Origin: a bacterium
Lineage (GTDB): Bacteria > Patescibacteriota > Minisyncoccia > 2-02-FULL-40-12 > IGHO2-01-FULL-4-A
DNA length: 37,490 nt
Direction of reading: 5' to 3'
Assembly: GCA_030698885.1 (NCBI GenBank)
Contig: JAUYLN010000030.1
Location: 1-37,490, forward strand
Part shown: positions 1-37,490 of the stretch, in pieces
Numbering within the stretch: the stretch's first letter is position 1
How the letters are laid out: every line of letters starts with the position of its first letter
The notes under the pieces: generated by a model
The model's input: the letters and a program-made list of their open reading frames with translations, nothing else
Database searches by the model: none
What the model was told of the DNA's origin: nothing
Program-made: the position numbers and the translations under genes

Positions 1-9
1 CCGCCAAAT

Positions 10-36
10 AAAAAACCAAGCCAAGCTTGGTTTTTT
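10..36 (-). terminator. Rho-independent terminator of the dehydrogenase gene
   Basis: A six-pair stem (CCAAGC with GCTTGG, loop CAA) is flanked by an A-run on the left and a T-run on the right, so it works in either direction. On the minus strand it lies directly behind the stop codon at 39-41. Confidence 0.85.
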
Positions 37-38
37 TG

Positions 39-1199
39 TTAGAAATCAGTTACTCCTATTCTTAGTCCCATTTTTTTAAGTTCTTGCATTACGTATTTGT
101 AGTCCAGTACTTCTTCCTGAACGTAGACTCCGGATGCAAGCTTTTTTTCTGCCAATAGTTTGGCGACAACGGCTACGGGTGCGGATGTTGCCTGTTGCAT
201 TGCAGTGAGGCCAGTCTCTTTATTATGCAAGATTTTCATGCTGACTTCTTTGAGTAATTTGCCATTTTTTTCAAATTTTATTTTCATTATTAAAAAGTCT
301 TCTTCTACCCACTGCAAATTATTATTCAAAAGATGGTTCATTAATTTTAGAGGAGAAACACTTGTGTTGTCTATTTCTATCGGCTCTTCATTGAAAAGTC
401 CAAGTTCAGATATTGCCCGGATAATTGTATAGTGGTTGGGCCAGCGAATTGTTTTGGCCGAAGCGTTGACGACGCCTATTTTCCGGAGAGATTCAGCAAC
501 AAGGCCGAAAGATGTTTGAGCAAAGAATGCAGTAAGTTTTCCTGGGCCATTTTCGGTTAGTAATAAAAATTCTTCCAGTTCGCTGGGTACCTCTTTTTTG
601 ATAAGCTGTCCTTTTTCCAGGACGGTGACTTTGCTGGAATATTCGTATGCTACACCATCAAAAGCTTTTTGGTACTGCAGGGTGTTAACTTGTGGGTTTA
701 TGGGGTTTCCACCGACGTACACCCTAACCGTGTCTGGTTTAAGCTCTCTGGCTACGCCGAGAGCTATATTGTAGGCCAGTCCCGGTTCAATACCGCAGTT
801 GAGTATTGCACTTAAGCCCCAGGCCTTTGCTCTTGAGTCAAATTCAGATTTTTGTTGCCTGACAATATCTTCGTGGAATCCATAGTCACAGTAATTTATA
901 TTTGCTTCCATAGCAATTTTTGTCATCGCTAAATTGAATCTGGACGGAAGAGCACTTATTAAAACATTAAATTTTTTAAGTTCAGTTGAGTTTTTAAGCA
1001 AGTTCTCGGATAAGGCTAGGAGGCCGACATTTTCTTTGTCGGAGAGAAGGTCATTTAGTTTAAAAATAGCGTTCGCTGTTTTACTGCCATCTTTATCAAT
1101 AAAGCCTATTTCCGTATCTTCAGTTCCGGAGAATTTGCCAAGAAAATATCCAAGTGCAATCCCCTGCTGGCCGGCGCCGACTATTAAATAGCTGGACAT
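39..1199 (-). CDS. Saccharopine dehydrogenase-like NAD(P)-dependent oxidoreductase
   Basis: A 386-aa cytoplasmic oxidoreductase of the saccharopine dehydrogenase-like superfamily. The N terminus opens as a Rossmann fold: GAGQQG at residues 8-13 binds the dinucleotide, and IGFIDKD (31-37) supplies the acidic end of the second strand. NCGIEPGLAYN at 134-144 matches the Gly-x-x-Pro-Gly segment that opens the catalytic domain in this family. The substrate cannot be read from the sequence; members act on saccharopine, carboxynorspermidine and other amino acids. The ATG has AGGAG five bases upstream on the minus strand. The gene stands alone, divergent from the 1287 gene, and ends in a hairpin terminator. 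Family assignment is firm; function is open. Confidence 0.85.
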   Translation of the reverse strand: MSSYLIVGAGQQGIALGYFLGKFSGTEDTEIGFIDKDGSKTANAIFKLNDLLSDKENVGLLALSENLLKNSTELKKFNVLISALPSRFNLAMTKIAMEANINYCDYGFHEDIVRQQKSEFDSRAKAWGLSAILNCGIEPGLAYNIALGVARELKPDTVRVYVGGNPINPQVNTLQYQKAFDGVAYEYSSKVTVLEKGQLIKKEVPSELEEFLLLTENGPGKLTAFFAQTSFGLVAESLRKIGVVNASAKTIRWPNHYTIIRAISELGLFNEEPIEIDNTSVSPLKLMNHLLNNNLQWVEEDFLIMKIKFEKNGKLLKEVSMKILHNKETGLTAMQQATSAPVAVVAKLLAEKKLASGVYVQEEVLDYKYVMQELKKMGLRIGVTDF

Positions 1200-1286
1200 A
1201 GAGTCTCCTAATTTTTAAGTTAGCTAGGAAAAGCTTACTACCTTTGCATTTTTAATTCAATGCCAAAGTGTTAAAATAAAAATAAT

Positions 1287-1904
1287 ATGCAGAATACGAT
1301 TAACTTAAGAAACAAGCCTTCCAAGAACAAGGAGCAAGGCCGGCCGATTATTCCACCTAAGCTTCCCGTTCCGGACAGAGAAGAAAAAAAACAGGTAGAA
1401 GCGCCCAAACCGCCTGCTCCCCCAAAAAATACAGGCAGGGCGCTTTTGGATGATATATCTTGGTCAGGACCGATGCACTCACATGAACCGGATATGAAAT
1501 TCGTAATAGGCTCAAGCTTGGTCATGGGTGCTATTGCTGTTTTGTTTCTTTTATTCCAGAGAAGCGTAGTAACAACGATATTTTTTGCTTTGCTTGGGCT
1601 TATGCTTTTTGCTCAATCAAGGAAAAGGCCGGAAGAAGGCCGATTTGAGGTAAGCTTGGCCGGTATTAAAGTTAATAATGAGTTCCATCTTATGAAGGAC
1701 GTAAAGTCGTTTTGGCTTGAATATCAGCCGAATGGTATTAAGGAATTAAGCCTTCAGCTTAAAAAATGGTACTCACCATATCTGAAAATTCCTATTGGCG
1801 AGCAGAATCCTTTACACATCAGAACATTATTGGTACAGTTTATTCCCGAAGAAGAGCATGAGGATACGGTTATAGAGATAGTGCAGCGCAAATTGGGACT
1901 TTAG
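1287..1904 (+). CDS. Two-TM hypothetical protein with proline-rich N terminus
   Basis: A 205-aa protein I do not recognise. Residues 1-60 are charged and proline-rich, likely disordered. Two hydrophobic segments follow at about 72-90 and 94-110, joined by a very short turn, so both ends should be on the same side of the membrane. The last 95 residues have alternating polar and hydrophobic positions and may form a small beta-rich, PH-like domain (inference). There is no SD; a -10-like TAAAAT lies nine bases before the ATG, so the message may be nearly leaderless. It is followed by a heptad array and tRNA-Arg. Confidence 0.75.
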   Translation: MQNTINLRNKPSKNKEQGRPIIPPKLPVPDREEKKQVEAPKPPAPPKNTGRALLDDISWSGPMHSHEPDMKFVIGSSLVMGAIAVLFLLFQRSVVTTIFFALLGLMLFAQSRKRPEEGRFEVSLAGIKVNNEFHLMKDVKSFWLEYQPNGIKELSLQLKKWYSPYLKIPIGEQNPLHIRTLLVQFIPEEEHEDTVIEIVQRKLGL

Positions 1905-1920
1905 CCCCAATTTGCAGGGT

Positions 1921-1952
1921 TAAGTATAAAGTATTAAGTAGTAAGCATAAAA
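1921..1952 (+). repeat. Heptanucleotide array before tRNA-Arg
   Basis: Four units of period 7 (TAAGTAT, AAAGTAT, TAAGTAG, TAAGCAT) in the spacer between the 1287 gene and tRNA-Arg. The same unit type recurs at 8638, 18414 and 32292. Confidence 0.8.
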
Positions 1953-1959
1953 CAAGAGA

Positions 1960-2031
1960 GCTCCCATAGTTCAATGGATAGAACGTGGCCTTGCGGAGGC
2001 TAAAATCGAGGTTCGAATCCTCGTGGGAGCA
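1960..2031 (+). tRNA. tRNA-Arg (anticodon GCG)
   Basis: A complete 72-nt cloverleaf: acceptor GCTCCCA/TGGGAGC, D stem GTTC/GAAC, anticodon stem TGGCC/GGCTA with loop TTGCGGA, and T stem CGAGG/CCTCG with loop TTCGAAT. The anticodon GCG reads CGC and, by wobble, CGU. The discriminator is A and the DNA continues ACA, so the CCA end is not encoded. Its synthetase gene, argS, starts at the far end of the window. Confidence 0.95.
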
Positions 2032-2049
2032 CAAATTAATATATAACCT

Positions 2050-2358
2050 ATGGAAAAAGAACCAAAACCAGAATTGCCATATGAAGAAAACGACGAGAGT
2101 TTCGGTAAGTGGTTTCGTGAAAAGGCAAAAGATAAATGGGAAAAATATTTGAATGAAAATGAAGCAGGCATTTCTATTGAGGAGAGAGACGCCATGAGAG
2201 ATTTCTTAATTAAACACGGTACAGAGGAAGAAATAAAAACTAAGCTGGACTCCTTAATTGAATATAATTTTCTGGCATATGAAGCATTATTGGAGGAGCT
2301 TAAGATCAAACGGCCTGATTTTAAATTACCCAAATTTGAGGACGAGGATTTATTTTAA
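2050..2358 (+). CDS. Small acidic conserved-looking hypothetical protein
   Basis: A 102-aa soluble protein, strongly charged (Glu, Lys, Asp rich), probably mostly helical, with no signal peptide, membrane segment or cysteine pair. No family is recognised. It starts 19 bases after tRNA-Arg without an SD and ends just before a strong hairpin terminator, which supports a real transcription unit made of tRNA-Arg plus this gene. It may be a nucleic-acid- or ribosome-associated factor, but nothing in the sequence proves this. Confidence 0.7.
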   Translation: MEKEPKPELPYEENDESFGKWFREKAKDKWEKYLNENEAGISIEERDAMRDFLIKHGTEEEIKTKLDSLIEYNFLAYEALLEELKIKRPDFKLPKFEDEDLF

Positions 2359-2374
2359 TCTTATGCAAGCAATT

Positions 2375-2409
2375 AACAAAACAACGGCTAAAGCCGTTGT
2401 TTTGTTTTT
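2375..2409 (+). terminator. Terminator after the 2050 gene
   Basis: A 14-pair stem with loop TAAA (core CAACGGC/GCCGTTG) followed by a T-rich tail. It separates the tRNA-Arg unit from recG. Confidence 0.85.
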
Positions 2410-2431
2410 GTGTCAGTGCTATTAATTATTT

Positions 2432-4723
2432 ATGTTAAACATGGATTTGCCGATAGAAAAGTTATATTCTGTCGGTCCCAAATATCAAAAACGTCTGCAT
2501 AGTCTTGGCATAAAAACTGTCAAAGATTTGTTGTACCATTTTCCGCACAGGTACGATGATTACAGCAAATTAATGCCGATAGAAGGTATAAGCGAGGCCG
2601 GAACTATTGTAACTATCGTCGGAGAGGTTGCCGATATCAGCGTGGTAAGAACCTGGAAAAGAAGAATGACCATAGTTAACGCAAGCATACAGGATGAATC
2701 GGGCTTAATGAGGGTCGTTTGGTTCAATCAGCCATATATTGCCGACACTCTAAAAGCCGGAACGGCCGTAAGTTTATCCGGTAAAGTTTCTCTTGATAAA
2801 AAAGGACTCTATCTATCATCGCCATCGTATGAACGCTTATCGCTTAGTGACTATGGGCTATTGCAAGATAATTCAAAGAATAAGCCATCGCCTATGGTCG
2901 ATAGTCAATTGTCGGGGAGGACCCATACGGGCAGGCTGGTTCCTGTTTATCCTGAAACTGAAGGTATCAGCTCAAAATATATTCGTTTTTTACTCAAGCC
3001 TTTTATTAAACAGTTAGGCGGGCTGAGGGATGGTTTACCTGAAGAAATTAGAAAAAAATATGACCTCCCGGATGTTAATGGGGCCCTGGCTTCTATCCAT
3101 TTTCCTGAGAAAATTGAAGAAGCCGAGCTTGCCAGAAAAAGATTTGCCGTTGAAGAGCTTCTTCTGTTTCAATTAAGGGCTCTTTTGGATAGGCGGAAAA
3201 TTGAGCTGACAAAGGCTCCGCAAATAAACTTTGATGAAAAACTTATTGCAGGCCTTGTTAAATCACTGCCTTTTGAGCTCACCAAAGATCAAAAGATTTC
3301 AGCTTATGAAATACTGAAGGACTTAGAAAGACCGCACCCCATGAACCGGTTATTAAATGGCGATGTTGGTTCCGGTAAAACGGTGGTGGCCCTAGTTGCC
3401 GCTTATCAGGCCGTACAAAATGGATATCAGGCGGTTTTTATGGCGCCGACAGAGATACTGGCCAATCAGCATTTTAATACTATTAAAATGCTGATTGGCC
3501 GCTTACAGCTTATCGCTTACAGCTTACAGCCAAGAATCTGTTTGCTGACAGGCTCGGAGGCGAAGCAGTGGCCGGTGGACATAACGGAAGAGGAAAAAAT
3601 ATCTAAGAAATTATTGAAAGATAAAATTGCTAAGGGAGAAATAAATATTATTATCGGCACCCATGCCGTAATTCAAAAAGACATGCAGTTTAATAATCTA
3701 GGGCTGGTGATACTGGACGAACAGCATAGATTCGGAGTTCAGCAACGTGCTGCATTATTGCGCAATCCGAATCTTAAAACCCAAATTCCTAATTCCAAAT
3801 TTCTAATTCCGCATTTATTAAGTATGACCGCCACCCCTATCCCCCGTACTTTAGCGTTAACTATTTATGGCGACTTGGAAGTATCGCTCCTTAAAGAAAA
3901 ACCAAAAGGCAGACAGGAAATAATTACCAGGGTCGTGGCGCATACTAAAAGGCAGGATACTTATGAATTCATAAGAAAACAGATTAAGTCTGGCAGGCAG
4001 GTATTTGTAGTTTGTCCTCGAATAGAACTGTCAAAAGCAGGCCCCGAAAAGCTTCGCAACGGGGCAGGCAATAGACAACTGACTATAGACAATAGTCAGT
4101 CCGCAAAGCCAATTTCACAGGCGAAGCTGGTATGGGCGGATGTAAAAGCTGTTGAAGATGAATATGAGAAGCTATCAAAAAAGATATTTCCGGAGCTAAG
4201 GGTTGCAATGTTGCATGGCAGGATGAAGCCGAAAGAAAAAGAGCAGATAATGTCCAAATTTAAGGATAGGGAGCACGATATTATTGTTTCCACATCTGTT
4301 ATTGAAGTTGGCGTTGATGTGCCTAACGCCACAATAATGATGATTGAGTCGGCTGAAAGGTTCGGTCTGGCCCAGCTACATCAGTTTCGGGGCCGTGTAG
4401 GGCGGGGCGAGCATCAGTCGTACTGTCTGCTTTTTACTACCGATGACGGAAATGCCGGGCGGCGCCTAAAAGCGCTTGAAAAAACAAATAACGGTTTTGA
4501 ACTTGCTGAAATGGACTTAAAGCTTCGCGGGCCGGGAGAATTTACCGGCGTTAAGCAGTCGGGGTTGCCGGACTTAGCCATGGCTTCGCTGGCTGATGTT
4601 GAACTTATAAAACAGACCAGGGCCGAAGCAAAATTATTGCTAAAAGAGGACCCGGCACTTAAAAAATATCCAGGATTGGTTGAAAGACTTAAGAAAATGC
4701 AAAGAATGGTTCACTTTGAATAA
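2432..4723 (+). CDS. recG: ATP-dependent DNA helicase RecG
   Basis: RecG drives fork reversal and branch migration of Holliday junctions. At 763 aa it is longer than the usual 680-700. In order: N-terminal wedge/OB domain; Walker A GDVGSGKT near residue 310; MAPTEILANQH (motif Ia); DEQH near 428; TATPIPRT near 466; HGRMKPKEKEQ; and QFRGRVGRG near 650 (motif VI). All helicase motifs are intact, so it should be active. The extra length is in loops: three heptad-repeat segments (3501-3530, 3781-3815, 4069-4100), a perfect 41-base inverted repeat (3460-3500) and a palindrome at 4041-4065. No SD precedes the ATG. A second ATG three codons in (MLNMDLP) is an alternative start. Confidence 0.97.
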   Translation: MLNMDLPIEKLYSVGPKYQKRLHSLGIKTVKDLLYHFPHRYDDYSKLMPIEGISEAGTIVTIVGEVADISVVRTWKRRMTIVNASIQDESGLMRVVWFNQPYIADTLKAGTAVSLSGKVSLDKKGLYLSSPSYERLSLSDYGLLQDNSKNKPSPMVDSQLSGRTHTGRLVPVYPETEGISSKYIRFLLKPFIKQLGGLRDGLPEEIRKKYDLPDVNGALASIHFPEKIEEAELARKRFAVEELLLFQLRALLDRRKIELTKAPQINFDEKLIAGLVKSLPFELTKDQKISAYEILKDLERPHPMNRLLNGDVGSGKTVVALVAAYQAVQNGYQAVFMAPTEILANQHFNTIKMLIGRLQLIAYSLQPRICLLTGSEAKQWPVDITEEEKISKKLLKDKIAKGEINIIIGTHAVIQKDMQFNNLGLVILDEQHRFGVQQRAALLRNPNLKTQIPNSKFLIPHLLSMTATPIPRTLALTIYGDLEVSLLKEKPKGRQEIITRVVAHTKRQDTYEFIRKQIKSGRQVFVVCPRIELSKAGPEKLRNGAGNRQLTIDNSQSAKPISQAKLVWADVKAVEDEYEKLSKKIFPELRVAMLHGRMKPKEKEQIMSKFKDREHDIIVSTSVIEVGVDVPNATIMMIESAERFGLAQLHQFRGRVGRGEHQSYCLLFTTDDGNAGRRLKALEKTNNGFELAEMDLKLRGPGEFTGVKQSGLPDLAMASLADVELIKQTRAEAKLLLKEDPALKKYPGLVERLKKMQRMVHFE
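3460..3500. repeat. Perfect 41-base inverted repeat inside recG
   Basis: Left arm 3460-3479 (begins GGCCAATCAG) and right arm 3481-3500 (ends CTGATTGGCC) are exact reverse complements around one C at 3480. The left arm encodes the conserved helicase motif Ia end LANQHFN; the right arm encodes IKMLIG and runs straight into a heptad array. Confidence 0.95.
3501..3530 (+). repeat. Heptad array in recG (GCTTACA type)
   Basis: Four period-7 units, GCTTACA three times and GCTTATC once, read in frame as part of LQLIAYSLQP between helicase motifs Ia and Ib. The same unit appears in the intergenic array at 12654-12686. Confidence 0.85.
3781..3815 (+). repeat. Heptad array in recG (CCAAATT/CCTAATT type)
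   Basis: Five period-7 units (CCAAATT, CCTAATT, CCAAATT, TCTAATT, CCGCATT) in frame, just before the TATP motif. The same units occur between tsaE and polA at 24476-24503. Confidence 0.85.
4041..4100 (+). repeat. Palindrome plus heptad array in recG
   Basis: GCCCCG (4041-4046) pairs with CGGGGC (4060-4065). After four bases come period-7 units CAATAGA, CAACTGA, CTATAGA and CAATAGT (4069-4096). Together they encode a roughly 25-residue loop between VCPRIEL and VEDEYEKL that is not typical of RecG. Confidence 0.8.
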
Positions 4724-4757
4724 TTTAGTCCACATGTTTACAAATGAAGAAAGTGTA

Positions 4758-4785
4758 TTGAACTTTAGTGCTGGGGGCGTATTAT
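4758..4785 (+). promoter_or_regulatory. Candidate promoter for the 4822 gene
   Basis: TTGAAC and TATTAT with a 16-base spacer, 36 bases before the ATG. Only a moderate match to a sigma70 promoter. Confidence 0.4.
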
Positions 4786-4821
4786 ATTGTCAGATAGACT
4801 TTAAAATTGTAAGGTTAAAAC

Positions 4822-5253
4822 ATGACACAAGAAAAACCAAAATTTGACGATATGGATGCGGCCTTTAATGAAGTTGCAAATAGCATTACCGCAGAAGATA
4901 AAAAGTCAAAAGATAAAGGCGTGGAAGACGTCTCCGATGCCTCCATAGACAAAGAAATCAAAGAATTGGCTGTCAGCGATAAAGAAAGAGACCAAAAAAG
5001 TATTGATGAGCTTGGGCATGTTCTTAACAGGATATATGGAGTTTTAGGGCAAGGAAAATATTTGCTGGGCAATTTAAAGGAGCCAAGCGGCGAGAATACT
5101 ATTTCCGGTGAGATGCGACTCAAGGATGTATTCGGAGTTCTTGAAGAAAGGCAAAAGGAAATAGCTGAAGAAATAAATCATTTGCAGGAAAGGCTTAAAG
5201 TAGAGGAAGCACAGGAGGGACTAAAAGTAAAAGTAGAGGAAGAGCAAGAATGA
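4822..5253 (+). CDS. Glu/Lys-rich, coiled-coil-type hypothetical protein
   Basis: A 143-aa soluble protein without signal peptide or membrane segment. Residues 1-55 are acidic and polar. LGHVLNRIYGVLGQGKYLL (about 64-82) is the only clearly hydrophobic part and could be a packing helix. The last 45 residues (from VFGVLEERQKEI) have coiled-coil character and end in a repetitive tail, KVEEAQEG then KVKVEEEQ. No family is recognised. It is a single-gene unit with its own promoter-like sequence and a hairpin terminator directly behind, followed by tRNA-Ser. Confidence 0.75.
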   Translation: MTQEKPKFDDMDAAFNEVANSITAEDKKSKDKGVEDVSDASIDKEIKELAVSDKERDQKSIDELGHVLNRIYGVLGQGKYLLGNLKEPSGENTISGEMRLKDVFGVLEERQKEIAEEINHLQERLKVEEAQEGLKVKVEEEQE

Positions 5254-5301
5254 CTCAAGGCAGAGGAAGGTATCGTAAAGAAGGTCAAATAAATTATCTA
5301 T

Positions 5302-5330
5302 AAAGCCGATATTCAAAAATCGGCTTTTTT
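5302..5330 (+). terminator. Terminator after the 4822 gene
   Basis: Stem AAAGCCGAT/ATCGGCTTT with a short A-rich loop, followed by a T-run. The T-run overlaps the -35 box of the next unit. Confidence 0.9.
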
Positions 5331-5357
5331 GTGGTATAAAGTAATAGATTTTATAGG
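5329..5357 (+). promoter_or_regulatory. Promoter of tRNA-Ser
   Basis: TTGTGG and TATAGG separated by 17 bases. The -10 box ends seven bases before the first base of the mature tRNA. Confidence 0.6.
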
Positions 5358-5364
5358 GTAATAT

Positions 5365-5448
5365 GGAAGGGTGGCCGAGTGGTTTAAGGCGCCGGTTTCG
5401 AAAACCGGTGGGAGCAATCCCTCGTGAGTTCGAATCTCACCCCTTCCG
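5365..5448 (+). tRNA. tRNA-Ser (anticodon CGA)
   Basis: A class II tRNA of 84 nt: acceptor GGAAGGG/CCCTTCC, anticodon stem CCGGT/ACCGG with loop TTCGAAA, a long variable arm (TGGGAGCAATCCCTC) and T stem GTGAG/CTCAC with loop TTCGAAT. Anticodon CGA reads UCG. The discriminator is G and the DNA continues CA. The last 27 bases (with CA) recur in damaged form at 5643-5664. Confidence 0.95.
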
Positions 5449-5452
5449 CATT

Positions 5453-5492
5453 GATAATTTAAACGTATCCGAAGCGGTATGTTTAAATTATC
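5453..5492 (+). other. Long hairpin just behind tRNA-Ser
   Basis: GATAATTTAAAC pairs exactly with GTTTAAATTATC, extended by five more pairs including G-T wobbles, giving about 17 pairs closed by a six-base loop. There is no T-run behind it, so it may be a processing or structural element rather than a terminator. Confidence 0.75.
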
Positions 5493-5502
5493 TATCAGGG
5501 CT

Positions 5503-5633
5503 GAGGTTCGAACTGTTTTGTCCCCGTGGTGGAAATATTAAAACCGACAGAGATTCTATGGACTGGCTAAAGCACAGTCCATAAGAAACTTCTCTGAGAA
5601 AGGTTTTAAAGTCGGGGGGTCGGGGACAAAACA
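5503..5633 (+). ncRNA. Structured RNA candidate E1
   Basis: No credible gene lies between 5449 and 5782; this 131-nt part is densely base-paired. An outer 13-pair helix joins 5514-5526 to 5621-5633 (core GTTTTGTCCCC/GGGGACAAAAC). Inside, TTAAAACC (5538-5545) pairs with GGTTTTAA (5602-5609). The core is CAGAGA/TCTCTG (5548-5553, 5591-5596), an internal loop TTC opposite AGAAACT, the nine-pair stem TATGGACTG/CAGTCCATA and loop GCTAAAGCA. Element E2 at 14606 has the same core with compensatory changes. A GAGGTTCGAA block lies at its 5' edge. No Rfam family is recognised, and the transcribed strand is assumed from tRNA-Ser. Confidence 0.55.
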
Positions 5634-5642
5634 TATGTTTAT

Positions 5643-5664
5643 GTGAGATTCTCACCCCTTCGCA
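5643..5664 (+). repeat. Damaged copy of the tRNA-Ser 3' end
   Basis: GTGAG, ATT, CTCACCCCTT and CGCA repeat the T arm and acceptor end of tRNA-Ser (5424-5450), but most of the T loop and one C are missing. It sits at the other side of E1, like a worn attachment-site duplication. Confidence 0.65.
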
Positions 5665-5677
5665 AGTCCTACGATTA

Positions 5678-5687
5678 GGGGGGGGGG
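5678..5687 (+). repeat. G10 homopolymer
   Basis: Ten consecutive G in an otherwise AT-leaning intergenic stretch, followed by AGG. This could be a slippage tract or an assembly weak point. Confidence 0.9.
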
Positions 5688-5732
5688 AGGCAAGATGGAC
5701 CCCACACGAAATATTTATTATTTGGATAGGCA

Positions 5733-5760
5733 TTGATAATAAGTTATAAATTACTATAAA
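5733..5760 (+). promoter_or_regulatory. Promoter of the 5783 gene
   Basis: TTGATA and TATAAA with a 16-base spacer, 22 bases before the start codon and followed by a strong SD (AGGAGG at 5772-5777). Confidence 0.6.
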
Positions 5761-5782
5761 ATATACCAGCTAGGAGGTGATT

Positions 5783-6151
5783 GTGTCTGATATTTCGTAC
5801 GGGACAAGCAAAGAGTTCGTTAATAATTTCAATCCGTTGCGAGTGCAATTTGGGAAGTTTTTTATAAATTATGAATTTTGGGTCAGGGATTTTATTGAAG
5901 ACAAGCCATTTGAGGAATTGAGTGGTTTCTATCATGAGCTTGAGGCAATGAAAGAAGAAATAGATGTCATGGTAAGACCCCTAAGAGAAATTCAGGGCGC
6001 TGAACAAAATCATCAGAAACAACAAGAGATTAAGGTTGTGATAAATTCTGTGGTATTCCCAGCCCAAGCCTTGATGTATAGTCTCCAGAATCTTTTCAGC
6101 TGTCTTCAAAGAAAAAACCAGAACGACGGCAAAATTAAACCCCCGGTATAG
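5783..6151 (+). CDS. Small hypothetical protein
   Basis: A 122-aa soluble protein with no recognised family. GTG at 5783 is chosen because AGGAGG ends five bases before it; the in-frame GTG at 5777 lies inside the SD. The sequence is rich in aromatic residues near the N terminus (FGKFFINYEFWVRDF), followed by helical, charged segments. One cysteine (SCLQRK) lies near the C terminus. It has its own promoter, SD and overlapping terminator, the signal pattern of the accessory genes in this window. Confidence 0.7.
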   Translation: MSDISYGTSKEFVNNFNPLRVQFGKFFINYEFWVRDFIEDKPFEELSGFYHELEAMKEEIDVMVRPLREIQGAEQNHQKQQEIKVVINSVVFPAQALMYSLQNLFSCLQRKNQNDGKIKPPV

Positions 6152-6159
6152 GGGTTTTT
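6137..6159 (+). terminator. Terminator overlapping the 5783 stop codon
   Basis: AAACCCC pairs with GGGGTTT around a seven-base loop, followed by T5. The stop codon TAG lies inside the loop and right arm. Confidence 0.8.
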
Positions 6160-6160
6160 A

Positions 6161-6193
6161 GTCGGCTAAATCACTGATCTAGCCGACCTTTTT
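6161..6193 (+). terminator. Second terminator, palindromic-repeat type
   Basis: GTCGGCTA pairs with TAGCCGAC and a T5 run follows. The inner CTAAATCA-C-TGATCTAG palindrome is shared with 32331-32347, and both copies continue CCGACC, so this terminator may derive from a dispersed repeat. Confidence 0.75.
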
Positions 6194-6236
6194 GTCCGTA
6201 TCCTACAGCTTGTGGCTCCGACTGAAATATCGGAGC

Positions 6237-7190
6237 TTAAGATTTTTTTGATTTATGGAATTTCCGATGCACTTCCTGCAGGTGCTGATTGGTAACGTGA
6301 GTGTAGATTTGGGTGGTAGTAATTGAAGAGTGACCGAGCATGGCCTGAACTGAACGAATATCCGCACCATTGCGTAGAAGGTCCGTAGCAAATGTATGGC
6401 GCAAAGAGTGGGGTGATACTTTTTTGCCTATAATTCCGGCTGTAATAGCATGTTTTTTTATTATTCTTTGAACACTTCTCGGCGTTAAACGTAGGTTCTC
6501 GTATCTTTCATATTTTTCGTTTTTAGGAATGCGAATAAAAAGCGACGGGTCTGCGTCCTTGCGCCCTTTAATGTAAGATTTAAGGGTTTCCTTGGCATCA
6601 TCCGATAGAAATACAACTCTTATTTTACTGCCCTTGCCTCTAACCGAGAACTCTCCCCTGTTTAGGTCTATTTCATCTCTATTTAGTGAACAGAGTTCTG
6701 ATATGCGAAGGCCGGTTGAAAAAAGAGTTTCTAAGATGGATTTGTCCCGCAGGTCAGCGGTGGTTTTCTGGCTCCCGCCACTGGCGGAGCCCCGCTTTAA
6801 GCGGTGGCCGGGGGCCGATATAAGTCGTGCCACCTCGGAAGGCTCAAGGAATGTTACTTCCCTGTCTTCCTGTTTGCCAAGCTCTACTTTTTCAGCAGGT
6901 AAGGTTTTAACATCCCGCTTAGCCAGATATTTTAAAAATGCCCGCAAAGCGATTATGTGATAATTCTGGGTGATTTTTTTAAGAGGTTTGCCGTGGGTGT
7001 CTATCATTCTGTTTAACTGCAAGCGGAATTTTCTGACGGAATCCATGTCTATCTCGGACGGATTTTTGATGCCGGTGGTAGCAATGAAGCGGTTTAAATA
7101 GTGGCCGTAATTTTCTACAGTTTTTCGAGAACGGTTTTTTTCTATTTCCAAATGTTCAAGGAATTCATTTTTGAGGTCTGTGATACCCAT
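6237..7190 (-). CDS. xerC: XerC/XerD-type tyrosine recombinase
   Basis: A 317-aa site-specific recombinase that likely resolves chromosome dimers at dif. The N-terminal SAM-like core-binding domain covers residues 1-95. The catalytic set is complete: R162 (TGLRISEL), K186 (RGKGSK), H261 and R264 (HSLRHTFA), H287 (LGHSS) and nucleophile Y296 (YTHV). It is longer than typical Xer proteins because residues about 128-145, between the core-binding and catalytic domains, are encoded by palindromic DNA (6770-6816). XerC and XerD cannot be separated from sequence alone. It could instead be an island integrase next to tRNA-Ser, but its compact Xer form makes housekeeping more likely. No SD; the ATG lies eight bases after TATAAT. 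Confidence 0.9.
   Translation of the reverse strand: MGITDLKNEFLEHLEIEKNRSRKTVENYGHYLNRFIATTGIKNPSEIDMDSVRKFRLQLNRMIDTHGKPLKKITQNYHIIALRAFLKYLAKRDVKTLPAEKVELGKQEDREVTFLEPSEVARLISAPGHRLKRGSASGGSQKTTADLRDKSILETLFSTGLRISELCSLNRDEIDLNRGEFSVRGKGSKIRVVFLSDDAKETLKSYIKGRKDADPSLFIRIPKNEKYERYENLRLTPRSVQRIIKKHAITAGIIGKKVSPHSLRHTFATDLLRNGADIRSVQAMLGHSSITTTQIYTHVTNQHLQEVHRKFHKSKKS
6770..6816. repeat. Palindrome cluster inside xerC
   Basis: Three adjacent palindromes: GGCTCCCGCC/GGCGGAGCC (one bulged C), CCGCTTTAAGCGG, and GGCC/GGCC around GGG. They encode the loop HRLKRGSASGGSQ in frame, comparable in kind to palindromic elements inserted into Rickettsia genes. Confidence 0.85.
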
Positions 7191-7198
7191 TTATGTTA

Positions 7199-7227
7199 AT
7201 TATACCAATTTAATTGAGTGTCGCACA
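7199..7227 (-). promoter_or_regulatory. Promoter of xerC, near-leaderless
   Basis: On the minus strand TTGTGC is followed after 18 bases by a perfect TATAAT (plus-strand ATTATA at 7199-7204). The ATG lies eight bases later, so the transcript should begin at or next to the start codon. Confidence 0.6.
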
Positions 7228-7233
7228 ATTGAT

Positions 7234-7302
7234 AAATGACAAAAATGATCAAAAATAATAAAAATGACAAAAATCAAGTCATTTAACATCTTTTTGTCAT
7301 TT
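7234..7302. promoter_or_regulatory. Repeated AAATGACAAAAA boxes around a promoter
   Basis: AAATGACAAAAA occurs at 7234-7245 and 7262-7273, and its reverse complement TTTTTGTCATTT at 7291-7302. The inverted copy covers the -35 box of the 7360 promoter, so this could be an operator or a DNA hairpin. Confidence 0.6.
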
Positions 7303-7321
7303 GGAGCATGTATGCTATTTT
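7294..7321 (+). promoter_or_regulatory. Promoter of the 7360 gene
   Basis: TTGTCA and TATTTT with a 16-base spacer and an extended -10 (TGC directly before TATTTT). Confidence 0.65.
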
Positions 7322-7359
7322 AAATCCAGGTTCATTTAAAAATTCACGAGGAGAAAGCC

Positions 7360-8640
7360 ATGCGTGGAGACAAGCTGGTTTGGTTGCGTGGTATTATTAT
7401 GCCTGTTATTCTAATTTTTTTGGCATTTCTTGTTGCCCACAATGCCCACTGTCAGAGCATATTGTTAACACAGGCAGGCCAAGAGGCGCATGAGGTCGGC
7501 ATAGAAGAGCCGGAATTTCAACTGACTCCGGACTATTTGCTTGAGGCTATTTATCAAGGCAGGCCGGTGCTAGAAGGGATGGAGCTTAATCATTCAGATG
7601 AAACCGGCAAATACAAAGTTAAAAGACGGCTTCCTTCCGGCGCAATCGCCGAGCAGGAAGATACAGACCCGCAATGGAAAGAAATGGCCCTGCAGCTCAT
7701 GAATTTAAATACCGGTGAGGTTAGATTTATTAAGGCCCTGAAGGTTTTGGATGAGCTTGTTTATACCGGAAAAGATTTTGTCTTAGAACTTGAAGGCAGG
7801 CCTGCCGGTCCTGAATGGAATGCTTACAGGACGCGCATTAATGTGGTGTCCCCGTCCGGTTGGGCGGTTATAGCAAACAAATATAAAAGATACCGTAAAA
7901 GCGGAGAGATTGATGAAATTATTTACTCTGCTCCGTCCAGCGCTTTAAACAGGCCAGAATTTGTTCAGGAGGGTCTGTCTTATTTTCGGGAAGCTGTTGA
8001 TGAGGCTGTTGATGAAATTTTAAATTCAAAACCAAATAATGTTGAACTGCCAACCTTTGCCATGGGCAGAGAATGGGTTGCGGAAGTCGCAGAGCGTATA
8101 GGACTGATAGAGCAGACCGACCCTTATGAGGTTTTAGAGTTTGATAGGCACAAAATTAAGCCCGGCCCATTTGAAGATGTCTATTTAGAAATGTTTTTAA
8201 ATCAAGACTTTGCATTTGGTCCTACGGTTTCAACTGCTAATGCGGCAGGCCTGATGCAATTCATGGAGGCCACCTGGAATGCAATGATGTTCGAATCCCC
8301 CTGGGCTAATTTGCCTGATTTTAAAACTGGAGTGGCGAGCCATGTGCAGTCAATAAAGGCACAGATTTTACTCCACAATCATAATGCAAAATGGCTTAAT
8401 GACAGATTTAAAACCAATGTATTGGATTGGCGAGAACCTGAATATTATCCTACCGCATGCCATAATGGTAGCTGTGTGGCGGTTGCTAAAGCTATGAAAT
8501 GGGCCAATGCCACAGGGGCAGGTCCCGGTAAGTGGCGTGAAAGATTGCCGAGATATCAGCGAAACCGAACCACTGAAACCCTGTATTTTCTTAAGAAATT
8601 GGACGTGGCGATAAAGAATGGGTATGGAAGAAGGCAGTAA
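7360..8640 (+). CDS. Secreted lytic-transglycosylase-like protein
   Basis: A 426-aa exported protein. The ATG is fixed by GAGGAG upstream. Residues 1-32 are a signal peptide (basic start, hydrophobic IIMPVILIFLAFLVAH, likely cleavage after AHC or nearby). Residues 45-240 are an unrecognised region. The C-terminal third resembles a soluble lytic transglycosylase (SLT/lysozyme-like) fold: YLEMFLNQDF is followed by AAGLMQFMEATW, the family signature, near residues 302-313; the Glu of YLEMF is the best catalytic candidate. It would cleave peptidoglycan glycan strands outside the membrane. Codon use is richer in G/C than in neighbouring core genes. The stop codon TAA is the first three bases of a heptad array. 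Confidence 0.75.
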   Translation: MRGDKLVWLRGIIMPVILIFLAFLVAHNAHCQSILLTQAGQEAHEVGIEEPEFQLTPDYLLEAIYQGRPVLEGMELNHSDETGKYKVKRRLPSGAIAEQEDTDPQWKEMALQLMNLNTGEVRFIKALKVLDELVYTGKDFVLELEGRPAGPEWNAYRTRINVVSPSGWAVIANKYKRYRKSGEIDEIIYSAPSSALNRPEFVQEGLSYFREAVDEAVDEILNSKPNNVELPTFAMGREWVAEVAERIGLIEQTDPYEVLEFDRHKIKPGPFEDVYLEMFLNQDFAFGPTVSTANAAGLMQFMEATWNAMMFESPWANLPDFKTGVASHVQSIKAQILLHNHNAKWLNDRFKTNVLDWREPEYYPTACHNGSCVAVAKAMKWANATGAGPGKWRERLPRYQRNRTTETLYFLKKLDVAIKNGYGRRQ

Positions 8641-8686
8641 GTATTAAGTAGTAAGCTGTAAGCAATAAGCAGTAAGAATTAGGCAT
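8638..8686 (+). repeat. Seven-unit heptad array starting at a stop codon
   Basis: Seven consecutive period-7 units beginning TAAGTAT, TAAGTAG, with later units such as TAAGCAA and TAGGCAT. The first TAA is the stop codon of the 7360 gene. Because 7 is 1 modulo 3, the TAA of successive units falls in all three frames. Confidence 0.9.
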
Positions 8687-8712
8687 AAGTCCTGCATGAG
8701 CGGGACTTTTTT
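8687..8712 (+). terminator. Terminator of the 7360 gene
   Basis: AAGTCC pairs with GGACTT around a ten-base loop, followed by further T residues. It directly abuts the heptad array. Confidence 0.75.
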
Positions 8713-8734
8713 ATCCCAGTGACATCCGGTATTA

Positions 8735-8754
8735 TCGGGGTTGTCCGATTTTTT
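8735..8754 (+). terminator. Possible second terminator
   Basis: ATCGG/CCGAT with loop GGTTGT and then T6. The stem is only five pairs, so it may be incidental; the T-run is shared with the palindrome that follows. Confidence 0.45.
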
Positions 8755-8778
8755 GACGAGGTTCAACCTCGTCAAAAA
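8750..8778. repeat. Dispersed palindrome, copy 1
   Basis: A perfect inverted repeat: T5 plus GACGAGGTT, centre C, AACCTCGTC plus A5. Related copies lie at 23871-23897 and 32366-32390. Confidence 0.9.
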
Positions 8779-8842
8779 CATCTACGCGGAGTACCTCCAA
8801 GTTATTGAAGTATGGTGCGGGGCTTTTCTTTTTTTGTGGATA

Positions 8843-8851
8843 TGTTATATT
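8843..8851 (+). promoter_or_regulatory. Extended -10 promoter of rpsO
   Basis: TG-T-TATATT is an extended -10 box. No good -35 is visible 17 bases upstream (CTTTTC). Transcription would begin near 8858, giving a leader of about 55 nt. Confidence 0.5.
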
Positions 8852-8865
8852 ATTAATAATCAAGC

Positions 8866-8890
8866 ATTAAAGCCCTCTAGGGGCTTTAAT
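8866..8890 (+). promoter_or_regulatory. Leader hairpin of rpsO
   Basis: ATTAAAGCCC pairs exactly with GGGCTTTAAT around a five-base loop, 21 bases before the start codon. There is no T-run, so it is not a terminator. S15 represses its own mRNA through leader structure in several bacteria; whether it does so here is inference. Confidence 0.6.
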
Positions 8891-8911
8891 AAATTAAACG
8901 AAAAAGTAATA

Positions 8912-9181
8912 ATGTTAAATCCTAAGCAAAAATCGGGCATAATCAGTGATTTCTCAAAGCATGAGAAAGATACCGGTTCATCTGAAGTTCAGGTGGCTTT
9001 GTTTACTAAAGAAATAGAGCGCTTGTCTAAGCATCTCAAGAAACACACTAAGGACAACAGCTCAAGAACCGGGCTTTTGAAGATGGTCTCAAAGCGCAGG
9101 CGCCTTTTGGAGTATTTGAGAAAGACTGATCTCAAAAAGCACGCCAAGGTTAGTAAAAAGCTAGGACTCAAAGTTAAGTAA
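8912..9181 (+). CDS. rpsO: 30S ribosomal protein S15
   Basis: An 89-aa primary binder of 16S rRNA in the small-subunit platform, and of normal length. Family hallmarks are DTGSSEVQVALFT near residues 22-34, LKKHTKDNSSRTGLL and MVSKRRRLLEYLRK. ATG at 8912 gives the canonical start; a longer reading frame upstream passes through a palindromic repeat and is rejected. No SD precedes it. The NYN gene follows after four bases, so the two are probably cotranscribed. The S15-then-PNPase order common in bacteria is loosely kept, with pnp 1.3 kb downstream. Confidence 0.97.
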   Translation: MLNPKQKSGIISDFSKHEKDTGSSEVQVALFTKEIERLSKHLKKHTKDNSSRTGLLKMVSKRRRLLEYLRKTDLKKHAKVSKKLGLKVK

Positions 9182-9185
9182 CATC

Positions 9186-9755
9186 ATGAGGAGAGAACAA
9201 TCAAGCCCTGATAAAGCTAAAAAACCTAGTCTAGTATCTGCGCTCGCCCATAACCAACGGGTGGGTGTTTTTGTTGATGCCCAGAATATGTACCATTCGG
9301 CCAAGAATCTGTATAAGGCCAAGGTTAATTTCAAGAACGTGCTTGACCAAGCAATTCGAGGCCGTCAGCTGGTCAGGGCATTTATTTATGTCGTCAGAAC
9401 TGAAACGGGTGAAGAAAAAGCATTTTTGGAAGCCCTCGAAAAGGGTGGCTTTGAACTTAAAGAAAAAGATCTCCAGATATTTGCCGGAGGCATGAAAAAG
9501 GGCGATTGGGATGTGGGTATGGCTATTGATGCCGTCATATTGGCGGAAAAAATAGATGTAGCGGTATTGGTTACTGGTGACGGAGATTTTCTACCTCTTG
9601 TGGAGTATTTGCGTATTTCCCAGGGCCTTAAAGTTGAGGTCATGTCTTTTGGCCGTTCAACTTCCGGCAAGCTCAAGGAGTTTGCGGATGACTTTGTTGA
9701 TTTGGGCGAAGACTTGGGCAAGTATCTCATCAGGACCCGCTCACCTAAAAAATAA
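9186..9755 (+). CDS. NYN (PIN-like) domain protein, LabA/DUF88 type
   Basis: A 189-aa protein with a single NYN domain, a PIN-like fold that in known members cleaves RNA. The metal-binding acidic residues are in place: D31 in FVDAQNMY, D109 and D115 in WDVGMAIDA, and D132/D134 in VTGDGDF. GGMKKGDWD and VMSFGRSTSGKL also match the family. The first 25 residues are basic and probably disordered. It starts four bases after rpsO with no SD, so it looks translationally tied to the ribosomal gene; a role in RNA turnover beside pnp is plausible but inferred. It ends at a convergent hairpin. Confidence 0.85.
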   Translation: MRREQSSPDKAKKPSLVSALAHNQRVGVFVDAQNMYHSAKNLYKAKVNFKNVLDQAIRGRQLVRAFIYVVRTETGEEKAFLEALEKGGFELKEKDLQIFAGGMKKGDWDVGMAIDAVILAEKIDVAVLVTGDGDFLPLVEYLRISQGLKVEVMSFGRSTSGKLKEFADDFVDLGEDLGKYLIRTRSPKK

Positions 9756-9777
9756 AGCTATAATAAAAAAAATAAAT

Positions 9778-9807
9778 CCCCGCTATCCGTCAGTTGACGG
9801 AGCGGGG
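9778..9807. terminator. Hairpin between convergent genes
   Basis: CCCCGCT/AGCGGGG encloses a second stem CCGTCA/TGACGG. It lies between the convergent NYN and 9841 genes. The plus-strand tail is only moderately T-rich (TTGAATTTTAATT). Confidence 0.65.
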
Positions 9808-9840
9808 TTGAATTTTAATTATAAAAATGGAAGCGTGCGG

Positions 9841-10239
9841 CTAATCAATCATTACGATTTTCCAGCCTTCTCGTATTCTCATTTCTTTGTCGGGGTTAGT
9901 AATCTGAAAATGTTCACGTATTTCTATCCACAGGAGGCAAGCATATGTGTTTATTTTTTTGGTTAATGCGCTAATTTCTAAATGATTTTTATCCCGGGGA
10001 TTTATTGTGACCTCTTCTTGGTTCAATATGGCTATCTCTATTTCTAGATTTCTTTTTTCTTTTAATGTGTCTCTTTCCTCTCCCAGCTTGTCTATTAGAT
10101 ATGCCAGCATCTTAAGGTTTTCAGGCAGGATTCCAACTGTATATTCTTTTGGGTGAATTTCTACTTTCCAAGAGAACTTTTCTTCATCGGTTAAGCTATT
10201 GATTTCCCGGTTGAGATATGGCAGAAATGTATTTTCCAT
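9841..10239 (-). CDS. Hypothetical protein
   Basis: A 132-aa soluble protein of unknown family. The N-terminal half includes a predicted helical segment, NLKMLAYLIDKLGEERD; the middle is charged and coil-forming (TLKEKRNLEIEIAIL); the C terminus has ACLLWIEIREHF and ends hydrophobic. No signal peptide or membrane span. It is well marked as real: a TTGACT/TATCAT promoter with a 17-base spacer and GGAG eight bases before the ATG, both on the minus strand. Confidence 0.75.
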   Translation of the reverse strand: MENTFLPYLNREINSLTDEEKFSWKVEIHPKEYTVGILPENLKMLAYLIDKLGEERDTLKEKRNLEIEIAILNQEEVTINPRDKNHLEISALTKKINTYACLLWIEIREHFQITNPDKEMRIREGWKIVMID

Positions 10240-10280
10240 ATTTTCTTCTCCTTTTTAATTATTTCAAGGTAGCCGATAAT

Positions 10281-10309
10281 ATGATAAATTTTATTTAGCA
10301 TAAAGTCAA
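10281..10309 (-). promoter_or_regulatory. Promoter of the 9841 gene
   Basis: On the minus strand TTGACT (plus-strand AGTCAA, 10304-10309) is followed after 17 bases by TATCAT (ATGATA, 10281-10286). The SD and ATG lie downstream at 10239-10253. Confidence 0.7.
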
Positions 10310-10433
10310 GTACTTATTATGGTTTATCACAAGACTTGGCTTTTTTGGCCGAATATGTAATACTAAAGTCGGTATATTAATAAAAATTAGTTAAACAAAT
10401 TAACTTACGGAAAACTGTAGAAAGCACGGGAAA

Positions 10434-10467
10434 CAGGTCCGACCCCTTTTAAGAGGTGTCGGACCTG
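10434..10467. repeat. Inverted repeat upstream of pnp
   Basis: CAGGTCCGAC pairs exactly with GTCGGACCTG; the inside CCTT/GAGG adds pairs around a TTAA loop, after one mismatch. A T-rich stretch follows. It could be a terminator-like barrier, a pnp leader structure or a dispersed palindrome. Confidence 0.8.
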
Positions 10468-10510
10468 AAACTCGTTTCTCTTTTTCTGCGATAATTTGTT
10501 TTGGTTTAGC

Positions 10511-12604
10511 ATGGAAGTAAAAAAATACTCTCTGGATTTTGGCGGGAAGACTCTTTCCGTTGAAATCGGCAAATTGGCCAATCAGGCCAATGGTTCTTGT
10601 TATGTCCAGTACGGTGATACTGGGGTTTTGGTTACCGCAACAATGGCATCAAAACCAAAAGACGGTGATTACTTTCCCCTCTCGGTTGACTATGAAGAGA
10701 AATATTATGCCGCCGGTAAAATAAAGGGCTCAAAGTGGATGAAACGCGAGGCTAGGCCATCTGAGGAAGCAATATTGAGTGCCCGTGTTATAGACAGGTC
10801 TTTGAGGCCGAGGTTTGATCAAAGAGTAAGAAATGATGTTCAGGTGGTAGCAACTATTTTAGCCTTTGATAGCATAAATGATGCGGATATGCCTGCGCTT
10901 TTCGGCGCCTCCTTGGCGTTGATGATATCAGATATTCCTTTTGCCGGACCGGTTGCCGGAGTCAGGGTGGGCAGAAAAGACGGAAAATTCATATTTAATC
11001 CTACCTATGAAGAAAGAAATTCTTCGGACCTTGATGTTGTCGTTGCCGGAACTGCTAATAAAATAAACATGCTTGAGGCCGGAGCCGATGTCGTTTCGGA
11101 AAAAGAAATGGCAGAAGCTATTTCTGCAGGCTTTAAAGAATTTCAGAAACTTATTGATTTTCAGAATAAAATAGCCAAAGAAATAAATAAGCCCAAAAGA
11201 GAATTAGATTTAGCAAAAATAGACGACTCTTTAATTAAAATTGTGCGGGATTTCACCGGCCCCAGACTTGAAGATGTCATATATACCAAAGACAAGATGA
11301 AATTTGTTCAGGGTTCACACACTCTTGAGAAAGAATTGCTGGAGCATGTCGGAGGCCAACTCAAAGACGACCCCGAGTTGGATAAAAAATTGAAACAGGC
11401 AATACATATTTTTGAAGAAGAGATAAACACAATAGTTCATAAAAATGTTCTTGAGTCAGGCAAGAGGCCAGACGGAAGAAAGACGGACCAGCTAAGAGAA
11501 ATATGGGCCGAAGTTGGCATACTTCCTAATTCTCATGGTGTCGGATTATTTAATCGCGGAACCACCCAGGCCCTAACATCTCTGACTTTGGCGGCGCCCG
11601 GGATGGAGCAATGGATAGAAACGATGGAGATAGAGCTGACCAAGAAAAGATTCATGCATCATTATGTTTTTCCGCCTTTCAGCGTCGGCGAAACAGGCAG
11701 AATAGGCGGTACCGGCAGGCGGGACATAGGTCACGGAAATTTAGCTGAAAAAGCAGTAAAACCCCTGATACCGGATAAAGAAAAGTTTCCATATACAATA
11801 CGTTTAGTTTCCGAAATATTATCTTCAAACGGCTCATCTTCCATGGCGTCAGTTTGCGGTTCTACTCTGGCCTTGATGGATGGCGGAGTGCCTATCAAGT
11901 CTCCGGCGGCAGGCATTGCTATGGGCTTGATGACTGATGATAAAGGGGAAAAATACGAAGTATTAACGGATATTCAGGGACCGGAAGATCATCACGGCGA
12001 TATGGATTTGAAAGTTGCCGGAACAAAAGATGGTATAACTGCCATGCAGATGGATGTTAAGGTTGAGGGCATCAACGAAGAGATGTTGGCTAAGGCCCTT
12101 GAGCAGGCAAAAAAAGCACGTCTTGAAATACTGGACGTAATGTTAAAAACTATAAGCGAGCCAAGAAAAGAGTTGGCACCTTCTGCGCCTAAGATACAAA
12201 TAATAAAGATAAATCCTGAAAAAATTGGAGCCCTTATCGGTCCGGGAGGCAAGATGATTAATGAGATAATTGATGAAACTAAAGTTGAGATAGACATTGA
12301 AGAAGATGGGATGGTATTCATAACTTCAACAAACGGTGGCAACATGGAAAAGGCCATACAACTCATAAATCAGGTAACATATGAGCCAAAGCCAGGTGAT
12401 GAATTTGACGGCGAGGTAGTTAAAATAATGGACTTCGGAGCTTTCGTTGAGATAATGCCCGGTAAAGACGGCATGGTCCATGTATCAGAAATTTCTAAAG
12501 AGCATGTAAAGCATCCCTCTGATGTTTTGAAAGTTGGCCAAGTTGTCCACGTTACGGTGAAAAAAGTGGATGAATATGGTAGAATAAATCTATCAATGAA
12601 ATAG
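10511..12604 (+). CDS. pnp: Polyribonucleotide nucleotidyltransferase (PNPase)
   Basis: The 3'-to-5' phosphorolytic exoribonuclease of mRNA decay, trimeric, 697 aa, normal length. Order: first RNase PH-like domain, all-helical linker, second RNase PH domain (GVGLFNRGTTQAL, then DGGVPIKSPAAGIAMGL and the acidic DIQGPEDHHGDMDLKVAG), KH domain with IGPGGKMI near residue 572, and S1 domain from about 629 (GDEFDGEVVKIMDFGAFVE). ATG at 10511 gives the usual start MEVKKYSLDF; an in-frame TTG at 10496 would add five residues. No SD. A weak -10 (GATAAT at 10490) would place the start of transcription close to the ATG. The stop codon is the start of a heptad array. Confidence 0.97.
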   Translation: MEVKKYSLDFGGKTLSVEIGKLANQANGSCYVQYGDTGVLVTATMASKPKDGDYFPLSVDYEEKYYAAGKIKGSKWMKREARPSEEAILSARVIDRSLRPRFDQRVRNDVQVVATILAFDSINDADMPALFGASLALMISDIPFAGPVAGVRVGRKDGKFIFNPTYEERNSSDLDVVVAGTANKINMLEAGADVVSEKEMAEAISAGFKEFQKLIDFQNKIAKEINKPKRELDLAKIDDSLIKIVRDFTGPRLEDVIYTKDKMKFVQGSHTLEKELLEHVGGQLKDDPELDKKLKQAIHIFEEEINTIVHKNVLESGKRPDGRKTDQLREIWAEVGILPNSHGVGLFNRGTTQALTSLTLAAPGMEQWIETMEIELTKKRFMHHYVFPPFSVGETGRIGGTGRRDIGHGNLAEKAVKPLIPDKEKFPYTIRLVSEILSSNGSSSMASVCGSTLALMDGGVPIKSPAAGIAMGLMTDDKGEKYEVLTDIQGPEDHHGDMDLKVAGTKDGITAMQMDVKVEGINEEMLAKALEQAKKARLEILDVMLKTISEPRKELAPSAPKIQIIKINPEKIGALIGPGGKMINEIIDETKVEIDIEEDGMVFITSTNGGNMEKAIQLINQVTYEPKPGDEFDGEVVKIMDFGAFVEIMPGKDGMVHVSEISKEHVKHPSDVLKVGQVVHVTVKKVDEYGRINLSMK

Positions 12605-12686
12605 CTATAAGCTATAAGCGATAAGCTATACGAGGTTTAGCGTCTAACGTTCTAGCTTACAGCTTACGGCTTAAAGCCTAAAGCTG
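12602..12686. repeat. Inverted pair of heptad arrays after pnp
   Basis: The left array (12602-12632, units like AAGCTAT) starts with the pnp stop TAG. The right array (12654-12686, units like AGCTTAC) is roughly its reverse complement, so the mRNA can fold into a long imperfect hairpin. No ordinary terminator is present between pnp and the next gene. Confidence 0.85.
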
Positions 12687-12688
12687 TT

Positions 12689-14359
12689 TTGGCTGACGAC
12701 ACTCAATTTGATTTTTTCGGTAAACAAGATACGCCGTCATCTTCCGGCGGTGGAGGTTTGCCGCCCAACTTGCCTACCCGGCAATCGCCTGTCACTTCTT
12801 CCGGTCAAAGTATGGGCCAGAGCCAACAGCCATCTTTTTCAAGGCCTGATTTTGGTCCGCCTAAATTTTCTCCCCCTCCGGTAGCGGAGCTACCGTCTGT
12901 TCCAAAAATTTCTGAGAGGCCAATGCCTCCATCAATACCGCCAAGCAAGCCGGTTTTACAGACGCTTGCAGAACCACCGAAACCAAGTCAAATGACTTCA
13001 TCCCCTCCAGCTTCTAAGTATCCAATAGAGGTGGGGCCGCCACAAAAAGAAGGTGTTTCTAAAGAAGAACCAAAACCTCTGGCACAGGCCGAGCCTTTAA
13101 TATTGCGCTCGTCTATTCGTACCATGGCTGACGATGTTGCTGCTTTAAGGCGAGGACAGCCGACTGTAGGGGTAAAAACTGAAAAAATGGCGGAAACTCA
13201 ACCTAAAGAAATCAAAAAACAGCCTGGCCAACAGGTTTCGCGAGGAGGCGTTATGGATAATGTAGAGCTTGGAGAGCTTGAAAGAGCTAGGACCCTTGAA
13301 GGAGAGAAGGCCAAATCCTTCCGCTTAGTAAGGCCTAATAAGGGTGAAGATTTTGAGGAGGCGTCTTCTCCTCCCCCGCCTCAGGCACCAGCTGAGCCCG
13401 GTAAGACAAGAAGAGATTTTGCCATAACCGACCAAAAACCCGGAGAAGCTCCCGAGAGAACAGTCCGGGCCCCGGCATCGTCGTCTATATTTTCCGGATT
13501 CTCAAGATTTTTTAGATTTGCTAAAGGACAAAAACAACCTGAGTTGCCCACCGAGAGAGTCCCCGGAACTCCCCCTTCCGGCGTAAATGTCCCGGCTATT
13601 AAAAAATTACCGATTAGTCCCCGCTTAGCTATGGCCTTGGTGGGTGTTCTGGTTATTTTTGGGGCTGCTTGGTATTTCATAACCAAAGAACCTAATCAAG
13701 TCGTTCAGGTTGAAACCCCTACTCCCGAAGTAATAGAAACACCTTTTGATGACACTCCCCAGCCCACAAGTAGGCCGGAAACTGACCCTCTTGTTTCAGC
13801 ATTCGGAGAAATAGGAACTTTTGTGTTTCCATCAACGGCGGACCCCTTAAGTACATTTAATAATTTTGTTCAGTCAAGAACCTTAGATATACAGGAAGTA
13901 AAAATGTATAAAGTAGAGGATGAGACCGGAAGTCAATATAGTTTTAAGGACTTTCTTGCCAAGTTCCTCATACAAATTCCAGAAAATATTAGTGCCACGA
14001 TTGATTCAAGCGATTTCCTGGTAGTTATTTATAGGCCTGAAGTAAGTGGAGAGTTTAAGGCAGGTTTAATAGTACGCTCAAATGACAGTATTAAAACCGC
14101 TTCAGGCTTAAGAATCTGGGAAGGGACTTTATCTGAAGACTTCAACGATATGCTCGGGTTTAATACCCAGAATGCTGCTTCGGCCGGATTTCTGGATAAT
14201 GTTCACAACGGCGTATCAATACGCTACCGCAACTTCCCTACTCCTGCCGATACTATAGATTACGCGGTAATAACGTTGCCTACCGGAGCCAACTATCTGC
14301 TTATAATTAATTCAAAAGAAAGTGTTTATATGGCAATAGAGAAGTTATTAGGACTGTAA
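12689..14359 (+). CDS. Proline-rich single-pass membrane protein
   Basis: A 556-aa protein with a TTG start (MADDTQFDFF) and no SD. Residues 1-290 are low-complexity, rich in Pro, Ser, Gln and Lys, and should be a disordered cytoplasmic tail. One membrane span lies at about 313-333 (LAMALVGVLVIFGAAWYFI). After a Pro/Thr-rich linker, residues 370-556 form an extracytoplasmic globular domain without a recognised family (FLIQIPENISATID, VVIYRPEVSGEFKAGLIV, YAVITLPTGANYLLI). The layout is that of a surface-anchored protein found in many Patescibacteria. The TTG start directly follows the heptad array; the stop TAA opens the next array. Confidence 0.75.
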   Translation: MADDTQFDFFGKQDTPSSSGGGGLPPNLPTRQSPVTSSGQSMGQSQQPSFSRPDFGPPKFSPPPVAELPSVPKISERPMPPSIPPSKPVLQTLAEPPKPSQMTSSPPASKYPIEVGPPQKEGVSKEEPKPLAQAEPLILRSSIRTMADDVAALRRGQPTVGVKTEKMAETQPKEIKKQPGQQVSRGGVMDNVELGELERARTLEGEKAKSFRLVRPNKGEDFEEASSPPPPQAPAEPGKTRRDFAITDQKPGEAPERTVRAPASSSIFSGFSRFFRFAKGQKQPELPTERVPGTPPSGVNVPAIKKLPISPRLAMALVGVLVIFGAAWYFITKEPNQVVQVETPTPEVIETPFDDTPQPTSRPETDPLVSAFGEIGTFVFPSTADPLSTFNNFVQSRTLDIQEVKMYKVEDETGSQYSFKDFLAKFLIQIPENISATIDSSDFLVVIYRPEVSGEFKAGLIVRSNDSIKTASGLRIWEGTLSEDFNDMLGFNTQNAASAGFLDNVHNGVSIRYRNFPTPADTIDYAVITLPTGANYLLIINSKESVYMAIEKLLGL

Positions 14360-14391
14360 TTAGTAACTGGTAACTAGTAATTGGTAATAGT
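14357..14391 (+). repeat. Heptad array starting at a stop codon
   Basis: Five period-7 units (TAATTAG, TAACTGG, TAACTAG, TAATTGG, TAATAGT). The first TAA is the stop codon of the 12689 gene. Confidence 0.9.
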
Positions 14392-14396
14392 AAACT

Positions 14397-14420
14397 AAAC
14401 CCGCTGTGAGGCGGGTTTTT
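14397..14420 (+). terminator. Terminator of the 12689 gene
   Basis: AAACCCGC pairs with GCGGGTTT around TGTGAG, and more T residues follow. Confidence 0.9.
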
Positions 14421-14422
14421 AG

Positions 14423-14431
14423 TTATCCACA
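14423..14431 (+). promoter_or_regulatory. DnaA-box match
   Basis: TTATCCACA matches the consensus DnaA box exactly; a weaker match (CTATCCACT) lies at 14443-14451, overlapping the next promoter. Two sites without dnaA, dnaN or an AT-rich unwinding region do not make an origin. Confidence 0.4.
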
Positions 14432-14439
14432 GAAACTTA

Positions 14440-14467
14440 TTGCTATCCACTTTCGTCATGATAGAAT
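14440..14467 (+). promoter_or_regulatory. Promoter of a short RNA
   Basis: TTGCTA and TAGAAT with a 16-base spacer and extended -10 (TGA before TAGAAT). No open reading frame with an SD follows; hairpins do. Confidence 0.6.
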
Positions 14468-14473
14468 GAAGGC

Positions 14474-14595
14474 AGTACCTTCAGATTGCTGGTCAGATTT
14501 ATACCCCTCTTTGGGGATGACTGGCATCAATTTTTTTAGCTGAGGGGTTAAAAGCTTCACAACAACGTAGACGGGGCTTTTTAACCCCTCTTTTT
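14474..14595 (+). ncRNA. Short RNA with two hairpin/T-tracts
   Basis: A promoter-driven transcript of about 120 nt without a coding frame. After a small hairpin (GAAGG/CCTTC), a first hairpin runs from ATTG (14485) through CTGGTCA/TGACTGG and CCCC/GGGG to CAAT, then T7 (14531-14537). A second, stronger hairpin pairs GAGGGGTTAAAAGC (14542-14555) with GCTTTTTAACCCCTC (14576-14590, one bulged T), then T5. ACCCCTC at 14503-14509 can alternatively pair with GAGGGGT at 14542-14548, which would break both hairpins. It is either an independent small RNA with tandem terminators or an attenuator-type leader reading toward E2 and dksA. No known riboswitch is recognised. Confidence 0.55.
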
Positions 14596-14605
14596 CGTTT
14601 CTTAG

Positions 14606-14950
14606 TAGGAGAGCAGGATTCTAACTTTCATCAAGTTGAGAGGTCCGAAAATGAGATGATTTCTGAGGAGATTCTATGGGCGGGCTACGCACCGCCCATA
14701 AGAAACTTCTCCTGGAAGGCGCGACCTGCCTGCCGGCAGGCAGGCGACGAAAACGTGGTTTAAACCACATTGAGGAGGATCAACGACGAAAGCATCCATT
14801 TTCGGACTTCCCTTCGGGCGGAGTGAATTCGAGCAAACTTCTTTGTCGCTCGTCGCTCACGTACATTAAAGTACGTATCACTCCTCGCTTCGCGAATCCT
14901 GCCCGAATTCGCTCCGCTCAAGTGATGCTAGTTCGAATCCTGCTCTCCTA
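14606..14950 (+). ncRNA. Structured RNA candidate E2
   Basis: A 345-nt element without a credible gene, closed by a perfect 16-pair helix between its ends (14606-14621 and 14935-14950). Inside: GTCCGAAAATG (14643-14653) with CATTTTCGGAC (14797-14807); the E1-like core AGGAGA/TCTCCT, loop TTC opposite AGAAACT, stem TATGGGCGG/CCGCCCATA and loop GCTACGCA (14666-14713); a 20-base palindrome CCTGCCTGCCGGCAGGCAGG (14725-14744); GTGGTTTAAACCAC; a 16-pair helix with two wobbles (14816-14831 with 14904-14919); and ACGTAC/GTACGT. The 3' end, GTTCGAATCCTGC, looks like a tRNA T arm. It lacks the signatures of RNase P RNA, tmRNA, SRP RNA and group I/II introns that I know. Confidence 0.6.
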
Positions 14951-15010
14951 GGAGGATAGGATTTAAACTTGCATCGGTCTGAGAAGTTAAAACTATACTC
15001 CCCTACTTCC

Positions 15011-15040
15011 TTGTAATTTCATTAATGATTGTGATAGAGT
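15011..15040 (+). promoter_or_regulatory. Candidate dksA-like promoter
   Basis: TTGTAA and TAGAGT with an 18-base spacer and an extended -10 (TGA before TAGAGT), about 50 bases before the ATG. Confidence 0.5.
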
Positions 15041-15091
15041 TATTGTTTGGTTTTAGTTAGTAGGGTTATTTATAATTTATTTAAATTATTT

Positions 15092-15466
15092 ATGGAAAAA
15101 GGAGAATTGCAAAAATTATTAAAAAATCTTGAAGGAGAACAAAAAAGGCTTAAAGGAGAGCTGGGCCTTATCGCCGACGAAAACCCGGAGATAAAAGGAG
15201 ATTATAAGGCTCATTTTCATAAGCCGGACTCTTCAGACACCGCAGATGAGAAGGCTCAAAGTGTTACTGAATACGAAAGAGAGAGGGCCATGGAACAGGA
15301 CATGGAGCAGAGGCTGAAAGAAGTTACCGAAACTATAGAAAAAATAAAAAAGGGCGAATACGGTGTCTGCGCTAATTGCAGTACAACTATACAGCCAAAA
15401 CGCTTAGAAGCTATACCAACAGCCAGGCTATGTATTAATTGTGCAGAAAAGGCGTCTTTAATTTAA
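15092..15466 (+). CDS. DksA/TraR-family zinc-finger regulator
   Basis: A 124-aa protein with an N-terminal helical hairpin (residues 1-85, coiled-coil) and a C4 zinc finger: C93 and C96 in YGVCANCSTTI, C114 and C117 in RLCINCAEK, with the family's RLEAIPTA between. DksA relatives enter the RNA polymerase secondary channel to modulate initiation, usually with ppGpp. The Asp pair at the coiled-coil tip that marks true DksA is not obvious here, so a general TraR/DksA label is safer. ATG at 15092 is chosen because the frame upstream (MVLVSRVIYN) is not family-like. No SD. comM follows after 33 bases. Confidence 0.88.
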   Translation: MEKGELQKLLKNLEGEQKRLKGELGLIADENPEIKGDYKAHFHKPDSSDTADEKAQSVTEYERERAMEQDMEQRLKEVTETIEKIKKGEYGVCANCSTTIQPKRLEAIPTARLCINCAEKASLI

Positions 15467-15499
15467 CTATTTTTTGGGGAGGGCAAATTTATTTTATCT

Positions 15500-17047
15500 G
15501 TGAGCTCAATAAGACTATTTTCAGCTGCCCTCATGGGTTTAGATGCCTTTCCTGTTGAGGTTGAGGTAGATTCAAGTCCCGGACTGCACTCTTTTAGCAT
15601 CGTCGGATTGCCTGATAAAAGCGTTGATGAATCTAAGGATCGTATTGCATCCGCTATTAAAAATAGCGGATTTATTGCGCCAATAAAGAAAAATAAAAGA
15701 ATAATTGTTAATCTTGCTCCGGCAGATATAAAAAAAGAGGGTTCTTCATATGACCTGCCGATTGCCCTTGGTTATCTTTTAACGACCTCTCAAGTCAATT
15801 TTGAAGCAACTGACGCTATTCTAATCGGCGAGTTGTCGCTTGATGGTTCGTTGAAAAAAGTTAACGGTATTCTTCCAATAGCAGTCATGGCTAAAGAGCA
15901 GGGGTTTAAAAGGTTGATACTCCCCCGCGAAAATGCAGCAGAGGCTTCTTTTGTGTCCGGCGTGGATATTATAGGCGCATCAAATATTTTAGAAGTTTCG
16001 GACTATTTAAGCGGAAAAAAGGTTATTGAACCGGAGCTAAGGGCTGATTATGAAAGTTTCTCAAGAAATCAGGAAGTCGGAGATGGCCTTGATGTGTCTC
16101 AAATTAGAGGCCAGGAAAGTGCAAAAAGAGCATTAATCATTGCCGCGGCCGGAGCCCATAATATATTGATGAGTGGCTCTCCCGGTGCCGGCAAAACTCT
16201 TTTAGCAAGAGCTTTGGCCGGAATATTGCCTGACATGAATCATGATGAAGCCCTTGAAGTTACCAAGATATACAGTGTATCGGGGTTGGTCAAAGACCAG
16301 CCTATAATAATCAGAAGGCCATTTAGAAATCCCCATCATACGACATCGGCCGTTGCCGTAACAGGAGGCGGGACCTGGCCAAAGCCGGGCGAGATAACCT
16401 TGGCTCACCGTGGAGTGCTGTTTCTTGATGAACTGCCGGAATTTCCCCGCAATGTTCTTGAGGCATTGCGTCAGCCCCTTGAAGGCGGTCAGGTGGTTGT
16501 TTCTCGGGCCGCGGGCTCGGTTAAGTTTCCGGCCAAGTTTATGCTTGTTGCGGCTATGAACCCATGCCCTTGCGGTAATTTTGGTGATGAAAAATTAGCC
16601 TGTATTTGCAGTGCTAATTCAGTTTATAAATATAACAAAAAGGTATCCGGTCCCCTGCTTGACCGTATAGATATTCAGATAAACATTTCGCGTGAAACAT
16701 ATGACAAAATGACCGGTCCTGCTCGAGGCGAAACCGGTGAGTCAATTCGCCAGACGGTAAAAAAGGCCAGAGAGGTACAGGCAAAGCGTTTTGCCGGCTC
16801 TGCTACTTTGACCAATTCCGAGATGGGTATTAAGGAAATAGGCAAATTCTGTGTTCTTACAAATGATGCCGAATTGTTGCTGAAGGAAGCTTTTGTATCG
16901 TACAATCTTTCCGGTCGTGGCTATCACAAAATATTGAAAGTCGCGAGAACGATAGCTGATTTAGACAGCGTAGACATTATTGGAGCTAACCATATTGCAG
17001 AGGCCATTGGTTATAAAGTAAAACCGACCACAGAGGGGGTCGCCTAG
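15500..17047 (+). CDS. comM: Mg-chelatase-like AAA+ ATPase ComM/YifB
   Basis: A 515-aa hexameric helicase-like ATPase that promotes branch migration during natural transformation; Patescibacteria often carry com genes. The N-terminal ChlI-like domain (SIVGLPDKSVDESKDRI, APADIKKEGSSYDLPIALG) is followed by the AAA+ core with Walker A SGSPGAGKT near residue 224, FRNPHHTTS, Walker B FLDELPEF near 307 and arginine-containing GPLLDRIDIQ. The zinc-binding-like cysteines MNPCPCGNFG...CICS are present. The C-terminal lid has LSGRGYHKILKVARTIADL. GTG start; a purine-rich GGGGAGG lies too far upstream to be a clear SD. Ends at a strong terminator. Confidence 0.95.
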   Translation: MSSIRLFSAALMGLDAFPVEVEVDSSPGLHSFSIVGLPDKSVDESKDRIASAIKNSGFIAPIKKNKRIIVNLAPADIKKEGSSYDLPIALGYLLTTSQVNFEATDAILIGELSLDGSLKKVNGILPIAVMAKEQGFKRLILPRENAAEASFVSGVDIIGASNILEVSDYLSGKKVIEPELRADYESFSRNQEVGDGLDVSQIRGQESAKRALIIAAAGAHNILMSGSPGAGKTLLARALAGILPDMNHDEALEVTKIYSVSGLVKDQPIIIRRPFRNPHHTTSAVAVTGGGTWPKPGEITLAHRGVLFLDELPEFPRNVLEALRQPLEGGQVVVSRAAGSVKFPAKFMLVAAMNPCPCGNFGDEKLACICSANSVYKYNKKVSGPLLDRIDIQINISRETYDKMTGPARGETGESIRQTVKKAREVQAKRFAGSATLTNSEMGIKEIGKFCVLTNDAELLLKEAFVSYNLSGRGYHKILKVARTIADLDSVDIIGANHIAEAIGYKVKPTTEGVA

Positions 17048-17064
17048 ATTAAGGATTAAGATAT

Positions 17065-17098
17065 AAAAAATGCCCCCGCCTAGGCGGGGGCATTTTTT
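17065..17098. terminator. Bidirectional terminator between comM and the peptidase gene
   Basis: A near-perfect hairpin centred on CCGCCTAGGCGG, with A6 on the left and T6 on the right. It serves comM directly and can serve the minus-strand gene ending at 17160. Confidence 0.95.
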
Positions 17099-17143
17099 AT
17101 TGGGAGGATGTTTCGTGAGAAACCCCTTAGCTTCTTATTTTTC

Positions 17144-17171
17144 CTATACTCACTACTCACTAGTATCTAGC
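17144..17171. repeat. Heptad array over the stop codon of the peptidase gene
   Basis: Period-7 units CTATACT, CACTACT, CACTAGT, ATCTAGC. On the minus strand the stop codon TAG (17160-17162) lies inside the array. Confidence 0.75.
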
Positions 17172-18353
17172 CAATGGATTTTTTGCTCCGTGTACTTCAA
17201 AGTGGAGGTGGCATCCCGTAGAACGGCCGGTAGTTCCCATTAGGGCTATTAACTCTCCTTTCTCAACTGATTCACCGGAAGACACATATATTTTACTCAA
17301 GTGGGCGTATAGTGTTTCTGTACTGTTTGGATGTAGAAGTCTTATGAATAAACCGAAACCGCCATTCCAGCCGGAAGTCCTTACCAGGTCAACGGTTCCT
17401 GATGAAGCGGCATAGATGCCTGTTCCGCAGGAGTTAGCTATGTCAACACCATTCCTGCCATGAATTCGGCCCCAATTATAACCGGTTGTCGGTTGGGCGA
17501 AGTATCCCCCAAGATCAGGCAAGTACGCGAATCTGGTAACGCTAGCAGCTGCAGTTGCTGTTCCCGAAGAAGTCTTTAAGGTGCCGCCGGGTATTATTAA
17601 TTCCTGGCCAATTTTAAGTTGGTCAATTTTGGGTAATAGGTTGTAGGATAGTATTTTCTCTTGTTCCACGCCATATTTTTTAGATATGGAGCTTAGCGTA
17701 TCTCCGCTTTTTACTGTATGTAAAATACCGGTAATCGGTGGTATTTTAAGTTCAGTTCCAGGTTTTAAGTAATTTATATTTGTTAAATTATTAGCCCAAA
17801 CAATAGTATTAACGCTGACGCCATAGTCCTCGGCAATAAAAGAGAGGGTATCTCCCTCTTGTACTGCGTAAATAGATATTTGACTGCTTGTGCCTGTAAG
17901 CTGTTTTGATAATTCGGCGGTGTCCGTATCTACGGAATTATATGAAACTATGGAATTATCCTGAATTGTAGCAAGGGTCTGTCTATTTATGGTTACGCCT
18001 TCTCCGTTGGCGGAGTAATTCTGTGTATATAAGCTATTTATTTCAGCCAGTTGAGCTGACGTAGGTCTTATGATTGATGCGGCAGTTTCGTCTATATATT
18101 TAGTAAAAAGAGCACCCAAGATGCTCTTTTGTCCTTCTGACGGCGAACCTTTAATAGCTAAAAAACTGATGACTAAAATAAAAACGAAGAAAAAGCCGAA
18201 CCTGTCGCCTTTTAATTTCTTAAATATTATGCCCGTCTTTTCAGTTATTTTCCGGAGTAAACCACCATTGGGGCTTGTGTCGGGAATGTCCATTTGTTTA
18301 TTAATTACTGGATATATCCAATAAAACAACCTTCCGAAGAAGGTATTATTCAT
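17160..18353 (-). CDS. Membrane-anchored LysM/M23 peptidoglycan endopeptidase
   Basis: A 397-aa protein for cell-wall hydrolysis. A membrane span lies at residues 52-68 (FGFFFVFILVISFLAIK), so the rest is extracytoplasmic. Two LysM domains (about 161-206 and 210-256) bind glycan, each with the GDTLS motif. The M23 metallopeptidase domain fills 288-397: the zinc ligands are H298 and D304 (HGRNGVD), the HLH motif at 382-384, and the YAH histidine at 351, all present, so it should be active. ATG at 18353 is preferred over the TTG nine codons upstream because AGGA sits six bases before it. It ends in a heptad array. Confidence 0.93.
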   Translation of the reverse strand: MNNTFFGRLFYWIYPVINKQMDIPDTSPNGGLLRKITEKTGIIFKKLKGDRFGFFFVFILVISFLAIKGSPSEGQKSILGALFTKYIDETAASIIRPTSAQLAEINSLYTQNYSANGEGVTINRQTLATIQDNSIVSYNSVDTDTAELSKQLTGTSSQISIYAVQEGDTLSFIAEDYGVSVNTIVWANNLTNINYLKPGTELKIPPITGILHTVKSGDTLSSISKKYGVEQEKILSYNLLPKIDQLKIGQELIIPGGTLKTSSGTATAAASVTRFAYLPDLGGYFAQPTTGYNWGRIHGRNGVDIANSCGTGIYAASSGTVDLVRTSGWNGGFGLFIRLLHPNSTETLYAHLSKIYVSSGESVEKGELIALMGTTGRSTGCHLHFEVHGAKNPLARY

Positions 18354-18413
18354 GTTATTCCTGTGAAGGGTATAAGTCAATAGGAGATGTGAACAGGGGG
18401 TGGGTAAAAGCAG

Positions 18414-18441
18414 TAAGTATTAAGGGGTAAGTATTAAGTAT
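18414..18441 (+). repeat. Heptad array upstream of the peptidase gene
   Basis: Four period-7 units, TAAGTAT three times and TAAGGGG once, in the spacer between the two minus-strand genes. The adjoining GGCGGGGTTTCGCGGG stretch is GC-rich. Confidence 0.85.
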
Positions 18442-18465
18442 AAAACAGGCGGGGTTTCGCGGGAA

Positions 18466-18495
18466 ACAAAAAAAACAGCCAGATTAGGGCTGTTT
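18466..18495 (-). terminator. Terminator of the 18494 gene
   Basis: On the minus strand AAACAGCC pairs with GGCTGTTT and a run of T follows. It overlaps the stop codon of the 18494 gene. Confidence 0.85.
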
Positions 18496-19417
18496 AGTCT
18501 TTTTTTAACTCATCATTTATTATTCTGATTAATTTGTCAGGGCTTAAAGAGCTACCTGTAATTCTGGGGCTGCCACCGATTGTTGAGCTACCACCCCAGG
18601 TATCATTCACGCATTCTTCTTTATTCAGGCGATCTATTACCCTCAAAACATCAAAGGGAATACATTCCGAGGCTCTGCCAATACTATAAGACCATTTGCC
18701 ATCATCTCTCTCACGAGCAGAGACAAATGCTCTTATGCCATCGCTAAAAGCGCCTTGCCTCCCCTGGTTGCCGATTTCCTCAATCAATGACCAGCCTTGG
18801 CCACCACCTATTATTTTGTATCTTGTATCTAGCGGGAGATCTTTTCCGTCGCCGATTATATGTTTCTCAATTCTAGTACAGACATCGGTGACTACATTAA
18901 TAAAAGAATCTGCATCCCTCAAATCGATTGCCCCGCCAAATCTAAATCTACGGTATGGTTCCATGACCCATGCCAGCTGTCTTTGTATTGGAACGTCAAC
19001 CGAAAGGGGATACATGCCGGCAGTGGTATCCATTATTTCAGCCACATCAACCAATCTATTTAGGCATGGATTTATCATTGATTCAGCTATAAAGTTATGG
19101 CTCAACAGATACCAACTTAAGCACACATCTTCATCGCAGTCATTTGTCCAAACATGGGCCATCGGACCATTTTCATTTCTGAATAGTCTGAATAGTCCCA
19201 GGCGTATCAGTAGATGTATCTGTGCACATGTAGCCCTTGTTTCAAGCCGGCTTACTCCCTCGTGGTGGTTAAAGTTTGCGTATGGGCCCTTTGTATTAAG
19301 TCTTGGCCTTTCAGCAACATAGCCATCTATAGCTATAGAAAAATTGGGCTTAGTTTCGGTAAATTCTTCCCAGGAAATAGGCTTATCATTAGGTCGCATT
19401 TTTAGTTCAACAGGCAT
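18494..19417 (-). CDS. Conserved-looking protein with an NHHEG metal-type motif
   Basis: A 307-aa soluble protein. IDGY (30-33), NHHEG (50-54) and NDCDED (92-97) are spaced like metal-binding motifs of DHH-type phosphoesterases, and GGGQGWSLIEEIG in the C-terminal half looks like a substrate loop. I read it as a possible metal-dependent hydrolase; a firm family assignment is not possible by eye. It is strongly signalled on the minus strand: a TTGACA/TATAAT promoter, GGAGG seven bases before the ATG, and an overlapping terminator. Codon use is richer in C and G than in core genes, compatible with horizontal origin. No membrane or signal segment. Confidence 0.75.
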   Translation of the reverse strand: MPVELKMRPNDKPISWEEFTETKPNFSIAIDGYVAERPRLNTKGPYANFNHHEGVSRLETRATCAQIHLLIRLGLFRLFRNENGPMAHVWTNDCDEDVCLSWYLLSHNFIAESMINPCLNRLVDVAEIMDTTAGMYPLSVDVPIQRQLAWVMEPYRRFRFGGAIDLRDADSFINVVTDVCTRIEKHIIGDGKDLPLDTRYKIIGGGQGWSLIEEIGNQGRQGAFSDGIRAFVSARERDDGKWSYSIGRASECIPFDVLRVIDRLNKEECVNDTWGGSSTIGGSPRITGSSLSPDKLIRIINDELKKD

Positions 19418-19450
19418 CTAAAGCCTCCGATTTTATAGAGCTTTGACTAA

Positions 19451-19477
19451 ATTATAATTAAACCTGTAAGATGTCAA
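19451..19477 (-). promoter_or_regulatory. Consensus promoter of the 18494 gene
   Basis: TTGACA (plus-strand TGTCAA, 19472-19477) and TATAAT (ATTATA, 19451-19456) are both perfect. The spacer is 15 bases, slightly short. Confidence 0.75.
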
Positions 19478-19514
19478 TAATAAAAAGACTTCTATTTTTT
19501 GATACAAAAAATGA

Positions 19515-19973
19515 ATGAGCACAAAAGACTTGGGCAATCTCGCGGAGAATATTGCGGCCAGATACCTTGAGGAAGGGGGATATGAGATATTAGATAAAAA
19601 TTACGAAAAGGCGTGGGGGGAAATAGACATAATAGCCAAATATCAAAGATCAAATATCAAAAATCAAAATTTTGGTGTCCCGCTGGACGGGACGGCTAAA
19701 AAGGATGATGATGATGCTAAGGTAGCAGATGGTGATGATGATAAAACCATCATCTTTGTTGAGGTAAAGGCAAATAGGTCGGATTTTGCTGGTGATTTTG
19801 CTCCAGAAGAAAGAGTTAATGCACATAAGCTGGCGAAAATAGCTAAGGTCGCACAGTTCTATATGGATAACGAATTTGAGGGGCAGGATTTAGAGTGGAG
19901 GATAGATGCCATATCCGTTGTTTTTGATGAGCAAAATAAAAAAGCGAAGATTAAACACTTTAAAAACATATAA
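19515..19973 (+). CDS. yraN: YraN/UPF0102 endonuclease-like protein
   Basis: A 152-aa member of the YraN (UPF0102) family, which has a restriction-endonuclease-like fold and is often tied to DNA uptake or recombination genes. Family marks: GNLAENIAARYLEEGGY at the N terminus, WGEIDIIAK near residue 35-43, and FVEVKAN at about 75-81 (the E-x-K half). Between the two catalytic parts, where the family normally has a short turn, there are about 30 extra residues: a heptad-array part (KYQRSNIKNQN), a palindrome-encoded part (GVPLDGTAK) and an Asp-rich stretch from GAT repeats. No SD. The catalytic residues remain, so it is probably active. Confidence 0.88.
   Translation: MSTKDLGNLAENIAARYLEEGGYEILDKNYEKAWGEIDIIAKYQRSNIKNQNFGVPLDGTAKKDDDDAKVADGDDDKTIIFVEVKANRSDFAGDFAPEERVNAHKLAKIAKVAQFYMDNEFEGQDLEWRIDAISVVFDEQNKKAKIKHFKNI
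19637..19693 (+). repeat. Heptad array plus palindrome inside yraN
   Basis: Five period-7 units (CAAATAT, CAAAGAT, CAAATAT, CAAAAAT, CAAAATT; 19637-19671) are followed by the palindrome GTCCCG/CGGGAC with loop CTGGA (19677-19693). GAT triplets follow to about 19745. Confidence 0.88.
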
Positions 19974-19995
19974 TCACTGATTGGTCAATATTTTA

Positions 19996-20024
19996 TTGCT
20001 TACAAAACGAGCGTATGCTGATTT
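19996..20024 (+). promoter_or_regulatory. Candidate promoter of the 20058 gene
   Basis: TTGCTT and TGATTT with a 17-base spacer and an extended -10 (TGC). The gene has a clear SD. Confidence 0.45.
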
Positions 20025-20057
20025 AAAAGCTTTTTAATAAATTAGCTGGAGAACAAT

Positions 20058-21086
20058 ATGAGGCGACTAGGATTGTGCCTGATTTTTATAATTCATTTCA
20101 CTTTATTTTTAAGGGTAAATCTGGGGATGCCGCAAGACCAAGGGCAAAAAGAAGATAGTAGCAAAGCTGAACCTGGCGAAGCTACGCTTAGCTGTGCGGA
20201 TTCGGGCTCGCTGGCTTTCTATGAAAATTTATCCCAAATCCCAATTAAATTTGTAAGTATATCGCCGGACAAAGATATTCTAACCGGACAGTTCGCTAGC
20301 CCGACGATGATTCTTTACAATAGGCTTGAGTTCAAGATTACCCCTGTAACCAAGAATGAACAAAATATATTCTTTGAGACCGATGGTGACTGGGCACGAG
20401 AAATTAGCCGTAAAAGATTTCTTAAAAAAAGTAAAAAAGATTTTTGGTTGATTACATATCTGACTATAAATCAGGAAAATATTATTTGTCAGGCATATCA
20501 ATTTAAAACTTGGGAGGCCTTGCGTGGCACTTATTCCCAGGAAGCAAAATTTGCTACCGATACTTTTGAATTCTGGAAAAACACAAGAATCAAATCTGTT
20601 CATTTTTATCAAGTGGATGAGGTGCGAGATTCCGATGGAGAGGTTTCGGGTCATCGCGTTTATTGGATATTTGTTACCCCAACTAAAGGGGTTGAGATGT
20701 CCGGCGATGATGAGGTGATAGCACTAGACAGTGGCAAATTCATCAACAGAATACAGTATTTTGCTGATGGAGAGGCCAGAATTGTTGACTACGGTTTTTT
20801 TATAATTGATAACAATACCGTTTTTCATACTGTTGAGCTAAAAAATCCTAGATTGCCTAGAGTTAAATTGTCCATAATGGAGTTGGGGATGCTAAGGGTC
20901 AGGCCGAAAATAGTAGACAAGAGCTATTTTTTAAATAGAATTGAGGCTCCGTGGACCTGTTTTTATGATATCGAGAGTTTAAAAATTTCCCGAGCCGTGG
21001 AGGGTATTTCCCCGGAGGAAAACGGAGAGAATAAAAATAACGGCAAAAATGGAGAAGGCGACAGCAAAAATGATGTACAAAAATAA
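20058..21086 (+). CDS. Secreted hypothetical protein
   Basis: A 342-aa protein with an N-terminal signal peptide (MRRLGLCLIFIIHFTLFL) and an SD (GGAG) seven bases before the ATG. The mature part is rich in aromatic and beta-forming segments (RVYWIFVTP, GFFIIDNNTVFHTVELK) and has two cysteines in the core (ATLSCADS, NIICQAY) plus WTCFYD late. The last 30 residues are a Gly/Asn/Lys tail. No enzyme motif or family is recognised. It ends at a hairpin terminator, as a single-gene unit with accessory-type signals. Confidence 0.75.
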   Translation: MRRLGLCLIFIIHFTLFLRVNLGMPQDQGQKEDSSKAEPGEATLSCADSGSLAFYENLSQIPIKFVSISPDKDILTGQFASPTMILYNRLEFKITPVTKNEQNIFFETDGDWAREISRKRFLKKSKKDFWLITYLTINQENIICQAYQFKTWEALRGTYSQEAKFATDTFEFWKNTRIKSVHFYQVDEVRDSDGEVSGHRVYWIFVTPTKGVEMSGDDEVIALDSGKFINRIQYFADGEARIVDYGFFIIDNNTVFHTVELKNPRLPRVKLSIMELGMLRVRPKIVDKSYFLNRIEAPWTCFYDIESLKISRAVEGISPEENGENKNNGKNGEGDSKNDVQK

Positions 21087-21100
21087 TTATTCGAAAATAT

Positions 21101-21128
21101 AAAGCCCTCTTATTTGAGGGCTTTCTCT
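21101..21128 (+). terminator. Terminator of the 20058 gene
   Basis: AAAGCCCTC pairs with GAGGGCTTT around TTATTT, with a T-rich tail. Confidence 0.85.
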
Positions 21129-21141
21129 TTTCTGTCTAAAT

Positions 21142-21177
21142 ATGGTTGTGCCCAAAATTGGTGCTCATGTTTCAATC
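21142..21177 (+). pseudogene. Relic of a second nfo 5' end
   Basis: From ATG at 21142 the frame reads MVVPKIGAHVSI, which repeats the start of endonuclease IV (PKIGCHVSIAGG in the intact gene at 21231). After about 12 codons the similarity stops and the frame closes near the true start. It looks like the truncated remains of a duplicated or replaced nfo copy. Confidence 0.6.
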
Positions 21178-21230
21178 CTTCGGGCATACTCAGGATTTCA
21201 GATGAATTATTATCGCCCCGCTTATTTAAT

Positions 21231-22094
21231 ATGGCTTATTTAAAATACAAACCTAAAATAGGTTGCCACGTTTCAATAGCTGGTGGTATTTATAATGCTC
21301 CCGAGAGGGCGGCGGTTTTAGGGTGCGAAACTTTTCAGTGTTTTACCCGTTCACCGCAGGGCGGGCCGGCGCCGGTATTAACGCCAGAAATAGTCGCAAA
21401 ATTTAAATCAGAAATGAAGCGGTTTAGTTTTGAAACTTTTTATATTCATACGCCATATTATATTAATTTTGCTTCTTTAAATCCTGTGGTCAGGCATTCA
21501 TCAGCGCGTATTGTGCGGGAAGAGCTTGAGCGGGGGAGTATGCTTGGCGCAGGATACATCATGACTCATTTGGGTTCTCACGCGGGGCAAACCTTGGAAG
21601 AGGGCATCGCAAGAGTTGTGAAAGGGGTTGGGAGAATCCTAAGCGGCTATAAGGGGACGACTAAGCTTCTGCTTGAGATATCCGCCGGGGCCGGAAATGT
21701 TATAGGTGATACGTTTGATGAAATTGGGGCAATATTAAAAGAAGTTAAAAATTTGCCCGGGTTTGGCGGAGTTTGTTTTGACACCTGTCATGCCTTTGCT
21801 TCCGGGTATGATTTTTCATCACCCGATAAGGCCAAAAAAATGTTAAAAGAATTTGATGAGAAAATCGGACTCAAGTGGTTGAGATTGTCCCATGTCAATG
21901 ATTCAAAATTCGCTTTAGGTGGACATAAAGATCGTCATGAGCATATAGGTGCCGGATACATCGGCAAGGACGGTATAGCGGCGATTTTAACGTCAAAACC
22001 ATTTATGGGAATAGACTGGCTTTTGGAAACAGAGGATGAGGGGAGGGAGAAAGACATAGAAAAGCTTAAGGAGATAAGAGACAAACAATTTTAA
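21231..22094 (+). CDS. nfo: Endonuclease IV (AP endonuclease)
   Basis: A 287-aa TIM-barrel AP endonuclease that nicks DNA 5' of abasic sites in base-excision repair and normally binds three zinc ions. ATG at 21231 gives the family start (KIGCHVSIAGG) and length. Metal ligands are visible along the chain: HTPYYIN, MTHLGSHAG, LLLEISAGAGN, CFDTCHAFASGYD, HVNDSKFALGGHKDRHEHIG and LLETEDEG. All main ligands are kept, so it should be active. It acts in the same pathway as MutM (27157) and PolA (24512). No SD. Its stop TAA opens a heptad array. A relic of a second copy lies just upstream. Confidence 0.96.
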   Translation: MAYLKYKPKIGCHVSIAGGIYNAPERAAVLGCETFQCFTRSPQGGPAPVLTPEIVAKFKSEMKRFSFETFYIHTPYYINFASLNPVVRHSSARIVREELERGSMLGAGYIMTHLGSHAGQTLEEGIARVVKGVGRILSGYKGTTKLLLEISAGAGNVIGDTFDEIGAILKEVKNLPGFGGVCFDTCHAFASGYDFSSPDKAKKMLKEFDEKIGLKWLRLSHVNDSKFALGGHKDRHEHIGAGYIGKDGIAAILTSKPFMGIDWLLETEDEGREKDIEKLKEIRDKQF

Positions 22095-22112
22095 ATTCTA
22101 AATTCTAACTCG
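22092..22112 (+). repeat. Heptad array starting at the nfo stop codon
   Basis: Three period-7 units: TAAATTC twice and TAACTCG. The first TAA is the nfo stop codon. Confidence 0.8.
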
Positions 22113-22176
22113 TCATACGGGTTTAAATTTTAAAAAAAGCAGGGGTGGCCACAAGCTACTGAACCATAACAGGGGG

Positions 22177-22205
22177 TTGACTTTTGAGTGTAAATAGTGT
22201 AGAAT
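22177..22205 (+). promoter_or_regulatory. Promoter of the 22252-23807 pair
   Basis: TTGACT and TAGAAT with an ideal 17-base spacer. The TTGACTTTTG start is shared with the promoter at 32444. Confidence 0.8.
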
Positions 22206-22251
22206 TATAATAAGTAGTACCCTAAAAACAAGGGAAAAAGGAGAAAAGGAA

Positions 22252-22980
22252 ATGAGAACACTTCTGGTGTTGAGTTTGAGTTTTTTGTTTGTCGTTGCGC
22301 CGACCTTCGGTCAGCGCGTGGATGTTGACCGGAGAATCGCGGAGGTTATGGGCGACCGCTCATACAATGACATCAGCTATAGCATCTGCCAGAACGGCAG
22401 ATGCGAGGAGCTTGATGAGAGTCGCCGAGGTCCGTTACCCCGCAGGACACGCATACAGCGCGTTGCCGGTTTTGTTGGGCTTGCTGCCGGTATTGGCGGT
22501 GCAGCCGGTGGGTGGCGTGGAGCTGCTGCCGGAGCTACCATAGGTGGTGGCGCAGGACTTTTAGCCGATACTTTCGGTAGTCGCCACAAGAGCTATCGCC
22601 TGAATCATAATGATGGCGGTGGTATGGCTGCCAGGGTTGGATATTCGGGTCGGGCAATTGAGGCCGATGTTGAGTATGTCCGACCACGACCAAGGCCCAG
22701 ATTCTCAAGCGGCAGGGAGTTTAGTCCGCCGGAAGAGTTCCGCGGGCAGATGGAGCTTATTAATGATACGGGATTCTTTGTGTCGGTGCTGGCTGATGGT
22801 CAATGCATCGGTAAGATGCATCCAGGTCAGAGATGGCGCGTGGAGGACCCCGGTTCTGAATATGCTTACAGTGCGGAGGCCAGCGTGCCAAACCGCAGCG
22901 GCTCAACCAGTTTGTTAACGGCTCGCAATGAGCCGTTAGATACCGGCTGGAGATTCTACTTTCCAACGGTAGAGGAGTAA
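22252..22980 (+). CDS. Secreted glycine-zipper hypothetical protein
   Basis: A 242-aa protein with AAGGAG-type SD and a signal peptide (MRTLLVLSLSFLFVVAPTFG, cleavage near GQR). Residues 72-106 form a Gly/Ala-rich segment (FVGLAAGIGGAAGG, then GATIGGGAGLLAD) like glycine-zipper motifs that insert into or oligomerise at membranes. The remainder is basic in the middle (VRPRPRPRF) and may have a small beta domain at the end (FRGQMELINDTGFFVSVLADG). No family is recognised. It is the first gene of a two-gene unit, with GC-richer codons than tsaE or polA. A role in the envelope is inferred only. Confidence 0.78.
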   Translation: MRTLLVLSLSFLFVVAPTFGQRVDVDRRIAEVMGDRSYNDISYSICQNGRCEELDESRRGPLPRRTRIQRVAGFVGLAAGIGGAAGGWRGAAAGATIGGGAGLLADTFGSRHKSYRLNHNDGGGMAARVGYSGRAIEADVEYVRPRPRPRFSSGREFSPPEEFRGQMELINDTGFFVSVLADGQCIGKMHPGQRWRVEDPGSEYAYSAEASVPNRSGSTSLLTARNEPLDTGWRFYFPTVEE

Positions 22981-22982
22981 TA

Positions 22983-23807
22983 ATGGCAGAAGAAGCAGAA
23001 GAAAAAGAAACTTCAAAGCCAAAAATACCATCGGATGACGGCTCTACAAAAAGATTCTGTCGTCTAATGGAGACTATGATACCCGGCCTAGGAGGAAAAA
23101 AAATGAAAGAGAAAAAATCCTCGAAGGATACGAAACCGAAGCTGCCTCCGGTTAACAAGGCCGGGTCCGGCGGAGAAAAGAAGCCGGAAAAGCCTAAGTC
23201 GGTGGTCCAAAAGCCACCAGATGGACCCGGTTGGTTTGAAAGAAACAAGCCGAGACTCCTCTGGACTTGGAATTACGTTTTGCCGTGGACGTTTGCAGCT
23301 GCCTGCTTGGTGGTACTTTATATAGTTTTCAGTGGCGTTTGGACCGGCTATCACCAGCCGGCAACGGTTGAGCAACAAGAACCGGCGGCGACTGCAGAAG
23401 AGAAGCCATCGCCCCATGGTCAGTCAACTGAAATGTCGCCCGGAGACATTTCAGACTGGGTTCAAAAGCTTATGCAGTCTTATGCAGAGCTGGTGTCCCA
23501 GAATGAAATGCAGGGCGAGGCCATAAGTGCCATCAATCAGAGGGTTAAGATTGTTGAGCAGAGACTCAACAACCAAAGGTCGGTCCCTGTAGTGGCTCCT
23601 CCACAGGCTCCACCTCCGGAGCCAGAACCAGCTCCGGATTTAACGGAGACCGGAAAGGTGCCGTTAATCAAGGCTCCTCCTGAACGACGGTCCAGGGCCC
23701 AGTCAAACGGGGCTGGGGATTTCTACCCGTCCAAATCCCGTGTTCGTCGGTATGACGAAAGTCAGCTGACCGAAGCGGAAAGGAGGGTGTTACTTGAGAG
23801 GCGATAG
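22983..23807 (+). CDS. Single-pass membrane protein with coiled coil
   Basis: A 274-aa protein starting two bases after the previous stop, with GAGGAG overlapping that gene's end, so the pair is translationally coupled. Residues 1-90 are a Lys/Glu/Pro-rich cytoplasmic tail; one span lies at about 93-118 (WTFAAACLVVLYIVFSGVW); residues 155-198 look like a coiled coil (DISDWVQKLMQSYAELVSQ); the rest is Pro-rich and basic. No family is recognised. Together with the secreted glycine-zipper protein it may build an envelope complex (inference). It ends at a hairpin terminator. Confidence 0.78.
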   Translation: MAEEAEEKETSKPKIPSDDGSTKRFCRLMETMIPGLGGKKMKEKKSSKDTKPKLPPVNKAGSGGEKKPEKPKSVVQKPPDGPGWFERNKPRLLWTWNYVLPWTFAAACLVVLYIVFSGVWTGYHQPATVEQQEPAATAEEKPSPHGQSTEMSPGDISDWVQKLMQSYAELVSQNEMQGEAISAINQRVKIVEQRLNNQRSVPVVAPPQAPPPEPEPAPDLTETGKVPLIKAPPERRSRAQSNGAGDFYPSKSRVRRYDESQLTEAERRVLLERR

Positions 23808-23832
23808 CAGTTCTTTCGTGTTATACAACTTA

Positions 23833-23874
23833 CCGCCATGATTGCTTAAAGCAGTCATGGCGGATTTATTTTTT
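23833..23874 (+). terminator. Terminator of the 22252-23807 pair
   Basis: CCGCCATGA pairs with TCATGGCGG, followed by ATTTA and a T-run that merges with the next palindrome. Confidence 0.85.
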
Positions 23875-23897
23875 GACGAGGTTGAACCTCGTCAAAA
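23871..23897. repeat. Dispersed palindrome, copy 2
   Basis: T4 plus GACGAGGTT, centre G, AACCTCGTC plus A4: the same element as at 8750-8778 with the centre base changed. Confidence 0.9.
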
Positions 23898-23903
23898 CCG
23901 TGG

Positions 23904-23937
23904 CCCGCCGGGGATTAAAACCTGGTGGGATTTTTTT
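23904..23937 (+). terminator. Further terminator-like hairpin before tsaE
   Basis: CCCGCCGGG pairs with CCTGGTGGG using two G-T wobbles, followed by A and T7. Confidence 0.75.
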
Positions 23938-24007
23938 GGCTAGGTTAGGCTTTTCTATTCTATAAAAATGCCTTGTGAAAAAGCTTTAAAAACGGTAGTA
24001 TTTGTTA

Positions 24008-24451
24008 ATGAAGATAGTTTCAAATAGCTTAAAAGAAACTCAAAAAATAGCGTCGGATTTGGCCGACAAGATAGCTGAGAAAGGACCGGGTAAATATGCC
24101 GCAGTTATAGCCCTTGAAGGCGAGCTTGGCGCAGGTAAAACTACTTTTGTGCAGGGATTTGCCAAGGCACTCGGAATTAAGCGGCACCTCACCAGCCCTA
24201 CATTCGTACTTATTAAAAGCTACTCACTACAAGCTACTCACTACAAACTCTTAATACATATAGATGCTTATCGGCTTAAAGACTATAAGGATTTGATTAA
24301 ATTGGGCGTTGATAAGGTGGTTAATGATTCAGGTAATATAATTTTGATTGAGTGGTCAGACAGAGTTAAAAAAATACTGCCTAAAAAATATATTAAAGTG
24401 CACATAGATCATGTCTCGGAAACTGAAAGGCTTATAAGAATTAAGAATTAA
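24008..24451 (+). CDS. tsaE: tRNA threonylcarbamoyladenosine biosynthesis ATPase TsaE
   Basis: A 147-aa P-loop ATPase that works with TsaB/TsaD to make t6A at position 37 of ANN-reading tRNAs. Walker A is ELGAGKTTF (residues about 38-46); SPTFVLIKSY and HIDAYRL follow, then LIEWSDRV near the end. Between LIKSY and LLIHID lies a short insertion encoded by a heptad array. ATG at 24008 is preferred over the TTG two codons upstream. No SD. Its stop codon lies within the next heptad array. tsaB and tsaD are not in the window. Confidence 0.93.
   Translation: MKIVSNSLKETQKIASDLADKIAEKGPGKYAAVIALEGELGAGKTTFVQGFAKALGIKRHLTSPTFVLIKSYSLQATHYKLLIHIDAYRLKDYKDLIKLGVDKVVNDSGNIILIEWSDRVKKILPKKYIKVHIDHVSETERLIRIKN
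24219..24249 (+). repeat. Heptad array inside tsaE
   Basis: Units GCTACTC and ACTACAA alternate twice with period 7 (14-base double units), read in frame as SYSLQATHYKL. Confidence 0.85.
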
Positions 24452-24503
24452 GAATTATGAATTATGGTTTAAATGCCTAATTCCTAATTCGGGATTCCTG
24501 ATT
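24435..24503. repeat. Opposed heptad arrays between tsaE and polA
   Basis: Units TAAGAAT (three times) and TATGAAT at 24435-24467 contain the tsaE stop codon. Opposed units CCTAATT, CGGGATT and CCTGATT follow at 24476-24503. The two halves are roughly complementary, so the spacer can fold. Confidence 0.85.
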
Positions 24504-24527
24504 CTAGTTTTTTGCCAAAAAAACTAG
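24504..24527 (+). promoter_or_regulatory. Inverted repeat over the polA start codon
   Basis: CTAGTTTTTT (24504-24513) pairs with AAAAAACTAG (24518-24527), so the TTG start (24512-24514) lies at the tip of a hairpin. This could limit initiation, or it could be chance in an AT-rich stretch. Confidence 0.55.
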
Positions 24528-27052
24528 TTCTAATTGACGGTAATGCGTTGGTTCACAGGGCATTTCATGCTTTGCCACCGCTTAAATCTCCAAAAGGCAT
24601 AATAACTAATGCCGTTTTTGGTTTTAGCTCCATTTTAATAAAGATGATAAAAGAACTTCAGCCTGAATACATCGCGGCTACTTTTGACTTGGCCGGTCCG
24701 ACATTCAGACATGAGGAGTTTGAAGAATATAAAAGCCAGCGCGTTAAGGCGCCGGATGAACTTTATGCTCAGCTTCCGCTTGTTAAAAACGTACTTTCGG
24801 CTTTTGGCATTCCAATGTATGAAAAGCCAAACTATGAAGCAGATGATGTCGTAGGCACGATGGCTGAAATAGCTAAGAAGAAAAAAGACGTTCAGGTAGT
24901 CATAGCTACCGGCGACCTTGATACTTTACAGTTGGTTGAGGGCGATAAAGTGGTTGTCTTCACTTTAAGAAAAGGCGTGACCGATACGGTCGTTTATGAT
25001 GAGAAAGCGGTCATGGAAAGATACGGGTTGAAACCCGAACAGCTGAATGATTACAGGGGATTAAAGGGCGACCCATCCGATAATATTCCCGGAGTGCCAG
25101 GAGTGGGGGAGAAAACGGCATCAGCCCTCATACAAACCTTCCAAAGTCTGGACGGTTTGTATGAGGCAATTTCCAATTTCCAATTTCCAATTTCCAAAAA
25201 AGACAAGGAGAAAATAAAATCTCCTTTATCTGAGAAACTTATTCAAAAGCTTCAAGACAACAAAGACCAGGCTTATTTTTCAAAACAGCTTTCAACCATA
25301 GTTACGGATCTTGATATTGATTTTTCCATTGAAAAAACGGAGTGGCGCAAGAATTTTAATAAAAAAGAGATTGAGAAAATATTCCGCGACCTTGGATTTA
25401 CCAGTCTTATAAAGCGCCTCCCGGAGCTTGGTGAAGGCTTTGAGGAAGATGTTAGAGAACAAACATTGTTTTCGGTAAAACAAGAAAAGACTGTCTATGA
25501 TTCAAAAACGGCTTATTTCATGGTGGGCATAGAAGACGAAGTGCTAAAAGAAGTTGCCTCAAGACCGGATTGGATCATTGCCGGTTATGACCTTAAATAT
25601 CTTTATAAAAAAGCCATCAAAATAGGCCGGGAATTAAATAATCCGGTTTTTGATACAAAGATTGCGGCCTATGTTTTAAATTCTGATCAGAAAAACTATG
25701 AGTTTGAAAAAATATTTTATGACCAGTTTAATGAAATGCCGGGGCCCGATCTTAAGCGTAATATTTCCAGACTTAAAAAAGCATTTGAAGATAAGCTAAA
25801 ATCCTATAATTTAGACAAGGTTTTCAATGACATAGAGATGCCGTTAATAAAAGTTTTGGCCGACATGGAGTCAAACGGCATTAAAGTTGATACGGATATT
25901 TTAGCCGGACTGCTCAAATCATCAAGCAAAGAGCTGGCAAAGCTTGAGAAGGAAATTCATAAATTGGCCGACATGGAGTTCAATATTAATTCGCCGTCTC
26001 AGCTTGGGGATGTTATTTTCAATAAACTCGGTTTGCTTGGCAAGGTTAGAAAAACCACCGGCGGAGCAAAATCCACTGCCGCCCCGGAGCTTGAGAAGCT
26101 AAGAGACGAACATCCCATAATTGAACTTATAATGCAGTATCGTGAGCTTCAGAAGCTTAAGACTACATATATTGAGCCGTTTCCGGCATTAATCAGTGAA
26201 AAAGACAAGAGAGTCCATACCACATACAACCAGGCCGGCGCAGCTACCGGCAGGTTATCTTCGCAGGATCCTAATTTGCAGAACATTCCTGTCAGGACAG
26301 AGCTTGGTCAGGAATTCAGGAAGGCCTTTGTTGCCGAGCCCGATTATCTGCTGACTGCTTTTGATTATTCTCAAGTTGAACTCCGTGTCGCGGCCCATCT
26401 GGCCAAAGATAAAAAAATGATAGAAGCGTTTCGGGCAGGGGAGGATATTCACACTGCAACGGCCGCAGAAATATTTGGCGTGAGCAAGGACAAGGTTGAT
26501 AAGGAAATGCGACGTCAGGCCAAGGCGCTTAATTTTGGGGTGCTTTTTGGCATGGGCCCGATAGGGTTTATGAGGTCTTCGGGTGTTGATAGGAGCACTG
26601 CAAGGGAATTCATAGACCGTTATTTTGAAAAATTTTCAGGTGTGGCACGCTACATAGAAGAAACAAAACAAAAAGCTCATCGCGACGGATATGTTGAAAC
26701 TTTATTCGGCCGTAAAAGGCCGATGCAGGATATTTACTCAACCATGCCCCAAGTTAGGGCATATGCTGAAAGGATGGCGGTTAATATGCCTATTCAGGGC
26801 ACCGAAGCCGATATTATGAAGCTGGCAATGATTAAAGTTTATGAGTACCTCAAAGAGAATTTTAAAAAAGAAGATGTCAGAATGCTTCTTCAGGTTCATG
26901 ACGAGCTTGTTATAGAAGTAAAAGAAGATATTGTTAAAAAAATATCGCCTGAAATAAAAAGGCTTATGGAGTCGGTATGCGAGCTTGATGCCCCGCTGGT
27001 AGTTGATGTAAAGTCGGGCCATAATTGGCAGGAAATGAAGAATATCTACTAA
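24512..27052 (+). CDS. polA: DNA polymerase I
   Basis: An 846-aa repair and primer-removal polymerase. The 5' nuclease domain (LIDGNALVHRAFHALP; YEADDVVGT; GDLDTLQLV) fills residues 1-290. The middle 3'-5' exonuclease domain has lost its catalytic carboxylates (no D-x-E in YFMVGIEDE), so no proofreading is expected, as in Taq. Polymerase motifs: A, DYSQVELR near 617; B, RRQAKALNFGVLFGM near 669, where the usual Tyr of the O helix is Phe; C, QVHDELVIEV near 795. A heptad array adds NFQFPIS after the helix-hairpin-helix region. TTG start, no SD. The stop TAA begins another heptad array. Confidence 0.96.
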   Translation: MPKKLVLIDGNALVHRAFHALPPLKSPKGIITNAVFGFSSILIKMIKELQPEYIAATFDLAGPTFRHEEFEEYKSQRVKAPDELYAQLPLVKNVLSAFGIPMYEKPNYEADDVVGTMAEIAKKKKDVQVVIATGDLDTLQLVEGDKVVVFTLRKGVTDTVVYDEKAVMERYGLKPEQLNDYRGLKGDPSDNIPGVPGVGEKTASALIQTFQSLDGLYEAISNFQFPISKKDKEKIKSPLSEKLIQKLQDNKDQAYFSKQLSTIVTDLDIDFSIEKTEWRKNFNKKEIEKIFRDLGFTSLIKRLPELGEGFEEDVREQTLFSVKQEKTVYDSKTAYFMVGIEDEVLKEVASRPDWIIAGYDLKYLYKKAIKIGRELNNPVFDTKIAAYVLNSDQKNYEFEKIFYDQFNEMPGPDLKRNISRLKKAFEDKLKSYNLDKVFNDIEMPLIKVLADMESNGIKVDTDILAGLLKSSSKELAKLEKEIHKLADMEFNINSPSQLGDVIFNKLGLLGKVRKTTGGAKSTAAPELEKLRDEHPIIELIMQYRELQKLKTTYIEPFPALISEKDKRVHTTYNQAGAATGRLSSQDPNLQNIPVRTELGQEFRKAFVAEPDYLLTAFDYSQVELRVAAHLAKDKKMIEAFRAGEDIHTATAAEIFGVSKDKVDKEMRRQAKALNFGVLFGMGPIGFMRSSGVDRSTAREFIDRYFEKFSGVARYIEETKQKAHRDGYVETLFGRKRPMQDIYSTMPQVRAYAERMAVNMPIQGTEADIMKLAMIKVYEYLKENFKKEDVRMLLQVHDELVIEVKEDIVKKISPEIKRLMESVCELDAPLVVDVKSGHNWQEMKNIY
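25167..25194 (+). repeat. Exact heptad array inside polA
   Basis: CAATTTC four times in succession without a mismatch, in frame, encoding AISNFQFPI between the 5' nuclease and exonuclease-like domains. Confidence 0.95.
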
Positions 27053-27156
27053 TTACCAATCTCATACGAATATACTAAATCTACCAATTACTAATTAAAT
27101 CACTAATGTACGAATAAGAAATAGATTAGTATAAAATCAGTAATTAGTAGATTATC
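27050..27156. repeat. AT-rich heptad-like spacer between polA and mutM
   Basis: Begins at the polA stop (TAATTAC, CAATCTC) and continues with further TAATTAC- and CAATTAC-like units. The right part (GTAATTAGTAGATTA) is the reverse complement of the left type, so the spacer is an imperfect inverted repeat reaching the mutM start codon. Confidence 0.7.
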
Positions 27157-28098
27157 ATGCCGGAATTACCGGAAGTTGAGACAATCGTTCGCCAGTTAAA
27201 TAAAAAGGTTATCGGCCTTAAGATTTTAGATGCCTGGACTGATTGGCCAAGAACCATTAAAACGCACAGTCTGATCAAATTTAAAAAAGAAATAAAAGGC
27301 CTCAAGATTTTGCGCGCCCATAGACGGGCAAAATATATAATGATGGATTTGTCCGAAGGAAAAACTCTTATAATCCATCAGAAAATTTCGGGGCATTTGC
27401 TTTATGGGAAGTGGATAGAGAAAAATCAAATATCAAATATTAAAAATCAAAATTACAAATTAAAAATTAAAAATGACCTTAAATTAAAAAATCAAAAATG
27501 GGTCGGGCTAGAGCCGGAGGCTTTATGGCAAGATCCGTTTAATCGTCATATCAGATTTTTATTGTTCTTAAATAATGGGAAAATGCTGGGGCTTTCTGAC
27601 TTAAGGCGTTTTGGCAAAGTGTTTCTTGGTGATACTGAAAAAATTGAGCACATTAATGAAATCGGCAGGTTGGGTCCGGAGCCCCTTGATGCTGGTTTTA
27701 ATTTTAAAAAATTCAGGGAATTGTTTCGTAACAAAAAAGGTAAAATAAAACAGGTTCTGATGGACCCGTTCTTTATTGTAGGCATAGGCAATATTTATTC
27801 GGACGAAATATTATGGTTCTCGGGAATCCATCCGGAACATCGTACGGAATCACTGAAGGAGGCGGAGCTTAAAAAAATATTTAAATATATGAAATCAGTA
27901 CTCAATAAGGCAATAGATGCAAAAGGGGATAGCCAGCAGGATTATAGGACTTTAGATGGTGGATTCGGCAATTATCAAAATATGACCATGGCCTATCAGA
28001 TGACAGGCGAGAAATGCAAGAAACATGACGGGGGAGTAATAAAAAGGATAAAAGTGGGTAGTAGAAGCGCGCATTTTTGTCCAGTCCATCAGAAATAA
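27157..28098 (+). CDS. mutM: Formamidopyrimidine-DNA glycosylase (Fpg/MutM)
   Basis: A 313-aa bifunctional glycosylase that removes 8-oxoguanine. MPELPEVETI gives the catalytic Pro2 and Glu3; the conserved Lys is in RRAKYIMM. GIGNIYSDEILW and DGGFGNYQ follow. The C-terminal zinc finger is unusual: CKKH and CPVH replace the normal two C-x2-C pairs, giving a C2H2 ligand set. The protein is about 40 residues longer than usual because of a Lys/Asn-rich insertion (about 88-118) encoded by a heptad array, between LLYGKW and DPFNRHIR. No SD; the ATG abuts the repeat spacer. Confidence 0.96.
   Translation: MPELPEVETIVRQLNKKVIGLKILDAWTDWPRTIKTHSLIKFKKEIKGLKILRAHRRAKYIMMDLSEGKTLIIHQKISGHLLYGKWIEKNQISNIKNQNYKLKIKNDLKLKNQKWVGLEPEALWQDPFNRHIRFLLFLNNGKMLGLSDLRRFGKVFLGDTEKIEHINEIGRLGPEPLDAGFNFKKFRELFRNKKGKIKQVLMDPFFIVGIGNIYSDEILWFSGIHPEHRTESLKEAELKKIFKYMKSVLNKAIDAKGDSQQDYRTLDGGFGNYQNMTMAYQMTGEKCKKHDGGVIKRIKVGSRSAHFCPVHQK
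27427..27496 (+). repeat. Ten-unit heptad array inside mutM
   Basis: Period-7 units starting CAAATAT, CAAATAT, TAAAAAT and grading into AAAAATT and AATCAAA, in frame. The TAA of the third unit is out of frame, so no stop results. Confidence 0.85.
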
Positions 28099-28101
28099 AA
28101 G

Positions 28102-28129
28102 AGGGCCGGTCGCCTAGGCGACCGGCCCT
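28102..28129. terminator. Perfect 28-base palindrome between convergent genes
   Basis: AGGGCCGGTCGCC pairs with its complement around a central TA. There is no T-run on either side, but it sits between the convergent mutM and 28145 genes. The CGCCTAGGCG centre is shared with the comM terminator. Confidence 0.7.
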
Positions 28130-28144
28130 TGTCCTGGCCGTGTA

Positions 28145-28342
28145 TCAACCCCTACCGAGGACTTCAAGAATGGCGGGTTCCCGCTTCCGATAGGACCTCT
28201 CCGTTTCCTTTCGGTTGGCAATGTACCCCTTCTTGAGCTCTTGGTCCAGGTTTTTTCCTTCACTTGCCTTTAATACTTTTCCGTTTCGTGCGGCTGCCTC
28301 TCGTATTCGGCGTAGCCTTTTCTTCTTATCTCTTTTCTTCAA
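28145..28342 (-). CDS. Small basic hypothetical protein
   Basis: A 65-aa, strongly basic, probably helical protein (KKRDKKKRLRRIREAAARNG, then NLDQELKKGYIANRK). No family is recognised; the composition fits a nucleic-acid- or ribosome-binding peptide. TTG at 28342 is chosen because AAAGGAG ends about eight bases before it; the in-frame ATG at 28360 lies just before that SD and would give 71 aa. It is convergent with mutM and shares the palindrome between them. Confidence 0.6.
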   Translation of the reverse strand: MKKRDKKKRLRRIREAAARNGKVLKASEGKNLDQELKKGYIANRKETERSYRKREPAILEVLGRG

Positions 28343-28455
28343 GCTTCCTTCTCCTTTCATGAATTTGGCTATTTTAAGCCGGCCGGGGCTTGTCCCGAAG
28401 TGTAGTCCTGCTTCGTTTTTCGGCCGTTAGGCCAGCAGAATACCTACTGCGGGAC

Positions 28456-28484
28456 TTGAAAAATCTAATAATATAGTATATGAT
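28456..28484 (+). promoter_or_regulatory. Promoter of the DUF3048 gene, near-leaderless
   Basis: TTGAAA and TATGAT with a 17-base spacer. The ATG is only ten bases after the -10 box, leaving a leader of about four bases at most. Confidence 0.7.
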
Positions 28485-28494
28485 TTAATAAAGT

Positions 28495-29496
28495 ATGTCA
28501 AGTCTAATTTTGAAGAATAAATTCTTGTTAATGGGCGTGGGTATTATTTTAGCCGTTGTAGTGGCTTTTTTTGCGTTTGGAGGAGAAAGAGTAATAAGTA
28601 TTTCAGGAGGCGGTGAGAAGGTTCAGCTGGCCGGTATTTATCCGATAAGTGCCCTTTCCGGTATTGAATGTCAAAATGCCGACAGGAGGCCGGTTGCGGT
28701 TATGCTGGCTTCAGACCCGGAAACCAGGCCGTTATCAGGGGTTGGTAGGGCGGATATAGTTTTTGAAATGCCGGTTACGCCGGATGGAATAACCAGAATA
28801 ATGGCCGTATATCAGTGTGAGCTGCCTGACGAAATTGGTTCTATTCGTTCTTCGCGTCTTGATTTTGTTCCATTGGCCAAGGGTCTGAACGCTATATATG
28901 CCCACTGGGGAGGCGAGAGAGAGGCCCTGAAAGAACTTAACGCCGGTGTTATAGATAACATTGACGGTTTGAAATACGAGAATATTTATTATTTCCGCAA
29001 GCCGGACAGGCCAAGGCCCCACAATGGTTTTACGAGTGAGGATCTGATAGAAAAGGCCATAGCAAAACTTGGCTACAATAATACAAATACTTTTTCGGGA
29101 TATACTCATGCCGCCTCAAGGGATAGGGGTAGTATCTCTCCGCCCGAGATATTTAATAGTGATTTCAGCGGCAAGGTTAAATGGGAGTATGAACCCGTGA
29201 GCAATTTATATTTGCGTTCAAGAAACGGAAGACCGGAAATAGATAAAAATACCGGCAAACAGGTAGAAGCAGCCAATGTTGTTATAATGGAAACCACTTC
29301 AAGCCCCATTGATAAAGATTATATACGGGTTAAAACCTTAGGTTCGGGCAGGGCTGTAATATACCAAAACGGCTTGGCCGTTTCCGGCAAGTGGGTAAAG
29401 GAGAAAGATAGTGATAGGCTATTATTTTCAGATGATGGTGGCAGGGAAGTACCTTTTACTCCCGGAATGATTTGGATAGAAATCACTATAAATTGA
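28495..29496 (+). CDS. DUF3048 (YerB-like) secreted protein
   Basis: A 333-aa protein with an N-terminal anchor (FLLMGVGIILAVVVAFFAF, residues 10-28) and an extracytoplasmic DUF3048 region. Marks of the family are RRPVAVMLASDPETRPLSGVGRADIVFEMPVTPDGITRIMAVYQ, GSIRSSRLDF, HWGG and the later RPHNGFTS; the second part ends with FTPGMIWIEI. The biochemical role of the family is unknown; B. subtilis YerB is a lipoprotein. The gene is probably the first of a run with holA, separated by a repeat spacer. Confidence 0.9.
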   Translation: MSSLILKNKFLLMGVGIILAVVVAFFAFGGERVISISGGGEKVQLAGIYPISALSGIECQNADRRPVAVMLASDPETRPLSGVGRADIVFEMPVTPDGITRIMAVYQCELPDEIGSIRSSRLDFVPLAKGLNAIYAHWGGEREALKELNAGVIDNIDGLKYENIYYFRKPDRPRPHNGFTSEDLIEKAIAKLGYNNTNTFSGYTHAASRDRGSISPPEIFNSDFSGKVKWEYEPVSNLYLRSRNGRPEIDKNTGKQVEAANVVIMETTSSPIDKDYIRVKTLGSGRAVIYQNGLAVSGKWVKEKDSDRLLFSDDGGREVPFTPGMIWIEITIN

Positions 29497-29499
29497 GAC

Positions 29500-29600
29500 C
29501 TAATTTTAAATTTTAAGTTATAAATTTTAATTCAAATCAAAATATTTTAATTTTAAAAATTGATTTAAAATTTTAAATTTAAAATTTGAATTTGATTTAG
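29500..29600. repeat. AT-only heptad-like spacer before holA
   Basis: Units AATTTTA, AGTTATA and ATTCAAA with period 7, then TTTAAAATTT-type units and GAATTTGATTT in the opposite sense. About 100 bases almost without G or C between the DUF3048 stop and the holA start. Confidence 0.7.
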
Positions 29601-29601
29601 T

Positions 29602-30567
29602 TTGGTAATTTTTCTATACGGAACCGATAGCTATAGGATGAAGCAGGCGATTGACCAGCTGATCAATCAATATAAAGAAAAGCACGGTCCGAATGCTGAT
29701 GTTTTTTATACTGATTTTTCGGAGCCGGGTGATGATATAATCGGCGCAGTTGAAGACCAATTTAAGGCGGTTTCTTTTTTTGATAATAAAAAGATATTAA
29801 TTTTAAAACAGGCTTTCGGTGGCGGTAACGGCGAAAATGTAGCCGAACTTATAAAAAAGCGTAATTTAGCCGAAGATAAAAATACAATATTGATAATAGC
29901 GGAAAATGGAGATGCTAAAGAGTTAGCCAAAAAAAGCAAGAAACTATGGGATTTGCTTTCATCAAAAAATATTCAGACCAAAGAGATTGAGCCGTTGTCG
30001 GGTAAAAAGCTGGAAAGCTGGTTAATAAAAGAAGCAGAAAATCTAGGGTTGATGCTTGGGCCGGCTCTTGCCCAAGAATTGATAGCTTTTGCCGGCGAAG
30101 ATGCCTGGCGCTTGAGCCGGGAAGTCGCAAAGTTGGCCGCTTATAGCAGAAATAAGACCTTAAAATCAGATGACATAAAGCTTCTGGTCAGGCCCAAAGA
30201 AGACTTGAACATTTTTGAATTCTTGGATGTTCTATCTTCCAAGAATAAAGCTAAGGCGCTAGCATTGCTTGAAGAGAGGCTTGCTTCGGGAGATGACCCG
30301 CATTATTTAATATCCATGATAGCTTACCAGTTGCGTAATCTTGTAGCGGTTAAAGATTTGGCCGACAAAGCAGTGCCTTTTTCAAGGATGGCCAATCTGG
30401 CCGGAATCCATCCTTTCGCAGCAAAGAAAGCATTTGACTGTTCAAGAAAATTTGAATTGCAGGAGCTTAAAATGCTTTTTTCAAGGCTCGCCAGGCTGGA
30501 TAGAGATATTAAAAATGGCGATATTAAAGATGAAGATGGGCTGTATAAATTCATTCTAGAATGGTAA
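29602..30567 (+). CDS. holA: DNA polymerase III subunit delta
   Basis: A 321-aa clamp-loader subunit that opens the beta clamp. The N-terminal domain starts VIFLYGTDSYRMKQAIDQL and has FFDNKKILILKQAF; the middle AAA+-like lid is followed by a helical C-terminal collar domain (LNIFEFLDVLSSKNKAKAL, then LISMIAYQLRNLVAVK and HPFAAKKAF). As usual for delta there is no Walker A. TTG start with no SD, directly after an AT-only repeat spacer. Length is normal for the family. Confidence 0.93.
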   Translation: MVIFLYGTDSYRMKQAIDQLINQYKEKHGPNADVFYTDFSEPGDDIIGAVEDQFKAVSFFDNKKILILKQAFGGGNGENVAELIKKRNLAEDKNTILIIAENGDAKELAKKSKKLWDLLSSKNIQTKEIEPLSGKKLESWLIKEAENLGLMLGPALAQELIAFAGEDAWRLSREVAKLAAYSRNKTLKSDDIKLLVRPKEDLNIFEFLDVLSSKNKAKALALLEERLASGDDPHYLISMIAYQLRNLVAVKDLADKAVPFSRMANLAGIHPFAAKKAFDCSRKFELQELKMLFSRLARLDRDIKNGDIKDEDGLYKFILEW

Positions 30568-30629
30568 TCGTTCGCTAACTTGATTATTTTTTTATCACGT
30601 ATAATCTTTATGCATTTGTTTGCTAATTT

Positions 30630-30725
30630 ATAATGTCTAATTGACCTAATTATTCTAAGTTTTTAAGGGCTGGCTATTTGGATTCGTTTAGATTAATTAG
30701 GGTAATTAGAATAATTAGTAATTTA
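30630..30725. repeat. Repeat spacer before the glycosyltransferase
   Basis: CTAATTGAC and CTAATTATT on the left; TAATTAGGG, TAATTAGAA and TAATTAGTAA on the right, nearly the reverse complement. The period here is nine rather than seven. TATAAT at 30600 could be a promoter -10. Confidence 0.7.
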
Positions 30726-30727
30726 AC

Positions 30728-32314
30728 TTGGCTGATTATAATTACTATTCAAAACTATCCCGTGCAGCTGATGTAGCTGATAAACGAGACCGGTTATTAT
30801 ACCGGTTCTTTGAGATGTTGCCGGGTATTTTGGCTTGGCTGACCCTGATTGCTATTTTTGTCTTTTCTTTTCGCTTGCCTACATTCATGGCAATTTTTAT
30901 TATAATTTTTGATGTATACTGGTTCATTAAAACTGTTTATCTTTCACTCCATTTGCGTTCGGCTTTCAGACAAGTGAGGCAAAATATGGGTATTAATTGG
31001 CTGGAGAGGTTAACTCAACTACCAACTACTAACTACCAACTACCAACTGTTCATTCCTGGCATGACATTTATCATCTCGTGTTATTGCCTATGTACAAAG
31101 AGCCGTTTGAAACAGTGGACGCATCAATTGCATCTTTGGCCAGAGCAAACTATCCGCAAAATAAAATGATAGTGGTGCTGGCCCAGGAAGAAAGAGCAGG
31201 GGAGGAATTTAACAGGGAAGTTGCCAGTATGCTTGAGGCAAAATATCGTGACACTTTTTTTAAATTTGTCACAGTTGAGCATCCGGGCAGTATCACAGGC
31301 GAGCTTGCCGGCAAAGGTTCAAATATCGCTTATGCCGGAAAATGGGTCAAAGAAAATATAATAGACCCGGCAGGCATGTCTTATGAAAGAATAATTGTTT
31401 CTGCTCTGGATATTGATACGGTTGTTTTTCCTGAATATTTCGGACGTTTGGCCTATGTTTATTTAACGGCTGAAGATCCACTCCATGCCTCATACCAGCC
31501 GGTGCCATTTTATACTAATAATATCTGGGAAGCGCCGGGTTTTGCCCGAGTGGTGGCGTTTTCGGCTACATTCTGGCATACCATCAAGCAGGAGAGGATA
31601 GAGAGCTCAACCACATTCTCAAGCCATTCAATGCCTTTTCAGGTTTTGGCAGATATTGATTTTTGGCAGGTTAATATGGTTTCAGAGGACTCGCGTATTT
31701 TTTGGCAGGCATTTTTGCGCTATAACGGCCGGTACCGAAACGAGCCGCTTTTCTACCCTGTATCAATGGATGCTAATGTTGCCCACTCTTTCAGGCAGAC
31801 CATGATAAATGTTTACAAACAGCAAAGGCGCTGGGGTTATGGCGTTGAGAATGTTCCTTATTTTCTTTTTGGTTTCGCAAAAAACAAACTCATACCTTTA
31901 AAGAAGAAATTATTTATGGGTTTTACAATTCTTGAAAGTTTTTGGTCTTGGGCGACAAATGCGATTATTATATTCTTGCTTGGTTGGCTGCCTATAGCTT
32001 TAGGTGGTGCAGAATTTAATAGAACCGTTCTATCTTATAATCTGCCATTCATCACCCGTGGCATTATGACTTTTGCCATGGTCGGCTTGGTGTCGTCAGT
32101 CATCCTGTCTATGCTTATTCTGCCTCCGAGGCCGCCAAGATTCGGCCGGCATAAATATATTTTCATGATAATCCAATGGGCGTTGATGCCATTAACTATG
32201 ATATTGCTGGGCGCTTTGCCCGGTCTTGAAGCCCAGTCCCGGCTGATGCTCGGGAAGTATATGGGCTTCTGGGTCACACCCAAGGGAAAACAAGTATTAA
32301 GTAGCAAGCAGTAA
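30728..32314 (+). CDS. Membrane glycosyltransferase, family 2 (cellulose-synthase-like)
   Basis: A 528-aa inner-membrane transferase. Two spans near residues 34-75 precede a cytoplasmic GT-A domain: LPMYKEPFETVDASI, KGSNIAYAGKWV, the D-x-D-like ALDIDT near 227, EDSRIFWQ and the processive-enzyme motif QQRRWGYG near 366-373. About four more spans follow. The substrate is unknown; an exopolysaccharide or glycolipid is likely. A heptad array adds QLPTTNYQLPT near residue 97-107, after the second span. TTG start, no SD. The last residues (VLSSKQ) and the stop codon are encoded by another heptad array. Confidence 0.9.
   Translation: MADYNYYSKLSRAADVADKRDRLLYRFFEMLPGILAWLTLIAIFVFSFRLPTFMAIFIIIFDVYWFIKTVYLSLHLRSAFRQVRQNMGINWLERLTQLPTTNYQLPTVHSWHDIYHLVLLPMYKEPFETVDASIASLARANYPQNKMIVVLAQEERAGEEFNREVASMLEAKYRDTFFKFVTVEHPGSITGELAGKGSNIAYAGKWVKENIIDPAGMSYERIIVSALDIDTVVFPEYFGRLAYVYLTAEDPLHASYQPVPFYTNNIWEAPGFARVVAFSATFWHTIKQERIESSTTFSSHSMPFQVLADIDFWQVNMVSEDSRIFWQAFLRYNGRYRNEPLFYPVSMDANVAHSFRQTMINVYKQQRRWGYGVENVPYFLFGFAKNKLIPLKKKLFMGFTILESFWSWATNAIIIFLLGWLPIALGGAEFNRTVLSYNLPFITRGIMTFAMVGLVSSVILSMLILPPRPPRFGRHKYIFMIIQWALMPLTMILLGALPGLEAQSRLMLGKYMGFWVTPKGKQVLSSKQ
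31016..31050 (+). repeat. Heptad array inside the glycosyltransferase
   Basis: Five period-7 units: CAACTAC, CAACTAC, TAACTAC, CAACTAC, CAACTGT. The TAA of the third unit is out of frame. Confidence 0.93.
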
Positions 32315-32326
32315 GTATTAAGCAAA
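32292..32326 (+). repeat. Heptad array over the glycosyltransferase stop codon
   Basis: Five period-7 units (AAGTATT, AAGTAGC, AAGCAGT, AAGTATT, AAGCAAA). The array codes for the C-terminal residues and supplies the stop codon TAA at 32312-32314. Confidence 0.88.
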
Positions 32327-32330
32327 ACGC

Positions 32331-32347
32331 CTAAATCAGTGATTTAG
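32331..32347. repeat. Dispersed palindrome CTAAATCA-G-TGATTTAG
   Basis: A perfect 17-base palindrome followed by CCGACC. Shares its core and the CCGACC flank with the terminator hairpin at 6161-6193. Confidence 0.8.
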
Positions 32348-32365
32348 CCGACCTAGGCGACCATT

Positions 32366-32390
32366 ATTGACGAGGTTGAACCTCGTTAAT
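32366..32390. repeat. Dispersed palindrome, copy 3
   Basis: GACGAGGTT, centre G, AACCTCGTT within an ATT...AAT frame; one mismatch compared with copies at 8750 and 23871. Confidence 0.88.
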
Positions 32391-32409
32391 CTGGGCCTAA
32401 ATCCATTTG

Positions 32410-32428
32410 ACGGGGCCCTAAGCCCCGT
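32410..32428. repeat. Palindrome ACGGGGC/GCCCCGT
   Basis: Seven pairs around CCTAA; TTTGACGGGG occurs both at its left arm and again right after it, 22 bases apart. It lies directly upstream of the promoter at 32444. Confidence 0.75.
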
Positions 32429-32443
32429 TTGACGGGGACGACA

Positions 32444-32473
32444 TTGACTTTTGGCTATATTTTATGCTATAAT
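32444..32473 (+). promoter_or_regulatory. Strong promoter of the 32517 cluster
   Basis: TTGACT and a perfect TATAAT with an 18-base spacer and extended -10 (TGC). The best plus-strand promoter in the window. Confidence 0.85.
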
Positions 32474-32516
32474 TAAAGTAGTTAGTAAGTTCTTAGACAA
32501 ACAAGGAGAAAACACC

Positions 32517-32876
32517 ATGGAGAAGAAGGGTCTGTTTACCGTTGGGGTTCTGTCGTTAGCTATGTTCCTAATTTCAGGGCTATGGCTGGCCGAGACGGAG
32601 AAAGAAGTAGAGGCCAGCCACGGGCAACTTGTAGCGTCCTGGTCAGTGATGACCGAACTGGTAAACGGCATGCCAGGGATGCACACGTTTTCTGACCAAT
32701 TCGGTTGTGCCGTTGTCACTAAATATGACGATGGTGTGGCACGAGTAAAGAGGTTTCGCATTTGCCCTGGTGGCGAAGTTTTCACTACATGGGACAGCGA
32801 AGCTTCGGTAAAGTACAACCGTGGTGACGACCCATATTGGGTCAATCTCGGCAAGCCCGAGAAGGAGGCAAGGTGA
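32517..32876 (+). CDS. Small secreted hypothetical protein
   Basis: A 119-aa protein with AAGGAG before the ATG and a signal peptide (MEKKGLFTVGVLSLAMFLISG, likely cleaved or anchored near WLAETE). The mature 95 residues contain two cysteines (FGCAVV, RICPGG) that could pair outside the cell, and a basic stretch VARVKRFR. No family is recognised. It is first in a run with 32873 and 33112 and overlaps the next gene by four bases. Codon use is GC-richer than the core genes. Confidence 0.78.
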   Translation: MEKKGLFTVGVLSLAMFLISGLWLAETEKEVEASHGQLVASWSVMTELVNGMPGMHTFSDQFGCAVVTKYDDGVARVKRFRICPGGEVFTTWDSEASVKYNRGDDPYWVNLGKPEKEAR

Positions 32877-33100
32877 GAGCAATTATTAACCTAGACCATG
32901 CTGACCCGGACTTGAAGTCCAGGGTTAGCCAAATCCGGCGTGAGCTGGAGTGCAGGGGAGTTCCATGCACCCTGCCTCTTGAATGGCAGGTTGCCACAAG
33001 GCGACCAGGCAAGATGAAAGACGTCGTCTTTCAGAATATCGTTAATGGGCTTGCCAGGCCTGTTGGTGCCGTTGTTCGGTTCGCTGATGATATCACGTAA
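32873..33100 (+). CDS. Small soluble hypothetical protein, coupled to 32517
   Basis: A 75-aa protein starting at GTG 32873 inside the previous stop (GTGA overlap), with AGGAGG five bases before it; this is tight translational coupling. The sequence begins VRAIINLDHADPDLKSRV, has two cysteines in ECRGVPC and ends ARPVGAVVRFADDIT. It looks like a small alpha/beta domain, without signal peptide or membrane segment. No family is recognised. Confidence 0.72.
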   Translation: MRAIINLDHADPDLKSRVSQIRRELECRGVPCTLPLEWQVATRRPGKMKDVVFQNIVNGLARPVGAVVRFADDIT

Positions 33101-33111
33101 AGGAGATGTGA

Positions 33112-33507
33112 ATGATTATTCTCGGTTTCCTGCTCTCTTTTGGGGGAGCGCTTCTGGCCAGACTGGCTTGCCGTCACTGGCAGGTATGGCCGGTCTGGCT
33201 CGGGTTCTCCGCTCTCGGCGCCTCTGCAATAATGGCCGCCGGGCATCCTGCCGGTCCCAGCCTGTTTTTTACGGCTGGCGCATCCGGAGCCGGATTCATC
33301 GCTCCGGAACTCTGGTGTTCCTTTCGTGCATGGGTAAGGCGCGAAAGATCCTATGCCTGGCTGATGATTTTTATCGCCGGGATTGTGACTCTTGCCTTTT
33401 TGCCCCAGTTGTTGGTACAGCTTGCGGGCATTGTAGCCATGCTTTATGGAATTAAGGTTATGTTTACCGGCCTTAAACCCAACAAGAAGAGCGGGCGCAA
33501 AAAATGA
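33112..33507 (+). CDS. Small multi-pass membrane protein
   Basis: A 131-aa protein with AAAGGAG upstream. About four hydrophobic segments: IILGFLLSFGGALLA, VWLGFSALGASAIMA, a Gly/Ala-rich SLFFTAGASGAGFIA, and LMIFIAGIVTLAFLPQLLVQLAGIV merging two spans; the C terminus is Lys-rich and so probably cytoplasmic. Function unknown; a small channel-, holin- or chaperone-like membrane protein cannot be told apart. It closes the unit started at 32444 and is followed by a strong terminator. Confidence 0.75.
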   Translation: MIILGFLLSFGGALLARLACRHWQVWPVWLGFSALGASAIMAAGHPAGPSLFFTAGASGAGFIAPELWCSFRAWVRRERSYAWLMIFIAGIVTLAFLPQLLVQLAGIVAMLYGIKVMFTGLKPNKKSGRKK

Positions 33508-33508
33508 A

Positions 33509-33550
33509 CCGGTCGGAAAGCAAAGATAAGCTTTCCGGCCGGATTTTTTT
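33509..33550 (+). terminator. Terminator of the 32517-33507 unit
   Basis: A 13-pair stem (CCGGTCGGAAAGC with GCTTTCCGGCCGG, one wobble), then A and T7. Confidence 0.95.
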
Positions 33551-33646
33551 ATCTTTCATAATTCATGTTTATGTCATCTTAATATTATAAGCTTCATATT
33601 AGGTTTTTCTGAATTTCGTGGAGTTTGTGGTCAGGAGAGTTAAAAG

Positions 33647-34168
33647 ATGCTTGTTGTTCATCTGGTGCTAGAGGGTGAGCGTGTCCGGGTTCACCTTGAT
33701 AATCAAAAAAGAATCTCTGCTTCGGAAGGGTTTAAGATAACGAGAGAAGATGCTTTCTTGTCTATCGGAGCCCCATCGGATGAAGAGATTGAGGCGGTAT
33801 TCGGGGCGCTTGGAGCATTGACTGAAGGCGGCGAAAGTTTCAAAAAAGCTTTAGGCTGGCTTATTGAGCAATCCTTTGAGTGTGGTCGGATGTTTGAAAA
33901 GAAAAATACCCATGGATTATGGTTGAGCGCGGGACCCAAAGTGAAAGGAGTCCTGGGCATCAGCAATGTTCCGCTTAGAGTTTCAAGGGACATAGAGAAA
34001 AGACTTCGCGACATGGGCATGGAGGTGTTTCTTCGCCCCGGTAAGTATCTTGAGGTGAGTAAGCCAAACAATCTCAATACTGACCAGTTTCTTTTTGAAC
34101 TGAAGGCTGTTGCCGGAATGTTTGGACTGCCAGAGAGGGACAATGTTCCCAATGTACCCTTAGCTTAA
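33647..34168 (+). CDS. Hypothetical protein
   Basis: A 173-aa soluble protein with GGAG before the ATG and its own terminator. It begins beta-rich (MLVVHLVLEGERVRVHL) and continues alpha/beta; residues 100-140 (LGISNVPLRVSRDIEKRLRDMGMEVFLRPG) could form a small RNA-binding-like fold, but no family is recognised. No membrane or signal segment. Codon use groups it with the three genes before it, although the terminator at 33509 makes it a separate unit. Confidence 0.72.
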   Translation: MLVVHLVLEGERVRVHLDNQKRISASEGFKITREDAFLSIGAPSDEEIEAVFGALGALTEGGESFKKALGWLIEQSFECGRMFEKKNTHGLWLSAGPKVKGVLGISNVPLRVSRDIEKRLRDMGMEVFLRPGKYLEVSKPNNLNTDQFLFELKAVAGMFGLPERDNVPNVPLA

Positions 34169-34215
34169 GTCATCTCGTCTTTGCTCTTTTTCTCCTTGGA
34201 TTTGCAGTTCTTTTT

Positions 34216-34254
34216 CCGCCTGGTCTTCTCCGGAAGGGCCGGGCGGGTTTTTTT
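34216..34254 (+). terminator. Terminator of the 33647 gene
   Basis: CCGCCTGGTC pairs with GGCCGGGCGG (two wobbles), followed by GTTTTTTT. Confidence 0.88.
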
Positions 34255-34271
34255 AATGTGACTTGTGAAAC

Positions 34272-34295
34272 AAAAAATCCCGCTAAAGCGGGATT
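34272..34295 (-). terminator. Terminator of the PBP1A unit
   Basis: On the minus strand AATCCCGC pairs with GCGGGATT and a T-run follows. It overlaps the stop codon of the 52-aa gene at 34294. Confidence 0.88.
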
Positions 34296-34452
34296 AGTCA
34301 TTATCTTTCCTTAAATTTGTCTTTACTTTTTGTCTCTCTTTACCGCGTCCTTTTCTCTTGTCTTTCTCAACTTGAGTAGGCTTATGTATCATCCTTCTCA
34401 TTCTATTGAGGATATTTTTTTGCTTGATGATTGTTTCTACCTTAGGTGCCAT
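34294..34452 (-). CDS. 52-aa basic protein behind the PBP gene
   Basis: The frame reads MAPKVETIIKQKNILNRMRR and ends KTNLRKDND. It is very basic in its middle (KDKRKGRGKERQK), with no hydrophobic span. The start codon ATG directly follows the TAA of the penicillin-binding protein gene (TAAATG), and the terminator hairpin overlaps its own stop, so it is positioned exactly as the last gene of that unit. No SD is seen; translation would depend on termination-reinitiation. No family is recognised; a nucleic-acid- or membrane-surface-binding peptide is possible. Confidence 0.6.
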   Translation of the reverse strand: MAPKVETIIKQKNILNRMRRMIHKPTQVEKDKRKGRGKERQKVKTNLRKDND

Positions 34453-36876
34453 TTATTTATAATTTACTTTAATTTTAGAATTATCTCCAGCCCCTGTTCC
34501 TATAATTTGTTGTTCGGTGGTCGCTTCCTCCTTGACTTCGTCATCTGTCGAGGTAATCTCAAGTTTCGGTTCTATGCGTATGTAACCTCTTCTGGGGGAT
34601 AGGGCATGGTTTGCCAATAATCCAGCTAAGCCATCATCTATTTCTTGAGAGAATGAAACCGGTTCGCGGTCTTGATAAATCTCATTGACTATTCTGCGCA
34701 TTAGGGGTCCGACTACCCATCCGGCTGATTCGGACATTTCCCGGTCTTTGCTTGCTTCAAACATGTATTCCGGAAGTGAAATCGGTTTTGGTACATCATA
34801 GCCTATTCTTATGGCAACGATTATCTCGGGCGTGAAGCATACCAAGAGTAAGTCGTTCGGGCCGTCAGATGTACCGGTTTTGCATGCAACCTGCTGTCGG
34901 GCATTACGAAAAGTAATTTTGGTTGTGCCTATGTATGTTGCTGCCCGGAGCATGATGGTCATGAGATTTGCCGTGCGCTCACTCATTGCCTGATATGGCT
35001 TTGGTTTTTTTGCCTCGTGCAATATTTTGCCGTCGTGGGCGGTAATTTTAGTTATCATGCTTGGGGCAATATATTTGCCTTGTCTGGCAAACGGTCCGTA
35101 GGCGGCCGCAAGCTCAAGCAAATTAACATCTGAACCGCCGATGACTGTGGGCAGATATGGCTCAAGGCCCATTTCTGCTTCTTCGTCATCCGTTTTAATT
35201 CTGGCAAAAACCACATTTCCTTCAGGATCAACTACTCTGTTGCGCTTACCCCGTAGGCCAACCTGTCGGTACATACGAAAGACACTGTCCAAGGTGATTT
35301 TTTTAGCAAGCTGAAGGGTGGCGAGATTGACCGAACGGTCCAGTACCCAATAAAGAGCATTATTACCCATGGGCACGGGGTCGCGCTCTTTAAAGTTTTT
35401 GGGCGCCCACCAATCTACTTTTCCGTTGGCAGTTACAGAATTCCTCATCCTAAAAGGAGAATTGTTTACAGGATCATAAATATCCATGCCGGCATATTCA
35501 AGGGCCGCCGCATATGTGAAAGGCTTCATAGCTGAACCGCCGGAGCGTCTTGCAAATATGCGGTTGTACTGTGTTTCGCCGTATTCATTTCCGCCGGTCA
35601 TAGCCAGTATTTTGCCGGTTTTAACATCAAGAGTTACGCCGTATCCCTGAAGCTTCTCTTCTTCTGGAATTTCACCCAATTCTTTATTTAGCCGAGCCAG
35701 ATGTTCTTTTATGGCTGTGCTTAATATGTTTTGGTAGTGGGGGTTTTGGCTTGTGTATATTTTAAGTCCGCCGGTTTTGGTGAGGGTGTCATCGCTATAT
35801 CCGCGGGACATAAGAAATTCTTTTACGGTTCTGCTGAAATATCTGTCTTCCGGTTTTCTTATTGAGGTAATGCTTGCATTTTCAACTGATTTGAAATTAT
35901 CAAGCGGAAAAGCTGCTGCCAGTTTTTCCTGTTCGGTTATGCAGTCCTCATCTTCCATTTGGCCGAGGACGTAATTGTAGCGATCTTTAGCTCTCATGAT
36001 TCTTATGGCTTCTTTTTTGTCATGCTGTTTTACCAGTTCTTCCAAATCTTCGGGTGTTGTGTCAGGAGGAACTCTTGAGCGGTCAAATTCATGGAATATC
36101 GGACAATAATCAATTGGTTTTTTAACCATCGCCACAATGGTAGCCAGTGCCCTTAACTTTTTAACTGTTTTAGGGGTGTTGCTGATATTATTTGCCAGGT
36201 CGCTGTCTTTGTAATATGTCCTTATAGCCTCAAGGAGGCCGTTTGCGCCATGGCCAAAGTAGGTTCTATTCAGCCATTCTTCAAATATTCTTTCTTTTGA
36301 GTATCTTTTTTCAAGCTGAATAGCTATCCTTGCTTCAATTATTTTTCTTGTATAAGTTTGCTCCATTGTGCCTAGTGATTTTATCTCATCACCATAAATA
36401 TATCTCGCAAGTTGTTGTGTTATGGTGCTTGCACCTGAACGATGCCCATAACCAAAATTAGCTCTAATATTTTGATCTACCGCTCTTAGTATTGACCAAA
36501 AGTCTATGCCCGAATGTTCAAAAAATCTTTCATCTTCAGCTGCGAGAAAAGCTTTAACCAGCAGAGGGGGAATATCTTCATATTTAACCGGGTCTCGTAT
36601 TTCAAGAAAAAATACGTCCATTCGCGAACCGTTTGCAGCAAAAACTTCAGATGCTTGCATGGGTTCTTGTTTTGACATTTTTTCAAAATCTATCAGCTCA
36701 CCCTTGTCATTTGTGAGGCCTGTTGTTGAGTAGAAAAACCAGTAATAAGAGCATAAAAATACCAGTATGGATGAGTAGAGCATCCATTTGAGAGGTTTTT
36801 TAGCCCATAAACTATGGGCTAAAAGCCACAGGGCCTTGCCTGTTTTTATTGTCTTTCTTTGCAGTGTCGTTTTCAT
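34453..36876 (-). CDS. Class A penicillin-binding protein (PBP1A-like)
   Basis: An 807-aa bifunctional peptidoglycan synthase. A short cytoplasmic tail and one span (MLYSSILVFLCSYYWFFYS, about 32-50) anchor it. The GT51 glycosyltransferase domain has AAEDERFFEHSGID, GASTITQQLAR and RKIIEARIAIQLEKRYSKERI. The transpeptidase domain has the serine motif SAMK (about 448, in place of the more usual SSFK), SVN (about 513) and KTGTS (about 665), so all three active-site motifs are kept. The C-terminal 60 residues are polar. A weak SD (AGGGG) precedes the ATG. It is divergent from argS. Together with the LysM-M23 and transglycosylase-like proteins it makes up the cell-wall set of this window. Confidence 0.95.
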   Translation of the reverse strand: MKTTLQRKTIKTGKALWLLAHSLWAKKPLKWMLYSSILVFLCSYYWFFYSTTGLTNDKGELIDFEKMSKQEPMQASEVFAANGSRMDVFFLEIRDPVKYEDIPPLLVKAFLAAEDERFFEHSGIDFWSILRAVDQNIRANFGYGHRSGASTITQQLARYIYGDEIKSLGTMEQTYTRKIIEARIAIQLEKRYSKERIFEEWLNRTYFGHGANGLLEAIRTYYKDSDLANNISNTPKTVKKLRALATIVAMVKKPIDYCPIFHEFDRSRVPPDTTPEDLEELVKQHDKKEAIRIMRAKDRYNYVLGQMEDEDCITEQEKLAAAFPLDNFKSVENASITSIRKPEDRYFSRTVKEFLMSRGYSDDTLTKTGGLKIYTSQNPHYQNILSTAIKEHLARLNKELGEIPEEEKLQGYGVTLDVKTGKILAMTGGNEYGETQYNRIFARRSGGSAMKPFTYAAALEYAGMDIYDPVNNSPFRMRNSVTANGKVDWWAPKNFKERDPVPMGNNALYWVLDRSVNLATLQLAKKITLDSVFRMYRQVGLRGKRNRVVDPEGNVVFARIKTDDEEAEMGLEPYLPTVIGGSDVNLLELAAAYGPFARQGKYIAPSMITKITAHDGKILHEAKKPKPYQAMSERTANLMTIMLRAATYIGTTKITFRNARQQVACKTGTSDGPNDLLLVCFTPEIIVAIRIGYDVPKPISLPEYMFEASKDREMSESAGWVVGPLMRRIVNEIYQDREPVSFSQEIDDGLAGLLANHALSPRRGYIRIEPKLEITSTDDEVKEEATTEQQIIGTGAGDNSKIKVNYK

Positions 36877-36977
36877 TTATCCCCTGATTTTCAAAGACCT
36901 TGAATGGTAGATAGGATAGCAAAAATAATGCCGGTTCACAAATGGAAATATAAGCATTTTTTTGTTAATATGATCTT

Positions 36978-37490
36978 ATGTCCAAGAAGGAGCTTCATAA
37001 AATTATTGCCGAAACCACAGGTGAAGATAGTTTTGATATCATGTACCCGCCTGAAGGCATGGGTGATTTGTCGTGCAACATTGCTTTTCGTCTTGGAAAG
37101 GCAAGACGTGCTAACCCGGCCGATTTGGCGGAAGAAATTATCTCTAACCTTAAAAATATAGAAGAAATTAATGAGGCATTTTCTAAAATTGAATTTGCCA
37201 AACCCGGTTTTATAAATTTTTATTATTCTCCGGCAGTGCTCGCGGATAATCTCAAGAAGATTTTAAAAAGAGGAGATGATTACGGCAGGGGAGAGACTCA
37301 TAAGAAGGATAGGATTTTAATAGAATATTTCCAGCCAAACATTGCCAAGCCGTTGCATCTGGGCCATTTGAGGACGGCTATTATTGGAGACTCGCTGTTT
37401 AAGATAATGGAGTTTGCAGGATATAATATTGAATCGGACACGCATATAGGGGATTGGGGCACTCAATTTGGACTTTTAATGTATGCTTAT
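36978..37490 (+). CDS. argS: Arginyl-tRNA synthetase, 5' part
   Basis: The first 171 codons of a class I synthetase that charges tRNA-Arg; the gene runs off the window. The N-terminal Add-1 domain (tRNA D-loop recognition) has GDLSCNIAFRLGKARRANP and KIEFAKPGFINFYYS. The catalytic domain begins with EYFQPNIAKPLHLGHLRTAIIGDS; HLGH near residue 127 is the class I HIGH motif. DTHIGDWGTQFG follows. No SD; TAATAT ends six bases before the ATG, consistent with a leaderless or very short leader message. Divergent from the PBP gene, with about 100 bases between. Confidence 0.95.
   Translation, partial: MSKKELHKIIAETTGEDSFDIMYPPEGMGDLSCNIAFRLGKARRANPADLAEEIISNLKNIEEINEAFSKIEFAKPGFINFYYSPAVLADNLKKILKRGDDYGRGETHKKDRILIEYFQPNIAKPLHLGHLRTAIIGDSLFKIMEFAGYNIESDTHIGDWGTQFGLLMYAY

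Follow-up and report, generated by a model that had tools for sequence, protein, structure and literature searches.

Two similar hairpins, E1 and E2, lie in a stretch of 37,490 nucleotides (the window, meaning the whole of the DNA that was analyzed) from a Yanofskybacteria-type member of the Patescibacteria, and they raise the question of whether they represent a conserved RNA or a different kind of sequence. A sequence-only reading had favored a conserved RNA, on the basis of a shared core with compensatory base changes.

A covarying hairpin family

Both hairpins are present where that reading placed them, and their helices do differ by four two-sided changes, of which TATGGACTG/TATGGGCGG and CAGAGA/AGGAGA hold two each. 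The covariance model built from these two sequences (R1) detected a third member in this genome (G000:C37:11843-11898, 45 bits), and when 384 related genomes were searched, 23 of them, all from the same order, gave about 50 matches in total (E <= 0.01). Because R1 finds further copies in this genome and its relatives, the resemblance between E1 and E2 is not due to chance. E1 itself scores 88.7 and 71 bits with models R1 and R2, respectively. No known family accounts for the hairpins, as had been supposed: Rfam identified only two tRNAs in the window, and none of its sub-threshold matches covers the E1 or E2 hairpin well.

The consensus reads (C)NACAGAGAUUC - variable stem - GGCUAAAGCAC - variable stem - GAA - ACU - UCUCCGAG, with an element length of about 39-55 nt. 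In an alignment of 37 copies, 93% of the cells were paired, both sides had changed in 12 pairs, and the covariation was 0.317, as compared with a mean of 0.098 after shuffling (reached in 0 of 500 shuffles) and 0.02-0.06 when the partners were slid. With 101 distinct copies, the corresponding values were 92% and 0.393, versus 0.123 for the shuffled and at most 0.076 for the slid controls. Fitting the alignments to the model makes them lean toward its structure, and the slid and shuffled controls serve as a counterweight. Since both lie far below the observed covariation, there is no doubt that the hairpin is conserved, despite the model-fitted alignments.

The asymmetric internal loop originally described, TTC opposite AGAAACT, turned out to be mostly helical. 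UUCU faces AGAA, with two-sided UA-to-CG changes in other copies, which leaves a bulged A and an ACU bulge. The pairing of UUC with GAA is further seen in copies reading GUUCC...GGAGACC, which are altered on both sides. The 3-nt bulge occurs as ACU, CCU, or ACC; higher in the stem lies a mismatch or small bulge. Some subfamilies retain the same base with an altered tip (L166, L029:6603, and L111), and in others the stem is shortened and the whole element measures about 39-42 nt. The second basal pair is A.C in 63 of the 104 aligned copies, corresponding to G.U on the opposite strand; thus, the folding strand is not established, and neither is the RNA strand that the sequence-only reading had assumed.

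Insertion at empty sites

The E1 locus contains the following features:

5482-5663, + strand: E1 host repeat, with the arms GTTTTGTCCCCG (5515-5526) and CGGGGACAAAAC (5621-5632)
5540-5607, + strand: hairpin hosting E1, formed by AAAACC (5540-5545) and GGTTTT (5602-5607); empty site AAAACC-GCAA-GGTTTT
5546-5597, + strand: E1 inserted hairpin element, 52 nt, missing from the otherwise matching G000:C27:48039-48169 (ACC-GCAA-GG)
5566-5574, + strand: E1 terminal loop GCTAAAGCA, which the alignments show to be the best-conserved segment of the family
5588-5590, + strand: conserved 3-nt bulge ACT, which, by pair counts, separates helices 5548-5553/5591-5596 and 5554-5557/5584-5587

The 52 nt of E1 lie between ACC and a GNAA loop, and the C27 copy, ...TATTAAAACC-GCAA-GGTTTTAAAGTCGG..., is empty. 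The target was therefore the GNAA tetraloop of the AAAACC/GGTTTT hairpin, which now reads GAAA (5598-5601). In this genome, the host repeat recurs at G000:C27:48039-48169 and C2:7169-7278. In the window, the repeat follows a tRNA-Ser gene (5365-5449), and this region (5365-5665) terminates in a partial copy of the 3' end of the preceding tRNA-Ser. The second copy (G000:C27:48039-48260) likewise follows another tRNA-Ser (TGA). The E1 host repeat is an element of about 200 nt without genes, situated at tRNA 3' ends.

The E2 locus contains:

14606-14950, + strand: E2 host repeat, an inverted-repeat element of about 270 nt minus inserts
14665-14716, + strand: E2 inserted hairpin element, 52 nt; three other host-repeat copies read TTTCT-AGGCG, uninterrupted
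14725-14744, no strand assigned: 20-nt palindrome CCTGCCTGCCGGCAGGCAGG, a second small insertion in the E2 host repeat, unrelated to E2 and not in the three empty copies

E2 comprises 52 nt between TTTCT and AGGCG, and three copies of its host repeat in the same genome are empty. Host-repeat copies with 93-97% identity lie at C12:59555-59835 (-), C6:153160-153430 (+), and C37:2438-2706 (+), in addition to more distant ones; the genome holds about 10 copies, of differing age. At its ends, GGAGAGCAGGATTCGAAC ... GTTCGAATCCTGCTCTCC, this repeat resembles the 3' end of a tRNA in inverted orientation. The CCTGCCTGCCGGCAGGCAGG palindrome occupies about 25 or more sites in the genome, including G000:C2:7232-7252, and sits in copies of two different repeats without target duplication.

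These boundaries alter the interpretation of the flanking motifs that had been attributed to both hairpins. The upstream GAGGTYCGAA is outside the element and is located in two different host repeats. The downstream GAAAGG/GAAGG block belongs to the element only in part, as the GNAA loop plus GG in E1 and AGG in E2 are host sequence.

Empty and filled sites were also found in genes. TypA carries a clean 51-nt insertion relative to the empty sites in three relatives, and fructose-bisphosphate aldolase carries one of 51 nt in the opposite orientation, with the empty site in another genome. EF-P and RecG contain clean insertions of 51 nt each (empty sites in other genomes). A thioredoxin-reductase-like gene has a net gain of 45 nt and another repeat a gain of 49 nt, with empty sites elsewhere. 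No target-site duplication was visible at any empty/filled pair read, including E1 and E2. The insertion ends are exact to within a base or two, because the target and the element share bases there. These observations demonstrate mobility on an evolutionary time scale; no present-day movement was seen.

Targets and in-frame copies

Of 119 sites, 109 have a C directly before the element, and most of the empty sites that were read already contain this C. Flanking stems of at least 7 bp were found at 19 of 124 sites, versus 4.2 expected and a maximum of 9 in 200 flank re-pairings. Furthermore, a second hairpin of related type is inserted within the element's own terminal loop, at GGC^TA, in L116, L119 (G009), and L199 (G032), and the nested insert is identical in two of these three. 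The excess of flanking stems and the nested copies indicate that exposed hairpin loops are favored, though not required.

Other copies reside within shared larger repeats (L030/L034/L060/L045/L032; L062/L063/L069; L181/L212). Larger inverted-repeat elements have acquired the hairpin and carry it along. L181 (G000:C10) and L212 (G032:C26) are the same repeat with a 42-nt hairpin, present in two families of the order; in L181, its ends read TAGACCTATTGCTTAATAA / TTATTAAGCAACAGGTCTA.

In the TypA protein of locus L065, comparison with solved BipA structures revealed 17 extra residues precisely at the element. A junction peptide predicted for TypA is:

TypA junction peptide: ..KKPTEILGAAKAHPQETSPSTGETR..

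Open reading frames also run through the element in SecA, GrpE, RecG, UvrC, PolA, MnmA, RpoC, GatB, EF-P, aldolase, the thioredoxin-reductase-like protein, and others. In the element-bearing genes, a Pfam domain spans the element or domains are intact to either side, and an in-frame copy adds about 13-17 residues to a conserved protein. Intragenic elements are 39, 42, 48, or 51 nt long, a multiple of three in 15 of 15 cases versus 27 of 55 elsewhere, a difference that is partly built in, as the genes were recognized by their open frame. Low-complexity repeats, CAATTTCCAATTTC and TCAAATATCAAAAATCAAA, at 25159-25194, 19632-19671, and 27415-27468, are found inside coding genes of the window, for example polA, and in relatives similar ones border the element where it has inserted in RecG, PolA, and UvrC.

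Origin, mobilization, and known systems

Copies were found in 30 of the 45 genomes of the order, at 1-19 per carrier. The R1 search detected no copy in about 339 genomes of other orders, and in the R2 search of 380 phylum-wide genomes, the only matches came from two genomes, both of the order. When 84,980 species genomes were scanned with an exact pattern, model-supported loci were retrieved, and the named records were mostly Candidatus Yanofskybacteria. A virus-borne origin was considered and rejected, as the model did not match at the two viral pattern hits, and another pattern found none. A fixed gene context was likewise rejected, since the neighboring genes are unrelated and vary from copy to copy.

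We conclude that E1 and E2 very probably belong to a mobile DNA element that folds as a hairpin, is non-autonomous, and has become dispersed through the Yanofskybacteria-type order. The hairpin inserts cleanly just 3' of a C (consensus C^NACAGAGAUUC...) at unrelated places, which include in-frame positions in conserved genes, the loops of hairpins already present, other repeats, and the element's own loop. It may move as a folded single strand, and a trans-acting enzyme would recognize the bulge and the GGCUAAAGCAC loop. Selection would presumably retain those insertions that are neutral or keep the reading frame open. Larger inverted-repeat elements carry it as a passenger as well, and none of this calls for a host function.

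Repetitive extragenic palindromes (REPs) are hairpin repeats of 20-40 bp, mostly intergenic and in some cases intragenic, that are presumed to be miniature transposons (PMC3733652). It is conceivable, albeit unlikely, that the hairpin is an ordinary REP family moved by a REP-associated Y1 tyrosine transposase (RAYT). Like REPs, it is a short covarying hairpin in multiple copies (up to 19 per genome); its size, form, and intergenic and intragenic sites are REP-like (PMC3733652), and Y1 transposase genes (Y1_Tnp) exist in 24 of the 45 genomes. However, these genes are missing from several copy-rich genomes (G009, G035, and G036) and from the best-stocked one (19 copies). The 30 Y1_Tnp loci of the order have no R1 match and one weak R2 match (L088), and the presence of copies is not associated with Y1 genes (Fisher p 0.23), so we rejected the Y1 transposase as the mobilizer. 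Moreover, unlike REPs, the element lacks conserved end tags (GTAG in 1 of 128 and CGTC in only 14 of 128), has no linked RAYT gene, is somewhat longer, and lies in frame in many core genes. IS110 was rejected as well, with zero matches in the 45 genomes and detected controls; a search for IS91-type Y2 enzymes gave zero matches, and its controls were likewise silent. Some genomes may have lost the mobilizing enzyme, or it may be of another kind than those searched.

The interpretation of the hairpin as a functional RNA, either a small RNA or a cis-regulatory hairpin such as a terminator cap, whose structure is kept for its RNA role, appears improbable. The strong covariation and the invariant loop would suit it, several copies cap terminator-like flanking stems (L067, L054, L072, L029, and L041), and a role as RNA might in principle explain why the loop and bulge are so strongly conserved. 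Conversely, the sites are unrelated among genomes, the copy number ranges from 0 to 19, and copies lie inside repeats and, in both orientations, inside coding genes. The covarying family proposed at the outset is thus genuine, but its status as a conserved RNA as such was not supported, as the empty sites attest to DNA insertion at unrelated places and in both orientations.

That the hairpin merely belongs to larger inverted-repeat elements and is never mobile alone, a notion suggested by the several copies in shared larger repeats, is contradicted by the clean insertions of 49-52 nt, in which it entered TypA, aldolase, EF-P, RecG, and the E1 and E2 hosts by itself, and is very hard to credit.

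Of the known systems, REPs and the Rickettsia palindromic elements (RPEs) come closest. RPEs are found intergenically and as in-frame fusions to conserved protein genes, have no known transposase, and are 105-150 bp long with 12-bp terminal inverted repeats (PMC2229807, PMC10969869). The mobile hairpin resembles them in its in-frame insertion into conserved protein genes, as in TypA when compared with BipA, and in SecA, GrpE, RecG, UvrC, PolA, MnmA, RpoC, and others, where Pfam domains lie to either side. It differs in its length of 39-55 nt (RPEs are two to three times longer), its single bulged hairpin, its fixed GGCUAAAGCAC loop, and its host, Patescibacteria, a distinction drawn from length and description. 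Miniature inverted-repeat transposable elements (MITEs) usually generate a target duplication, often with TA at their ends (table in PMC2229807). Like Correia/NEMIS, ERIC, and RUP, the hairpin is short and non-autonomous with an inverted-repeat fold; unlike them, it shows no target duplication at the empty/filled pairs read. We file it as a new variety among the small palindromic mobile elements, outside both RPE and REP. In the open-licence literature, we found no earlier paper on such repeats in the Yanofskybacteria-type group, although they may have been described elsewhere.

In-frame palindromic elements are known from Rickettsia, and the present element provides an independent, much smaller case in a very genome-reduced lineage. 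More speculatively, an element of about 50 nt that homes as a folded single strand into hairpin loops (those of terminators, other repeats, and the element itself), via an enzyme that is neither Y1 nor IS110, might constitute a new mode of non-autonomous transposition that adds 13-17 residues to essential proteins across the order; we regard this as possible but doubtful. Because single-copy genes (TypA, RpoC, SecA, PolA, RecG, and others) supply many natural allele pairs, one empty and one filled, insert tolerance, target choice, and the mobilizing enzyme become testable. The case also cautions that a finely covarying RNA candidate may turn out to be a mobile element.

Three near-identical palindromes of another sequence, TTGACGAGGTT(C/G)AACCTCGTCAA, were additionally observed at 8748-8777, 23868-23897, and 32362-32391.
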